A stretch of DNA of 64,000 nt from Apostichopus japonicus. Its lineage: Eukaryota > Echinodermata > Holothuroidea > Aspidochirotida > Stichopodidae. This document shows, one piece after another, positions 1-64,000 of this stretch; positions within the stretch are counted from its first letter, which is position 1, and each line of letters begins with the position of its first letter. The stretch is from NCBI RefSeq assembly GCF_037975245.1, contig NC_092567.1, forward strand, positions 1,585,714 to 1,649,713, written 5' to 3'. Position numbers and translations under genes: made by a program. Under the pieces are notes generated by a model. It was not told where the DNA came from. It did not search any database and was given only the letters and a program-made list of their open reading frames with translations.

Positions 1-303
1 ATATCTGGACCACAGGTTTAGTATTCTTTACTGTTAGAGCCAATAGTCTCGTGCGGACAACATAAGTCAAAGTTTTAAAACATTTTAATACTGTAACTTC
101 AAAAGATCAAGAACCCTGTTGTTTCCTTTGACGGTCAAAGTGCGGCCTTGTCAACAGAAAGCATGAAAGCATTGCAAACATCTCCACATGAGTGCAAGAC
201 CATCGCTGGCCATGTGAATTCAGAAATGGTCAAAACCTAAAATCGTGTCTATAGTGTTACATTAAGATGTATTCAAACATGTTTGAATATATATATATAT
301 ATA

Positions 304-338
304 CTCTCTTAAATTCTTAGACTGAAATTTCAGTCTAA
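304..338 (+). repeat. Left terminal inverted repeat of the 16-kb element
   Basis: This 35-bp arm is identical, in reverse complement, to 16422-16456. Its inner 22 bp form a perfect palindrome. A second, almost complete copy of the palindrome follows at once (about 338-359). Confidence 0.9.
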
Positions 339-1359
339 TAGACTGAAATTTCAGTCTAAGAGCGGACGAACTGAGGGACCAGTTCCTTCAGACTGAAATT
401 CAGTCTAAGGAAGGACTGAAAATTTTCAGTCTGTAAAACGACTGATTTTTAGTCCAGCTAGACTGAATAATTTCAGTGTAACAGGACTGAAAGTTACTCT
501 TTCTTACACTGAAATTAAGCCAAATTAGATTAGAATCCAGCCTATAAGGTTTGAATAATTTTATTCAATTAGACTTTAAAGAAAAGTGGCTAGACTGAAT
601 ATCGTCATTTTATACTTTTAATTCAGGGATTAATAATCCAATAGGCAAGTCAAAAGACTACCCAAAAACACTAAATTGGGACGATTTCAGTTCATCATCT
701 TAGACTCCGCTCTCCAGGCAGATTAAAGGAATATTCCTGTAGAATTGTAAATATTCATATATGGAGTATAATTTTAGACACAAACTGGTTAAAAAGGCAG
801 GGTGATACCTCTTTTGGTTCAATAGTTACATATTTTTAACTTATATTTTGCTTTAACTATGAAAATAAGAAAACAAAACACCTGTTAAAAGTTTAAAAAC
901 TGTATTACAACTTTATTTATTTTCTTGGATACATTTAAGAAAATTTATAAACAAATAAAAAAAAAGTGCAAAAGGTAAGTTTGTTTGCTTGGGTTTTATT
1001 TATGATATCTTAGGTTATTAATAATTAGGTTACTAATAAGGGTTATTCAAATTTTAAGTCCAAACATTAAAGTTGCAATTCCGGTGCCGACCATTTGACA
1101 CGCAAACTCTTTAAATGTGGTCAAGTTTACCAGAAATGTATAATTTGACCATAACTTTTTTATTTAGTGTCCTAAAACTCTAAGGCTTGAAACATTCATT
1201 GTTATGTTTTAATTTAGATTCATTCTTTTAAGTGAAACCAATATGTAGCAGTTGTTGCAAATATAATAACAACCCGAACCAATTATGACAGGGCAAGTTC
1301 CCCAATTATACAGATATTGGTACAACGAAATTTAAAATATAAAACCCTAATTGTATTTA

Positions 1360-1545
1360 AAGAACAAATTATGGCAAAGGCCACTTGGAAAGTGACCAAC
1401 AATGAACGGATGCTGGCATAGGCCACTTGGAAAGTGACCGGCAATAGATGAATACTGGCAAACGCCACTTGGAAAGTGACTGGCAATGGACAAATACTGG
1501 AAAAGGCCATTTGGCAAAGTGACTGACAATGAATGGATTACAATT
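1360..1545 (+). repeat. Minisatellite, about 54-bp unit, four copies
   Basis: The phrase GCCACTTGGAAAGTGAC recurs four times with small changes, each followed by a variable AATGG/AATACTGG segment. No function is apparent. It lies in the 3' flank of the SAM-domain gene, inside the large element. Confidence 0.8.
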
Positions 1546-1654
1546 GACAGCTTACATATTACAACCAACTTACGTACAGAGAATGCAATTTTCGAAATAA
1601 AAAGTTAAGTATAAAAACAACTGAAATATTTCTCATACATGTTATACTGTAAGG

Positions 1655-2048
1655 CAGGGTTGTCCAACCTTTTGCAGAGGAGGGCCACATGGAATGATTA
1701 TGAAGAAGGAGGGGGCCGCACAAACCCTACGCTCGATATTTTGCCCGAAGCCCAAGGCAGCAAACTGTGAGCACTGCGCGCGGATCGCACTGATTTATTT
1801 TCCTTCCTGATAAAACAGATGAATAAAGTCCAGCCCCCCCCCCCCTCCGTTGAGAGAGTGTCACACAAACTGACATGTATGCAGTTTTTTGGACCCAGAA
1901 GGTTCGAATGACTGATTAAATAGCTTCAAATTGTTATCAATAAATTTGCTCACTAAAATTTCGCATCGTAGAGCATCTCTGACGGGCCGGACGCAACCCT
2001 GCGGCGGGCCCGACTGTGGCCCGCGGGCCGTTATAAGGTTATACCCTG
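1655..2048. mobile_element. hAT-type non-autonomous element (MITE), 394 bp
   Basis: It starts CAGGGTTGTCCAACC and ends ATACCCTG, so the terminal CAGGGT is inverted. The flanks CTGTAAGG (1647-1654) and TTATAAGG (2049-2056) look like an 8-bp target duplication with two mismatches. The GC-rich body reads GGGCCGC and CCCGCGGGCC. No coding capacity was seen. Confidence 0.7.
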
Positions 2049-2447
2049 TTATAAGGTAAATGCATGCATCGCAAGAAGGTAAGAGTTGGAAAGACGTTGA
2101 AGCTTAATGTTGGTCCTTTCCACACCACCCTTCTTCCAAACTCCAACCTCTTGCCAACCCCCACATTTTTTAAACTCCCAACCTTTCCACCTACCCTTCA
2201 GGGTTTTCATTTCTGCTGCTTATTCCCAACCCCATCTCTTCCCAACCCACACCATTCTGACACCCATTTCTCGTAATTGAACCATTTTTGGAAACTGTCC
2301 GACTGGATTACAATTCAGAATTGTACCAAACTAAGTTATAATACTGATAGTACTGGTGCTTACATAAACAAAATAATTGTTTACATGACCCAAAATCAAA
2401 ATAAAATACAGCATACAAATAAACACTTGCAACACCACTCTAAAAAG

Positions 2448-5400
2448 CTACTTAGGAGAAATTAGTTTAATGTTAGATGCCAAGCTACGCAATGGTGCCT
2501 TTACTGACGTAGCAGGAATCACTCCATATAAAAAGGCAGCTAAAAATTCCCAAAATTGAAGAAGTGCCAAAGCATAATGCACATTAAAAGCATAATGTGC
2601 TTTAAATAACCTATCCACAGCCTGTATGAGATTGGTTCCTGCAGGAATTGGAATTCTATCCACCACAATGAAGAACTGCGACGGATTTAGGGCAGGACCG
2701 AGTGAAAGTATGTACGGTTGTACATACTTTTCATCTTTTCCGGCAGTAGTAGCATCAATACTCGTGCCAAGCTAGGAAGAAATGACAAAAAAAATATGTA
2801 TATTTCACTCCATACTATTAAATTCACATCTGAACATTAAGCAAACTGCCAATCAGATTTTTCCATGACACTTCCAGTTTATTCATACTAGAAGAAAATT
2901 TCACACATACTAAACTTCTTACATGATCTCCCTAGAATGTCACTAAAAATTCACAAACCCTGGACAGACAACTTTACAAAATTGGTTATAACAGCCCTGG
3001 ACAGACTGACAGAGTCTACCTTCAGTATCAATAACTGTATATCTCAAACACCTGAAGGGTTCATAAGTCAACCGTTTTCCATCTCTATCTTTGTTATTCC
3101 TTACTAATAATGGCATAAATAATATTGGTTGGCTTTACATTTAAAACCATTTACACCAGACAAACTTTTTCCATCTTGTTTAGCCCAGTAAATTTTGTAA
3201 AACCATAACTTTTCCATTAAATGCAGGGGTGTTTATATGGCTTTGAGCATTTATAAGGGAATATGCAGTATATTGTCATAAAATACTCACAGGTTTGTTC
3301 TGAAGGAAGTACAACAGTGCCCCTGCTCTGCTAGTGGACTGCTGCTTCTGTTTTAACATTGTCACTGACCTGTGCAGTATATATATCAATGTATATAAAG
3401 CACACATATCCTCTGAAAAGAAAATTGAGTTTGAAGTTTTAAACATAACCTCGAAGGCATAGTCTGTGGTTAATTAAATGCAATAAATCATAGTACAAGT
3501 TAATTTGAACAAATGGCACAATTCCATAAATAACCCTTTTAAATAAAATCCAGATAAGTTATACATCCAAATAAATATAAAATTCTGTATTACACAAACT
3601 ACAAAGTAATTGATATATTGATTTTTTAAAGTTATGGTTCATTGCATAATTTGCCCAAATTGAGAATAAGAATAAAATTGAGAACTTTACAGCCTCTTAC
3701 CAAGGGGAAATGCCCAAAACACTTTATATGTGATCACTATTTGATTGGTTAGCTAGAAAAAGGCATACAAAGAAAACTTTGAAATATGATAGCTATACTA
3801 ATTTAACTTACTACTATCAGTTTCCTCAAAAGCATCAATCATATTCGCAATAGCTGGTGAGGTTTTCTTTCCTACTTCTATGACGCGGTCTCTGTATCCA
3901 GCCCACTTTGTAATGAAGTTATCGCTGGATTCCGCAAACATTAATCGAAACTCCTCGTTAATCTGGAAGAAATGTAAACATTTAATTACTGCAAATCAGA
4001 ATGCTAGGAGATTTTTCTAGTATCACAATTATGAAACTTACCACATCAAATCTGAATATTGCTTCTCCAGTTATCTATTGATTGCAGTGGCGTAGGAAGG
4101 TACTTTTGAGTGGGGGGGGGGGGCTGAAGACTGATGGCCGACCTGGGGGAGGGGTCTAAGGGGAGGGGGCTCCCCCTCCCCTTTGGATTTTTTTAGCATT
4201 TCCAGGTGGCCTCAGATGCAATTTGGTGCAATATAGCACACTTCAACACCCACTCCATTTTTACAAAAATTTTGCATTTTCACCTGGCCTTAGATGCAAT
4301 TTGGTGCTCCAAATGAGATTTTTTTTCTCATTTGGAAATGAAAAAGGGGTATTCTGACTTGCGAAGCGGGGGGGCGGAATGATACTTCCGCCCCCCCCCC
4401 ATATTTTTCACTGGGGGGGCTGGCGCCCCCCAGCCCCCCGGTTCCTATGCCCTTGATTGATTGTATAGAAGATTATAATTATTAGAAATGCTTGATATAG
4501 CGCAATATACCAAAACCGGTCTCAATGAGCTTTACAATTAAAATTTAATACCAGTATAGTCAGGCGATACAGTCAGGAACCTGGGGGCGCACAACAACAA
4601 CCTTAACCAGGGGACGGACGAGAAAGATGGGGAAATGAATGAAAACTGCCTTTTCACACTTCTCTTCGCGAATAGTGTTCACTGAAAAAATAAACTAGTC
4701 AATATTGCCACGGACTAACGTTAAATTAGTCTTTAACGTTAGTCAATGCACCAGGACTAGCAAAAATCTTCGTTTCATCGCTGCTTCTTAGTTAGTTTAC
4801 ACTGACTAAGGAAAATATAATCGCAGCTTAGTCGGTGGCGACGGACTAAGGTATTTTAACCCATGGACTAAGAACGATACGGACACCCGATTTACGCCAT
4901 AATCGTAGCTTAGTCGGTGTCTACGGACTAATGTATTTTAACCCAATTCGATTCACTTCAATTTGGAAACCGTGAGGCAACGGCAGCTTGCTGGGCTTGG
5001 CATAGTTTCATACGATCACTCTAAGCAACTTTCAACCGTAAATCACCCAAGAAGGTCTTTAGAAGAATGGAGGTATTAACTGCATCATCGGTCTACCTGT
5101 TATTCCTTTATAACTAGAAGGTAAAATTAAAGTTAATTGTTAGGCCACTGGCACTAGTACTGTATTATGGTTAGTGTAACGCTACCGTTGTCACGTTGGC
5201 GTTTCGCAATACACAAGTGCAATGACAATGAGTAGCCTATAGGCTTCTACTGGGTACTGCAGTGCATTCTCAACACTAAAGTGTGCATTCTAAACACCAA
5301 TTAACAATGTGTTATGTGTGTATTGGGCTAGATTGAACAGTGGCACATAATCTTCTAATTTATTCCCAAACAAATGCTGGAACTATAAGGCTCAATAGTT

Positions 5401-8400
5401 TATTTGAAGTCTACACTCATTTGGTAAAGATTTCCTGTAATTTCCCATGTGAATCTAAATGGGTAGGCTTTGTGATATTGAATAAGCAAGGCTAGACCTT
5501 CAAACGTACAGTCACAGTCGGCTGAACACATGTTGCGACATTCCTTCACGGTCGACTTGCTTACTGTAAGAAGTATTAACCGTTTTTTTTTCTCAGGAAA
5601 GCTTGATAGTCTGAAGTTATTATAACATGTGCTTTTAGTATACTGCCAAAAGAGTAAGTTGCTGTATTTGTATTGATATTTTATGTAGAAGTAACGGAAA
5701 ATTTAGTACGTTTAGTTTGGTCTAATTGCACGTTTTTTTACTGTCCAATGTAGTGCAGGGTTCACTTGCGCGAATTCAAATTATTCTGTTTATGTGTATG
5801 TATATGCATCGATTCTTAGATTTCTTAGATAATTATGCCCATCAGTTGTATCTGAAGCCCTAACCAACATTTTCCAGTAGGTTTCAAGTGGTTACCTCAT
5901 GAGCTGACCTAGGTCAGCCTTGAGGGGTCAAATATAGATCACTGGCAGGGGTACCCCACCACCAATAATTACTGGCAATGGCCATTTGTTGCTCTTGGGG
6001 CCATACCTGACATATTGTACTTACTTTGATGTGTTACCATGACAACTGATCTAGGTTAGCTATCAGGTGACTTTAAAATTGCTCTCCCAGCCACACCCAC
6101 CACAGTCGGTTTGCCAGTCGTCTGGTTTCATATACAGGAATGCACTGTGAACATTGTGATGTACAAGGCAATTGGTTACCTTCCCAGCTAACCAAACCCT
6201 CTGGGATCCCGGTCTATTGGGATCATTATTATCATGATTAACATAATTATTAAGTTTTGAGAAATAACTTGGTGTTATGCTGTGCAAAGCTAATAATAAT
6301 TTGGTAAAGCTGCTATTCCTGGCTTATAATTTGAGGGACCTAGATTTAAATGTATACCTCCCAATATGTTATAAAATTTTAAGGTAAATGTATGTTTATG
6401 ATAATGTGAGTTATCATGTGCTATATCTGTATCTCTGCTTACACGTATATCATATTTTCTGTTCACAGGTCAATAATGGTGCAGATTTTGGCTTCCTGAA
6501 GACAAGTGGGAGGCCATTTGTAGTTAAGAGAAACACTCTTTGTTCGTGAAGACTTAACTGGTGTCGATTTGGGGTACCACTTTAAAAGGAAAGTCATGAG
6601 GAACCCTTGCCCAAGATCCAACTTTGCATTATTGTGCAGTGCTATACTTTTGCAATTCATGTTTGATCCATTAACTTGTCTTAACTTTGTTGGAAAAAAA
6701 CTCAGATTTTCAGATTTTATTTACAGTGATTTCTTCTCTATCTGTCGAAAGTCAGCCTTTTGTAGACATCAGAAGTTTTATCAGAAATAAATACTGCCAA
6801 CGTACACATTATTTGTGTTTCTTCTTCTCTCTTTTCTTTCAGTGATGCTAGTCAGTGAAACTAGTCGGGTTTAATTCTTTCAGTGAATCTAGTCGGTGCA
6901 ACTAGTCAGTCGATACGGACTAAGAAAGGTTAGTCGGGAGAGGCACCATCCTGACTAATGTAAAACCTGCTATAAACTAGTCGGTGGCTCATATAAATTA
7001 GTCGGTAAAGACCGACTAATGTCACCAACTAATGTAACTGACTAATATACATTTACCGCCTAAGAAATTGTTGATCGACTAAGCTGACGGACTAAGATGA
7101 CCGACTAAGAAATCCAACTGACTAAGGAATAAATTAGTCGGTATAGCAACTGACCAAGGCTATGTTAGTCGGGAGAGGCACCAGATGGACTAACGTTATG
7201 TTAGTCGGTGAACCAATTTAAGTTTTCAGTGTTCAGAGAACCAGACATGGGTGACTCCCATGCAGGCAGCCAGGTACATCATGTCATGTAACACTTGCTT
7301 TTCCTGTCAATTGTGAAAAATGGACAATGGTTCGTAGGGCTGGCATTTTTGACAAGACATCTAAAAACTGAAACTTACCAAATTAGGCATATCCTGAAAT
7401 CTGGGAAACTTCTGTAAAATTTCCGTAATTGTCTTACTGCCTGATTCCATCCACTGCCTTCTGTAGTGGTGAGTGTCCTTAAAGAAGTTGAGATGCTTAG
7501 ATGGATTCTCACTAGGAACTGAGTATTTCATCCAATTAACCTAAACAATCAAATATAATTATAAAATCAGGTTACAATTTGTTACACCAGTGGTTGCCCT
7601 ACTGCAACATCAATCACAGTTGGGCTTCACTACTACATCAATTATGAAGAGTCAATAGTACCACTGCCTCATCAACGGATCAATAAGAATTGCTCTCACT
7701 GCTCCATCAATCAGACTTGGTCTTACTGCTCCATCAAGCACAGTTGGTCTCATGGAAAACATTTAACAAGGGGGCTTTAATATAAACTCAGAACCTGCAT
7801 TATCATGAAAAATTTATAAATTTACTTCGTTCCCCACTTACCTGTCTCCCCACAACCTATGCACCGCATTCTACCGTGTCTAGAATGCCCTGGTAATCTT
7901 TTAACACTGTACACCCTCACTGGCCCTAATGGCCTCTCTTCATTTTTCTACCCACAAAGTGTCTCACTGTGTTTTTCGGAGTTAGAAAAATTTATAATTA
8001 TAATTTTTCATTTTGTCCATAAATATTGGCATTCTTTGGTGCTTATAATTTACTTTTCTCTAATTTACTCCAATTTTCCTAATTTCCTAAACTTACCTAT
8101 TGGCACCTTTCCATTCGGACTATCGTGGTGCCGTTAAACTTTGCCGTTAAACTCCGAACAAACAAACATAATTTAAAGGAATTTGAAATTTGTCTCAGTA
8201 ATGCCTCGAATTTTTCTTTGTTTCTGCCTTAATGTTAAGTGCTGCCAAACCAATAGATATACCAGTAACTTTATTCATACCAATTTTTTTAATACTGATA
8301 AACCTAAAACATCAAAAATTCTTTACATGATAAACAATTTGATAAAATATCTACCTTATCCATGATTTCATCCGTCTCTTCAGCAAGAGAATGACCAGGC

Positions 8401-11400
8401 CCATCTGGATTAGATGCAGATACAAGACCTTTTCGTTGCCGCATATGGTCAGCTTGCGGTTTAGTTGAGCGGATATTTTTGAGTCTATACTCGAGGAATC
8501 CCTGCCCATTGCTGTAATAATGCTCCTGTAACAAAATATATTTATATTCTAATATTAGGGATGCACCAGAACCAGATTTTTAAGTTCCGGTCGGAACCAG
8601 AACTAGCGGAACTGGAACTTTTTACATTTGTTAGTTAGAGTGAAATATGTATGACTGATTTAACTGTAAAATATTGAGAAACATGTCTAAAACAATATCA
8701 GTCATGTCACTATGTGCATTGAAACATGATTTTCAAACCATTTTTCAATATAATTATCCTTAAGTTAGTGCATACAGTACACTTGATTAGACACTTTCAC
8801 TATTGACAGCAAGTTTGTCTCGACTGCAAAGAAGGAACAAATCATACATCACTCTGCGGCCGTTGTCGTAGGCGTCAACAAAAGGTTAACCTTGACTTTA
8901 ACCTTGGGTTAGCAAATATGCTAAAAAATAAATAAACAAGCAGCTTGTTATTATTTATACCGATGATGTTGCTAAGGCCTACCCTTTCATTTAATATTGT
9001 CGATGAGTGGGGACGTTTTAAGAGGAATGACGTCGTCTTAAAAGAGAATAATGTTACATAATATTCACATTAGTTAACTGAAATATTGCTATTTTTAACC
9101 TATTTATTACTTTCTTGGTTTTGGTGGTTCCGGCCAGAACCACAAAAAATTCCAGCCAGAGCCAGAAATTTAAAAAATGGCGAGTTCTACTGCATCCTAA
9201 TTTTAAGAAGCTTGATAAGCACCTTTCGGCACACTGACAAATTCATGCAGGGTATTTACACTAGTAACTTTGGTAAAAGATTTATCAGCCAAAACAGTAC
9301 ATAACCATGGCTTTACAAAAATATGCTACGATGCATTTTTGTAATTGCAGTAAAATGAACACACACAGAAAGTATATAAACTTTAATATTGAAAGGCTGT
9401 TTATAAATATGCATAACTAGAATTAAGAATTTCCTATTATGGGGTTAGAACAAACTGGATTACGGTCAAATAAAATGTTTATAGTACTTACATGCCCTTT
9501 CATTCCTGGTGTTGTGTCTTGCAGGGTGGGGAATACCGTCACAATCTCCATGGCAAGAGTGGTTTTTTGGTTAGTTGTTGGATACCTTTAAATGTGAAAT
9601 ATATTATTGTTGTATTAAACATTTAGTGATGGGAAAACAAATAGACAAAGGTAGTTCAGATTTCGTGTTTACAAGCTCTATAGCCAAAATCACGTTAAGC
9701 CCGCCCACTATGCATTTGAATGAGATTCAACATTTTTACACCATATTTCAATCAGATTGGTTATGTTAAACCAGTTATGTTAAACCCCGTCCCTTCATTA
9801 ATATGCATGACATCATGACCAGTTATGTTAAACCCCGCCCCTTCATTAATATGCATGACATCATTACCAAAAAACAATAGGGCACATTTTCAAATGGCCT
9901 CTCTCTGTATAACAACACATGAACCAGATCTAGAGATATCGTGTTTACAAGCTAGGCATAACATACTTACACATGAGGGATAGGTTTCTGATGGTGATAG
10001 CATCTGAACCAAAAAACTAAACATTTAATATACACAAATGAGATCAACATAAAGCAATGGACTACAACAAAATACGTACAAACCACATTTCTCGACTAGA
10101 CAACCCACTGCTATGCGCACAAGAATGCGTCGTTGACGGGTGGAAAGAACCTTGTTAGTTTCCAAAACCTGTGCTACCTCTTTGCCCTCAGAATGCTTGG
10201 TGATGGTCTCTTTGAAACCAAAGTTCTGAAAAAATTATGGTAAACAATTAGAAACTACTGGATCATACACTACTCAGTGTTTCTCCACTTGCGGCACATG
10301 CACCACTTGTGGCACATTGAGGATCCCAAAGTGGCGCAATGAACTTTGTCAAGCAAACAAATAATCGCTTCAGAATAAGAAGGAAAAAATGAAGAATAGA
10401 AAGTAAACCAGTTAAGTACAAATTTAAGAGCTCAATACACGTAATCTGATCACGTGCCACGCGACCGGTGCGACTACAGGACCAAAATGTTTTCTAGATG
10501 GGTAATTGCATAAGTATATAGAAGAGGGGTGCAGGGTAAAGTGACTCAACTACTGTAGAGCTGAGAATTAGGCTATTTTTCTGGCAAAAGTTGCTGCAGT
10601 TACCTGCTAATAAAATAATACATATCTAGCAGTACTTACTGTTATAGTAGCAGAGCTGTAACTGGCATTAAACTCTGAACACCCTTTTGACATATCACTT
10701 CTCTGCTTACATGGGGTTGATGATGAATTTGGAGAAAAGTCTTCTGGGGTCACAAGTGTGTCACTGTCTGATGCAGTAGAGGAACTCTGTTAACAAAATT
10801 GCAATGTTTGGTAAATATAATTTAAAAACAAAATAATATAAATTAAAATACATGTATGCCACAATGTAGAACTATACAACTAAATAGAGGTGATCAAACA
10901 GAATGATGAGAATTGTGAATTATGCATTTTCTAAACAACATTTGTTTTAAGTACCATTACAGTTTTAGTCTTGAACATACACAAATGAACTTACCAAAGA
11001 CGATTCAGTGTTATCATCAATACATAGTTGCCTGATGAGAATGTGCAGCTTTCTTCGCACCCCAAAGGAAGTTACTCCCACTTCACGTAGGTCTGCTTCG
11101 ACCATGGTCTTCAACACTTCTATGTCAACATCATTATCTAATAAAGTAAGAAAAAAATACTGAAATAAGGTAAAGAGAGGATAAAAGGAAGAGCTTAAAT
11201 TAGATTTTCAAGACCACAATTAAAAAGAATGCATAATATGGGGAGAGGGAAATTTCCTGAGAAGATGTTATTTATAGAATCACGAAAATGTAAAGCATTC
11301 TCTGTAGTCTGCATAAAGAGGACAGATAAGGAAATAATTGACCGACAACATGGAGCTACTGCACGTGCACACATATGAGGGTACCAAGAAGTACACCTTA

Positions 11401-14400
11401 CACGCTCTGACACTATTAAACATTTACTAAACTGTGTACATGGAATAAAAGAATCAAATCCTCTACCTGGCCAAATATCAATTACATTGTTTCCCATTTT
11501 TCAGAACTATTAAACCTTGATTCCCAACATTTTGTTATAAATGAATATACAAATAGACATTATTAATGTTTTTAAGTTTTAAGTTTGTTGAACAATTTAG
11601 AAAATGATAGTTCAGGTACTGTTGTTAGCGGACAATATCCAGTTCCGCGAAAAATTATTACTTTTATTTTACTTGAAGTGTGTACACGTTTAGTGAATTT
11701 ACTGTACTCACAGCTCTATTATACAGTACTGTGGGCATTATCTTACCTACAATGATTGAAGGTGTATCTGGGACACAAATATGATGGCGAAGTGTCTTCA
11801 TATGAAGTCAACTTCGTTAACGGATGAAAGTCTACAAGGTTCTTCAACGTCACAACAGAATATTCTGGATCAAGTGTTTTAATTTCATATGCATGAAAGT
11901 GTGAGGAAAAACCATGTGTACAGCACTTAGCAACAACAAAGAATACTGAATTGTGGGTAGGCTCCTGCACCAAGATATGGCTAATGCAACTGAATTGTGG
12001 GATTTCTTGTATCAGTCCTGTTGCTAGAAACAAGTTTGGTTTGTACTGGGTTCCGTACAGTGTCACTTGGCTTGCAACAAAAATCTCTTCATCTTCAGCC
12101 AGTTGCAAGGTTTCTGCAATTACACCACTGCCGTTTAATAATCCTATGGGAGTCATATTTCCACCCAAACATTCAAAGTCATGTCTGAGGCCATTTCCCG
12201 ACCATGCTGCACACTGCATAATTTGATGTTTATATGCAATCGATTTGCATATATTTTTAAAATTGCAGTTGATTGAGGCTACTTTTTTGCTAAAAGCATG
12301 TTTCATTTCGTATTTGAGACACTGTAGCGATGTCAAAGGCCCAGAAACTCTAATACATGTTGGATAATGGACCATATGATGGTGCTTATTGATCATATTT
12401 TGATCAGGAAATTTGAGCTTGAACTGACAGTGATGATCGTGAATAAGGTGCTTTAAGTAAACAGTCTGCTCGTTATACACTGACGGAGCAAAAATGACAT
12501 CCATACACCGTAGCAATAACAAAAGAAGCTCATAATGTTCGTTGTCATGTGGAATTTTATCACCAATTAGAAGAGGTAGCATCCTTGTGAAGCACCACAT
12601 CTGAACAGCTTTTTGACCTAATTTATGGTCAGAGAGATTTCTCAGTCGCTCAGGCAAAACTATGGATGGTTTATTTTTCCGGTCGTTAAATGAATAATGA
12701 AAGGAACTTAACCGCTGATTGAACTCGTGAACAGTTAAAAATCTGTTGATGCAAATGAACTGTCGAAGCAATAACTTGACTTCATACGGGCAAACACCTT
12801 CTAACATGTCGTGCATTATGTCAAAGTTAAAGTTAGTGGAACTATGAAAATTACGCAAAGAATCTAATGGGCAAGCTCGTTTGACACCAGTTGTGTTATC
12901 ACCATTTCTTGTTTGAGATGCTATTTCTACATCACTATCATGGGAATCCATTGTTCTTTGCTGAAAATCATCTTCATTAAAATGATGTTGAATACCTTCA
13001 CGAGTTGCATAGCACAACCTACACAGTTTATTTGCAGAAGGAGACAAAAACCCAAGAATATCATGTGCTGCCAGTGTGTCTGCACATAGAGAAACTAAAC
13101 TGCCATGAATAGTACGCATCCTATCACCGATTAAAAGCTGAACACCATCATCACTTTTAAAAGAATTCATTTCCTTAACAAATGGCCTCAAGATTGGTTC
13201 AAAACCATATCGTTTAACGTCTGTGCTATAAGCTGCTGCAAGTAAATAAATACTGTTCATTGTGCAATTCATACGTTTTGGTAAATTTTGAATTGAATAA
13301 TAGAACATTCCAAGTTTATGGACACCAGCTTTACTACCTATTGGATTGGTCACTTCTACGTCATCATAGAATATTTGGAAGCGAAGAGCATTCGGGTAAT
13401 CTCTAAATAATCCATGCTGTTTATATTGTGAGCCATCTTGATAGCCCCTCAATAAACCATTGATAGAGTGCTCTTCATTTTCAATGAGATTCATTACTGG
13501 TCTTTTGAGAATTAACTTTAGAACTTCAGTGACAGGTATGTACTGGAAAGTATCTGTTACTATTTGCTGCCTTACATCACCAGTTTTTCGATCGATAACT
13601 TGATCAAAACGTGTTCCCAATGCGTATTGAGCTGGCTCCACCAACATTAAATGTTCAATCATATAATTTGATTGTTGCTTAATTGTTTCTATCTCAGTGA
13701 ATGGATTTTGACATGAGGTGAATTTGGTGAAAAGATCAACCACATCAGCAGCATTGGTATCAATTCCATGGTTTTCCATAACCTTACACACATCACGTTT
13801 CAAGGACGAAATTGCATATTGAACATATCATTGGTTCCACTTATTACATTTTGTATTGATGTATATGGCAAGGAGGTTGAAGCTCTCAATTTGATAATCA
13901 TAGAAACAGCAAGTTGTTTCAGTGAATTGGGATCATATACAGGTTCTTGTTCAGCAACATCTGGTTCCAGTATATCAACATCCATATCATAATTTTCTTG
14001 ACCCTCTTCATACTGCATATCATTTTGATCTACAAGAAGCTCATCATTCAAAACGTGTTGTTCATGATCTTCAGCATGAGGTGCATGTGTCATTCTAATG
14101 TGTCGCAAAAAAGAATTCATTAAGGTAAATGTCTTCAAACAGCCATCTTGGCCACATATAAGGATTTGCCCAGAGCCTCCAACTGGATGCAATGCATGCA
14201 AATGATATGCCAGCTCTCTAGTACCCCCCAAAATATGTTCTTGGCATAAAACACAAGTATATCCCATTCTCGCAGTTGCAGTGAACTTCTTTTACAGTAA
14301 TTTAGTTAAGTGTTAATAGTCACTAAACACTACGCTGAAAGATACTGAAGTATTTGCTATTAAAATCCGAAGAATTCATGTATTTTCTGTACTTGAATGT

Positions 14401-16104
14401 TATTTGCTGTGTTGTGCATTCCTTAGAATTGTGATGCCATGGTGTGTTCTGAAAAGAGAGTGTAACATAAATAAAAGAATTCTCATATTCTTGCATTTTG
14501 TTTAGCAATCTGTATTGTTAGCATTGCTAGTGTGATAATCACCTATAATAAAGTCTTGATTACTGTACATTAAATTTCTGCAAGTACAGAACTGGATAAA
14601 TATGAATATAACATTACTGTATGCACTGCACAGTACCATCTAGCAAAGAGTATGTGCCAACTTCAATGTTGACTAGACTATGTTTTGAAATTTTGTACGC
14701 ACATGTACAGTATATCAAAGAGAAAAACAGGAACATAAAAATTTACAGTACAATACTGTAGAATTATAATATGTATGCACCTAGAGATAGCGTAATTTGG
14801 TAGTTGAAATTCTATTACTTTCTTACTGTTAGTTCATAAAATATACATCTATTTAAGATGGGTATGGAAATGTGTTATTATTTTTGTTTGCTACTAATTT
14901 GATGTGTTAGGCATTTATTTGAAACATATTCAAAGAAAAAGTTTTTTCCAGTACTTTTCTTTTAAATCACAATAAAAGAAGTGAAAAATCTAGTATTTCT
15001 CCTTTAACTCTTATGTTAAGTGACCTAACCAAGTGACCAAGTAGAAACCGTACTGAGCCCTATAGCACCAGTGCCTAACGGCCTGGTAAATAGCCACTAC
15101 CTTTTCACTTAGGCTAAGTAAACTTGTATGCAGCCAGCAGGGTAGGAATAAATTTTCTTTAAAAAAAATCATTTATTTAGGCTTAACGTTAGGGGCCTAA
15201 TATTAGGCTAAGCCTATTTTCGTTTTAACCAGCACCCATTAATTTAAAAAAAAAATTTTTGTTTAACCTAAAGTTGGCACTCTCTGACTAGGCTAGCCTA
15301 ACTTAGTAAAATTTAGTAAAATTTTACTAGGACTACACTACTCGTAACCAGTGCCACAATAGACGTAGTATGGTCACTTCGAAGTTCGGACACCTAAGCC
15401 TTGAAACACCCCAAAACTAAATCTTCTCGTATAAATCACATGAAAATATACTGGACATGGTGGGAGAAATATGTTATAGTAAGATACACGGCCTAACTTT
15501 CTTTCCTGCAAACTGTTTTTACTTTGTATTCCAAGAAGATTCTTCGTTATTGTGGAACTGGTATTTCTTTGCTAGAGTATTGTGAAGTTCGGACACCCAA
15601 CCTACAGTGTTGCGCTGGTGATAAAATTGGTGGCGCAGTTGCTCTTTCAGTAATTATAACAGACTTCATAGATCTCCGTCATTTTATTGACAAATATGTA
15701 AGTACTTTCTTGCACACGGGTCATTTTGGAGAGAAAATAACTGTAGCTTTATAGTGTTTGGTGAAATTTGGCTCTTCCTGTAGGATTTCATGGTGAAATC
15801 GTGTATTTCTTAGGGTGTCCGAACTTGGCAATACTGACTATACATGTACGACAGTCTGACAGTAGTGTAGCCTAGGCCCCAAACTTGGCCATAGTATTTC
15901 TATACTAGGCTATAGCCTACTGTACTACAACTGTACTAGGCATAGCCTAGTATAATATTTGTTAATAGACACTCTCTCTATGACTGAGTATAACTATGAG
16001 TATGAATCGATTAAAAACTGCTTTTTAATATTACCTTCGAGCAATGATATAACTTCTTCCGCAAATCCTTTACTTGCCAAACACGTTCTCAATGTTTCTG
16101 CCAT
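2448..16104 (-). CDS. SAM-domain protein, SAMD3-like (11 exons, 520 aa), carried by the transposon
   Basis: Eleven exons with GT/AG borders and fully consistent phases: 16104-16035, 11137-10995, 10786-10640, 10225-10080, 10003-9971 (33 nt), 9585-9492, 8525-8355, 7540-7379, 3962-3812, 3412-3291 and 2771-2448 (stop TAG). They sum to 1563 nt, or 520 residues plus stop. Exons 1-2 encode a SAM domain (residues about 1-60: start MAETLRTCLASKGF, then DLREVGVTSFGVRRKL). Further on are a QRRILVRI block, YPTTNQ followed by a FPTLQD motif, an ILQKFPRF motif and a C-terminal FFIVVDR block. Vertebrate SAMD3, as I remember it, has the same order and about the same length; fish genomes hold many such copies. 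The biochemical role is unknown. A DNA-binding or transposase-partner role, like plant TNPA, is inference. The 4.9-kb intron 1 contains the transposase on the same strand, so the two may share a promoter near 16.1 kb. No stop or frameshift was seen in any exon. Confidence 0.82.
4085..4455. mobile_element. hAT-type MITE, 371 bp, with perfect 8-bp target duplication
   Basis: The ends are CAGTGGCGTAGGAA and TTCCTATGCCCTTG, imperfect inverted repeats. The 8-bp direct repeat ATTGATTG flanks both sides (4077-4084 and 4456-4463). The inside is rich in G and C runs. It lies in the intron between exons 9 and 8 of the SAM-domain gene. Confidence 0.85.
4680..7231. mobile_element. Nested non-autonomous CACTA element, 2.55 kb
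   Basis: The termini are CACTGAAAA (4680) and TTTTCAGTG (7231), the CACTR end typical of the CACTA/CMC superfamily, with a 2-bp TT duplication (4678-4679, 7232-7233). About 300-400 bp at each end are packed with copies of ACTAAG, TTAGTCGG and GGACTAA in both orientations, the expected subterminal transposase-binding repeats. No transposase frame is visible in its middle; short frames near 6.5-6.8 kb are unremarkable. It lies in an intron of the SAM-domain gene. Confidence 0.85.
8555..9202. mobile_element. hAT-like non-autonomous element
   Basis: The left end is TAGGGATGCACCAGAAC and the right end GTTCTACTGCATCCTA, near-perfect inverted repeats of a well-known hAT terminal type. Inside are inverted CCAGAACC/GGTTCCGG phrases. 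No clean 8-bp duplication was found, so the borders are approximate. It sits in an intron of the SAM-domain gene. Confidence 0.65.
9763..9870 (+). repeat. Tandem duplication of about 55 bp
   Basis: Two near-identical copies contain CAGTTATGTTAAACCCC, then CCTTCATTAATATGCATGAC. No gene was recognised. It lies in an intron of the SAM-domain gene. Confidence 0.8.
11743..14267 (-). pseudogene. CACTA/EnSpm-like transposase with N-terminal C2H2 fingers, one frame break
   Basis: Two adjoining minus-strand frames make one protein of about 840 residues. The first (14267-13800, 155 aa, ATG start) carries two C2H2 fingers: CVLCQEH...YHLHALH near residues 5-27 and ICGQDGCLKTF...HIRMTH near 37-61, then an acidic stretch. 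The second (13803-11743, 686 codons) has no ATG at its head (TTG; first Met is codon 9). It is open back to a stop at 13830, so the frames overlap by about 28 nt and differ by one base. The second frame holds the hallmarks of CACTA transposases: a YDDVEVTNPIGSKAG block (Asp 147/148), ADTLAAHDILGF (Asp 242/248) followed by CRLC, and FDIMHDMLEG (Asp 328, Glu 335). These acidic residues are the likely DDE triad, by inference. The break may be a decayed or mis-sequenced base, or an unseen intron; no clear slippery heptamer was found. It lies wholly within intron 1 of the SAM-domain gene. Confidence 0.8.
15382..15826. mobile_element. Short inverted-repeat element (MITE), about 445 bp
   Basis: The ends AAGTTCGGACACCTAAG and CTTAGGGTGTCCGAACTT are inverted copies. 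A third copy (GAAGTTCGGACACCC) lies inside near 15582. The target duplication is unclear. It is located in intron 1 of the SAM-domain gene, upstream of the transposase. Confidence 0.7.
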
Positions 16105-16421
16105 TATATTCTCGTGGAAACTTAAAAGCGGCTAGTTTTTAAGAAGCGTATATTCCCTCGGTTGTTCGTCTAAGATGGACTTTCGATTCAACGTACGCGG
16201 GCAAATGTAGATTAGGAACACGTCATTGATTTGGACAGACCGGATTGGTTAAACCGTTCAGTCTTTGCATGGACTGAAATAAAATTGAGCACGTGACAAA
16301 ATACAATGATGTTATTGGGTATTGCATTCAGTCTATTGCAGGCTGAATTTCGTTCGGAACCAATTCCAGTCTTAACGTCTGGAAATCGGTCTTATGGACT
16401 GAAATAAATTTCAGTCAAACC

Positions 16422-16455
16422 TTAGACTGAAATTTCAGTCTAAGAATTTAAGAGA

Positions 16456-16456
<1 letters not shown>
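16422..16456 (-). repeat. Right terminal inverted repeat of the 16-kb element
   Basis: This 35-bp arm matches the left end perfectly. Looser GACTGAAA copies lie just inside it (about 16255-16420). A TA repeat follows outside. Confidence 0.9.
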
Positions 16457-16490
<34 letters not shown>

Positions 16491-18239
16491 TCAATATCTT
16501 ATTTTTCATTCCTTCCTTTCTTTAATTACTTCCATTTTAGAGATATGTCATATCTAAAGAACAAATGAATAGTGCAGGTTTTTAAGAACTATATTTCAGA
16601 TATACTAAGAAAGTTAAAGTAACTACAGATGTTAGTTACCCATAATATATGGGTGGAGGCACGTGAGTAAAGTTAACTATTAGTAGTTTGTAGTTTACAT
16701 TTTGTACAATTTTGTTGACGTTTTTATTCTGTATGAATATGTACTACTTTCGGCTCTTCATTTGACGCCATTTGTGAACAGTCTAAAACGTTTGTAAAGA
16801 TAAGCGTGAATGACAAATGTGATTCCGGGCGGGAGAACTACAGGTCGGAATGTAAAGTTGCACCAATGAACTGAAAACTGAGTCATCAAAGAGCTTGGCG
16901 AAGTTTCAACGAATGGAGTTGGGCGTATTGTGCACGGTTAAAACAGGTTTAAATCGCTTGATTTTAAATGTTATTGAAATATGATCAATGTATCTATGTA
17001 ATGAGATTTGCTGTAAACAAAGCAGTCTCTTAGTATTTTACCACAATAATGTGTTTTATTCCTCGATAAAGTCGTTACGTTTACACAGGCGGTGTATATT
17101 TAACGCGTATGATCATAAACACTTACTTATTGCTTGTATCCAAAATTATAGTTTACATATAACAATTTAAACTGAACGTGAAGTTACCATCATGTGGCTA
17201 AGGTAAATTGCACCATTTTATAAAGGAGGATATGTTTCATATCTGAACGTTCTTCTTATACGACACGGCTTTAACGTGCTACGTACAGTAAATCAATAAA
17301 TCAACGGATTTCGTGTTTCAAAGAGAATTAGTTAATGGCTGCTTCCTCTTCACCAATGCTTCTTACATGTTGCCTGTTCTAATTTACGTTAATAGATGCA
17401 AAGAGTGCATCATTTACTGTGTGAATTTTTTTGGTTGCTTTTTATTTTCATCAATACAATTATAAAACCTATCATCAATGGTACAAGATTCATCAGACCA
17501 AACATTGATGTCTGAAAAATATCATAAAGCAGGTTTCACAAGACAACCACATTAACATCACTACTTGAAAAAAATAAATAACTGGACAATTTGTCATTAT
17601 TCCTTCGCTACCTTTCCTTGGCGGAAAAGAACGATATCACAAAGCACGACTCAATTAATAGTCTGTTTGCAGAAACGCTTCGGGTTTGCGTGATTAATCA
17701 TATTAGTACCTAAATCGAATGTAGGCATTGCATGGTAACAATGTGTTTGGTGAATTTGCTGCAGAAAAACTCGCGCCGGTTTCCCTGCAGCAAAAAAGTA
17801 ACGATGGAATCGTTAAGGTCTCAATAGCAACCAATAATCCATACTTCATATAAGCAGTACACAAGTATTTGGCTGCATTTGCAAATAATTAGTAAATTTG
17901 TCCATTTTCTTTGATGAAAAAATGATTGTAACTACCAAAATTAAAATGATTGTAACTTAAAAAAACATTGTAAACTATGGGTACTTGTCAAGATAGTCTC
18001 TTCGTAGTGTTCGATTCTGACACTATATACCAGGCGCACACCATCTATAGATATTTCAGTCAGTACCGGACACAACTAAGGGGAACATGTTGTTTCGATT
18101 TGCAGTTAGTTTCTAAGACTATAAAGGAAACACTAATCCCACACGAATCGTCTCATGATATAACGAAAATTAGAACGAAGCTCTGGCGAAATTCTTCTCA
18201 TTAAATGACAATTCCGAATTTATTCAATACAATTTCTGT
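16457..18239. other. Intergenic stretch outside the large transposon
   Basis: Beyond the TA repeat (to 16487) I see no exon chain, RNA gene or recognisable repeat here. Confidence 0.5.
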
Positions 18240-18660
18240 AACACAATTCGATTCGTTTTAAGTGTAAAGACCTCAACATCAGAAATGGCCATTGCAAAGA
18301 CCCTGGCTGTTCTTAATAATCGAGATTCTCTCTCTATTCTATACTCTCTGTACTTGCTGCCAGTCAAGTATACAATCCTGTTAAGATAACTTCATTAGTT
18401 CACTATTGTTTTTTCGGAACGCCCCCGTTCACCTGAGTAATTGTATTGTTCGCCATGCCCCTACCCGATTACTACGCTCTGACGTTTACAACTTGCTTCG
18501 TATCCCTAGGTTTAAAACTGAAATTGGTAAAATACGCTTTGAATATTGCGGCCCCTACTCGCTTCTCTTAAACACTCGTGGTATCACAGATCTAGCTAAC
18601 TTAAAATCTAGCCTATTTCTATCTAGCCTGTTCATATTTAGCTATAACTGTTTTTCTTAA
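18240..18660 (+). pseudogene. Degraded 3' end of a LINE reverse-transcriptase ORF
   Basis: Plus-strand fragments read LYLLPVKYTI, then (18406-18660) a C-terminal piece with PRFKTEIGKIRFEYCGPYS. This matches the usual C-terminus of CR1/RTE-type LINE proteins (LHWLPV+YRI ... GK.SF...GP..WN.LP). Frame changes and the loss of the WN/LP residues show it is dead. The 5' part is absent. Confidence 0.6.
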
Positions 18661-19629
18661 CTTATCAGAAAATATCTTCACGGATTTTGTCAAGACCAAT
18701 TCACCCTTAGATCCCAATTGCTCAGTCATTACCTGTATCGCTTTGATTTGCCCTGTGTCAAGCAAAGGGGACACTTGATTGAAGTTAGATTACTTGTATA
18801 ATCCACTCCTGCTTCTCTGGTTTCATCGTAGACTATATATCCCTATAGTGAACCCATTGGTCATTTAATTCATTACTTTATACACAGTACGCACTGTATT
18901 GATTGTGTATAAAGAAGCTCCAAAAAGATATCTTTCGCTACTGATATTTCGGGCGATGCGCGCCTGCCACTGTGTCATGGCGTAGTCCAGGTTTCCTAAC
19001 TATTGATCTGTGGTATAGAGGAGGTGAAAGATTTACTGAGATATAGTTGGGTTGGTGGTTGATCGAATTATCAATCAATTCTCAACGGGGTAACACATGC
19101 AAGTTATTGATCACTGTGTTGTAATTTCATCGGCGTGTGCTCTCCACCTATATTTGAATCAAAATGTTCATCTCTTACATAAATGAACACAGTGACCTAC
19201 CATGCATGGAAGCACGGGGCATCCTCTCCACACTGGTGGTGGTGGTGTGTGTGAGGGGTGGGGGGTTCTCTGCTCTGTCGACTGGAGCGACATTAAATGA
19301 ATGATGTTGTAGGACGAAATTTGGTAGAGGCTGGAGGTGTGGATGGATGGGGAGGGGGGGGGGGATGAGAAAGAGGATAGAGCAAACCCCTCTCGGGGTT
19401 ATCAAATGCATTGCGACGTGCTATAAAGACGGAGAGGACTTTGGAATGTCCCAGTGAAGATGTTATATTTGATGAGATAGACGAGATGAGAGAGTTATCG
19501 TTCGAAGTAGACATGTGAAGGTCAACAAGGAGAACTATAAAGGAAAATTGATTCGATCCTCAAATCCATTCGCTCGCCTGATAACTTCCCAAAACACCAG
19601 TTAGGCCCGTATAGAACCAATTCAGACCC

Positions 19630-20627
19630 CCGGGCGAATTTTTTTCCCAAACAGGTTTGCAATTACGGAATTTTCAGCTAATCAGATTGCTCGTGACGTC
19701 AGCATAAATAATAACCATCGCTTGGAAGTTCGAAGACATATACTGAGTTACACACTGACACTTGATTGAGTCTAGTTAAGGGGTTTCCCTTCAAACGCCC
19801 TAACTTTACTTTTAATGCTTGGATTACATGTTGACCTCACTTATGATACATACGCTACATTCTATTTGGTTCGTGTTTACGTTATCCACGATTCGTAAGC
19901 CGTTCTATTGAAATCAGAATTCATTTCGGTGATTGGGTAGGCCTACACTAAAAGCAACTTCACGACGCGAGTTCACGAGTCTTGAGTGAATATAGTACGC
20001 AAGACAGTATAGTGTATAGTGTGATATATTTCCGTCACTGTACTGTGTACAGAGTTTAATGCTTGGATTACATGTTGACCTCACTTATGATACATACGCT
20101 ACATTCTATTCGGTTCGTGTTTACGTTATCCACGTTTCGTGAACAGTTCTATTGAAATCAGAATTCGTTTCGTGGATTGGGTAGGCCTACACTAAAAGCA
20201 ATTTCACTACGCGAGTTCACGAGTCTTGTGTGAGTATACGCAAAACAATATAGTGTATAGTATGATATATTTCCGTCACTGCATTGTGTACAGAGTTATA
20301 ATACATATAGGCCCACAGCGCATGTGAGATGTACCCTGTACGAAACTTTCACTGTGCGATGTTATCGATTAATGCCTTCACAGAAAACTTCCATCAAAGT
20401 AGATCATACGATACTAGTGTGCTAAATATGTCTTAACCAATTCCAAACATATCTAAATATATGTACGAAAAGCTACGGGTAATTTTGAACGGATATATCT
20501 TCGTTGCAACAAATGGATGCAGAACCTTGAAGTGAAGGTTTCTATGGTGATGACGTAACTGTTCCGACCAATCATGGACGACTATTAACGCACACTTGCA
20601 AACCTGTTGGGAAAAAAATGCGCCCCA
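19630..20627. mobile_element. Foldback element with internal tandem duplication
   Basis: The arms at about 19630-19662 and 20596-20627 are inverted copies of roughly 32 bp sharing TTTCCCAA.CAGGTTTGCAA. The interior holds a direct duplication of about 246 bp (19811-20056 and 20057-20300, each starting with TTAATGCTTGGATTACATG). No coding sequence was seen. Borders and class are uncertain. Confidence 0.6.
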
Positions 20628-20639
20628 CGGGGCGATTAT

Positions 20640-21826
20640 GTCAAATGATCTCATTTATGACTTTATCAGTCCCTTGGCTGTATCGCCCTGACCCGCTCTG
20701 ACACGTACATTCACACACAGACACACACTCTCTCCGCCAGCATGACTGCATAGGTTACGATTATCATCGAAACCAAAAGTGGTTTGGTAGGCATTCGTGC
20801 GTTGCTGAATTTATCTATATTTATGGAGACAAAGTTTTTTACATAAACCTTATGAGACAGAGAATACAGGTTGGGGTACTTTATTAGAAAAGTCACCCAG
20901 GAAAGAACCTGGGCACGAAAACCAAACTACTGAACGACAGATCCGCTCTCAACCCTATTCCCCTTGCATTGGGACTGTGACTGTGTGATCATCGTCGGGT
21001 ACGGTGTGTATCACCATTCCCCTCGAAAGGGAACAGATACTACACAGGTTGAGGTATCGACTCATACACTGATGAAGAACTGGTACACGAATGATATGAA
21101 AATACTCATTGTGGTACTTGTCATATTTAAGCTTAAGCTATGAAATTTTATTACCCTCAATGTTACCTTCTATGTTATATAACAGATTTAACCTTGACGT
21201 TATCCACTCACACTGCTAAGCATTCTACTAAAACTATAGCATTCAAAAAGTCGGTCGTGACACTTTTAAGGGTTTCAAAAACTATATATTGGAGAGTCGC
21301 CACAACATTCTAAACATATATCCGAATAGATATTCGTGGGCGAAATGCAATATAATCTTAAACTTAAAAAGTGTCAAAACTTAATCTTAGTCTGCAACTC
21401 AGCAGGCTTATTCGTAGAATAAAATTATTCGTAGAATAACTCTCCAATATCGGGTAACCAAGGTAATATAGGTGAAAATGTGGGAGGGCTGAGGGGGTGT
21501 GGGGAGGAGGAGAAAACCAATATCGTAAAATATCAGAACTATGCTTCAAACACGGTCTTCTGCAAGTTATTTATAAAAGTTCAATAATTACAAATATTCT
21601 GATAACTTTGTGTGAGTTTTACTCTGAATGGACGCTATTCTACTGAATGTTGACATTTTCATGGTACGAAGTCGATCTAACTATAGTATCTGAGTACATG
21701 TAATGCAACTCTGGAACAACAAACAAGAATCCATCCCATAAAACCATTGTACGTTCCTTTGCATGATTCATGTGCTTTATTCTCCTTTTCCACTCTCATT
21801 CTCTGACCTAAGAGACTTCATTTCCA
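20640..21826. other. 3' flank of the adhesion GPCR gene, no gene seen
   Basis: Only short, low-complexity reading frames occur here. It probably includes the 3' UTR of the minus-strand GPCR just below 21827, but no clear polyadenylation signal could be assigned. Confidence 0.4.
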
Positions 21827-24800
21827 CTATTTGTTGTTCTCCATATCTGACATTGGTATAGTCCGACTATTACGTGTCGTCGTCGTTGTGGAGCGAACAG
21901 TCCAGTCACTCTTGACCGACTGAGGACGTACTTTGGCTCGAAGTCGATGACGAACCTATAAAATGACCAGATATGTAAACAAATATATATAAAAGTACCT
22001 TTGTGGCACATACGCTATTTTCTGAAGCAGAAGCTTCTGTCGGAAGTGTTAAAACGACCAATCAGTGAGAAGTCTGCAGCAAAATACAAATACGACTTCT
22101 TACAGGTTTGCGCTGTTAACAAGGGAATATTATATGTTATATTACACACCTCGGTTTTGCTGTCGACATTTTATTCTGGGTAGCAACTTAAAACGAACGT
22201 ATCGATAACAACGTGACTTTGACGATTGCAAAATCTAAAACGAAATCGAACTAGCTATTATTCAAGGTAAGGAAATGGATCTAATAAATTAGCTTAATAT
22301 AAATGTGAAAGTTTAATTGATGATAGTTATGCAAAATAATGGTTACTATTAATGCAATCAATAATTTATCACCACACTTGTAACCCAAACCGGTAAAATA
22401 ATCAGCACGATAAAACATCGTATAACTTGCTGGCTCATTTCCGTATAGAACAGTAGGAATGTTTGGCCTACCTCTTGGTTACCCACGATGTGTATGAGAA
22501 AAATCCACAGCCCCTGCGGAAGCAGTATGAATGAAATAAAGACTTACTATCGTGAATAATAAAAAATGAACTTTGAAATAAATTATAAACTCTTCTCTTT
22601 CAATTAGCAAGTTAGTCAATGGGTGTCATGGAGCAAATTTGGGCATCATAAAGGCAGGGTTGAATGTAGTACGGTGCATACAGGAAAGGTAATATATGCT
22701 GTGCCAGTTTAACTAAGACATGACTATGTAACAAACAAAACGACTGATCTAGTTAGTTTACACTTTTCTCATTTATCAATGCGAATGAACTGCCATACAT
22801 TCCATGTAATATTAATGTAGCCGGATGAGTAGATCCAACTGTGCAATGAATATGCATGTAGACGAGTAAGAGAACTAAAAGGAGGTGAATTCCGTCCTTT
22901 TATATATATAGGTTTACACACATACTGTTCGTGCCATATTTCATCAATGTCTAAATATACATCGTCAGCTCCTTCCACTGGTTACGTTAACAACTGTAAT
23001 TAATACTGTGATTTTTGTAAGGAATATCGGAATCAGTTCGTTAATTGAAGAGTTAGATAGATGGAACAGATCGGCCGTTATTATGATTAGTTTGTTTACG
23101 ATGTATAGAATACATTTAACTCAGAACTTGAAACGTTATAGACAGAAAGTTATAAGAGCTTGATATTGGCATATAAAATATATAAATGTTTACCTAGATG
23201 ACGTACCTACTGAGAATTGTCAACTTTTTGTTAGGAGGGGGAGGGGGGGGGTACTCTTCGAATATATTAGCAAAAGCACACTTACATCGAACTTTATTTT
23301 GTGATACGTGTTCATAAAATTGTTCAAGATAACATACGAAAAGACTAAACACATATTGGTCTTCAAGAAACCTGCAGCTTAAATCATTTCTTCATATTGT
23401 GGCCATCATGGATGGTTAATATTCGTCTTGACTAAATAAGTTATAACCACTACGTCTTTTCCGTTTCTATATGAGCACGGTAATTTTACGATATGTACAG
23501 CACATGACCATCGTTACTCTGTAACAAAATAATGAAACGGTCACTAAAAGTAAAGATAAAGAACATACATTGACATTCTGGAAACCAAAGTTACCTGAAA
23601 ACCGTTAAAGATGTTGAACAAGTAATCAAACACAACCAGACTAGAATTGAGGGCGAAGAAAGCCAATAACCAAGGTAAACCTATCAGTGGTAACATGAGT
23701 AACAAAGTCTTCGCTGTAGTCCTGAAACCATGGTAAAAAGAGAGGGTAAATAAACATTAATAACAAGATAAGTCAAACACTTAAACACGTTGAGAATTCA
23801 CAACACTGAATCGGTACCAATTTAATGAAAGACGAAAAACATTTACTACATGTCAAGCACTAGCTTCGTATTACCTATGTATTTAATATCGTTCGGCTCC
23901 CCTTGGATAGTAAACATGATAAGATTGACCACAGTAGAGTGAGTTTACTCATTTGGTTACGAGCCTTACACTAACGTGAATAGAGTTAGTAAAACTGTTG
24001 TAAAGCCTACACCTATATTTCTTGAAATGATATTATTCATAAATGTCTTCGTTTAGCTTCGGATACTTTCAACTTTTATTGGAAATATTTCTTATTTTAT
24101 CGAAACTTATTGTTTAATTACCTTTTTTTTCTTAGATTTGGTTTCAGTTTATATTTCCTTCATTGTTTATAAAATACGAACTATATTCTTGCTTCTGTGT
24201 CTGTGTCCGTTTTATATTTTAATTTCTCTAATTTAATGTCCCAATTTCTTCGGGTGTGGGTGGGGTCGGGTGGGTTGCTCTCATGGATTCATTTTACGCA
24301 CTTTATTGCTTTTGTCTCGGGACGGAATCAGTACTTTATATGTTACCTCGATCTGGATATCTTCACATCAGTAATATTTCTATCGATCAGTTTGTTGATT
24401 TCGTATAATACAGCAAGAAGTAGAACCAGATTTACCTGTAAATCATTAAAAAAAAAATACTACAACCATCTCGGATTGTTTAATGCTCTAATTATGACGT
24501 GTATGCTTTCTGAGTAATATGTTTTCCAATATCTTATACATGCACAAATCAAATGAGGAAATTTAATCAAGCTTATTGCCAAAGAGGAAGTGATTAACTA
24601 GTGTCTTCAGTTTACAATAACATAATATAAACAAATCAACAAGCAAGATAAATAAGCAGCTGTTTGGGGTTCAGCTAACAACGTATGGTTGAGTCACCTC
24701 AGAACATGAAATCAGGCTTGATAACTTACCCCGATAATGATTCCGGTTGGAATAATGAAGGCCAAGATTTTAGTTCCATCTACCGGTAGCCAACAGCTAA

Positions 24801-27800
24801 ATAAAAAACAAAATAGGAAACTACCTTTCACCATATAACTTATAAATAGAATGAATTAGGTTTGTAGGGGTACACACCAGCTATATCTAAACGCTTTCTG
24901 TAAAGCTGTGCTCAATGTATGATATTAAACCATGATTTGTAATGTTAACCCTGTCGAAAAGTTTGCCAGATTTCCATCCACAGATTATAAAACCTAACGC
25001 ATTGATGAAAGGTTACATGCATCGAAGATAGATGACTGGGGAGTAATATATATATATATATGAGTCAAAACATAACACATGGATATGTAGTCTGTGGTAT
25101 CCTATTTGTGTTTGAAGATTTCAGCCACATTGTTATTTTTGAATATGTGTGTACAGGCCAAAAGGTTTTATTGGTTATTTGATTTCTGACCTTTGACCCT
25201 ATGGGATCAGTTCCACAGGTGCTACAACCCATGCCCAGGCACATTACCTACCGAAGTTTTAGTCAAGGAATTGTTTTCAAAACGCATTTTCGTACAAATT
25301 TTATCAAGTTAAAAGACTTTAACAGCCTTTAATGACTTGGCTTTTGGCGTTTAATATTTCACAATGCGCTGCAGAGTTACAGAGTCTGGTATCCCACATA
25401 GGTTTGAGGGTGTCATTTCGTACACTTATAATGACCAAAATGTTGTTTTTGATGGTTTAATCTTTGACCTCTGAGCTTTACACTGTGACGTCATAAGCCA
25501 CGGACGCACTACGTCCCACCCTCACCAAGCTTGACGTCAATCTGCTTTAAGATTTAGGATGATTCCGTGACACACTTTTTCGTTCACACACACAGTACTT
25601 TTTTACCTTTTTGAGGCTACCCCCTCCCCCACCCCTACAGTAAAGTAAGCAGCAGGCCAAGTACCGAGTAAGAGTACAATATCTCATCCCGAATACATCA
25701 CCTATTTGAACGAGATAACTAGCAGCATCCATACTGAATGAAATATTCATGTAATTCAGTGTTGGACAGAAAGAAATATATCTACCAAGAAAAATATCTA
25801 CATCTCAATCCTATATTATATCGAGTTTAAACATGAAGTCGATCTATTCCATAGTACAACATTTCTTTGACTTGTTAGTATAATCCGCTTTTTGATCAAT
25901 GATTCTTACTATCTTTCGCTAGTCAATTGCTGAGAAGACGTTGCCACGGTGACGCCTACAATGAAAAGTGGTAAACCTGTAAAGGAAAAATACAACAGCA
26001 AACTAAAACCAAAAATCGATGTTTTCTTTTAGAATGATAAGTTTGTTTCCAGTATCATTTAAGACTAACTTTTGTCCTGACCGAAATCGATTAGAAATAC
26101 TGATGAATAAAAGGTATATCACTAAAAAGAGGGTTAACGGAAATAGTAATACTCTGTGAATGGATTAATTTTTACGCTCTGCAATTCATATTTGTGTTTA
26201 CATTTTATGCTCTTAAACTTCAGGTACGGAAGAAAACTTTCTTAATATTGGGATGGTTTGCCTATTAATTGCATAATTCGCTCGTGAAATTTGACTCATT
26301 TCAAATCACATCAGATTGACATTGAACGATATTTCTTGTGTTATGATTGATATTTACCCCATCCTAGAACCATATATTTCTTGTGTTATGATTGATAATT
26401 ACCCATCTTAGAGCCATATATTTCTTGTGTTATGACTGATATTTACCTCATCCTAGAGACATATATTTCTTGTGTTATGATTAATATTTACCCCATCCTA
26501 GTGCCATATATTTCTTGGCCTTGAATTCACTGCTGAATACTTGGACGATATTTACATAAAGATGGATGGCTTCCACTAACATCCAACAAAAGGCGCAGGA
26601 AAGGAAGTAAAATATGATAACAGATATTAGGGAGCAAATAACCTGTAGGTAAAAGAAGAAAAATCAAAAGAAAATTACAAGACGAGATCTTCAGTTCTGT
26701 TACACGATTAATTTTAGTATTGGATCAACTTAAAGAGTTGGTAATGTCTAACATTATTGTGTTCTGACCACGAGAATAACGAACATTAACACTGCTAATA
26801 TTTCGATGGTTTGATGTGGTATAATTCAATTAACAGTTAGCGTTAAGGATTAGGCTTAAGGGATTAGTTTTAAGGTTGGGGTTGGTACTCAGGTTGTCAC
26901 ATTGTGTTCTCTTGAGTAGTCTACATGTCGAAATGTTTGGAAACCTTTTTCTTTTCAAAGAGCTGGGCATAGATTTATCTTCTTAAATGTTTTCCGTCCG
27001 TCATGACAATGTAAAAGTTAATGGAACAAGTCGATGAGGAAGAAATTGTTTTAAAAATAACTTTTTGTTGTTACACGCATTGATCACATGTCCACCCATT
27101 AGCTGTATTTACAGTACGTAATGAATACATTCGTCCATGTTTTAACCTGTGTAAATATTCTTATCATTTAGGCATTTCCTGAATGACAAGGTTCCTTGAC
27201 CTTCCATATGTCGCTAATATATAATTCCTTTTCGTGAAACTTTTCGTGAAAGTGAAACTTTCATAAATTCAGTACATTAGGTTTATTTTATGTGAACCAC
27301 ATTGTTCAAATAGAAATCAGGAAATTGATGGAATGAGGCTGAAGAATACCTTGCTCTCTGTCTTATCAATTCCAATCAGAAAGACGAGTTGTCCAAGACC
27401 CACCGACGCTAACAGGTTACTGTGAATAATTCGTATATTCTGTAATATTCTGTCAGTGACAATGCAAAGTTAAAACGATTTAAATATAGTTAAAGAATCA
27501 CAAGGGGTGTAAGTGAGAAAGCGGTCTCAGTCACGGAGGAGGGGAGAGGGAGGAGGAATAAAGATTCGAAGGCTAGTGGGACATTCAATAAATCACCACG
27601 ATACGGCAAAATGGTCCATTTGTGCATAATGTAACACACTTATTTATTACTTTATGTTCTAGGGTCTCAACCATAAGTTTATTACTACAAACATAAACAT
27701 ATTTATATTCACCAGAAGTGGCCCTTCTTATTTATTAAAATTGACCCGTTGAGGTTTATGAATATAGTGTCGTCACGGTTACCCCCTCCCAGCTCCTAGA

Positions 27801-28625
27801 TTTACGCCACTCTAACCGCCTCCGGCCCCTAGAATGGCGCCACGTTTACCCTCTCCCAGCCCTTAGTCGATAACAAAATCGGTTCCAGTGTGCTTATGCT
27901 AGAACTATGATCATGAGATCATAATTTATGACGCATGTCAGTAAACAACACATACAATTTATTGCTATAATATTTTAGGATGTTATCCAAACAATTTTCA
28001 GGTCAAGCTTTAGATCTTTTCTGAAACAACACGCAAACATCATCACGTCACGAAGCACCTGTATAAATTAGAAACCATTTACACCTTCGTCGAGTCTTTG
28101 TTTTAGTCTGCTGTAAATGCATACGACATTCATAGTAAGTTGTACAGACCTAGAGACTGTGGTCTCACCGCCCAGGCCTCTCCCTTCCTGCCTCCTTCAT
28201 CTCAGTACCCTCCTGTCTCGACATCATCTCTATGACGGCGATTACCGAATATGCTGAACATTCCTATATATGTGTTGATACCGCTAATAATTCACAAGTA
28301 GAATCACGCTTGAAATATGTCTATAACTTCCTGTCACGGTATTGAATACAAAGTAAACAATTACTTTTAGCACTTTAAAGTACTACTGGGTTTAGCCACC
28401 GCAAATAATTTTAGATTGTAAACCGATTTTAGAATGTAAACCTTTTCACTCTCGCGGTCACAGCGCGTTTCGGCAACTTTGTCCTATGAATGAGTAGAAT
28501 TATTAAATGGGTTTGCAGTACCCGAGAAATAGGAAGATACCAATGGTGAGGACAGCTGATGTGATAGTTACGATACACCCAATCATAGAGAGCAGACTCA
28601 AAGCTTGGTAGTGTGAAGTCGGTAA
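21827..28625 (-). CDS. GPCR exons: seven-transmembrane region and cytoplasmic tail
   Basis: TM1 is in 28625-28522 (SLLSMIGCIVTITSAVLTIG), TM2 in 27449-27350 (LLASVGLGQLVFLIGI) and TM3 in 26642-26492 (FLSCAFCWMLVEAIHLYV). TM4 is in 25976-25910 (LPLFIVGVTVAT). TM5 spans 24796-24730 (CWLPVDGTKILAFIIPTG) and 23929-23875 (VNLIMFTIQ). TM6 and most of TM7 are in 23713-23595 (KTLLLMLPLIGLPWLLAFFA; FDYLFNIFNGFQ). TM7 ends in a 27-nt microexon, 22513-22487 (GLWIFLIHI). The tail, 21955-21827, starts VRHRLRAKVRPQ and has a TTTTT run. These are class B2 hallmarks. The acceptor for 23713 is the second of two nearby AGs. Confidence 0.88.
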
Positions 28626-31600
28626 CTGGAAGTAAAGCAAATACAAATATGTAAAAGAAACAGGTTGGAGGGTAACAAATCGCAAACTGGTTAAGACACT
28701 GCGTCTAGTTATTTTCAAACATTCGAAGTATCTCGCACACATACCAGATCAAGTTATCTGACACATGACCGAGCCAAATATAAAGACAGGGAACTAAATT
28801 AACTATGCATAGCGATTTCATTCTAGTAACTTAAATCATATTAAATCAAACATAATTTGGATCGTCTAGAAAAGAACTATGGGATCATGTGGACAGTTCA
28901 GAAAGTACAGGTGTGACGTATGTGTAACAAATACGTCTTATGGACAATGATACGTAGATGTATGACGTATGTGTAACAAAAACGTCTATATGGACGAGAA
29001 TACGTAGAGGTATGACGTATTTGTAACATAAACATCTTATGGACGAGAATACAGAGAGGTATAACGTATGTGTAACAAATACGTCTTATGGACGGGATAA
29101 CTACGGGTGTGACATATGTGCAACAAATACGTCTTATAGACGGGGATACGTAGAGATATGAGGTTTGTGTAATAAAAACGTTTTATGGACGACGAAACAA
29201 AGAGGTATGACGTATGTGTAACATATACGTCTTATAGACGGGGTTTATATACAGGTGTGACGTATGTGTGAAAAATACGTCTTATGGACGAGGATACGCA
29301 GAGGCATGACGTATGTGTAACAAATACGTCTTATGGACGAGGATACATAAAGCAATTATTACCCTTGTTATCCATGAGGCTAACGGGTTTAAAAATGAAC
29401 CGTAATGTGGCAAACAAAATTGGTGGGATTTTATTATATTTGTCCGCTGTAATTTACGATTGGGATTGGTTAAATATAAGTTAAATATGGGAGCGCAAGA
29501 TGTTTATAGAAGGAAGTTGTGATTGTGAGTACTTAGCACTGAACTATTTCTACTGCTGGGACTATTAACCATTGAAAATACCGGTACTCTTGGTGATTGC
29601 ACTGCTTATGTTACTACCAATAATACTGTAATTATGCCACTGCTACAACGCTATTACTACTATCAATATCGACACCAAACCAGCACAATGCGGACACCAG
29701 AACTAACATCAAATTCTAAAACTGATACAAATACCAATTGTCAGACTAGCCTAAATAATCGTTGCCCAGTTATGTTACAGGAATACATGTCATGTCCTAG
29801 GGATCAATAATCGGTTAAAGGCTACGAAGCATATAAATCACACCGAGGCTGCAATGGAGAAGACGTCAAACGTAAAAGAGAGCTGGTGAGATGAAGGCTT
29901 ATGGAAGTTATAAAAGCAACAGACACGCCAAAACTTTGTATAGAATATTAAAACATCGGTGTTCCAACCCTACAAAGATTATCGTGCACTTTTATTCTTT
30001 GGAATACTTTTTGAGGTGATTTATCAAGAATATTTCTGACCTGTTTTTCAATCTTGCCTTTCGGCTTACCTCTAGTTCTCTGGGTCTCATTATCACGCTG
30101 AAACTTGTGAGATGATACGAGAGGCAAAGCACGGTATCTTCATCTTTGATGACTGTTTCCATGTCTTCAGTTTGCCAAACCAAGTTAGTCTCCGTACTGT
30201 ATAAGAAATAATTTCACTTTCTTACATTTAGATTTTGATAACATAAACGTTCACCTTAACGCGAGCAAAGTAGTTTTTTGCATAGGTAAAACATTGACAA
30301 CAGTAACTGCTGATACAAGATGGAGTGATTATTTAAGTTCAGGCTATGTGGTAAACAGAACAGTATGTCAGGAAAAATTCAGCATGCCATCTATGTTAAA
30401 TCCAATGTTACTTTTAAATAAAACCATGCCAGCAATACCTTAACATGATACAACTTAATATAAGCATGTCAAAAATATTATTTAATTTTTTCAACATGAG
30501 CAACGTTTGAATTTTGGTTTGAACCTACCATCGCTCATGGGTTTTTTGCAATTCGTAATACATAGATCATTTGCAGTTAACACTGTTTGCAATTGTGAAA
30601 AATTGTCGAAAAGGGCAACAACAAAAGTATTCAGAAATGGCAAAGTATCCTCGCTGTGCTGCTGCTTCGATTAACACTTGCATGATTGGCCTTGCTGACA
30701 TATATGTTTAACAGTTAATTGTATACTCAAACTTTGTAGTTTAACATGCATTTGTACTGATAATATTTCCTCTATTAAGTTGAGAAATTGTGTAACAAAT
30801 AATTCCACTAACTAAACTGTTTGTTGCTATGGTACGTACTACAACGCATGCGCAAGGTAGAAACGGCTGTCTTTATCATCTTAAATGTGTAAAGCCTATG
30901 TGTATACACGGTCTAGATAAGTTACAAACTTATTGGTTTAATTCTAATTCCAATTTATCACCTTTTTAGTTCGTCCAGCCAGCCACATGTCGGAACGAAG
31001 TCAGAAACCTCTGGCTGTAAAAAAATTGAAAAAATTATTTACTTTAGTCCCATCTAGGCACGAACATGGGAACTGGGGCATGAGGTGGGCATCTTAATCG
31101 CTCCGTTCTATGAAATGACCACGTTAAAGCCGTTGATGTAAAGAACTACATTACACCATTAAATTACGCCATCTTAACTTTCTTCCTTTTTCGAGTTTTC
31201 TCATACATTAAACGAGCAATTTGTAAATATAGAATATTAAAGTAGAAAACCGCAATTGGTAAAAAAAGTGTTACTGCAAGTGTGTACCGTCCTTTAATGA
31301 AACCAGGAATATTTTGAGTTAATACATACTCGCTATTTGTATTCGTTTTTTTTTTTCGTTTCCTTTTTCTATTTTAGCGATTATAAATACATGGATATAG
31401 TATATTCGTACAGGACTACATTTCTATAAAGTAACATATTTAAAAGTACTTACCAAACTACTCTGACGAGAAAATACTATCTCGATCGGTTCGTCAAAGA
31501 GACCTTTGGGAGGCGGGTAGAATGTTACCGTAGCAACAGGGAATGGCCGCGGAACAAGGACGCAGGAACCACTGCGTGTGAAAAGGATTCTCTTATAAAA

Positions 31601-34600
31601 GAATGAGTGTGCATCAATCTTATCGAGTGTAAAGTGTACATAACGAAGCACTTCTATAACTGCGTTCATATTTAAGGCTGTGAAGAGTGCGACTATAACT
31701 TAAACATATTTCTTCAAGCATTAACTTCTACCCTTTGATATGTAAGGCTCTACATTTAAACTGTTTCCCCTCACAAACACTTCAAATACCTCGAAGTAAT
31801 ATGCCACGAGTGTAAACGTACATGCTGATCCTTTTATTTTTTAATTGCATGGCATTTCGAGGCAAATGAAGTGTTAATACGTATGTTAATTGAGCTATGT
31901 CCTGAAATGCGACGCCATCTCACGTGACTCACTGCCACACAATATCCTAAATATCATCAACGAGGCGACATTGGTTCTACGTTCTTTTTTTGCAACTAAT
32001 GTCAAATTTATATTAAATTTGTGAGCAAAGATATGATGTGGAGGCAATACCTAAGCTTGGTAAATTTTACAGGATTTCGCAAACAGCAGAGTTTTGTAGC
32101 ACACCTCCTAAAACTATATTTAAATACAACAATAATATTATTCTAATGATAATTGTTGTGACAATGAAAACGTCAATCGACAGTGACAAGACGCACACTG
32201 AAACTTTGATGTTGACTAAAGGTTTCGTGTTATTTTGAAAGAGATATTCTTCCTCTTCACCACCGCTCATTCCAAATCAAATTTTGGAAAAGTTTGATAT
32301 GCAGGCCAACAGCAAATGTAATGTTATCTTCTTTCTGATCTCATTTTTTAATAATACATGTTAGTATGTAATTTTAAGGTTCACTTACCTTTTTGTTTGA
32401 GAGCAGTAATTATCAAACGTTTTGTTTTTGGTTAAGCGGTCATCCATTTCAATAAGCAGAAGTCCTTTACAACAGTCGGCTGAAAGAGTTAATACTTTAG
32501 TTAAACGAGTAGCAGTGAATCATTTCAGACAGGATGCAGAAGGCAAAGAGTTTCAGAATAAATGGTCCTAAATTTATTAAAGACTTATATAGGTGTAATA
32601 ACATTTAGGCCTAAATGTATTTGGATCTTCAGTTGGGCCAAAACTTGGAAAATACATGCATTATATACTGATGGAGGTCGTCATAGATCAAAGTACATCT
32701 TAATTGTTGTTTCAACATTAATTGAAGTTTAAAGAAAAATAGCGTAATGAATTTAATTCAGACACTCATAACAATAACGAGAATGGAAAGCCTAACTCCT
32801 GTTCAATATCGTTGATGGTACTTCAATGGCAATGTTGGAGGTCAATTCTACTTTTAGGGCATCTTGTCCATCCTCTAGTAGTGTCAGTGGATTAAGTAAC
32901 AGCTTCAAATCTGTAACATACAAAGCAAACGCACAGTGAGTAGTAACTGAACGACTTTATTGTAGCTACACATTTTACTCTTCTGTTGACTTTTCGTCTT
33001 GACATAGTTCTGAATTACAATAAGGGTTCCGTATCATGGTGGTTTTGCAACATTAAATCTTACATTGTGTCATTTTCATTTCATTACCATCTGCAACCAG
33101 TACGGTACCAGTAGATAACATTTCATAAAACGCATGACATAATATTACAAATACGGTATAACATTTTATACCTGCGATACCTGGTTGATCTTTGACCTCA
33201 ATGATGATGTCATCTGTGGTTATCTGCAGTAGTTCGGATGTTAAGAATGTCGCCAAACCATCTACGGTAAGAGATTCGCCATTCACGGGATATGTACAGT
33301 TAATATCCATGTCAGAGTGCGAGTTATTAAAAGATGAAATATCAAGATTATTCTGTAAGGAGAAGATATAATATAGACTATTAGATACAAATACTTTTAC
33401 ACTTCACCAACTAACAAAGAAGTTATGCTTGTTTATAAACTATATGCAATTTTGTCTTTGTTTGTTTACCTCTATAATAAATCTTGCTTGGATGGAACGC
33501 TAGCAGGATCTATTAACTTATAAAACTCGACGGATATGAGTTACCGGTCGAAATAAATGCGATCAATATAATAGTCTTCATTACTTAGTTCCCGTAACAA
33601 TACAGCATACAATAAAAAAAATACAATCTACAATATTATGGTTATCTCACAAACTGTCTTCCTAAAATAAGTGAGGCCTATAAGGAACAGTAAATATAAC
33701 CTAAAGCTAAAGAAAAACACGAAGTTCTTACCGAGTCGCTGTTTGTAGATAAGCCCCACATGATGAAGTTAGAAGCAAATTTCGTAAGTTTATCTGAAGA
33801 TGAGTTAAACGCTGAAGAAAGTAGATGAAAAGTAAGTAAGCGACGTTCGTAATGTTTTCTGATTTATTGTAATATTAACAAAAACAAGGAACTTTGTTAC
33901 CCTGACATTTTTGCATGCTTTTATAATAATCTCCGTATTTTAAGCAAGAACATGATGTACAATTAATAGTAGGTTACTACATAGATCACTAACATCAGTA
34001 ATTGTTTTTATCAGGACTTGTTAGTCACAAAACTTTTCTAGATTATTCCCAATAATACACGTCGCCCACTCCCCTCCCTTCCCTCCGCTTAACCCCCCCC
34101 CCCCCCCCAACCAGTCCGAGCCTTCTTCAGTGATTTGATGCGCCCATCTACCTTTTACACACAAAAAATCAAGACTTCCTCAGGAGAGTTCATGTTTCAA
34201 TCACAAGCCTTGTGTTAGAACGAATTCAAGATATAGTTTAAATGACAGCTAAGTTCTCAACTAGCTTTCCAGTGGTACAATCCATACGTATACAAAGGTG
34301 AAGTCACATATTTACCTGAAACAAAAGTACAATTTTCCCAGAGATGTTTTTCTTCTTCATCAGTATCTTGGTATGTTGCTACTTCCTCAGAGGTCACCAC
34401 AGATATCTCTTTCCCGCCAATTGTAGTCTGCAAGAACCAACCGTTTTGATCTGTGGACGATTTGATTGACAAGTTTGAATAAATGCAATTAATTTTGTCA
34501 CAGATGTCACTTCATTACTTGAATTCACTTCTTCTAATGCTAACGTAGTGTACGTGAAGCAGGTGTCAACATGTCGCTCCATACCAAGTGGAAGTACTTT

Positions 34601-37600
34601 TTGTTTGGGGTGTGTTCTTTTTGTTGTTAAGTACGATACTCATATACAACCATCTGAGACGTAGGCCTATCTATAGAAGTTGTCTGGTTGTGAAGGATTT
34701 AACTTAGAAAGTAACAAGTAACATCAATATGTCCCGTAACGTTGGTATCATTAAGCCATAAAGGAGTATTTAAAGGTTTCATAACCCAGTCCGAACAATA
34801 TACATAAGTTAACGAATACCAAACTCTCCCGCAAAATCGGAGACATTGTAACATCAGGATATCCCCCACGACTTAAATGTATTATAACGCATTGACCGAA
34901 ATGGAAAGCTCTAACTTATGGATGTAATGAACCTTCTGTCTATAACTCTATTGATGACCGTATTCAGGAATATCGTATTGAAAAGACCTAAAGAATTATC
35001 AAATTACAGAATCATATTTCAAGATATTGCTTGACCTGTACGTACGAGTATCATCACTGGTTAATGCAATATCAGTATTGGAATCCAATTCTGTTTCGAG
35101 TGAGGTTAGAGGCCACATTTCGGTACCATCCGTTGTTGCTTCGCTATGAACTGTTGAATGGAATACGTCATCAGTATCCTGAGCGACGGTCGTTCTCGGC
35201 GGAAAGGTAGATGAAACTTGACGTGTGGAGGAAGGTCTCCCTTTCATGAAATATATATAGTTGTCATGAATTGATGAATCATAATGAGGCATAGTTAATA
35301 TGTCGTACACTTATATACTTTTTCATGTGGCTCTAGATACCCGCCACTACCCCTCTTCTATACAAGCAGTCCATGAGGAAGATCCAGAGTATACCTGAAA
35401 CCCTATTCCTTAATATGTGTAGCCAATAAAACAGTCGTGTGATATAGTCATACTTAGTTTCCTGCTTATCATATTCCAATTTGTGAAAATTAAATATCAG
35501 CTTACACATCTTAACAGATATTTCGTACCTTTAGACCATAGATCGCTTAGCCTACCATGTGTTGCTGATAAACATTACACTAATGTTACTGCTACAATTG
35601 TAACTGCACTGACGCGTTATAACAATTCACAGTGTGGTAATACCAAACTTTAACACGAAAATATTAATTGGAATGATACGAGAAGGATATTAATGATATG
35701 CAACTTGTGTTATAAAACCCAGTGACGCGGTCGTTTCCTTACGTGACTTGGCGCATCATTTAGCCTCTTTGATCTCTTATATAATTCAAAATATTTACTC
35801 ACTTCTAATATCCTCAGATAACGTAACGTAGTTTGCTACTGAACATAGTGGCGATGGAGAGTAGGGTCCCTGTAGCGTAAGAGGATCCATGCTACTGTTA
35901 TGTCCAAACTCACACGGTGCGCTGTTATTATTGGTGTCGTCACAATGGAGACCCACACTTATTAAGACTCCTCCATCTGAGCACAAAATTGAAAACCAAT
36001 ATTCTTTACATGGCAGGGCCTTTCTCAACAAACTAACTTTGGGCCTTTTCCCAACCGACTGTGTGCTTCTATAGGGGAGTAATTTCTCCTCCCCAGTTTT
36101 GTCCCTCAAAATAATGATATTTACTTTAATAAAATGAGTAATTCTGATTTACTAGCAAAACTAGATCAATTTGGACTTATCGTTTCATATTTTCACCCAA
36201 ATTTTGCTGTGTCTGTGTAAATCTTGAAATCAACTATTATCTTGAAATACATATGATTTCACCTAAAGTCAACTATTTGTGTCAAATTTTCGACCATTTC
36301 GTATCAAAAGTTCAACTATTCGAAACATGTTCTGTATTTCCTTTTACAGTTATTTTTCGACAATAAACGTCAAATTAGTAAGAACAAGTAAATATTTCGA
36401 CAACTCAATTCTACTAACTACTGTTTATAAAGGAAAATGTTTCTACAATATTTCTACAAAATACGACTTTTAATTTTTGTACATCCCAAATTATGGGGAC
36501 CAAACTTCATGGACCTTCCTTTGTATTGACTATTGTATAATTTATCACTTGAGGGAATGTCCCTTTTCTTCTGGAATAGAATCCGCCTCCCCCTCCCCCT
36601 CAAACCTCCCCCTACCCCTATCATCCCCCTACCCTCCCATCCCCTACCCCTCCCATCCCCCTCCCCCTCCCCTCCTCCTCCTCCCTCCGAAAATTATACT
36701 GCAGATTTCTGTCCTTTCGTATGGTGGTCTTTGTTGTTCGCTTTATGTTTAGTACCTTATAATGCAATGTAAGCAACGAGTGATTTCAGAAGGACCGGTG
36801 CTTGCACAATCCTAACGGGATCAAAACTTCCGAGTATGAGAGGAAGAAGTAGATTAAAAGAACGAATTAAACTACTAACCTGTGTGCTTCTATAGGGGAG
36901 TAATTTCCCCTCCCCAGTTTTGTCCCTCAAAATAATGATATTTACTTTAATAAAATGAGTAATTCTGATTTACTAGCAAAACTAGATCAAATTTGGACTT
37001 ATCGTTTCATATTTTCACCCAATTTTTCTGGAATAGAATCCACCTCCCCCTCCCCCTCCACCTACCCCTCCCCTCCCCCTACCCCACCCCTCCTCCTCCC
37101 TCCGAAAATTATACTGCAGATTTCTGTCCTTTCGTATGGTGGTCTTTGTTGTTCGCTTTATGTTTAGTACCTTATAATGCAATGTAAGCAACGAGTGATT
37201 TCAGAAGGACCGGTGTTTGCACAATCCTAACGGGATCAAGACTTCCGAGTATGAGAGGAAGAAGTAGATTAAAAGAACGAATTAAACTACTAACCTGTGC
37301 TAACTGAAATCCGAAAAGTGGAGAATTTTTCAATTCCGTCGACTTCAAGGTACGAACGTACAATTAAATCGTGTGACTTAGCCTTCAATGGTCCTTTTGA
37401 AGATGTCAAGTTCATCTCGTTTCCATTAACTGGAAAGTATTCCGTATAGTTTTTTATTGATCCGTTATGCAATTTCAGCAAGTATGCCGCGTAGTAAGTC
37501 CACTGACCAATGGTAGCAAACCAACTAAATGTCAAATCGTTTTTAGAATGAAATACTTCAATACACGTCACAGCAGATGGCGCTAAGAAACAGAATTATG

Positions 37601-40321
37601 AGAAAAAAATATTAGGAAGTTTATCTTCGTTAAGATGAAGGTAGATATTTGTAACAAATGTATACAGCAAGTTAACTGGATCTTTGTACGTCATAACAGA
37701 ATATGTGCATTAGACATTCCACATGGAAGAAATTCATGCAAATATTACCAATAACTAACACACTGTTAACTCCATGGTGTTCTGTTCTCAATAAGTACTT
37801 GTGTAGGCCTATGTGACTGTGAGATTAGGATGGGAAAATGGACACCCGAAAATAATGGTGCAATTAAGTGCTTACCCTTTGGTCATACACTACATTTGTT
37901 AGTCGCTCACATAGTCCTTGTTTCTATTTTTTAACAATTTAACAAAGGCCCTGTTTCCCTCCCTCACCCCCCCCCCACCCCTCCACCACCCCAACTAACC
38001 CGATTATCGTAAATCTAGAATATGAGCACACTTCATTATACCGATAGGTATAATGAAGTACTGTGCTAACTCCTGTTTTTAGTATGCTGACATCAGAATG
38101 GTTGCTATAAATACCTGTGAAGTCGATGAATGACGTTGGTAAACCTCTTACGTCACCATTAACTGTGGATATGTTAAACATGTATATGGTGCCTATGCAT
38201 AGACCTGATATTTCACCGTTGGTAGTATTTCTGTCGATGGAGATTTCTTCCACCCTTCCCAAGTCATCCACGGCAGTTAAAATGTAACTTTCAATATAAC
38301 CATTGGATGGCTGAATCCACGTGACGCTGATGTTACCTGACGTCACTTGATGTTGCACAGACGAGAGCTCTATATGTGGCGGGGCTGAAAGTAATGGAAA
38401 ATTATCAAACTTTTCGTTGACTTATTGGGTCCAGGTGACTCTGGTGTCATCTTATGTTACTTCCTACTTCTATATCGGTAATTAAGAGGACTGTGGCTAG
38501 AAAAAATATCATAATAGTTAAATACATGATTGTAGTAAGAAATAAAACAAATTAAAACTTTAACAATTTTCCCGACTGAACTAGATAGGGGTCTGAAAAT
38601 TTATTGGAGAACCAGAGGCAAATGACGGATTTTATAAAAGAGTGTGATACCTTCCAGGGTTAATTGAAGCTGATTGCCAAGTAGGAGGTCTAGGAATCCT
38701 CCTTCGAAAAAAAAACCCATTAAGACGTCAAATGTTGCATTCTGGAGCATAATTTACTATAAATTAGATCTCTATAAGTAGCCCAAAACGAAAGGATTTG
38801 CTTAAAATTTACTTTGTTTGCGATTGAAAAAATGGCAAGGGGGAGGACACACCCGCAGTAGTTGTCCAATTTTTGCATGGCAAAAATCCTCCGACTGAAT
38901 CAATTTCCACGACGGACGATTGGAGGTTGGGTCACCACCTCCCGCCCCCCCCCCCCCTTGCGCACTCAACTGAAAAACAGTTTGGTGCGTTTCTCTGACA
39001 TTTGGAAGTTACTCTCTCAAGACAGTAAACTGTATACTTGATGGAACCTACTTTCATAAATGACGTCTGCTTCACATACAAAGGAGAATGCTGATAAGCA
39101 AGACACCTTCACGATCTGCCAAGGAGTCAAAGAGCCTGGATGTAGAGCATAACAGTCTTCATCACATGGAGGATGGAGATCGATGAGGTAAGTTTCGTTT
39201 CCTGAAAGTCTTAAGATATAAACAATAATGTTTACGGGGAAATTCGTTACGGCACAATGGAAAACTAGAACCAAGCATCCAAATTCCCACTCCACCTACC
39301 ACGTCCTGATTTACATCCTATGCCCCCCCCCCCCATTCAACCTACCGCCCTACCAACTGAACTATCCAGCTCTAAGTTGGTAGCGGTCCCTGTATAGCAA
39401 TTACTGTACCCTCTATGAGTCCCTTATTAAACCTACCGCCCTACCAACTGAACTATCATCCAGCTTTTAGTTGATAGTGGTCCCTGTACTTTACTGATGC
39501 AAGTTTCCCTTCAATGGATATTTAGATGGCTGGAAGTGATGACTTGTGTGATATGACTTTTTTCTTCAAATTTTGTGTTTTATTGTGAATGCATCTGGTT
39601 ACAGCAGGGTTAGTGATGACATCACCGCAGTTGAACTGCACATGTCTTTTATCATGATTGTTAATATTACTATAATTATTATTATTCTGTATGATGTTTA
39701 GTGAATTTAACCATAGAGAAAACTAATGTTTCTACTTAAAAAATACATTTTAAATGAAATTATAGATACAAAGTACAATGACAGCTACGGAAACATTCCA
39801 CATGTATTAAATTATAAGGAAAATTCAACAAAAAGGATTATAAAATGATAGCACAGCTTTTGAAGAGCAGGTGTCGTGATGACGTCACCTAACACCAATT
39901 CCGATCAACTCCTGGAAGAATCGAATGTTTAGCCAGTCAAAATAGGTTTCATTCAATCAACTATATTTCGAGTTAGTGATATAGAGATGGGGTTTGTAAC
40001 TAGCAGTATAGAATATTTTTTGTCGTTGCATTATCTACTAAGGCTGAATGTAACTTCAAAGGTTGTGATCGACATTTCGTCACTCCCATTGTCACTGTCT
40101 CTTCCTGTAAGATGTTTCTCTCGTCAAAATGTATGCCTACCTACCTTAATAAGTGAGGTATCTCAGTCAAACTGTCTTCGTCTATGACTGCGAGCTTCCC
40201 AGTTGGTTCCATGACCGCACAAAATGCCGACGCCTCCGATGAAGAATGCTGGGCGTGGCTCGGAACATACCAGCATCTATCCCGATGCATCTCAGAGGGA
40301 CTTGCGCAGAACTTACCAAGT
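21827..40321 (-). CDS. Adhesion G-protein-coupled receptor (CTLD-FN3-FN3-GAIN/GPS-7TM), at least 23 exons
   Basis: Exons, 5' to 3': 40321-40145, 39201-39052, 38384-38115, 37582-37295, 35976-35803, 35240-35046, 34450-34316, 33793-33732, 33352-33181, 32910-32797, 32479-32389, 31677-31454, 31014-30962, 30196-30070, 28625-28522, 27449-27350, 26642-26492, 25976-25910, 24796-24730, 23929-23875, 23713-23595, 22513-22487 and 21955-21827 (stop TAG). They give about 1,017 residues. Phases agree at every join except two: between the two lectin exons and between 32389 and 31677. An exon is probably missing at each. Order of domains: C-type lectin, two FN3, a Cys-containing exon, a Ser/Thr-rich stalk, GAIN, GPS (HLTSF) and seven helices. 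The product should be a plasma-membrane receptor with an adhesive ectodomain, self-cleaved at the GPS. Ligand and coupling are unknown. Start codon and signal peptide are not settled; possible 5' exons lie at 41081-41120 and 42158-42166. Confidence 0.85.
26324..26510 (-). repeat. Fourfold tandem repeat of an exon end and its splice donor
   Basis: A unit of about 55 bp repeats the last bases of the TM3 exon with its donor: AAGAAATATATGG, CTAGGATGGG, then GTAAATATCAATC. Four GT donors (GTAAAT, GTAAAT, GTAATT, GTAAAT) stand in a row. Only the first, at 26491, gives the correct frame into TM4. Confidence 0.85.
28909..29345 (+). repeat. Minisatellite, about 55-61-bp unit, seven to eight copies
   Basis: The unit runs TATGACGTATGTGTAAC, AAATACGTCTTATGGAC, then GAGGATACGTAGAG. 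Each unit holds a small inverted repeat, GACGTAT/ATACGTC. It lies in the GPCR intron between the GPS and TM1 exons. Confidence 0.85.
30070..31014 (-). CDS. GPCR exons: GPS (autoproteolysis motif)
   Basis: Exon 31014-30962 has the first GPS cysteine and tryptophan (PTCGWLDELK). Exon 30196-30070 has LVWQTEDMETV, then TVLCLSYHLTSFSVIM. The cleavage triplet H-L-T is kept. Of the four canonical GPS cysteines, the one after W-x-T-E is Met and the last (two before His) is Ser. Confidence 0.85.
31454..34450 (-). CDS. GPCR exons: pre-GAIN and GAIN domain
   Basis: Six exons (34450-34316, 33793-33732, 33352-33181, 32910-32797, 32479-32389, 31677-31454) encode the juxtamembrane ectodomain. The first contains LWENCTFVSG. 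The third has LTVDGLATFLTSELLQ. The fourth reads LKVELTSNIAIEVPSTIL. The last has YVHFTLDKID and GLFDEPIEIVF, the strands that precede the GPS in GAIN domains (V.f..y.n..l and l..pv.i.f). The join from 32389 to 31677 is out of phase, so a small exon may be missing. Confidence 0.7.
35046..35976 (-). CDS. GPCR exons: Cys-containing module and Ser/Thr-rich stalk
   Basis: Exon 35976-35803 encodes GGVLISVGLHCDDTNNNSAP and three cysteines in all; I do not recognise the fold. Exon 35240-35046 is rich in Ser/Thr (SSTRQVSSTFPPRTTVAQ), a likely O-glycosylated stalk. The stalk exon uses donor GTACGT at 35045; a second GT ten bases later would break the frame. Confidence 0.6.
36058..37294 (+). repeat. 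Tandem segmental duplication in a GPCR intron
   Basis: Two copies start TGTGTGCTTCTATAGGGGAG (about 36058 and 36884) and end AACTACTAACCTGTG (about 36880 and 37299). The second copy lacks about 350 bp from its middle and part of the CCTCCCC-rich run. Divergence is very low, so it is recent. Proline-rich frames here are C-run artefacts. Confidence 0.85.
37295..37582 (-). CDS. GPCR exon: fibronectin type III domain 2
   Basis: A phase 1-1 exon starts APSAVTCIEVF, has LTFSWFATIGQWTYYAAYLL and ends FSTFRISVST at a GTTAGT donor. Length and strand pattern fit FN3. Its donor end has been duplicated downstream (see findings). Confidence 0.8.
38029..38057. repeat. Perfect 12-bp hairpin
   Basis: CTTCATTATACC, a GATA loop, then GGTATAATGAAG. 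It lies in the intron after the first FN3 exon. No partner was recognised. Confidence 0.8.
38115..38384 (-). CDS. GPCR exon: fibronectin type III domain 1
   Basis: A single phase 1-1 exon reads APPHIELSS, ISVTWIQPSNGYIESYIL and ISGLCIGTIYMFNIST. It has the FN3 tryptophan, the YxxY-like strand and the L.p.t.Y.f.i core. Confidence 0.85.
39052..39201 (-). CDS. GPCR exon: C-terminal part of the C-type lectin domain
   Basis: The exon contains CDEDCYALHPG, then WQIVKVSCLSAFSFVCEAD, the usual CTLD ending (C......W....C....FVCE). The central WIGL-type segment is absent from both lectin exons, and the phase mismatch (2 against 1) implies a middle exon not found here. Confidence 0.75.
39341..39487 (-). 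repeat. Two tRNA-box-A-like direct repeats
   Basis: Copies at 39341-39394 and 39432-39487 read, on the minus strand, GGATAGTTCAGTTGGTAGGG, like the D-arm (box A) of a tRNA. No box B, acceptor stem or anticodon arm follows, so they look like decayed tRNA- or SINE-derived pieces. Confidence 0.55.
40145..40321 (-). CDS. GPCR exon: N-terminal half of a C-type lectin domain
   Basis: The exon reads FCASPSEMHRDRCWYVP, then ASAFCAVMEPTGKLAVIDED. This fits the CTLD start (C..W...rCY.v..., then A...C......G.LA.I). The donor is AG|GTAGGT. The 5' border is tentative: an AG at 40322-40323 or an in-frame ATG at 40329. Confidence 0.75.
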
Positions 40322-41080
40322 CTTTGCATAGAACAAATTGGTTCTGAAAGGAAGACTTCAAAAAACGATGTTCTTGGAAATGAGCGTTTTCATCGTACTT
40401 TCGAAACAAAGAAATCTTATATGTATTTGTATCGAACGGTTTTGGAATTGATTTTGCAAAATAAAATGTTCGCTTTCTTACCACGATTCATTTTCATTCC
40501 ATTGTGATACACACTCAGCAGTTAATTTTAACATTATATTGCCTTTTACATTAATTACATAATTCTTTACACATTATATTACAAAAAAAGTACGAAAAGT
40601 ATTCATACATTGGCAAAATTTATCATATCTATAATTACAAGGGTGAAAAATACCCCTTTTTTATTTTTACTTTTTGGTTCATATGGAGAAACGTAATGTT
40701 TAGTGTGATTTTTTGTTGTTGTATTATTGCATTTATTTATAATGACATTCTTAGCGTCTATTAATTTTCGATAAAGCTACATTATAAGCAATTTCGTAGG
40801 AATAGGGAAACCAAACATTTGTGAGCAAATAAACCCAGGAATATTCTGAAATAACTTATCAATGTTTTCTTTGCATGTTTCACCCGTAGTTGAAATTGTC
40901 AGAGTAGAAGTACAAACTTCTATGTGCCGTAAGTGCATAGCGTCTGTGTTACTTGAAGTTTTTTGCCATTTGCTAAATATGCAAACATTCTATCTAAGAA
41001 GAATACATTTTAACAGCTTATAAACGTACCATAATAGGACCTCTCTATAGAGATGACGTTAAAATAAATCATGAACTCAC

Positions 41081-42166
41081 CCATTAATGAAAGACAAACA
41101 GAAAAGACGCCAGTTACATCCTGTATGGAAAAGCATATGAACATGTGATTTCAGAGTAGGAATGCCTTACCACGTACAATCACATTATACAATGCTAAAT
41201 AAATAACACTACTGGTACCCGTTCCAACACCTTACATCTTGTATTTATCGAGCAATACAAAATGATCTGGTGTAGTATTTTAGATTTAAGATCACCGAGA
41301 AAACGTCCAAATAGAACATGCTTTCAAGCCTTGGTTAAATAGCAGCAGTGTTATACGTACTATGTACCGGCATATATAAGGGTACATTGTTCATATAACG
41401 TTGCAGCGAAGGCCTTTATCCAATTACTGGCTTTCTGTTAATTGTCGAGGAAGCAATATTTCCCTATATGCCGTACACATTACGTATATGTGAGTGTCTC
41501 CCAATGTAGAAGTGATTTGTGGTGTTCACATAGGCCTATCGCATCTTCACTGTGTAGCTTACAGATAGCTTAGAAGTCTAATAGTTTGTATGCTTAGATG
41601 TTTTCTCGCTATCATCTTCTTTCGTAAAGCTTAAGTTATCGAACATAATTATAAATGTATATTATTATTTCTCTATATATCCGCTGACATGACGTAATAG
41701 TACTCTAAACACTAATGCTCGTTTCTGTTCTTCGAAACATCCACTTATAACAAGTTAACAATGTTTCATTATTTATTATTTCAACATTTACATATGAGTT
41801 AATATACTTACCGTCATCATTGTGTGACAATAAATGTAAACAATATTGTACTTAATATACTTATACACTGATATACTTATATGCTGATATACTTATATAC
41901 TTATATACTTGTAAACTTATATATTTATATACTTATATACTTTTTACTTATATACTTATATACTTTTTACTTATATACTTTTATACTTATATACTTTATA
42001 CTTATATACTTTTATACTTTTATACTTGTAAACTTATATATTTAAATACTTATATACTCTTTACTTATATACTTATATATTACTTATGTACTTATATATT
42101 ACTTATATACTTATGTATATACTTATATATTTAATATACTTAATATAATATACTTACCGTCATCAT
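41081..42166 (-). CDS. Possible 5' exons of the GPCR (signal peptide), tentative
   Basis: Codons ATG ATG ACG stand before a GTAAGT donor at 42166-42158. Exon 41120-41081 (CAG acceptor, GTGAGT donor) would continue in phase as DVTGVFSVCLSLMG, a hydrophobic run that could serve in a signal peptide. The phase into the first lectin exon does not fit with the visible acceptors, so this is a guess. Confidence 0.25.
41845..42150 (+). repeat. AT-rich minisatellite, unit ACTTATATAC
   Basis: Dozens of units of about 10 bp, with ACTTTT variants, fill this stretch. The copies AATATACTTACCGTCATCAT (41801-41820) and 42147-42166 bracket it. Confidence 0.9.
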
Positions 42167-42169
42167 GAT

Positions 42170-43650
42170 GGTTACTCCCTCAGATGTGTGAATGTTACAG
42201 CAAATGTAATCAAGTACTCCGGTAAACTTCCGAATAATAATTTTCTTATTATTTATTTTTCTGTAAACGTCTGTGATATATCGATTGCTTTGCTATCCGA
42301 TTAGATGCATTGTCTGCTGTTAATATTCTCAACAGTTTGATAATTCTCCATTCCGTTTATATTTGAAAATCATCTACTTTTTCCCTTCTGTTCTTATCCG
42401 AGGGTCCACTTTTACTAAAACCTGAATCCCTCTGTTTGACAAGAAGTCACAAAGTCCACATCAACTCTTGTATCACGCAATATAAATATAGCACCTTGAA
42501 AACTTTAATTTTGAGTGGCCTCGGTAGCAAATAGCAACAGGATATCGATATTGTGTCTCTTTCATTGAAATATTAATTTCGTTGTTTGTCGTCAGAACAT
42601 TTCATTATTCCGTTTATCTTTGTTGTCATAGAAACGGACAAGTGAAAGGAGTTTCTCATATTTTGCTCGTTGTTTTTCTCTATTTTCCCGTTTCTTCTCT
42701 ATCCACATCTCGCTCTCTTTCTTTCTCATTCTATCTGTCTGTCGCTTTCTAAAGATCAAAAAACGAACCATCTTGTTAGTTATTAGGGGTTCAAAATTCC
42801 TATGTGCTTGTCATAGTCTACCATTGTTTTTTACCTCACACTTATAAGACTTTCTCTTGGTCGACAAGCAATGAGGCAGACACTTAGTTTAAGTTTAAAC
42901 CTCAGATACTAGTTGTTGTTTTTGTTGTGCATTGTATTGCCATGACGTTTTGTCGTGCGTATCAGCACATTATAAATGTGTTATTACAGTAACTACTCAT
43001 TAAAATAAGATCTTCTGAATATTTGCCAAAGTTTTGCTCGTTTTGTAGTGTTTTTACCATTTTATAATTTTCTTTTTAGTAATTTGTCGTGAATATAAAG
43101 AAAAGGGAATATTGGCATTTTCAGCGTCCTTGAAACTGATGAGTTTACCAATTCAGCCACGCAGTATTAATCAATAATGACTTAATCAGGGAATGATGGT
43201 CAAGCCTCAATACACGAAAGGTCATGTTCCCAAAAAGACAATGGTCAGATGGTGTTATTTGGTCTTGTTTTATAGTACCGACCTTACAGGTCACAAAATC
43301 ACCTTCAAACTGTGTGCCTTGGAAGGTGCAGTTTATAGTGAATTCAAGCTTCATACAACGACTTTGGAAAGGTGCTTTAAGTGAATTCCAGCTGTATTTG
43401 TAGCTGGTTTTTAACTTACATCTTTCTGGTCAGTTCATATCTTTGAGAATAGTGGCACACCCATCAATCTACTGACGAGGTCTTTATAGTTTCCATGCTC
43501 CAGCGAGTTATAATATTACTAGTTTCATCTAATGGAGAAAATTATGTGTCCCACAAATGCATTTTTTTAAGTCTGTATCAAATAATAACGTAAAATCTTC
43601 CTTTATTTGAACATGCCTCTTCTATGGAGATAAAGTTACATTTTCTGTTG
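42170..43650. other. Intergenic stretch upstream of the GPCR
   Basis: No exon chain or known repeat was recognised. It may hold the GPCR promoter, but no core motif could be defended. Confidence 0.4.
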
Positions 43651-43659
43651 GCAAGTATT

Positions 43660-44430
43660 ATACAGTATTACATATAGTATTATACAGTATTATACACAGT
43701 ATTATACAGTATTATATAGTATTATATACAGTATTGTATAGTATTATATACAGTATATACAGTACTATCCAGTATTATATCGTATTATATACAGTATCAT
43801 ATAGTATTATATCGTATTATATACAGTATCATATAGTATTATATGCAGTATTACCCAGTATTATATAGTATTATATCCAGTATTACCCAGTATTATATTA
43901 TACAAATAATGAATGGTTATGAGTGCAATAGTGCAAATATTTCATGAGTTGAAAGATGGAATGTTCCATTCAACGAGGCGCAGCCGAGTTTATTGGAACA
44001 AATTACATCTTTCAACGAATGAAATATTTGCACTATTGCACGAATGGAAACCATTCATTATTTGTTTTATACAACACCTTCAAATTTGGATATAAAGTTG
44101 GATGTAAAATGCACTCATGCAACAGATTGTTTTGAACAGACAGGTTACTCTGCTCTCTTACCATTGAAAAAAGTGCTATCATAAAAGTATAACACATGGT
44201 TCTATTCATAGAGTGGAATAGAGCGGATTTTGCATGCAATCAATGAGCAATTGACCAACAAATGACCAGAAAACAATTAGGTGTTGTATAAAGTATTATA
44301 TACAGTATTATCCAGCGTTATATAGTATTATATCCAGTATTATAAAGTATTATATCCAGTATTATCCAGTTTTATATAGTATTATATACAGTATTGTACA
44401 GTAATGTATAGTATGATATACAGTATATAA
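43660..44430 (+). repeat. AGTATTATA minisatellite split by a hairpin insertion
   Basis: Units of CAGTATTATATAGTATTATA occupy 43660-43905 and 44285-44425. Between them is a foreign block with a long inverted repeat: the arms at about 43908-43962 and 44006-44060 share AATGAATGG, GCAATAGTGCAAATATTTCA and TTGAAAGATG in opposite senses. A second pair, TTTATACAACACCT (about 44065) and AGGTGTTGTATAAA (about 44278), encloses its right part. It is probably a MITE that landed in the array. Confidence 0.75.
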
Positions 44431-45271
44431 AGTTTAGTCGATGAAATATGTAGGACCATCGAAGCATTACAAACGTCTGTGCTGGAACAGTTAATATCTC
44501 ACGTTCAATTAAGCCTGGGGTACGTTACATGACCATTAATACCATTAATGGTATATAAGAATAGATTGAGCGCCTTCCACCGTATTGTAAATTATGTATG
44601 GAAAGTACGTCAAAATTCAACTTCATATTGTGTCCAAGAAATTTTATGATGAGGTACCGATGGTCAGGATTTTATATATGTCATATCTTACATTGAAGGT
44701 GGATCATAGAGACATGTCATACCATAAATCACGTGACTTTGTAAGATGGGTTTCTTATCATTGATAAGACAGAGGTAATTTCAAATGTCACGGTGAAAAT
44801 AAACCTTAAATGTGACTTCTTTCCTCTGCTAATTCCAGCTGACATACAAGTCTCAAAAAACTCCTCATAAACAAAAAATCGACTGCACTAGTCAGCGAAT
44901 ATTACAAAATTGATCGAATTTCCAAATTTGTTGATAACATATTGACATTTTCTTCAATGTCATTTTATTTCATATGCGATTGAAGGTCAAAACTTATATC
45001 ACTCTTACAATTAAGGTCAAACGTTATGACATATTAGTTTCATAACAATTTATTAAGTTTCGATTATGTGTTCTCAATGACCTTAACCTTGAAATTTTAT
45101 TTATTTTCTTCAATATGGGCAGGGAATCATATAGTGTTTTAAGTTGCGACCTAATTTCGAGATTCATAGAGGTTGTGTGGCATGACATATTGAATGAACT
45201 ACGATTATTTTTACAAAACTGCTATAAATTGTTGCATACTGTAGCATCTTGAATCACCAGGACATTCTTAA

Positions 45272-45628
45272 AGGCATTGAAGACTCGCCCCAAACCGCGT
45301 GCCACCATCTGAAAAAGTTAACTTTCCTTTGCTTGCAAGTGAAGTTTTTTTCGTGTTGCTACAAAATGCAGACAGTATTGAAACGTGATACCTTGTTATC
45401 TTTAATCTTGACCTGAGATGTCCATCGCCTCTATGTACACTGTGCTGTGGGTATTGGTCGTAGCTGCATGTTTTGACTGTGCACTAGTGTCTAATTACCG
45501 ACGGTAACACGCTGTGTGTGTATTTTCTGGGATCGATGGTGGTGTCCTATACTTCTGTTACACCTCATTCGAAACTAGGTCAGATTACCGGCATGAGACG
45601 TTGATTTGCGCGCGAGTCTTCAATGCCT
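45272..45628. mobile_element. TTAA-flanked MITE (piggyBac/Kolobok type), 357 bp
   Basis: Inverted ends AGGCATTGAAGACTCGC and GCGAGTCTTCAATGCCT are flanked by TTAA (45268-45271 and 45629-45632). No coding sequence was seen. TTAA targets are used by piggyBac and Kolobok; which one cannot be told. Confidence 0.85.
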
Positions 45629-45859
45629 TTAAGTACTAAGCTACTGGAGAAAATTCTCACTAGTCCTACTACATTCTTTACCATTGATTTCGAATTTCCC
45701 TTCTAAAATTAAATAGTATTAGCAAATGGCAACTAAGTGAAACACTCGACAAAGTCAGAAATGGTATAATAGGAATAGGCGGTAGGCCTACGTACTGTTA
45801 TAAACGTTATTGGATTTACATTAAAGCCCCATTATGTATTCCAGTATAAACACGAACTA

Positions 45860-46113
45860 ATGTATGTGTGTATGTATGTATGTATTTTAGATCCTCCTGC
45901 AAGCAGGAACTCGCGAAGAAGCCTCATTGGCTTATCAAAGCCGCAAGCTGACCGAGGTCAGTCTCTTAGATTCATATTTTACGTCCATGATTATGAATTG
46001 TCAATTTTCAACAACTCTGTAACTGGACGACAGACATTAATCTTGGAGTGACTCGAACCGGGGACCTTATGATTGGAAGGCACCGGCGTTAACCACTGAG
46101 CTAACACTCCTTG
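45860..46113 (-). mobile_element. tRNA-derived SINE, minus strand
   Basis: The head (46113 to about 46048, minus strand) reads AGTGTTAGCTCAGTGGTTAA, with box A TAGCTCAGTGG and box B GGTTCGAGTCA at tRNA spacing. A body of about 160 bp follows, then a simple-repeat tail (ATAC)n at 45860-45884, typical of a SINE 3' end. T-stem pairing is broken, so this is not a working tRNA gene. Confidence 0.8.
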
Positions 46114-46220
46114 ATACCTAACACCCCTTGATACCTCCTTGATACCTAATCGATACCTCACTCTGCAATCGTGTTTGGTACTTGAGTGTTCGATTAGTGT
46201 TTAAGGTATTGAAATATATT

Positions 46221-49200
46221 ATTCTTGTTTAGTTGTGTGCCATGTCTAAGTGGTGATTTTAAGGTTATTGTTCGGTAACAGCTTCCTGGTTCGTGTGACG
46301 TTCAAGAACTTCCCTTGTACTTCGTTAACTATGGCACGGTCATCAATGTGAGTAGTGCATACAGACTATTCTTGTTTAGTTGTGTGCCATGTCTAAGTGG
46401 TGAATTAAGGTAATAATATGTAACAGCTTCCTGGTTCGTGTGACGTTCAAGAACTTCTCTTGTACTTCGCTTCGTCACGGTCTTCAATATGGGTATTGCA
46501 TACAGACTATTCTTGTTTAGATGTGCGCCATGTCTAAGTGGTGAACTATGGTAATGCTCGGTAACAGCTTCCTGGTTCGTGTGACGTTCAAGAACTTCCC
46601 TTGTACTTCGTTAACTACGTCACGGTCATCAATGTGAGTAGTGCATACAGACTATTCTTGTTTAGTTGTGTGCCATGTCTAAGTGGTGAATTAAGGTAAT
46701 GCTATGTAACAGCTTCCTGGTTCGTGTGACGTTCAAGAACTTCTCTTGTTCTTCGCTTCGTCACGGTCTTCAATGTGGGTAGTGCATGAAGACTATTCTT
46801 GTTTAGATGTGTGCCATGTCTAAGTGGTGAATTAAGGTAATGTTATGTAACAGCTTCCTGGTTCGTGTGACGTTCAAGAACTTCCCTTGTACTTCGTTAA
46901 CTACGTCACGGTCATCAATGTGAGTAGTGCATACAGACTATTCTTGTTTAGTTGTGTGCCATGTCTAAGTGGTGAATTAAGGTAATGCTATGTAACAGCT
47001 TCCTGGTTCGTGTGACGTTCAAGAACTTCTCTTGTTCTTCGCTTCGTCACGGTCTTCAATGTGGGTAGTGCATGAAGACTATTCTTGTTTAGTTGTGTGC
47101 CATGTCTAAGTGGTGAATTAAGGTAATGTTATGTAACAGCTCCTTGGTCTCGTGTGATGTTCGAGGACTTCACTTGTAGTTCGTTAACTACGTCACGGTC
47201 TTCAATGTGGGTAGTGCATACATACTATTCTTGTTTAGTTGTGTGCCATGTCTAAGTGGTGAATAAAGATAATGTTATGTAACAGCTCCCTGGTTTCGTG
47301 TGATGTTCAAGAACTTCCCTTGTACTTCGTTAACTACGTCACGGTCTTCAATGTGAGTATTGCATACAGACTATTCTTGTTTAGTTGTTTGCCATGTCTA
47401 AGTGGTGAATTAAGGTAATGTTATGTAACAGCTCCCTGGTTTCGTGTGACGTTCAAGAACTTCCCTTGTACTTCGTTAACTATGACACGGTCTTCAATGT
47501 GAGTATTGCATACAGACTATTCTTGTTTAGTTGTTTGCCATGTCTAAGTGGTGAATTAAAGTTATTGTTCGGTAACAGCTTCCTGGTTCGTGTGACGTTC
47601 AATAAATTCCCTTGTACTTCGTAAAAAACGTCACGGTCTTCAATGTGCGTAGTGTATACAGACTATTCTTGTTTAGTTGTGTGCCATGTCTAAGTGGTGA
47701 ATTAAGGTAATGTTATGTAACAGCTCCCTGGTTCATGTGACGATTATGAACTTCCCTTGTACTTCGTTAACTACGTCACGGTCTTCAATGTGAGTATTGC
47801 ATACAGACTATTCTTGTTTAGTTGTTTGCCATGTCTAAGTGGTGAATTATGGTAATGTTATGTAACAGCTCCCTGGTTTCGTGTGATGTTCAAGAACTTC
47901 CCTTGTAGTTCGTTAACTACGTCACGGTCTTCAATGTGGGTAGTGCATACAGACTATTCTTGTTTAGTTGTTTGCCATGTCTAAGTGGTGAATTAAGGTA
48001 ATGTTATGTAACAGCTCCCTGGTTTCGTGTGACGTTCAAGAACTTCCCTTGTACTTCGTTAACTATGACACGGTCTTCAATGTGAGTATTGCATACAGAC
48101 TATTCTTGTTTAGTTGTTTGCCATGTCTAAGTGGTGAATTAAAGTTATTGTTCGGTAACAGCTTCCTGGTTCGTGTGACGTTCAATAAATTCCCTTGTAC
48201 TTCGTAAAAAACGTCACGGTCTTCAATGTGCGTAGTGTATACAGACTATTCTTGTTTAGTTGTGTGCCATGTCTAAGTGGTGAATTAAGGTAATGTTATG
48301 TAACAGCTCCCTGGTTCATGTGACGTTCATGAACTTCCCTTGTACTTCGTTAACTACGTCACGGTCTTCAATGTGAGTATTGCATACAGACTATTCTTGT
48401 TTAGTTGTGTGCCATGTCTAAGTGGTGAATTATGGTAATGTTATGTAACAGCTCCCTGGTTTCGTGTGATGTTCAAGAACTTCCCTTGTACTTCGTTAAC
48501 TACGTCACGGTCTTCAATGTGAGTATTGCATACAGACTATTCTTGTTTAGTTGTGTGCCATGTCTAAGTGGTGAATTAAGGTAATGTTATGTAACAGCTC
48601 CCTGGTTTCGTGTGACGTTCAAGAACTTCCCTTGTACTTCGTTAACTATGACACGGTCTTCAATGTGAGTATTGCATACAGACTATTCTTGTTTAGTTGT
48701 GTGCCATGTCTACGTGGTGAATTATGGTAATGTTATGTAACAGCTCCCTGGTTCGTGTGACGTTCATGAACTTCCCTTGTACTTCGTTAACTACGTCACG
48801 GTCTTCAATGTGAGTATTGCATACAGACTATTCTTGTTTAGTTGTGTGCCATGTCTAAGTGGTGAATTATGGTAATGTTATGTAACAGCTCCCTGGTTTC
48901 GTGTGATGTTCAAGAACTTCCCTTGTACTTCGTTAACTACGTCACGGTCTTCAATGTGAGTATTGCATACAGACTATTCTTGTTTAGTTGTGTGCCATGT
49001 CTAAGACGGAGTAATGTTATGTAACAGCTCCCTGGTTTCGTGTGACGTTCAAGAACTTCCCTTGTACTTCGTTAACTATGACACGGTCTTCAATGTGAGT
49101 ATTGCATACAGACTATTCTTGTTTAGTTGTGTGCCATGTCTACGTGGTGAATTATGGTAATGTTATGTAACAGCTCCCTGGTTCGTGTGATGTTCAATAA

Positions 49201-49378
49201 CTTCACTTGTACTTAGTTAGCTATGTCACGGTCTTCAATGTGGGTATTGCATACATAGTATTCTTGTTTAGTTGTGTGCCATGTCTAAGTGGTTAAGGTA
49301 ATGCTCGGTAAACGCTCCCTGGTTCGTGTGACGTTCAAGAACTTCCCTTGTACTTCGTTAACTACGTCACGGTCTTCA
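46221..49378 (+). repeat. Satellite array, about 146-bp monomer, about 22 copies
   Basis: The phrase TATTCTTGTTTAGTTGTGTG recurs 22 times at 137-147-bp spacing, each followed by CCATGTCTAAGTGGTGAA, a GTAACAGCTCCCTGG block, GTGACGTTCAAGAACTTC and TACGTCACGGTCTTCAATG. Blocks of four monomers repeat with a 583-bp period. Short reading frames here, including two identical 68-codon ones, are products of the repeat. Confidence 0.95.
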
Positions 49379-49399
49379 TTTTGGAGTCATTCCGTTCGG

Positions 49400-50740
49400 T
49401 GTAGTAGTTGCGTTGTTAATGGCGGCGCTATTTACCTTGAATGTAACTTATTTTATTAACGTGGACATTTTAATTTATATTACATGCTATATATATCAAT
49501 TGGTGCTTTAGAGGATCATGTGCAGTTATTTACGACTGAATGGGCTATTGCTGTGATCACGAGGTCACATGCATTGGCATCCCAAGTTACTTTTTACGTG
49601 TGAGTCCTTGGGAGAGTTTGAATCACTATAGGGGCCTACATCAAACAATATTCGCTTGAACACTTTGCGACAAGAGGGACCAAATCGTAAACCACATACG
49701 TTTGGTGACAAACATATTTGATCAGTTTTATCATCAAGTAAAGAACGTAACTTCCTGTTTTTATTTAACTATAAAGCATTCTTTGAAATAGCAATTCTCT
49801 GTCAGTATTGCTTCGCACGCACGTGATTACTTCCTGTTAGTAGGCCATTGCCCTTTGAAAGGTTCCATGTAGATGTATGCAAACTGTTAATGGTTTCCTA
49901 TATGTTTGTGACAATATAAATGGGGAGTGACTGTTATATGGTCTATATACCTTTTTTTTTAAATTCAGTCGGTTTGAGAAGAAGAAGTGTTGCCTCGGTG
50001 ACTTCTCTCTTCAGTCGCTAATTCGAAGGATGACATTCAGCAAAGGGAAGTGTAATGATGAATAAACATGAAACAGTATTGAAATACTTTAAATTAGTTT
50101 AGTCATTTTACGTGTGCCATGGGTTAAAACAAGTGTCATCATAAAGGATATTTTGATATTAAAAGTCTTATTTCCATGAATGTCAGCATATTGAGATAAT
50201 TGACGGAGTTGGAGATTATAAATGAACGTGATGTTGTAAAAACTATCGAAAGTTTTACTCTTGTAAGAAAAAGAATTCAAGAAGAATTTCAAAATTTTCA
50301 AATGAAGTAGAATTTTAGGTATTGCTGGTAAGTTAGTAAAAGCTGAGGGAAATTTTCGAAAACAAAAATTCAAATCCCGAGAAAAGTCTTTCTCACTCTC
50401 ACCGTTGTTGGGTTTAGTAAATAATTTGGAACACAGTACTGACAATTTGTCTAATCTTTTATATCACAATAATATAACTTTATTATGTTAACGATACATC
50501 ATTGACATCTAGCCTATGCTCCACGTAAGCTTATATTTAAGAGTTGCTTGTATTCCCAACCGTGCTTACACCGAAAACAAAGTAACGGTTTTACATCGAC
50601 ATAAACTGCCGTAACAACAACTACGAAATACGCACTGAGGAGGTGAAAGCAGCTGGACAGTTAAAAACAGTCTAGCGCCATCTATTCTGCCGCACCTTAC
50701 ATTTACTTATAGCGAGTAAGTAGAGATCTAAACTACTATC
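49400..50740. other. Intergenic stretch, no gene recognised
   Basis: A minus-strand frame of 118 codons (50445-50089) has no recognisable domain or codon signal; I treat it as chance. Confidence 0.4.
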
Positions 50741-50744
50741 AAAC

Positions 50745-50998
50745 CTATCAAACCTAACCCCTAAAACACTGATCCATCCTCAAGTTTCCATACTCGGTTC
50801 GTATCCCGTACCGTTAAAAATTCCCGAACGTTTCCTTACTAAAGTTATACAAAGTAAAGGACTTCAAGTTTCCTTAATATTCCTTAATATTCGAACGTTT
50901 ACTATCAAACCTAACCCCTAACACACTGATCCATCCTCAAGTTTCCTTAATATTCGGTTCTTATCCTGTAACGTTAACAATTCCCGAACGATGCCTTT
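50745..50998 (+). repeat. Direct duplication of about 95 bp
   Basis: Both copies contain AACACTGATCCATCCTC or its near-identical form, then AAGTTTCC, a TATTCGGTTC-like block and AATTCCCGAACG. The second copy starts near 50900. Confidence 0.8.
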
Positions 50999-51015
50999 TG
51001 AAGTATCACATTTAA

Positions 51016-51170
51016 TCAAGGTTGGGCGAAATGACCAGGTTGGTTGGGCGAAATGACCAGGCTGGTTGGGCGAAATGACCAGGCTGGTTGGGCGAAATGA
51101 CCAGGCTGGTTGGGCGAAATGGTAAGGTTGGGCGAAATGGCAGTTGGGCGAAATGGTTGTTGGGCGAAGT
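51016..51170 (+). repeat. Minisatellite, 22-bp unit GTTGGGCGAAATGACCAGGCT
   Basis: About four full units are followed by three degraded, shorter ones (GTTGGGCGAAATGG). Nothing else is recognised around it. Confidence 0.9.
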
Positions 51171-51928
51171 GTCCTGTTCCCATCTAAACAGGACTAGTCA
51201 AGCGAATGAAATTCCTTGCTGTGGGTCTAATACCAATTATCATCGGAAAATGTCTGATAATTTTAACTCCCAAACAACTATGGCAGCTATTTTAGAAATG
51301 ACCATTCACCTACCCTTGACAAATGATCGTTTTACGTCTTACTCAGGTATACCATCAATAGGGGGAGGGACTAAGGGGGGGGGGGGGTTACATCCCTATT
51401 TCTCTTCCTCCGTTCTTCATAAACGCCCTCCCTGATCCTCACCTCACCTCAGGCTGAGACTACCACCTCCTCCATTACGCTAGCAAATAGAATATTACAC
51501 AAATGTGTATACAGTATAACACGAACATACATACATGCGGTATAACATATACCATCGAAATTTCTTCAACTTTGTTTCATTATAGAGTGGCAAATTCAGC
51601 AACATTTTGCATCTAATGCACCTTCTCTTCTTAAATTGTTAACATTTCTTAGACCCATGCCCTGGATGACATAATGTCATCTTATCCTCTCCCTTTACAA
51701 AAAGAAAAGAGGATAGTTGCGCCCCGGTTAGAGTCTATATCGTGACATGAAACTTCATCAATAAACCGGCGTTCAATGGGGACAACATTTTGGTTTTGCT
51801 CCCTCGTACGGCGATGGCTAGCGAGTCGCCCCAGAACTTCATTCGCGTTTTGTAAGAATCCAACACCGGGCCGGAATATTGAAGGATGCACCTATACCCG
51901 GTCGTTACAAAAAAAAAAAAAAAAAACA

Positions 51929-52229
51929 CAGGCGCGTAGCCAAGGGGGGGGGGGGTATGCTCAAGGGGGCAGCCGCCCCCCTTGAGAATATATTTTTAAT
52001 TTAATTTTTTTTTTTTTTTTATGATATCGCTAGTATTTTCAAAAGAGAAAACGCTAAGATGCAACTTACAAGGCCTGGGAAGTGCCATTTCCAGCGATCT
52101 GGGGGGCATTTTCAGCCAAAATTTTCTTGTTCGCTTCGCGCCCACCATGGAGGCGCTACGATTAGATAGTTTGCAATGCCGAATCTACAGTTTCGCCCCT
52201 CCCTTGGCAAATCCCTGGCTACGCGCCTG
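51929..52229. mobile_element. MITE with CAGGCGCGTAGCCA ends, 301 bp
   Basis: The ends CAGGCGCGTAGCCAAGG and CCTGGCTACGCGCCTG are inverted. An AACA direct repeat may be the target duplication. The left side abuts a long poly-A run, and G and T runs lie inside. Confidence 0.8.
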
Positions 52230-52707
52230 AACAATCACCAGTGAATGGGCCACACTTTACCCACCTGAGATGAATGCAAAACACAGGAATAATTTCATTT
52301 CAACTTAGCCTTCAAGTTCAAGGCTTATCATTTTTATTGCTGACTATTGAATAGATAGGACCGTCCAAGTATTTCGATGGATGGGGTACTTCAACCGGGT
52401 CCCACCCAGCCCCTATTCCGAGTCCCCATCCACTTCATCGCATTCCTTATCCGCAGTGTATTGATGAGGTAACATCGTCTTATTTCCCAGACTATTTTGG
52501 AAAACTGTAACTTAGGCCTATGTGCAATTGTTTTGTTTTTCTTGAGCTTACATATGCTGATGTTACCATTGAATTCTCACTAAAGTACGTAACCCTTTAT
52601 ACTTCCCTGTTCAATGATTATGAGAAACAGATAAAGATGATCACATTGTAATGTTCTTCGTGTTGGCTACCGCAGACGGTAAAGTTTTAGACGGTAAAGT
52701 TGACATG

Positions 52708-52735
52708 GCTGAAACCAGGGAGTTGTTATGGAGCA
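52708..52735. repeat. 10-bp perfect hairpin
   Basis: CAGGGAGTTG, a loop of eight, then CAACTCCCTG. A close relative (GGGAGTTG, TTATG, CAACTCCC) lies at about 55966-55986 inside a MITE, so both may come from one repeat family. Confidence 0.75.
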
Positions 52736-52954
52736 ACTCCCTGCTGAAACCTAGTCAGCGGAACTCACACGCACGTTTATGGTAACCCGCGGTTCAATAC
52801 TCGTCGTAAATGTGAACCTTAAATAAACGCTAGACAAGGAAAAGAAGGCGCTATAACATACACTTTACTAATATTTAACAATTTTGTTACAAAGTACGTT
52901 GACACAGCTTTCGCCTCGGATCATTGATTGAGTCATTACATAATAATATTACGC

Positions 52955-53030
52955 TTGCGCAGTCTACTCATATCGCTTCGGAATCCAAAATGGCGGTTCG
53001 TTTTACTGAGTGAACTCCTTCACCGGCAGA
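52955..53030 (+). promoter_or_regulatory. Housekeeping-type promoter with NRF1-like and YY1-like motifs and a short uORF
   Basis: CTTGCGCAGTC resembles an NRF1 site, and CCAAAATGGCGG (52986-52996) matches the YY1 consensus found just after the start of TATA-less promoters. The ATG inside the YY1-like motif opens a 7-codon uORF (52990-53013) that ends before the presumed start at 53066. The transcription start is inferred, not seen. Confidence 0.5.
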
Positions 53031-53065
53031 CATGTAAAGGATTAATTACAAGGAAATAAGATCAG

Positions 53066-53126
53066 ATGGAAACATCAAGATTAGCTGATTATTTTGTGGT
53101 GGTTGGATTCCATCAGGAGAAAGAAA
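53066..53126 (+). CDS. First coding exon of an SBF/MTMR5-MTMR13-like DENN-domain gene (partial)
   Basis: ATG at 53066 opens METSRLADYFVVVGFHQEKE and runs into a GTGAGT donor at 53127, leaving phase 1. RLADYFVVVG followed by EK is the N-terminal signature of SET-binding factors (MTMR5/SBF1, MTMR13/SBF2), where the uDENN domain starts. SBF proteins are pseudophosphatases that act as Rab exchange factors on endomembranes. Only 20 residues are visible, so a different DENN protein is possible. The next exon is not found in this window, so intron 1 exceeds 10.8 kb. Confidence 0.6.
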
Positions 53127-54846
53127 GTGAGTGATTTAATTCATAATTCTCGTATTTGTATCTCCTTCAGTTGTTTGAGTGATATCTGCTCCCAGCCCAG
53201 TACATCTGATAATAGTAATACTAAAAGTTACATATCTGTGGACTGTGTATGCTATGTGAATGTGATAGTATAATAAGAATCGCTTCGTACGCACGTAGGT
53301 TGACAACATAAAAATCATAATGATAGAGCGTTAACTAATTGAGTTGAGTGGTAAATTGCAACTACAGGGATTTTCCTGAAGCAATTTCAAACTAATAAAA
53401 CTCTGATGCTTCAAGTACAATTTATAGAAGGATAAACATGAAAAACATCGTAACTACATAATGGGTGGTGACTTAGTGGAGGCATCCAACACTGTTTTCC
53501 ATACATATTGTATTGGTCTAAGCTGTAGCCTATTCTGTACAATATTATTGTGTGTAGTGGCAACTTTGTGACAGCTACTATCATAAGGTTGGCAGGTAAA
53601 CATTTTGTAAATGGTGAATCTGTTTCACAGCTGTCCTAAATTAACACACCAGAGTGACGCCTGCATAACATTAATCATGATCCTAACGCTACTCCTAATA
53701 TTTACATAATTTGTGCAAAAAACATCTTGAATAAATTACAAAATTGAGCGAAACAGATGAACATTATTCTCGTCAGCAAAATTTCTAATTATCAAATGAT
53801 AAACCATGCCTATACTATTCTCTCTACAACATATGGATTTCATGCATAAAGGTCATGTCGCGTTGCCTCAGAACTATGTAAAACATGTCAAATTTCTGGA
53901 TTACTGACCATCACATTTAAACTTGTATCATTGTGCATCGATATATTTGTACACAGTACAGTGTGCATATAATCCTATACGAAAATGAGCTTGCATATAT
54001 TGTGTTGAAAATCTCATTAGTTAACATCACTTACAGGCTTTCCAATTAGAACTTACACCTTATAAAATGTAATAAAATCTCAATATAGACAAAGAAATCA
54101 TGACTAAAACCATCTTGGTTTACAGAAAATTCAAGCTCATAGTCGGCAATGACTGACGATGCTAAGCTATAATGTGTTGTCAATCATGAATAAGACGTGA
54201 CAGAAAATTCTCACGCTGAAAAGCCAATTTGGATAACTTGAAAGTTTGAGAACACATACAGGGACATTTTGGGAACATTCCTTGGGTTACTGTATATCGA
54301 AGGCCTAGAATGCCTTAGTACTAGGTAAGCCTACAGTAGTCTATTATGTTTTATACGCCTCGCATTTGCCATGATTGATTCATTTCACAAGCATCTAATG
54401 CACCAACTAGCTTTACTCCTTAGTTATACACTATAGTTTGTGCTGCAGGCTGCAAATAATGTACAGTACCTATGTTTTGTCCATGTAAGGCTAGCTACGT
54501 AGCTCGTTCATGAACATTACCACAAGCTTTGGTACAGTAGGCGTACTGAATATTTGTATGCATCCATTAAGAGCTTATTTTCTTCTTTTTGGAGGTTTCG
54601 ATTGGAGTTTTATCGTAACTTACATGTAAAGGAATTTTGCTAACACACTCGGTTACATTTAGCAGTATAGGCCTACTGCCCTAGTACATCAACATGTTTA
54701 CTGTACATAAACAATGAAACAGGCAGTTTATTGTTTTCTGACATCACATGATGATAGAGATTGTACAGTAGTACATGTTCAGGGCATATTTTAAGATGGA
54801 CTGATCATTCTAGCAAGCAAGTTCAGTTACAGATGATCATGGGTCT

Positions 54847-54866
54847 CTTGCTTCCCACAGGTAAGT
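54847..54866 (+). promoter_or_regulatory. Candidate recursive splice site (zero-length exon)
   Basis: TCTTGCTTCCCACAG is joined directly to GTAAGTGG at 54860|54861: a strong pyrimidine tract and acceptor followed at once by a consensus donor. Such AG|GTAAGT junctions in long introns are the hallmark of ratcheting splice sites. A weaker one (CACAGCCCCAG|GTAAGT) is at 63825|63826. Confidence 0.55.
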
Positions 54867-55472
54867 GGACGCCAAACATTCATACAAGGTTTTGGGTAAC
54901 TTCTAAAGCTTTGGAGTCGAGTAATCGTGGCCCTAGGAATCTGATGATTCTGATTAGAGTCGTGTCTCTTTTCTCAAATTGATCACTATGACGAGAAAAT
55001 AATTTAGAAGCAGGATTACTGTACAAACTGACAAAATGCCTAAAGACAAAAAGTGCTAAATTACATAAATGTATTAACAAGTTGGAACAAGTTGGAACTA
55101 ACAGTTAATTTGCAGTGTACCAAATCAAAGGACTTTTGAAAGCAATTTGCTGTCCTTTGATGTATGACTTTTGCCACAAAAGAAAAAAGCAGAATTGCAC
55201 TGGAAGAACAGGTTGCATATTGGCGACAATATCTTTGCCAAACTTAGAATTTGAATGTATAAGGAATCTTCTTTCTACACTCCTACAGAAGCAAGATCGT
55301 AGGAACCCTGGGGGTGAGGGTGGGGGGGGAAGGGCACCTTAGCCCCTCTCATTTCCTGTTCTTTGAGTTTGAAAGTAAGTACATGGGAGAACCTGAAAAA
55401 GCTGAGAAAAGCCGTATCAGAGATACTGTATGGTGCTTCCCCGTACAGAAACCACAGAAAACCATTTCTTAA

Positions 55473-56270
55473 AGCAGCATTTTGCGTTGGGTCGCTTTTT
55501 TCCACCTTTTTAACATGTGCATCGATTTTTTTACATGTATCAATCATAAAACAGCAAACTAAGATACCATCCAAGTTTCACCCTGCCAAGAGCGTTAATT
55601 AGCGAGTAATTAACGATTTATATCGATAACGAGTAAAAGTGTCCTCGACAAAGTTTTCATATCTCCAAATCCACTAGTTTGAATTCCACCAATCAGTGAA
55701 TAGTATGTTTATTCATGAGCATTTTGCGTTTGGTCGCCGTTTTCTACTTTTTTGACATGTCCATCGAGTTTTTTACATAACAGCAAAACAGCAAATTAAG
55801 ATATTTGCCAAGTTTTTCCCTGCCAAAAACGTTAATTGGCGAGTATGCCACATACAAAATTAAATCGCATTCAGTTCCCAAACCCACTAGTTTGAATTCA
55901 ACCAATCAGAGATGCAGGTTTAGTTATGAGCCGTTGCTAAAAATAGATTCAAGACTTTGCGTTGGGAGTTGTTATGCAACTCCCTGGTACAACTGCCATA
56001 TAGACTGTACACAAATCAAGCGTGGTGTTATATTACGTATCTGTCAATGACGTTCGTAGTGTTTAAATATTCATATTATGGGCGAGGTTTATTGGGTTCC
56101 CAATGGAAAATATCTTGGAGAACAACAAAGTTGAAAGTTGCAATTTTTTCGACTTTTATGCCACCATTTGAAGTAAAATATAAATAGATAAGCTAGTTAT
56201 GTATGTCGTTATGGCATAGTGGAGTCAGTGAGGTTGAGAAATATCATAGTCGAGGACGCAAAATGCTGCT
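55473..56270. mobile_element. TTAA-flanked non-autonomous element (piggyBac/Kolobok type), 798 bp
   Basis: Inverted ends AGCAGCATTTTGCGT and ACGCAAAATGCTGCT are flanked by TTAA (55469-55472, 56271-56274). Inside, the left about 240 bp are repeated once in tandem from about 55718 (AGCATTTTGCGTTTGGTCG), including a second GTTAATTGGCGAGT block. No transposase frame was found. Confidence 0.88.
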
Positions 56271-57480
56271 TTAAGAGACAAATTTCAGAGTAGCTACATA
56301 GGTTTTTTAACAACTGATGAATTATTCCCTGGAAAGTCATGTGGCTTTGTCTCCTTAACCTCTCTCCTTTCCCAGCCAATCAATTTATCCCTTCCCCCAC
56401 CCCCAACACACCACCACTCCTACCAATCTCACCCCCCATAAATATGTATACTGTAACTACTGTACCACCCAGGAACTACAGTATATACATTGATAATCAG
56501 TACAAAACATAGACTCATAATGTACGGTAGCTCTTGCAAGCCAGACTGGACATTTGTTTGTTTGCTGTGTGAACTCCAAAGATCTTTAAGAATTTAACAA
56601 TTTGGCCCTCTAGGTTCAAAAGGTTGGCCACCTTTACCAAAGTTTCTTTTCAAATGAATGTGATGAAGAGAGAACAAGTTGATGCACGTACTTTACAACC
56701 CACTGTTAAATGTTTGTCAAAAACGTGCACTGAAACAGTTCAAATGTGTTAATTATAGTTATTATGAAAGCAACCAGTTACTTTAGTTGGAATACTGTAG
56801 GACTCTATCGTATGACATTGATATTTCTTGAACTGTGAACCCTTAATGTGTTGCATATTTTGCCATGTCTAGAGATTCATCTTTCTAGTTCGAATGTCGT
56901 TTTCAGTTGTTGTCAATTGTCAAGCAAACATCTTGTTAGTATGTATCCTTAAGAGTACCTGTACTGTATGTATACAGTGTTGTTTTCATAGTAATAAATA
57001 CTCCACATTGTACGTATTGACAATATTACATATTGAGCAGTAGATGTCAATTTTCGTTATTAAATTGCAAGATCCACTTTGCATGCATGAAGCCTATGGG
57101 TACAGCTGGAAGTAACCAAATATTGCCAAATCAGATGATTGTGGCAGTGGGGGCCTGGTTGTATCCCGGTTGTCACTGGATAGCATGTTTGAAGCTATTC
57201 TGTGTATAGATGTTTTTGACAGCTACAGTTTACACTTGCACACCTTACATATGATCAGCATCTCAAAGCACTGTTAAAGACATGTTTCTTTCCACCATAA
57301 ATGATGGATTAAATATTTTAGCAAAAGATGATTGAAGAGTGAAAGATTTCAAAAGAATAAGAAATAGGATTACAGATTTATTTAGTACCACATAATAGTA
57401 AAAACTGTCTAGGTACTACAGGTATAAACTAAGTCTCATGTGGATTGCAGTCCACAACCCTACAGTATGATTTCAGTTGA

Positions 57481-57503
57481 AGGTCAAAGGTCATGTGAGG
57501 TCA
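57481..57503 (+). promoter_or_regulatory. Three AGGTCA half-sites (DR1 plus DR4 spacing)
   Basis: AGGTCA, one base, AGGTCA, four bases (TGTG), AGGTCA. These are ideal nuclear-receptor half-sites with DR1 and DR4 spacing. Similar AGGTCA/TGACCT runs near 25.2-25.5 kb and 45.0 kb suggest a dispersed repeat origin, so function is uncertain. Confidence 0.4.
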
Positions 57504-60500
57504 ATAGAGGCCAAAGTCTAAAAACTTTTGTTAATTCACATCACGCTTCAATTCTCTACCCTTGAAATGTTCCATGTATTTGAACATTGATCTATAGGAG
57601 ACATGTAGAAAGTTTTGTCATTGGTTAATTACCCAAACCAGTAGCTTTTGGGTTATTTAGTACAAAAACGTTATTCATTTCCATGAATGCCAAAGGGCAT
57701 GTGAGAGCAATAGTGTGGAAACATTGCAAACATGATTACTCTACACCAGAATTAAAGTTTGGATAAACTTCATACTTTGCATCCACCTACTGAAAGTGTG
57801 TGTAATAACCTTAGTTTTCTATGGAGGTTAAAGGTTATTGGATCATGTCAAAATCTTAAAACAAGACAAGTGCTGTAACACCAAAAGTGAAGCTTGGATG
57901 AACTTCATGTACTCAATGTGTGCAATATGGCAGTAAACTTATTAGTGTGTAGTGTGTCCTGTACATTATTGCCTGGAACAGTATTCGCATTAACTCAAAT
58001 TTGAACAGTTTCAGCTCTACTAGTCTGTTAGTACTGTAGCAAGACCAAAAGGTCAAATTCATGTTGTCAAGGATGTGAAAGCCAAATGAATGAAGATTTT
58101 ACTGACCTGTGAACTCCCATGCTATAATATGAACAATCAGACACAATACTAGTTAACCACTCTGCTTGTAAAGTGCACACTTTTAGTATCATGCAACAGC
58201 CCAATGTACAGTAACGCTGTATGTCAAGTTACTTTCTTTTTCCATTGCTTGACAATTAAAAACTAATTCTTTTGTGCAGGTTTTATAGCTCTAGACTTTC
58301 TATTATAGAATGTGATGGATCATGTGTACATAACCTGCTACAGTACAGTATGTAAACCTACTGTACTGTACATCTCTTCACTTGTTAAGCAATTGTGCAT
58401 TTAAAGGAAAGATACTGTAAGGTATATAGTAAGATGATCTGACCATTGTAGCCTACTTAAATGAACAGGAATATTATAGTCATTGTAGGTAATTATCAAC
58501 TCCCAAGGTATTGCAACTAAATATCAACATACTGACATAACAGTTTAATTGAAATTTCCTTTGTTAGATTGTAAAACAATTAATAATTCACTTACAAAGA
58601 GCAGCCAATTGTCTTTAACCACATAAGCCTCTAAGAGGAGAGTTATGGCAATATCAGAGTGATTAATGCTGCAAAGTTACAAACTGTGACATCCCATGAT
58701 GCAGGCTTAACACCAATCTGGTTGTGCATGGAATAATATTGTATCATGGAATGGTCTCATTGCTACACAAGTGCAGAGATAAATATTACTGTCTTCTTTA
58801 CACAGTAACCATGTAGTATGTTATTAGTTCTAACAATACTCAGAGACTTAAAACCTGATACATATTAATTTGAGCACTAAATTATGCTCTGGTGTGTATA
58901 CATATACAACTGTGAGGTACTGTAAAAGTACGATGGAAATTACAATGTTAAAAATCCACACTGCAATTATACGTACAGTAGGTACCATGCAAAGTGAAAA
59001 AGTTTAGACAAATATAGCAGGTAATAGAATGGCTTCAGAAAAATCTTCAGAAAGGCAGGTTCGGATGGATAAAGATGTGGAAGTGGGTCAGTGAGGGCTC
59101 ACTTTTACTTAGTTGTTGATATTCACCGGGCTAAGGGTACATGTGAACAGTGATACTTGACAGTACTGCATACAAGTGTACCCAGGATTTAAGTGTTCAT
59201 ATTTGGTTTTTAAATTAAAAGTTTATTTCAATGGTGCCCTCACCAGTTGTAACACTGTTTTAAAAATACAACTTGATAAATATTATGCTGTCTTAAAATA
59301 ACTTTTGGAAGGTGTCAAGAAGTTAGTGTACATCTACTGTACTGTAGCTTAGAACTGTAATGTTTACGTTCATACACAAAGTGCACACTGTGGCCTACTG
59401 TACTACAGTACACCAATTAATGACTCAAGAGATAGGATCTGTTAGTCAACAGTCAACACTTGGAATACAATAAAACTGCATACAGTAGTTCTTACTACAG
59501 TTACACCTTACTTTATGTGTCTACAGCACATGTGCTGTACGTAGCAGTGAACACATGGATACCTGTACATTAACGGTACTGTACTCATACTTGTGTGTTT
59601 TGATTATCTGCATTAAATTATTTATTGGGTGTCAGACACATTTAATAGAGACTTTACACTTGTGTAGAGCAGTTCTAGCCACCAGTAAGAAGGACTTGCT
59701 TTGTATCAAATTTGCATATACAGTATATATATGTGCTAAGCACTTCTCATCTTCGAGAAAGGGTCAAAATTTTGGAGAAAGTTCAGTATGCCCAAATCAT
59801 GTGATTTAAGATAAATAGTTAATTACCATACCTGACAGTGTGCTATCTGCTACAGCACAATGGTGTTATGCATGCTTACTATGCAGCACACGTTTAGTTA
59901 TATCGTTCCATAAATAAGGCGTCCAAGTTGAGACATTCTTGGTGTCATTGTAACACAAACAACCATGCAATGTTTGGTTTCATTCTAAGGGTTACCTGCT
60001 CTATATAATGAGTCTACAGGTAACCCAAATGAAATCTGTCATCGCTGATGAAAGGTGCTATACCGTAAGTAATTAGAAAATGTCTCACTGATTAACATTG
60101 TGATGGGGACTTGGATACCGAAACACCCAAAAGTTACACCCCTACTAACATATGGAATGGTCCATCTGGACTTAAAAGGATCTTGCAGAGTTCAGTTTGA
60201 TGAACTGTACACTGCTACTGTATGCTTGCATTACTTTCCACAACAAGATAGGGCCTGTAGACTGTAAATTATCAGGTTGACCAATCAAGGTTCCTTCTCA
60301 AACGAGGTGAAAGGACATATTTTTAATTAAAAAAATGCTACAGTCGGTGTTACTTTTCACATTTTTAATCCAAATATGATGACATTTGTTGGGGTATCAT
60401 AATGTATGCTTGCATCGCTTCCCACAACAAGATACTGTTAAGTTATCAGGTTGACCAATCAAGGTTCCTTTTCAAGCAAAGTGAAAGTCACATAATTTGT

Positions 60501-63072
60501 TTAATTAAAATAATGCTACAGTTGGTTTTAGTGTACACATTTTTAATCCAAATACGAAATTTGTTGGGGGTATCATAATTAATGTTATTGATCTTATCAA
60601 ATATGTAGGTAACTTTCTTGCTTAAAATACCTTCATTTTCAGGGAATGCTTCATCCCAATATTGCATTCTAAACTGAAATGCAGAATGGGTGAATTGCTA
60701 TATTGCTACTGTACGTACTGTACATACCAGTGCTAAATTGTATAGCAGTTTTTGTACACAAGAAACATCTACTTATTATAAGAGACAAAGTGCAGAACCT
60801 TCAAATATGCTACGTACACAAATGTATGAACTGAATTATTTCCTTGAGTTGGTAACACAAATTTAAGAGGTTGTAATAGTTTGATCAATTGGAAGCTTAG
60901 TTTGAGTAAATACTCTGTTGATTTTAGGAAGCAACCGCCAACTGATTGCAAAAATAAGGCACTTAAAGTGCTGCTGTGCAGTCACTAGTATTATGAGAAC
61001 TACAGGTACAGTATAATGTAGACAGATCTTTGTTGAAACAACTGAGATATGAGGACCCTTCAATCATATAATGTACTGTATGGTTTGACAGTAAGTGTAC
61101 AGTATGCTGAAGCAATGTGTTTGTCTTTTGTAATAATCAGCTACTGTTGTTGTCACACTGTACCTGAAATGCTGACTGGCATACTGTAGCAGATTACAGT
61201 ATAAAGCCCTTGAGACTTGCTGTACCTGGAGTCCTGGACCATGCAGTTCATAAATAAGTTTCATTGCTACTGTAATATCAAATATAATGGTATCACAATC
61301 ATGTTATAATCAATTGCATTTTCTGTAAGTCACTTTCAGAACAACAAAAAGCACTGCAGTCTGTAATTTACATTTTATGATGGTTTGTTGAAATATAGTC
61401 CTCTACTAAAATGTATGAAAAATACTCAAACTTAATATGGGTTAAGATAGCTATAAATGTTTTAGTGGAACTCTAAGGCCTGCATTCTTCAAAATCTACT
61501 ATTTTAGTCATTGTACAGTAACTCTCAATACTGTATTATATATATACAGCATTGTTTGATATAGAGATGCCCTCCTACCATATGTGCAGCACTATCTGCT
61601 CTAGTTTATAGTTCCTAAGCTGTGAATTCACTGAGCCCTGCAATCCTTCATCACAAAACAGACTGGCTTGGCATTAAACTACAGACATGCATGGCTGGCC
61701 CATTGACAATGCTTTTATGATATTATATTAAATTAGGCAGGCTGTTTGGGATACACTGTTACCAGTGTTACACAGTGAAAGGATGGATGGATAGATCTGG
61801 CTTTAACATCATCTAGACTGGCAGAGTCTTGTGGCACAGTGTGAATCATGTTACTGTATCTTGGATAGTAAACAAATTCACTACGTGCTCGACAGTCGAC
61901 ATTTTATTGCAGGGAACAGTTTGAGCTTACGATGTAAAGTTTTGGAGGCATTTTGTTTTAATGGCATTCATAAAAATGTTGTGTTCATTTATTAATTTCT
62001 CAACCAGTTAAAAAAGTTGATTGAACATCGATATCACTACGACTTGGTTGTGTGCAGGCAAGCCCTATACTGTAGAGTATAGTAATAGCAGCCCTTGTAG
62101 ACTACTAACAATGAGCATGTGGACACCCCCATCTGAAGTTTAGATATAGCATCATTAAATTAAGTACCATAATAAACAGATTTAACAGTTGTAACCACTT
62201 TAAGTCGAGTTTCGCGATAGTAAAATTCATCAGTTAATGACAAAAGACCCCTTTAGATTTCATCTCAGAAAACAAATCCACAATCACACGATTATAGATC
62301 TGTCAATGTTCCATACACTAACAACGGTAGGATATAACTGTAATTGGTGAAAAGGAAAAATCCATTTTTATTGGGAATATTTATATTTGGTACGGAATGA
62401 CTTCAAATTTCTGGTATATCACCTACAGTTTTGTGAGAGTTTGGCTGTCAAGATTATTTGTACATATTTAGTTTGGAAGATAAGTGTGGAAATTGGGAAT
62501 AAAACCCCAAGCGGCTGATTAAATTGATGACATTTTCTTGAAAAGTCCTACTACATCACAGTCAAGTTCTAGTGTACAGTAGCACGTGGGCCATTTCTAT
62601 TGCTTTTGCTTGTTCTTTTAAGATGAACATCTGTTCTGTACATCCTGATTAAATGCATATACTTTACTGTCAACTGATAAGGTTACAGTTGTAGACATTT
62701 CCTCAATTTAACCCATTCACAGGAGACAGACATTTCAGTTCAAAGTACTATAAGACTCTGACCTTGTCAGTTAGTAGAGTACTGTACCTGTAGTACAGCA
62801 TGCATTGCTATCATTGTACAGGTACAACCAACCATCAAGGGTGTGCTAATTTTCACACTATAGATTGACTAACAATTGATTCTGCAGTAGTTTATTATAC
62901 TGTACTTAGGTATTCCTTGGTAAGTGTATATTGGCTGCAGGGGATCTACAAACAATTATTGACAGGCCTGAACATTGCAACAGGAAGATATAGTGTGTGA
63001 AAGTGTTCTTGACAAACACACTTTTATTACACACTGTAGTCAAACACATTTTTTGGCAGGTAACAAACTTGT

Positions 63073-63203
63073 GTAAAAGTAAGTTGGCCTGACGTTTCGA
63101 TCCTAGCAGGATCTTCTTTGAACAGAGGCTAAATGACAAGTAACAGTAACAGAAGGGGCAAAAACATGTACAGAATACAGACAGGTTAATGAGCAGGTTA
63201 ATG
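63073..63203 (-). mobile_element. Short Penelope-like / ribozyme-associated insertion with 15-bp target duplication
   Basis: The 15-bp direct repeat AGGTAACAAACTTGT flanks it (63058-63072 and 63204-63218). On the minus strand it carries GATCCTGCTAGGATC, then GAAACGTC, the stem II and 3' core layout of the small hammerhead ribozymes linked to Penelope-like elements. The 5' core reads CAAAGAA instead of CUGANGA, so cleavage is unlikely. Confidence 0.5.
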
Positions 63204-64000
63204 AGGTAACAAACTTGTCAGACAGAATTTAGAAAGTACTACTGTACATATTTAAGCTAATTTTTGTACCAATCTAGTTTGTGAACAGCTCACCTGGGTT
63301 TTCTTCACCAAGCTGAGCAAGGAATCAATAAAGTGGAGTCTTTCCTCCATATTTATTGTCACAGATTATAGCTTTAATACTATCTAAAGGATTAATCATA
63401 TATGTACTGTATTGTACAGATCAACCTGTCAACTGTTACTTCCATCATATGAATACTGTATGAATGAAATATTGACTAGTCAAGCTTACAAACTACATTG
63501 CTGATCAATGAATTTTACAATGGAAATGCATAAGAAATATGTGTAAAATCCACCACACAAAACATCTGGCTTTAATAATTGGCTCTGTAACTGTACACTT
63601 GAAAACTGTATCATGCAGTATTAGGTCAGAATATATGCTATGGAACTACAGATACAGTAAATATGATTTATCATTTGGTGTGCCTCTTTCACAATCAATT
63701 GCTCCATATCGTGTAACCAACCGGCTCCATGCCTATGTGGATTACTGAATAGACTACACCTTATTCAGTGACAATATTGACATAAATTAGACTTGCCACT
63801 TCAAAGTGGAAGTTCACAGCCCCAGGTAAGTAGTAATTAGTACTTTCAAATCCTGTCAATTTTAATTATATTTGAAAGATTGCAAATTCTTGTTGTTACA
63901 TTGAATGGGTAAAGGCACAGAGATTTATTACATGTATGTTCTTTGATACTGTAGGTATTCAAGATCAGCATCTTATTTCACTTGCAGAAGTTTTTATGCC

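Follow-up and report, generated by a model that had tools for sequence, protein, structure and literature searches.

A multi-copy DNA transposon of Apostichopus japonicus with its transposase gene nested in the first intron of a SAM-domain partner gene

Ends, target site and copies of the element

The window analysed here is a 64,000-nt stretch of the Apostichopus japonicus genome (NC_092567.1, 1,585,714 to 1,649,713 of the forward strand), and all coordinates are positions within it. It contains an element of 16,153 bp from one terminal inverted repeat (TIR) to the other (304-16456), which carries a transposase gene and a SAM-domain partner gene. A sequence-only reading had placed both genes between perfect 35-bp TIRs, and we found that the left repeat (304-338, plus strand, 5'-CTCTCTTAAATTC...) and the right repeat (16422-16456, minus strand, same sequence) match at 35/35 bp, with an exact inverted match of 52 bp when the flanking TA run is included. 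TA flanks the element at 302-303 on the left and 16457-16458 on the right; the target-site TA is ambiguous here because the site is itself a TA run, and we read the duplication from a second copy, C22. C22 is inserted in a local tandem repeat; where intact, each unit of that repeat contains one TA (GGTACC), while the insertion has TA on each side, indicating that the target TA was duplicated.

All nine elements with ends read (window, C22, C23, C1s, C14d, C10d, C12, L016 and L017) have TA on both sides, the C10d end search itself having required TA, and none has the 3-bp target duplication that marks CACTA/EnSpm elements in the narrow sense. CACTA or CACTG termini are absent from the window family, C14d and C10d, all of which end in CTCTC; C12, a relative with the same partner, has CACTG termini. 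The earlier label "CACTA-like" is right for the clade of the transposase and wrong for the termini, which are CTCTC with a 2-bp TA rather than CACTA with 3 bp. Subterminal repeat arrays, a feature of CACTA/EnSpm elements, occupy both ends (304-803 and 15957-16456), where the words GACTGAA/TTCAGTC occur 18 times in the two 500-bp ends combined (TIRs included) versus 0 times in 15,153 internal bp. The words are family-specific: the 7-mer most enriched in ends versus inside, picked for each family after counting, occurs 18 versus 2 times in C14d, 14 versus 0 in C10d and 9 versus 2 in C12. The arrays of the C10d family carry GATTGA. TIRs were identified in four of the ten families (window, C14d, C10d and C12), and a search in C8/L012, L014, L015 and L010 gave no convincing ones.

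The whole unit, TIR to TIR, is repeated at C22 with 99% identity and different flanks, and the same ends and genes are also present at other loci. The element is a real multi-copy transposon. Seen at a single locus alone, the same layout could have arisen from an unrelated transposon inserted into the first intron of a host SAM gene, with coincidental TIRs, but the C22 copy refutes this and the layout is kept across families at 58-64% transposase identity, leaving that explanation practically no probability. Among the minority of the 150 listed SAM matches that we examined, none was seen to lie at a conserved locus of the host.

Copies with the same TIRs but without both genes had been named as a finding that would refute the sequence-only reading. 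Transposase-less copies with similar TIRs do exist, and both that were read (C23 and C1s) retain SAM exons. C23 lacks the transposase and a portion of exon 2. C1s comes from a set of 5.7-kb elements that had seemed, by their exons, to be SAM carriers. It is a sister type, about 80-90% identical at the DNA level, in which exons 1, 8, 9 and 10 alone remain and exon 10 contains stops, and is therefore a deletion derivative; we accordingly rejected the 5.7-kb elements as intact SAM-only elements on the one that was read. C23 and C1s are internal deletions, as expected of non-autonomous derivatives.

The SAM-domain partner gene and the transposase

The partner gene model lies on the minus strand and comprises 10 exons and 509 codons, with GT-AG boundaries at all introns, from an ATG at 16104 to a stop at 2448; the ATG agrees with a start previously put 318 bp from the right TIR. 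Exon 1 (16035-16104) supplies the first 23 codons and the initial part of the SAM domain and is conserved in C14d and C10d, and exon 2 (10995-11137), placed from the gene model, Pfam and comparison with C14d, supplies most of the domain. Between them lies intron 1 (11138-16034), exactly as the sequence-only reading had it. Exon 3 (10640-10786) rests on the gene model, and exons 4 (10080-10225), 5 (9492-9585), 6 (8355-8525), 7 (7379-7540), 8 (3812-3962) and 9 (3291-3412) on the gene model together with comparison with other copies. Exon 10 (2448-2771), which holds the stop codon, comes from the gene model and family searches and is the partner segment that could be recognised in most families. 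An additional exon between exons 4 and 5 was considered and dropped, as the direct 4-5 join keeps both the frame and residues conserved in C14d.

By Pfam the SAM domain is marginal, with SAM_1 matching the exon-2 ORF at E 8.4e-5 (23.3 bits, cut-off 23) and the whole partner protein at E 3.9e-4 (21.2 bits, below cut-off). The top PDB matches are SAM domains, those of ANKS3, BICC1 and Caskin, with tankyrase also among the nearest. We take these to be SAM domains of the polymerising kind, which suggests a way in which the partner could bring two distant ends together. Pfam recognised no DNA-binding domain in the partner, and its C-terminal domain (model pLDDT 78.9) gave no PDB fold match (best E 1.6).

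The transposase lies within intron 1 on the same minus strand, so that the same-strand, nested pair claimed earlier is seen in the window gene model. The further claim that this copy is complete fails, since a frameshift divides it between an ORF at 14291-13800 and an overlapping one at 13827-11743. The N-terminal part (13800-14267, minus strand; ORFs and Pfam) contains C2H2-type zinc fingers by a weak Pfam match and precedes the frameshift, and the second part (11743-13827, minus strand; ORFs, alignment and structure model) contains the DDE core and a predicted BAH-like C-terminus. Three genomic transposase copies share 99-100% protein identity: the reading frame stays open for 849 codons in C22, is interrupted by one stop in C3 and is broken by the frameshift in the window copy.

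We found D310, D405, C424-x2-C427, H638-x3-H642 and E662 to be invariant in 9/9 aligned families, matching the motif set D, D, CxxC, HxxxH, E as defined in PMC12730594, with catalytic roles that are putative here. The transposase model (pLDDT 72.4) matched RAG1 with Z 18.5 over 466 residues and HzTransib with Z 14.7, ahead of the P element transposase (Z 10.7), at a sequence identity of only 10-14% in the RAG1/Transib structural alignments; the predicted fold is thus of the RAG1/Transib type that characterises the EnSpm/CACTA-Mirage-Chapaev-Transib (CMCT) clade. The window and C22 ORFs gave no Pfam Transposase_21 match, and relatives match it under the cut-off (E 4.9e-4, 0.021 and 0.028). Two ORFs that themselves pass the Transposase_21 cut-off are hit by the family HMM with scores of 65.9 and 52.6 bits, and these bridging ORFs indirectly point to Transposase_21 homology. 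Given the invariant motifs, the RAG1/Transib-like predicted fold and the bridging matches, the transposase belongs to the CMCT clade.

The gene pair in related families

Partner exons lie beside the transposase on the same strand in 10/10 related families examined, one of them by a single weak match. Run over 237.7 kb of control sequence, the partner HMM produced a single match exceeding 5 bits (6.7) and nothing exceeding 10 bits. Scores for the L012, L016 and L010-family exons are inflated because their own sequences are in the HMM; independent HMM scores for the L012 partner exons are 9.5 and 11.3 bits. A SAM exon-10 match was found within 20 kb of 19 of the 65 scored transposase loci, against about 0.6 expected by chance, and all 19 are on the transposase strand. 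Divergence of the partner is correlated with that of the transposase (Mantel r 0.80, 0/20,000 permutations; 10/5,040 permutations with three close families collapsed), and the main groups agree between the partner and transposase trees, which disagree within the window group and about L015. Substitution levels (pN 0.31 and pS 0.83 for four exons of the SAM gene; pN 0.21 and pS 0.72 for the transposase) indicate that both proteins are conserved against saturated synonymous change.

The SAM-domain exon itself was not found with a 7-sequence HMM in three of the ten families (L010, L011 and L015); the best match in that search, 8.0 bits, lies outside the C12 element, and control sequence reached 7.1. 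The SAM exon of L014 is tentative, its 5.9 bits being within control noise (best control 6.7). Reading 3.6-4.0 kb around the more distant Transposase_21 ORFs L018 and L019 revealed no partner exon that rose above noise.

These data bear on whether the SAM gene could have been captured from the host and be a mere passenger with no role in transposition. SAM is a common animal domain, and vertebrate SAMD3 and SAMD3-like genes may resemble the partner. Decay or loss in most families would be expected of a passenger, however, and the partner exons are instead present in all ten families examined, diverging with the transposase and conserved at the protein level, which makes a captured passenger very unlikely. 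Presence in every family examined, together with co-divergence, indicates that the partner is probably not a mere passenger, and because related elements elsewhere in the genome carry the same gene pair, the two proteins seem to act jointly.

Nesting of the transposase inside partner intron 1 is kept in 3/3 families with CTCTC termini (window, C14d and C10d), and with the pair present in all ten families examined and subterminal arrays at the ends, the nested, TNPA/TNPD-like two-gene reading is in line with most test results. Elsewhere the arrangement varies: the transposase is not in partner intron 1 in L012, L013, L020 or C12, it follows the SAM exon in three, perhaps four, families, and in one family, that of the C12 type, the partner stop codon overlaps the transposase start as ATGA. 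These recurring layouts suggest that production of both proteins from one transcript is an old, selected feature of the clade.

Alternatively, the two genes may be expressed independently, with the transposase using its own promoter in intron 1 and the nesting carrying no regulatory meaning. Consistent with this, the transposase lies far from exon 1 and at varying distances (about 1.8 kb in C22, 3.3 kb in C14d and about 5.1 kb in C10d), and the window-family transposase has no convincing upstream acceptor, that of C22 not being distinguished in our scan (80% of windows as good). The expected acceptor upstream of the transposase ATG is convincing in one of three families, C14d, where it ranks 1 of 111 (2.4% of windows as good); in C10d, with 4.3 of the about 5.1 kb of intron scanned, 18.6% of windows are as good. 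Both C14d and C10d have a stop immediately before the transposase ATG, which makes an in-frame fusion of exon 1 to the transposase impossible there. Against independent expression, in the families examined the transposase lies on the partner strand within or adjoining the partner gene, with no opposite-strand pair among 19, and in the family with the ATGA overlap the two genes could hardly escape sharing an mRNA. We consider independent expression rather unlikely.

Proposed mechanism and relation to known systems

We interpret the element as a two-gene CMCT-clade DNA transposon that would be expressed as one unit, an animal-type counterpart of TNPA/TNPD of Spm, with a probability of about 60%. 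One promoter beside the right TIR would produce a single pre-mRNA, from which splicing of exon 1 to exon 2 would yield the SAM partner, and retention of, or splicing to, the intron-1 segment would yield the transposase. The partner, acting like TNPA, would bind the subterminal repeats and pair the two ends through SAM oligomerisation, after which the transposase would cut and insert at TA. The partner might instead be chiefly a regulator (a silencer, anti-silencer or Suppressor-like repressor) and not a structural component that works with the transposase in the cutting complex. Control of the Spm promoter is a further role of TNPA (PMC1636069), the subterminal repeats adjoin the presumed promoter, and the BAH-like part of the transposase model corresponds to a chromatin-reader fold; a regulatory role and end binding can nevertheless both be true, and we regard a chiefly regulatory partner as unlikely.

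RAG1/RAG2-like transposons (ProtoRAG) and Transib provide the best solved-structure matches of the window-family transposase, and ProtoRAG is also a two-gene transposon. They differ in partner, TIRs and target duplication, which is 5 bp in those elements, as well as in the low sequence identity given above. The likeness to maize En/Spm, as that system is described in PMC2613891, extends to two proteins, a transposase ORF in intron 1 of a many-exon partner and subterminal arrays, whereas the SAM-domain partner, the CTCTC rather than CACTA ends, the 2-bp TA rather than 3-bp duplication and the predicted BAH-like transposase C-terminus set the present element apart. TNPA of En and TNP1 of Tam1 themselves are reported there to share little similarity (PMC2613891). 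SmTRC1 and the animal TRC elements (animal CACTA) resemble the present element in their Transposase_21-related transposase and 2-bp duplication, with several spliced transcripts on the TRC side, but the abstract suggests a CCC core at TRC ends as opposed to CTCTC here (PMC1636069). That study reports that the SmTRC1 proteins PrA and PrB resemble no sequence from other elements of animals or fungi and found no conserved second protein in animal CACTA elements, whereas the partner here is conserved across families (PMC1636069). ESTA, an EnSpm-like group of fungi, shares by its description a CMCT-clade transposase and TA duplication, but is fungal and described with TET/JBP dioxygenase genes (PMC12730594). 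A SAM-domain partner in CACTA elements was not found in literature searched by titles, the starts of abstracts and term counts, a scope outside which Repbase reports and most subscription journals fall.

More broadly, we tentatively suggest, as a possibility somewhat short of even, that an ancient, obligate partner gene is common to animal-type CACTA-clade transposons and that selection has kept the transposase on the partner mRNA while its position moved among intron 1, a site after the SAM exon and a site directly after the partner stop, where the 4-nt ATGA overlap would couple translation by termination and reinitiation. If true, this would be a DNA transposon with bicistronic, translationally coupled expression, and its partner would be the animal counterpart of TNPA that has been missing. 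Across the families examined, all from one genome, the second protein is conserved and diverges along with the transposase, and what replaces TNPA outside plants therefore becomes a directly testable question.

Structure and copies of the element

The element spans 304-16456 (16,153 bp) and is bounded by perfect 35-bp inverted repeats that begin CTCTCTTAAATTC. Its SAM partner gene lies on the minus strand and comprises 10 exons and 509 codons, every intron being GT-AG, and the encoded protein carries at its N-terminus a SAM domain with a marginal Pfam SAM_1 match and PDB relatives in ANKS3, BICC1 and Caskin. The sequence-only reading had placed a complete transposase inside intron 1 of this gene, and we found that the intron holds at exactly 11138-16034 on the minus strand, with the transposase inside it on the same strand; the window transposase itself proved incomplete, its coding region being split into two overlapping frames. 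Among three transposase copies at 99-100% identity, that of genomic copy C22 is open over 849 codons, that of copy C3 has one stop and the window copy is broken. Intron 7 of the SAM gene harbours a second, distinct element of 2,552 bp (4680-7231) that has CACTGAAAA termini, AA on either side and an abundance of TAGTC/GACTAA words, a case of a CACTG-type element nested within another. Elsewhere in the window (16500-64000), the sole stop-free frame of at least 130 codons is at 37942-38421 on the minus strand, and its first residues resemble what we take, by impression, to be a fibronectin-III-type stretch.

A search of the genome (671.6 Mb, 35 contigs) returned at least 82 matches to a 60-bp end probe (40 of 133 candidates scored) and at least 53 to a 352-bp right-end probe (40 of 142 scored). 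Three further elements were read end to end: C22 (18,039 bp), with both genes present; C23, in which the transposase and part of exon 2 are deleted; and C1s, a sister type about 5.7 kb long in which exons 1, 8, 9 and 10 remain. All three, like the window element, have TA on either side. C22 lies in a tandem repeat: the units next to it read GGTACC, whereas the insertion site reads GGTA...TACC, demonstrating that TA was duplicated. The ends of the related C14d, L016, L017 and C12 elements are also TA-flanked in an end search without a TA requirement, as are those of C10d, for which the search itself demanded TA. L016 and L017 are C10d-type elements of about 5 kb that retain SAM exons 1 and 10, and no transposase ORF was seen in either. 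At C2:20663140, C4:2825590, C3:11676800 and similar sites in the assembly, an end match (91% identity) is found about 3 kb away from a partial match to SAM exon 10, so it seems likely that a sister family has further deletion derivatives.

The element ends carry repeat arrays, as measured by words selected after counting: GACTGAA, counting either strand, appears 18 times within the two terminal 500-bp stretches of the window element versus 0 in the 15,153 bp between, and the leading words of C14d (AGACTGA, 18 versus 2), C10d (AGATTGA, 14 versus 0) and C12 (GTGTTAA, 9 versus 2) are similarly placed. According to PMC2613891, family-specific subterminal arrays of maize Spm are the recognition targets of TNPA.

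Identity of the transposase

Neither the window nor the C22 ORF has a Pfam match to Transposase_21. Across an alignment of nine families at 27-64% identity to C22 as reference, D310, D405, C424xxC427, H638xxxH642 and E662 are invariant, the motif set described in PMC12730594 for EnSpm, Mirage, Chapaev, Transib and RAG1. An AlphaFold2 model (pLDDT 72.4, pTM 0.66), which was also run in Foldseek, matched the solved structures of RAG1 (Z 18.5) and HzTransib (Z 14.7), with P element transposase lower (Z 10.7). Relatives at 36% identity score 27.5 bits, just below the Transposase_21 cut-off of 28.6, and our family HMM scores 65.9 and 52.6 bits against two ORFs above that cut-off. Because of this motif set, these fold matches and the HMM link, the window transposase belongs to the EnSpm/CACTA-related clade. 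The earlier description of the element as CACTA-like is therefore borne out for the transposase but not for the ends, since the window family has neither a CACTA terminus nor a 3-bp duplication; C12, a relative that shares the partner gene, has CACTG termini. The C-terminal part of the model modestly resembles the DNMT1 BAH domains (Z 8.5); this predicted BAH-like part (residues about 704-840 of the transposase at L002:3428-5974) would be a chromatin-reader fold.

Co-divergence of partner and transposase

Scoring 65 of 378 transposase and 150 of 666 SAM candidates, we found a SAM exon-10 match within 20 kb of 19 of the 65 transposase loci (about 0.6 expected by chance), on the same strand in every pair, downstream in 15 and upstream in 4. 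Partner exons lie on the transposase strand in all 10 related families examined, which were chosen as identity tiers rather than at random (window/C22, C14d, C10d, L010, L011/C12, L012, L013, L014, L015 and L020); L013 is represented by a SAM exon at the locus and exon 10 from a sibling copy, and L015 by a single weak exon-10 match (13.6 bits). As a control, the partner HMM was run on 237.7 kb made up of the antisense strands of the family regions, the L018 and L019 sequence and the remainder of the window; a single match exceeded 5 bits (6.7), and no match exceeded 10. Six families have a clear SAM-domain exon (window, C14d, C10d, L012, L013, L020); in L014 it scores within control noise, and a search of L010, L011 and L015 did not recover it. 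No partner exon was found in the 3.6-4.0 kb read beside L018 and L019, two more distant Transposase_21 ORFs.

Partner and transposase have also diverged together: their pairwise distances, using exon 10 for the partner, correlate across nine families (Mantel r 0.80, reached by 0 of 20,000 permutations, and by 10 of 5,040 with window, C14d and C10d treated as a single family). Both trees recover the window group and the L012/L013/L014 group, and they disagree on the order within the window group and the position of L015. Between window and C14d, SAM exons 4, 5, 7 and 10 give pS 0.83 and pN 0.31, and the C22 and C14d transposases give pS 0.72 and pN 0.21; by these sequence comparisons, synonymous sites are saturated and the proteins conserved.

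Gene layouts and a proposed Spm-like mechanism

Three layouts recur. In window, C14d and C10d, exon 1 is followed by the transposase and then exons 2-10, within CTCTC inverted repeats. In L012, L013, L020 and tentatively L014, a SAM exon precedes the transposase ATG (by 52, 628, 50 and 33 nt, respectively, from the inferred donor), and the transposase is followed by later exons of the partner. In L011/C12, those partner exons that were detected precede the transposase, and the partner stop overlaps the transposase ATG in ATGA at all three junctions printed (L011:3379, L021:2732 and L022:515, near-identical copies); a decayed fourth copy, L023, has the same junction by translation. This overlap suggests coupled translation in a DNA transposon, presumably by reinitiation at ATGA. 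In all three layouts, the partner transcript could encode the transposase as well. L010 and L015 have their detected partner exons downstream, and no partner start was found in either.

The nested layout is already known from plants. In the literature searched, Repbase entries being outside its scope, we found no conserved SAM-domain partner in CACTA-type elements, no co-divergence of such a partner with the transposase and no ATGA-coupled CACTA-type element. According to PMC2613891 and PMC1636069, intron 1 of maize tnpA contains the transposase ORF, alternatively spliced transcripts give both proteins, and TNPA binds the subterminal repeats. Some observations count against an equivalent mechanism here: C14d alone has a convincing splice acceptor ahead of the transposase, three families have no detected SAM exon, and searches of the partner recognised no DNA-binding fold. 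Because the anatomy closely parallels that of Spm, we propose the same division of labour: a shared promoter may serve the SAM gene and the transposase, alternative splicing may yield both proteins, and the partner would bind DNA and pair the element ends through oligomerisation supplied by its SAM domain.
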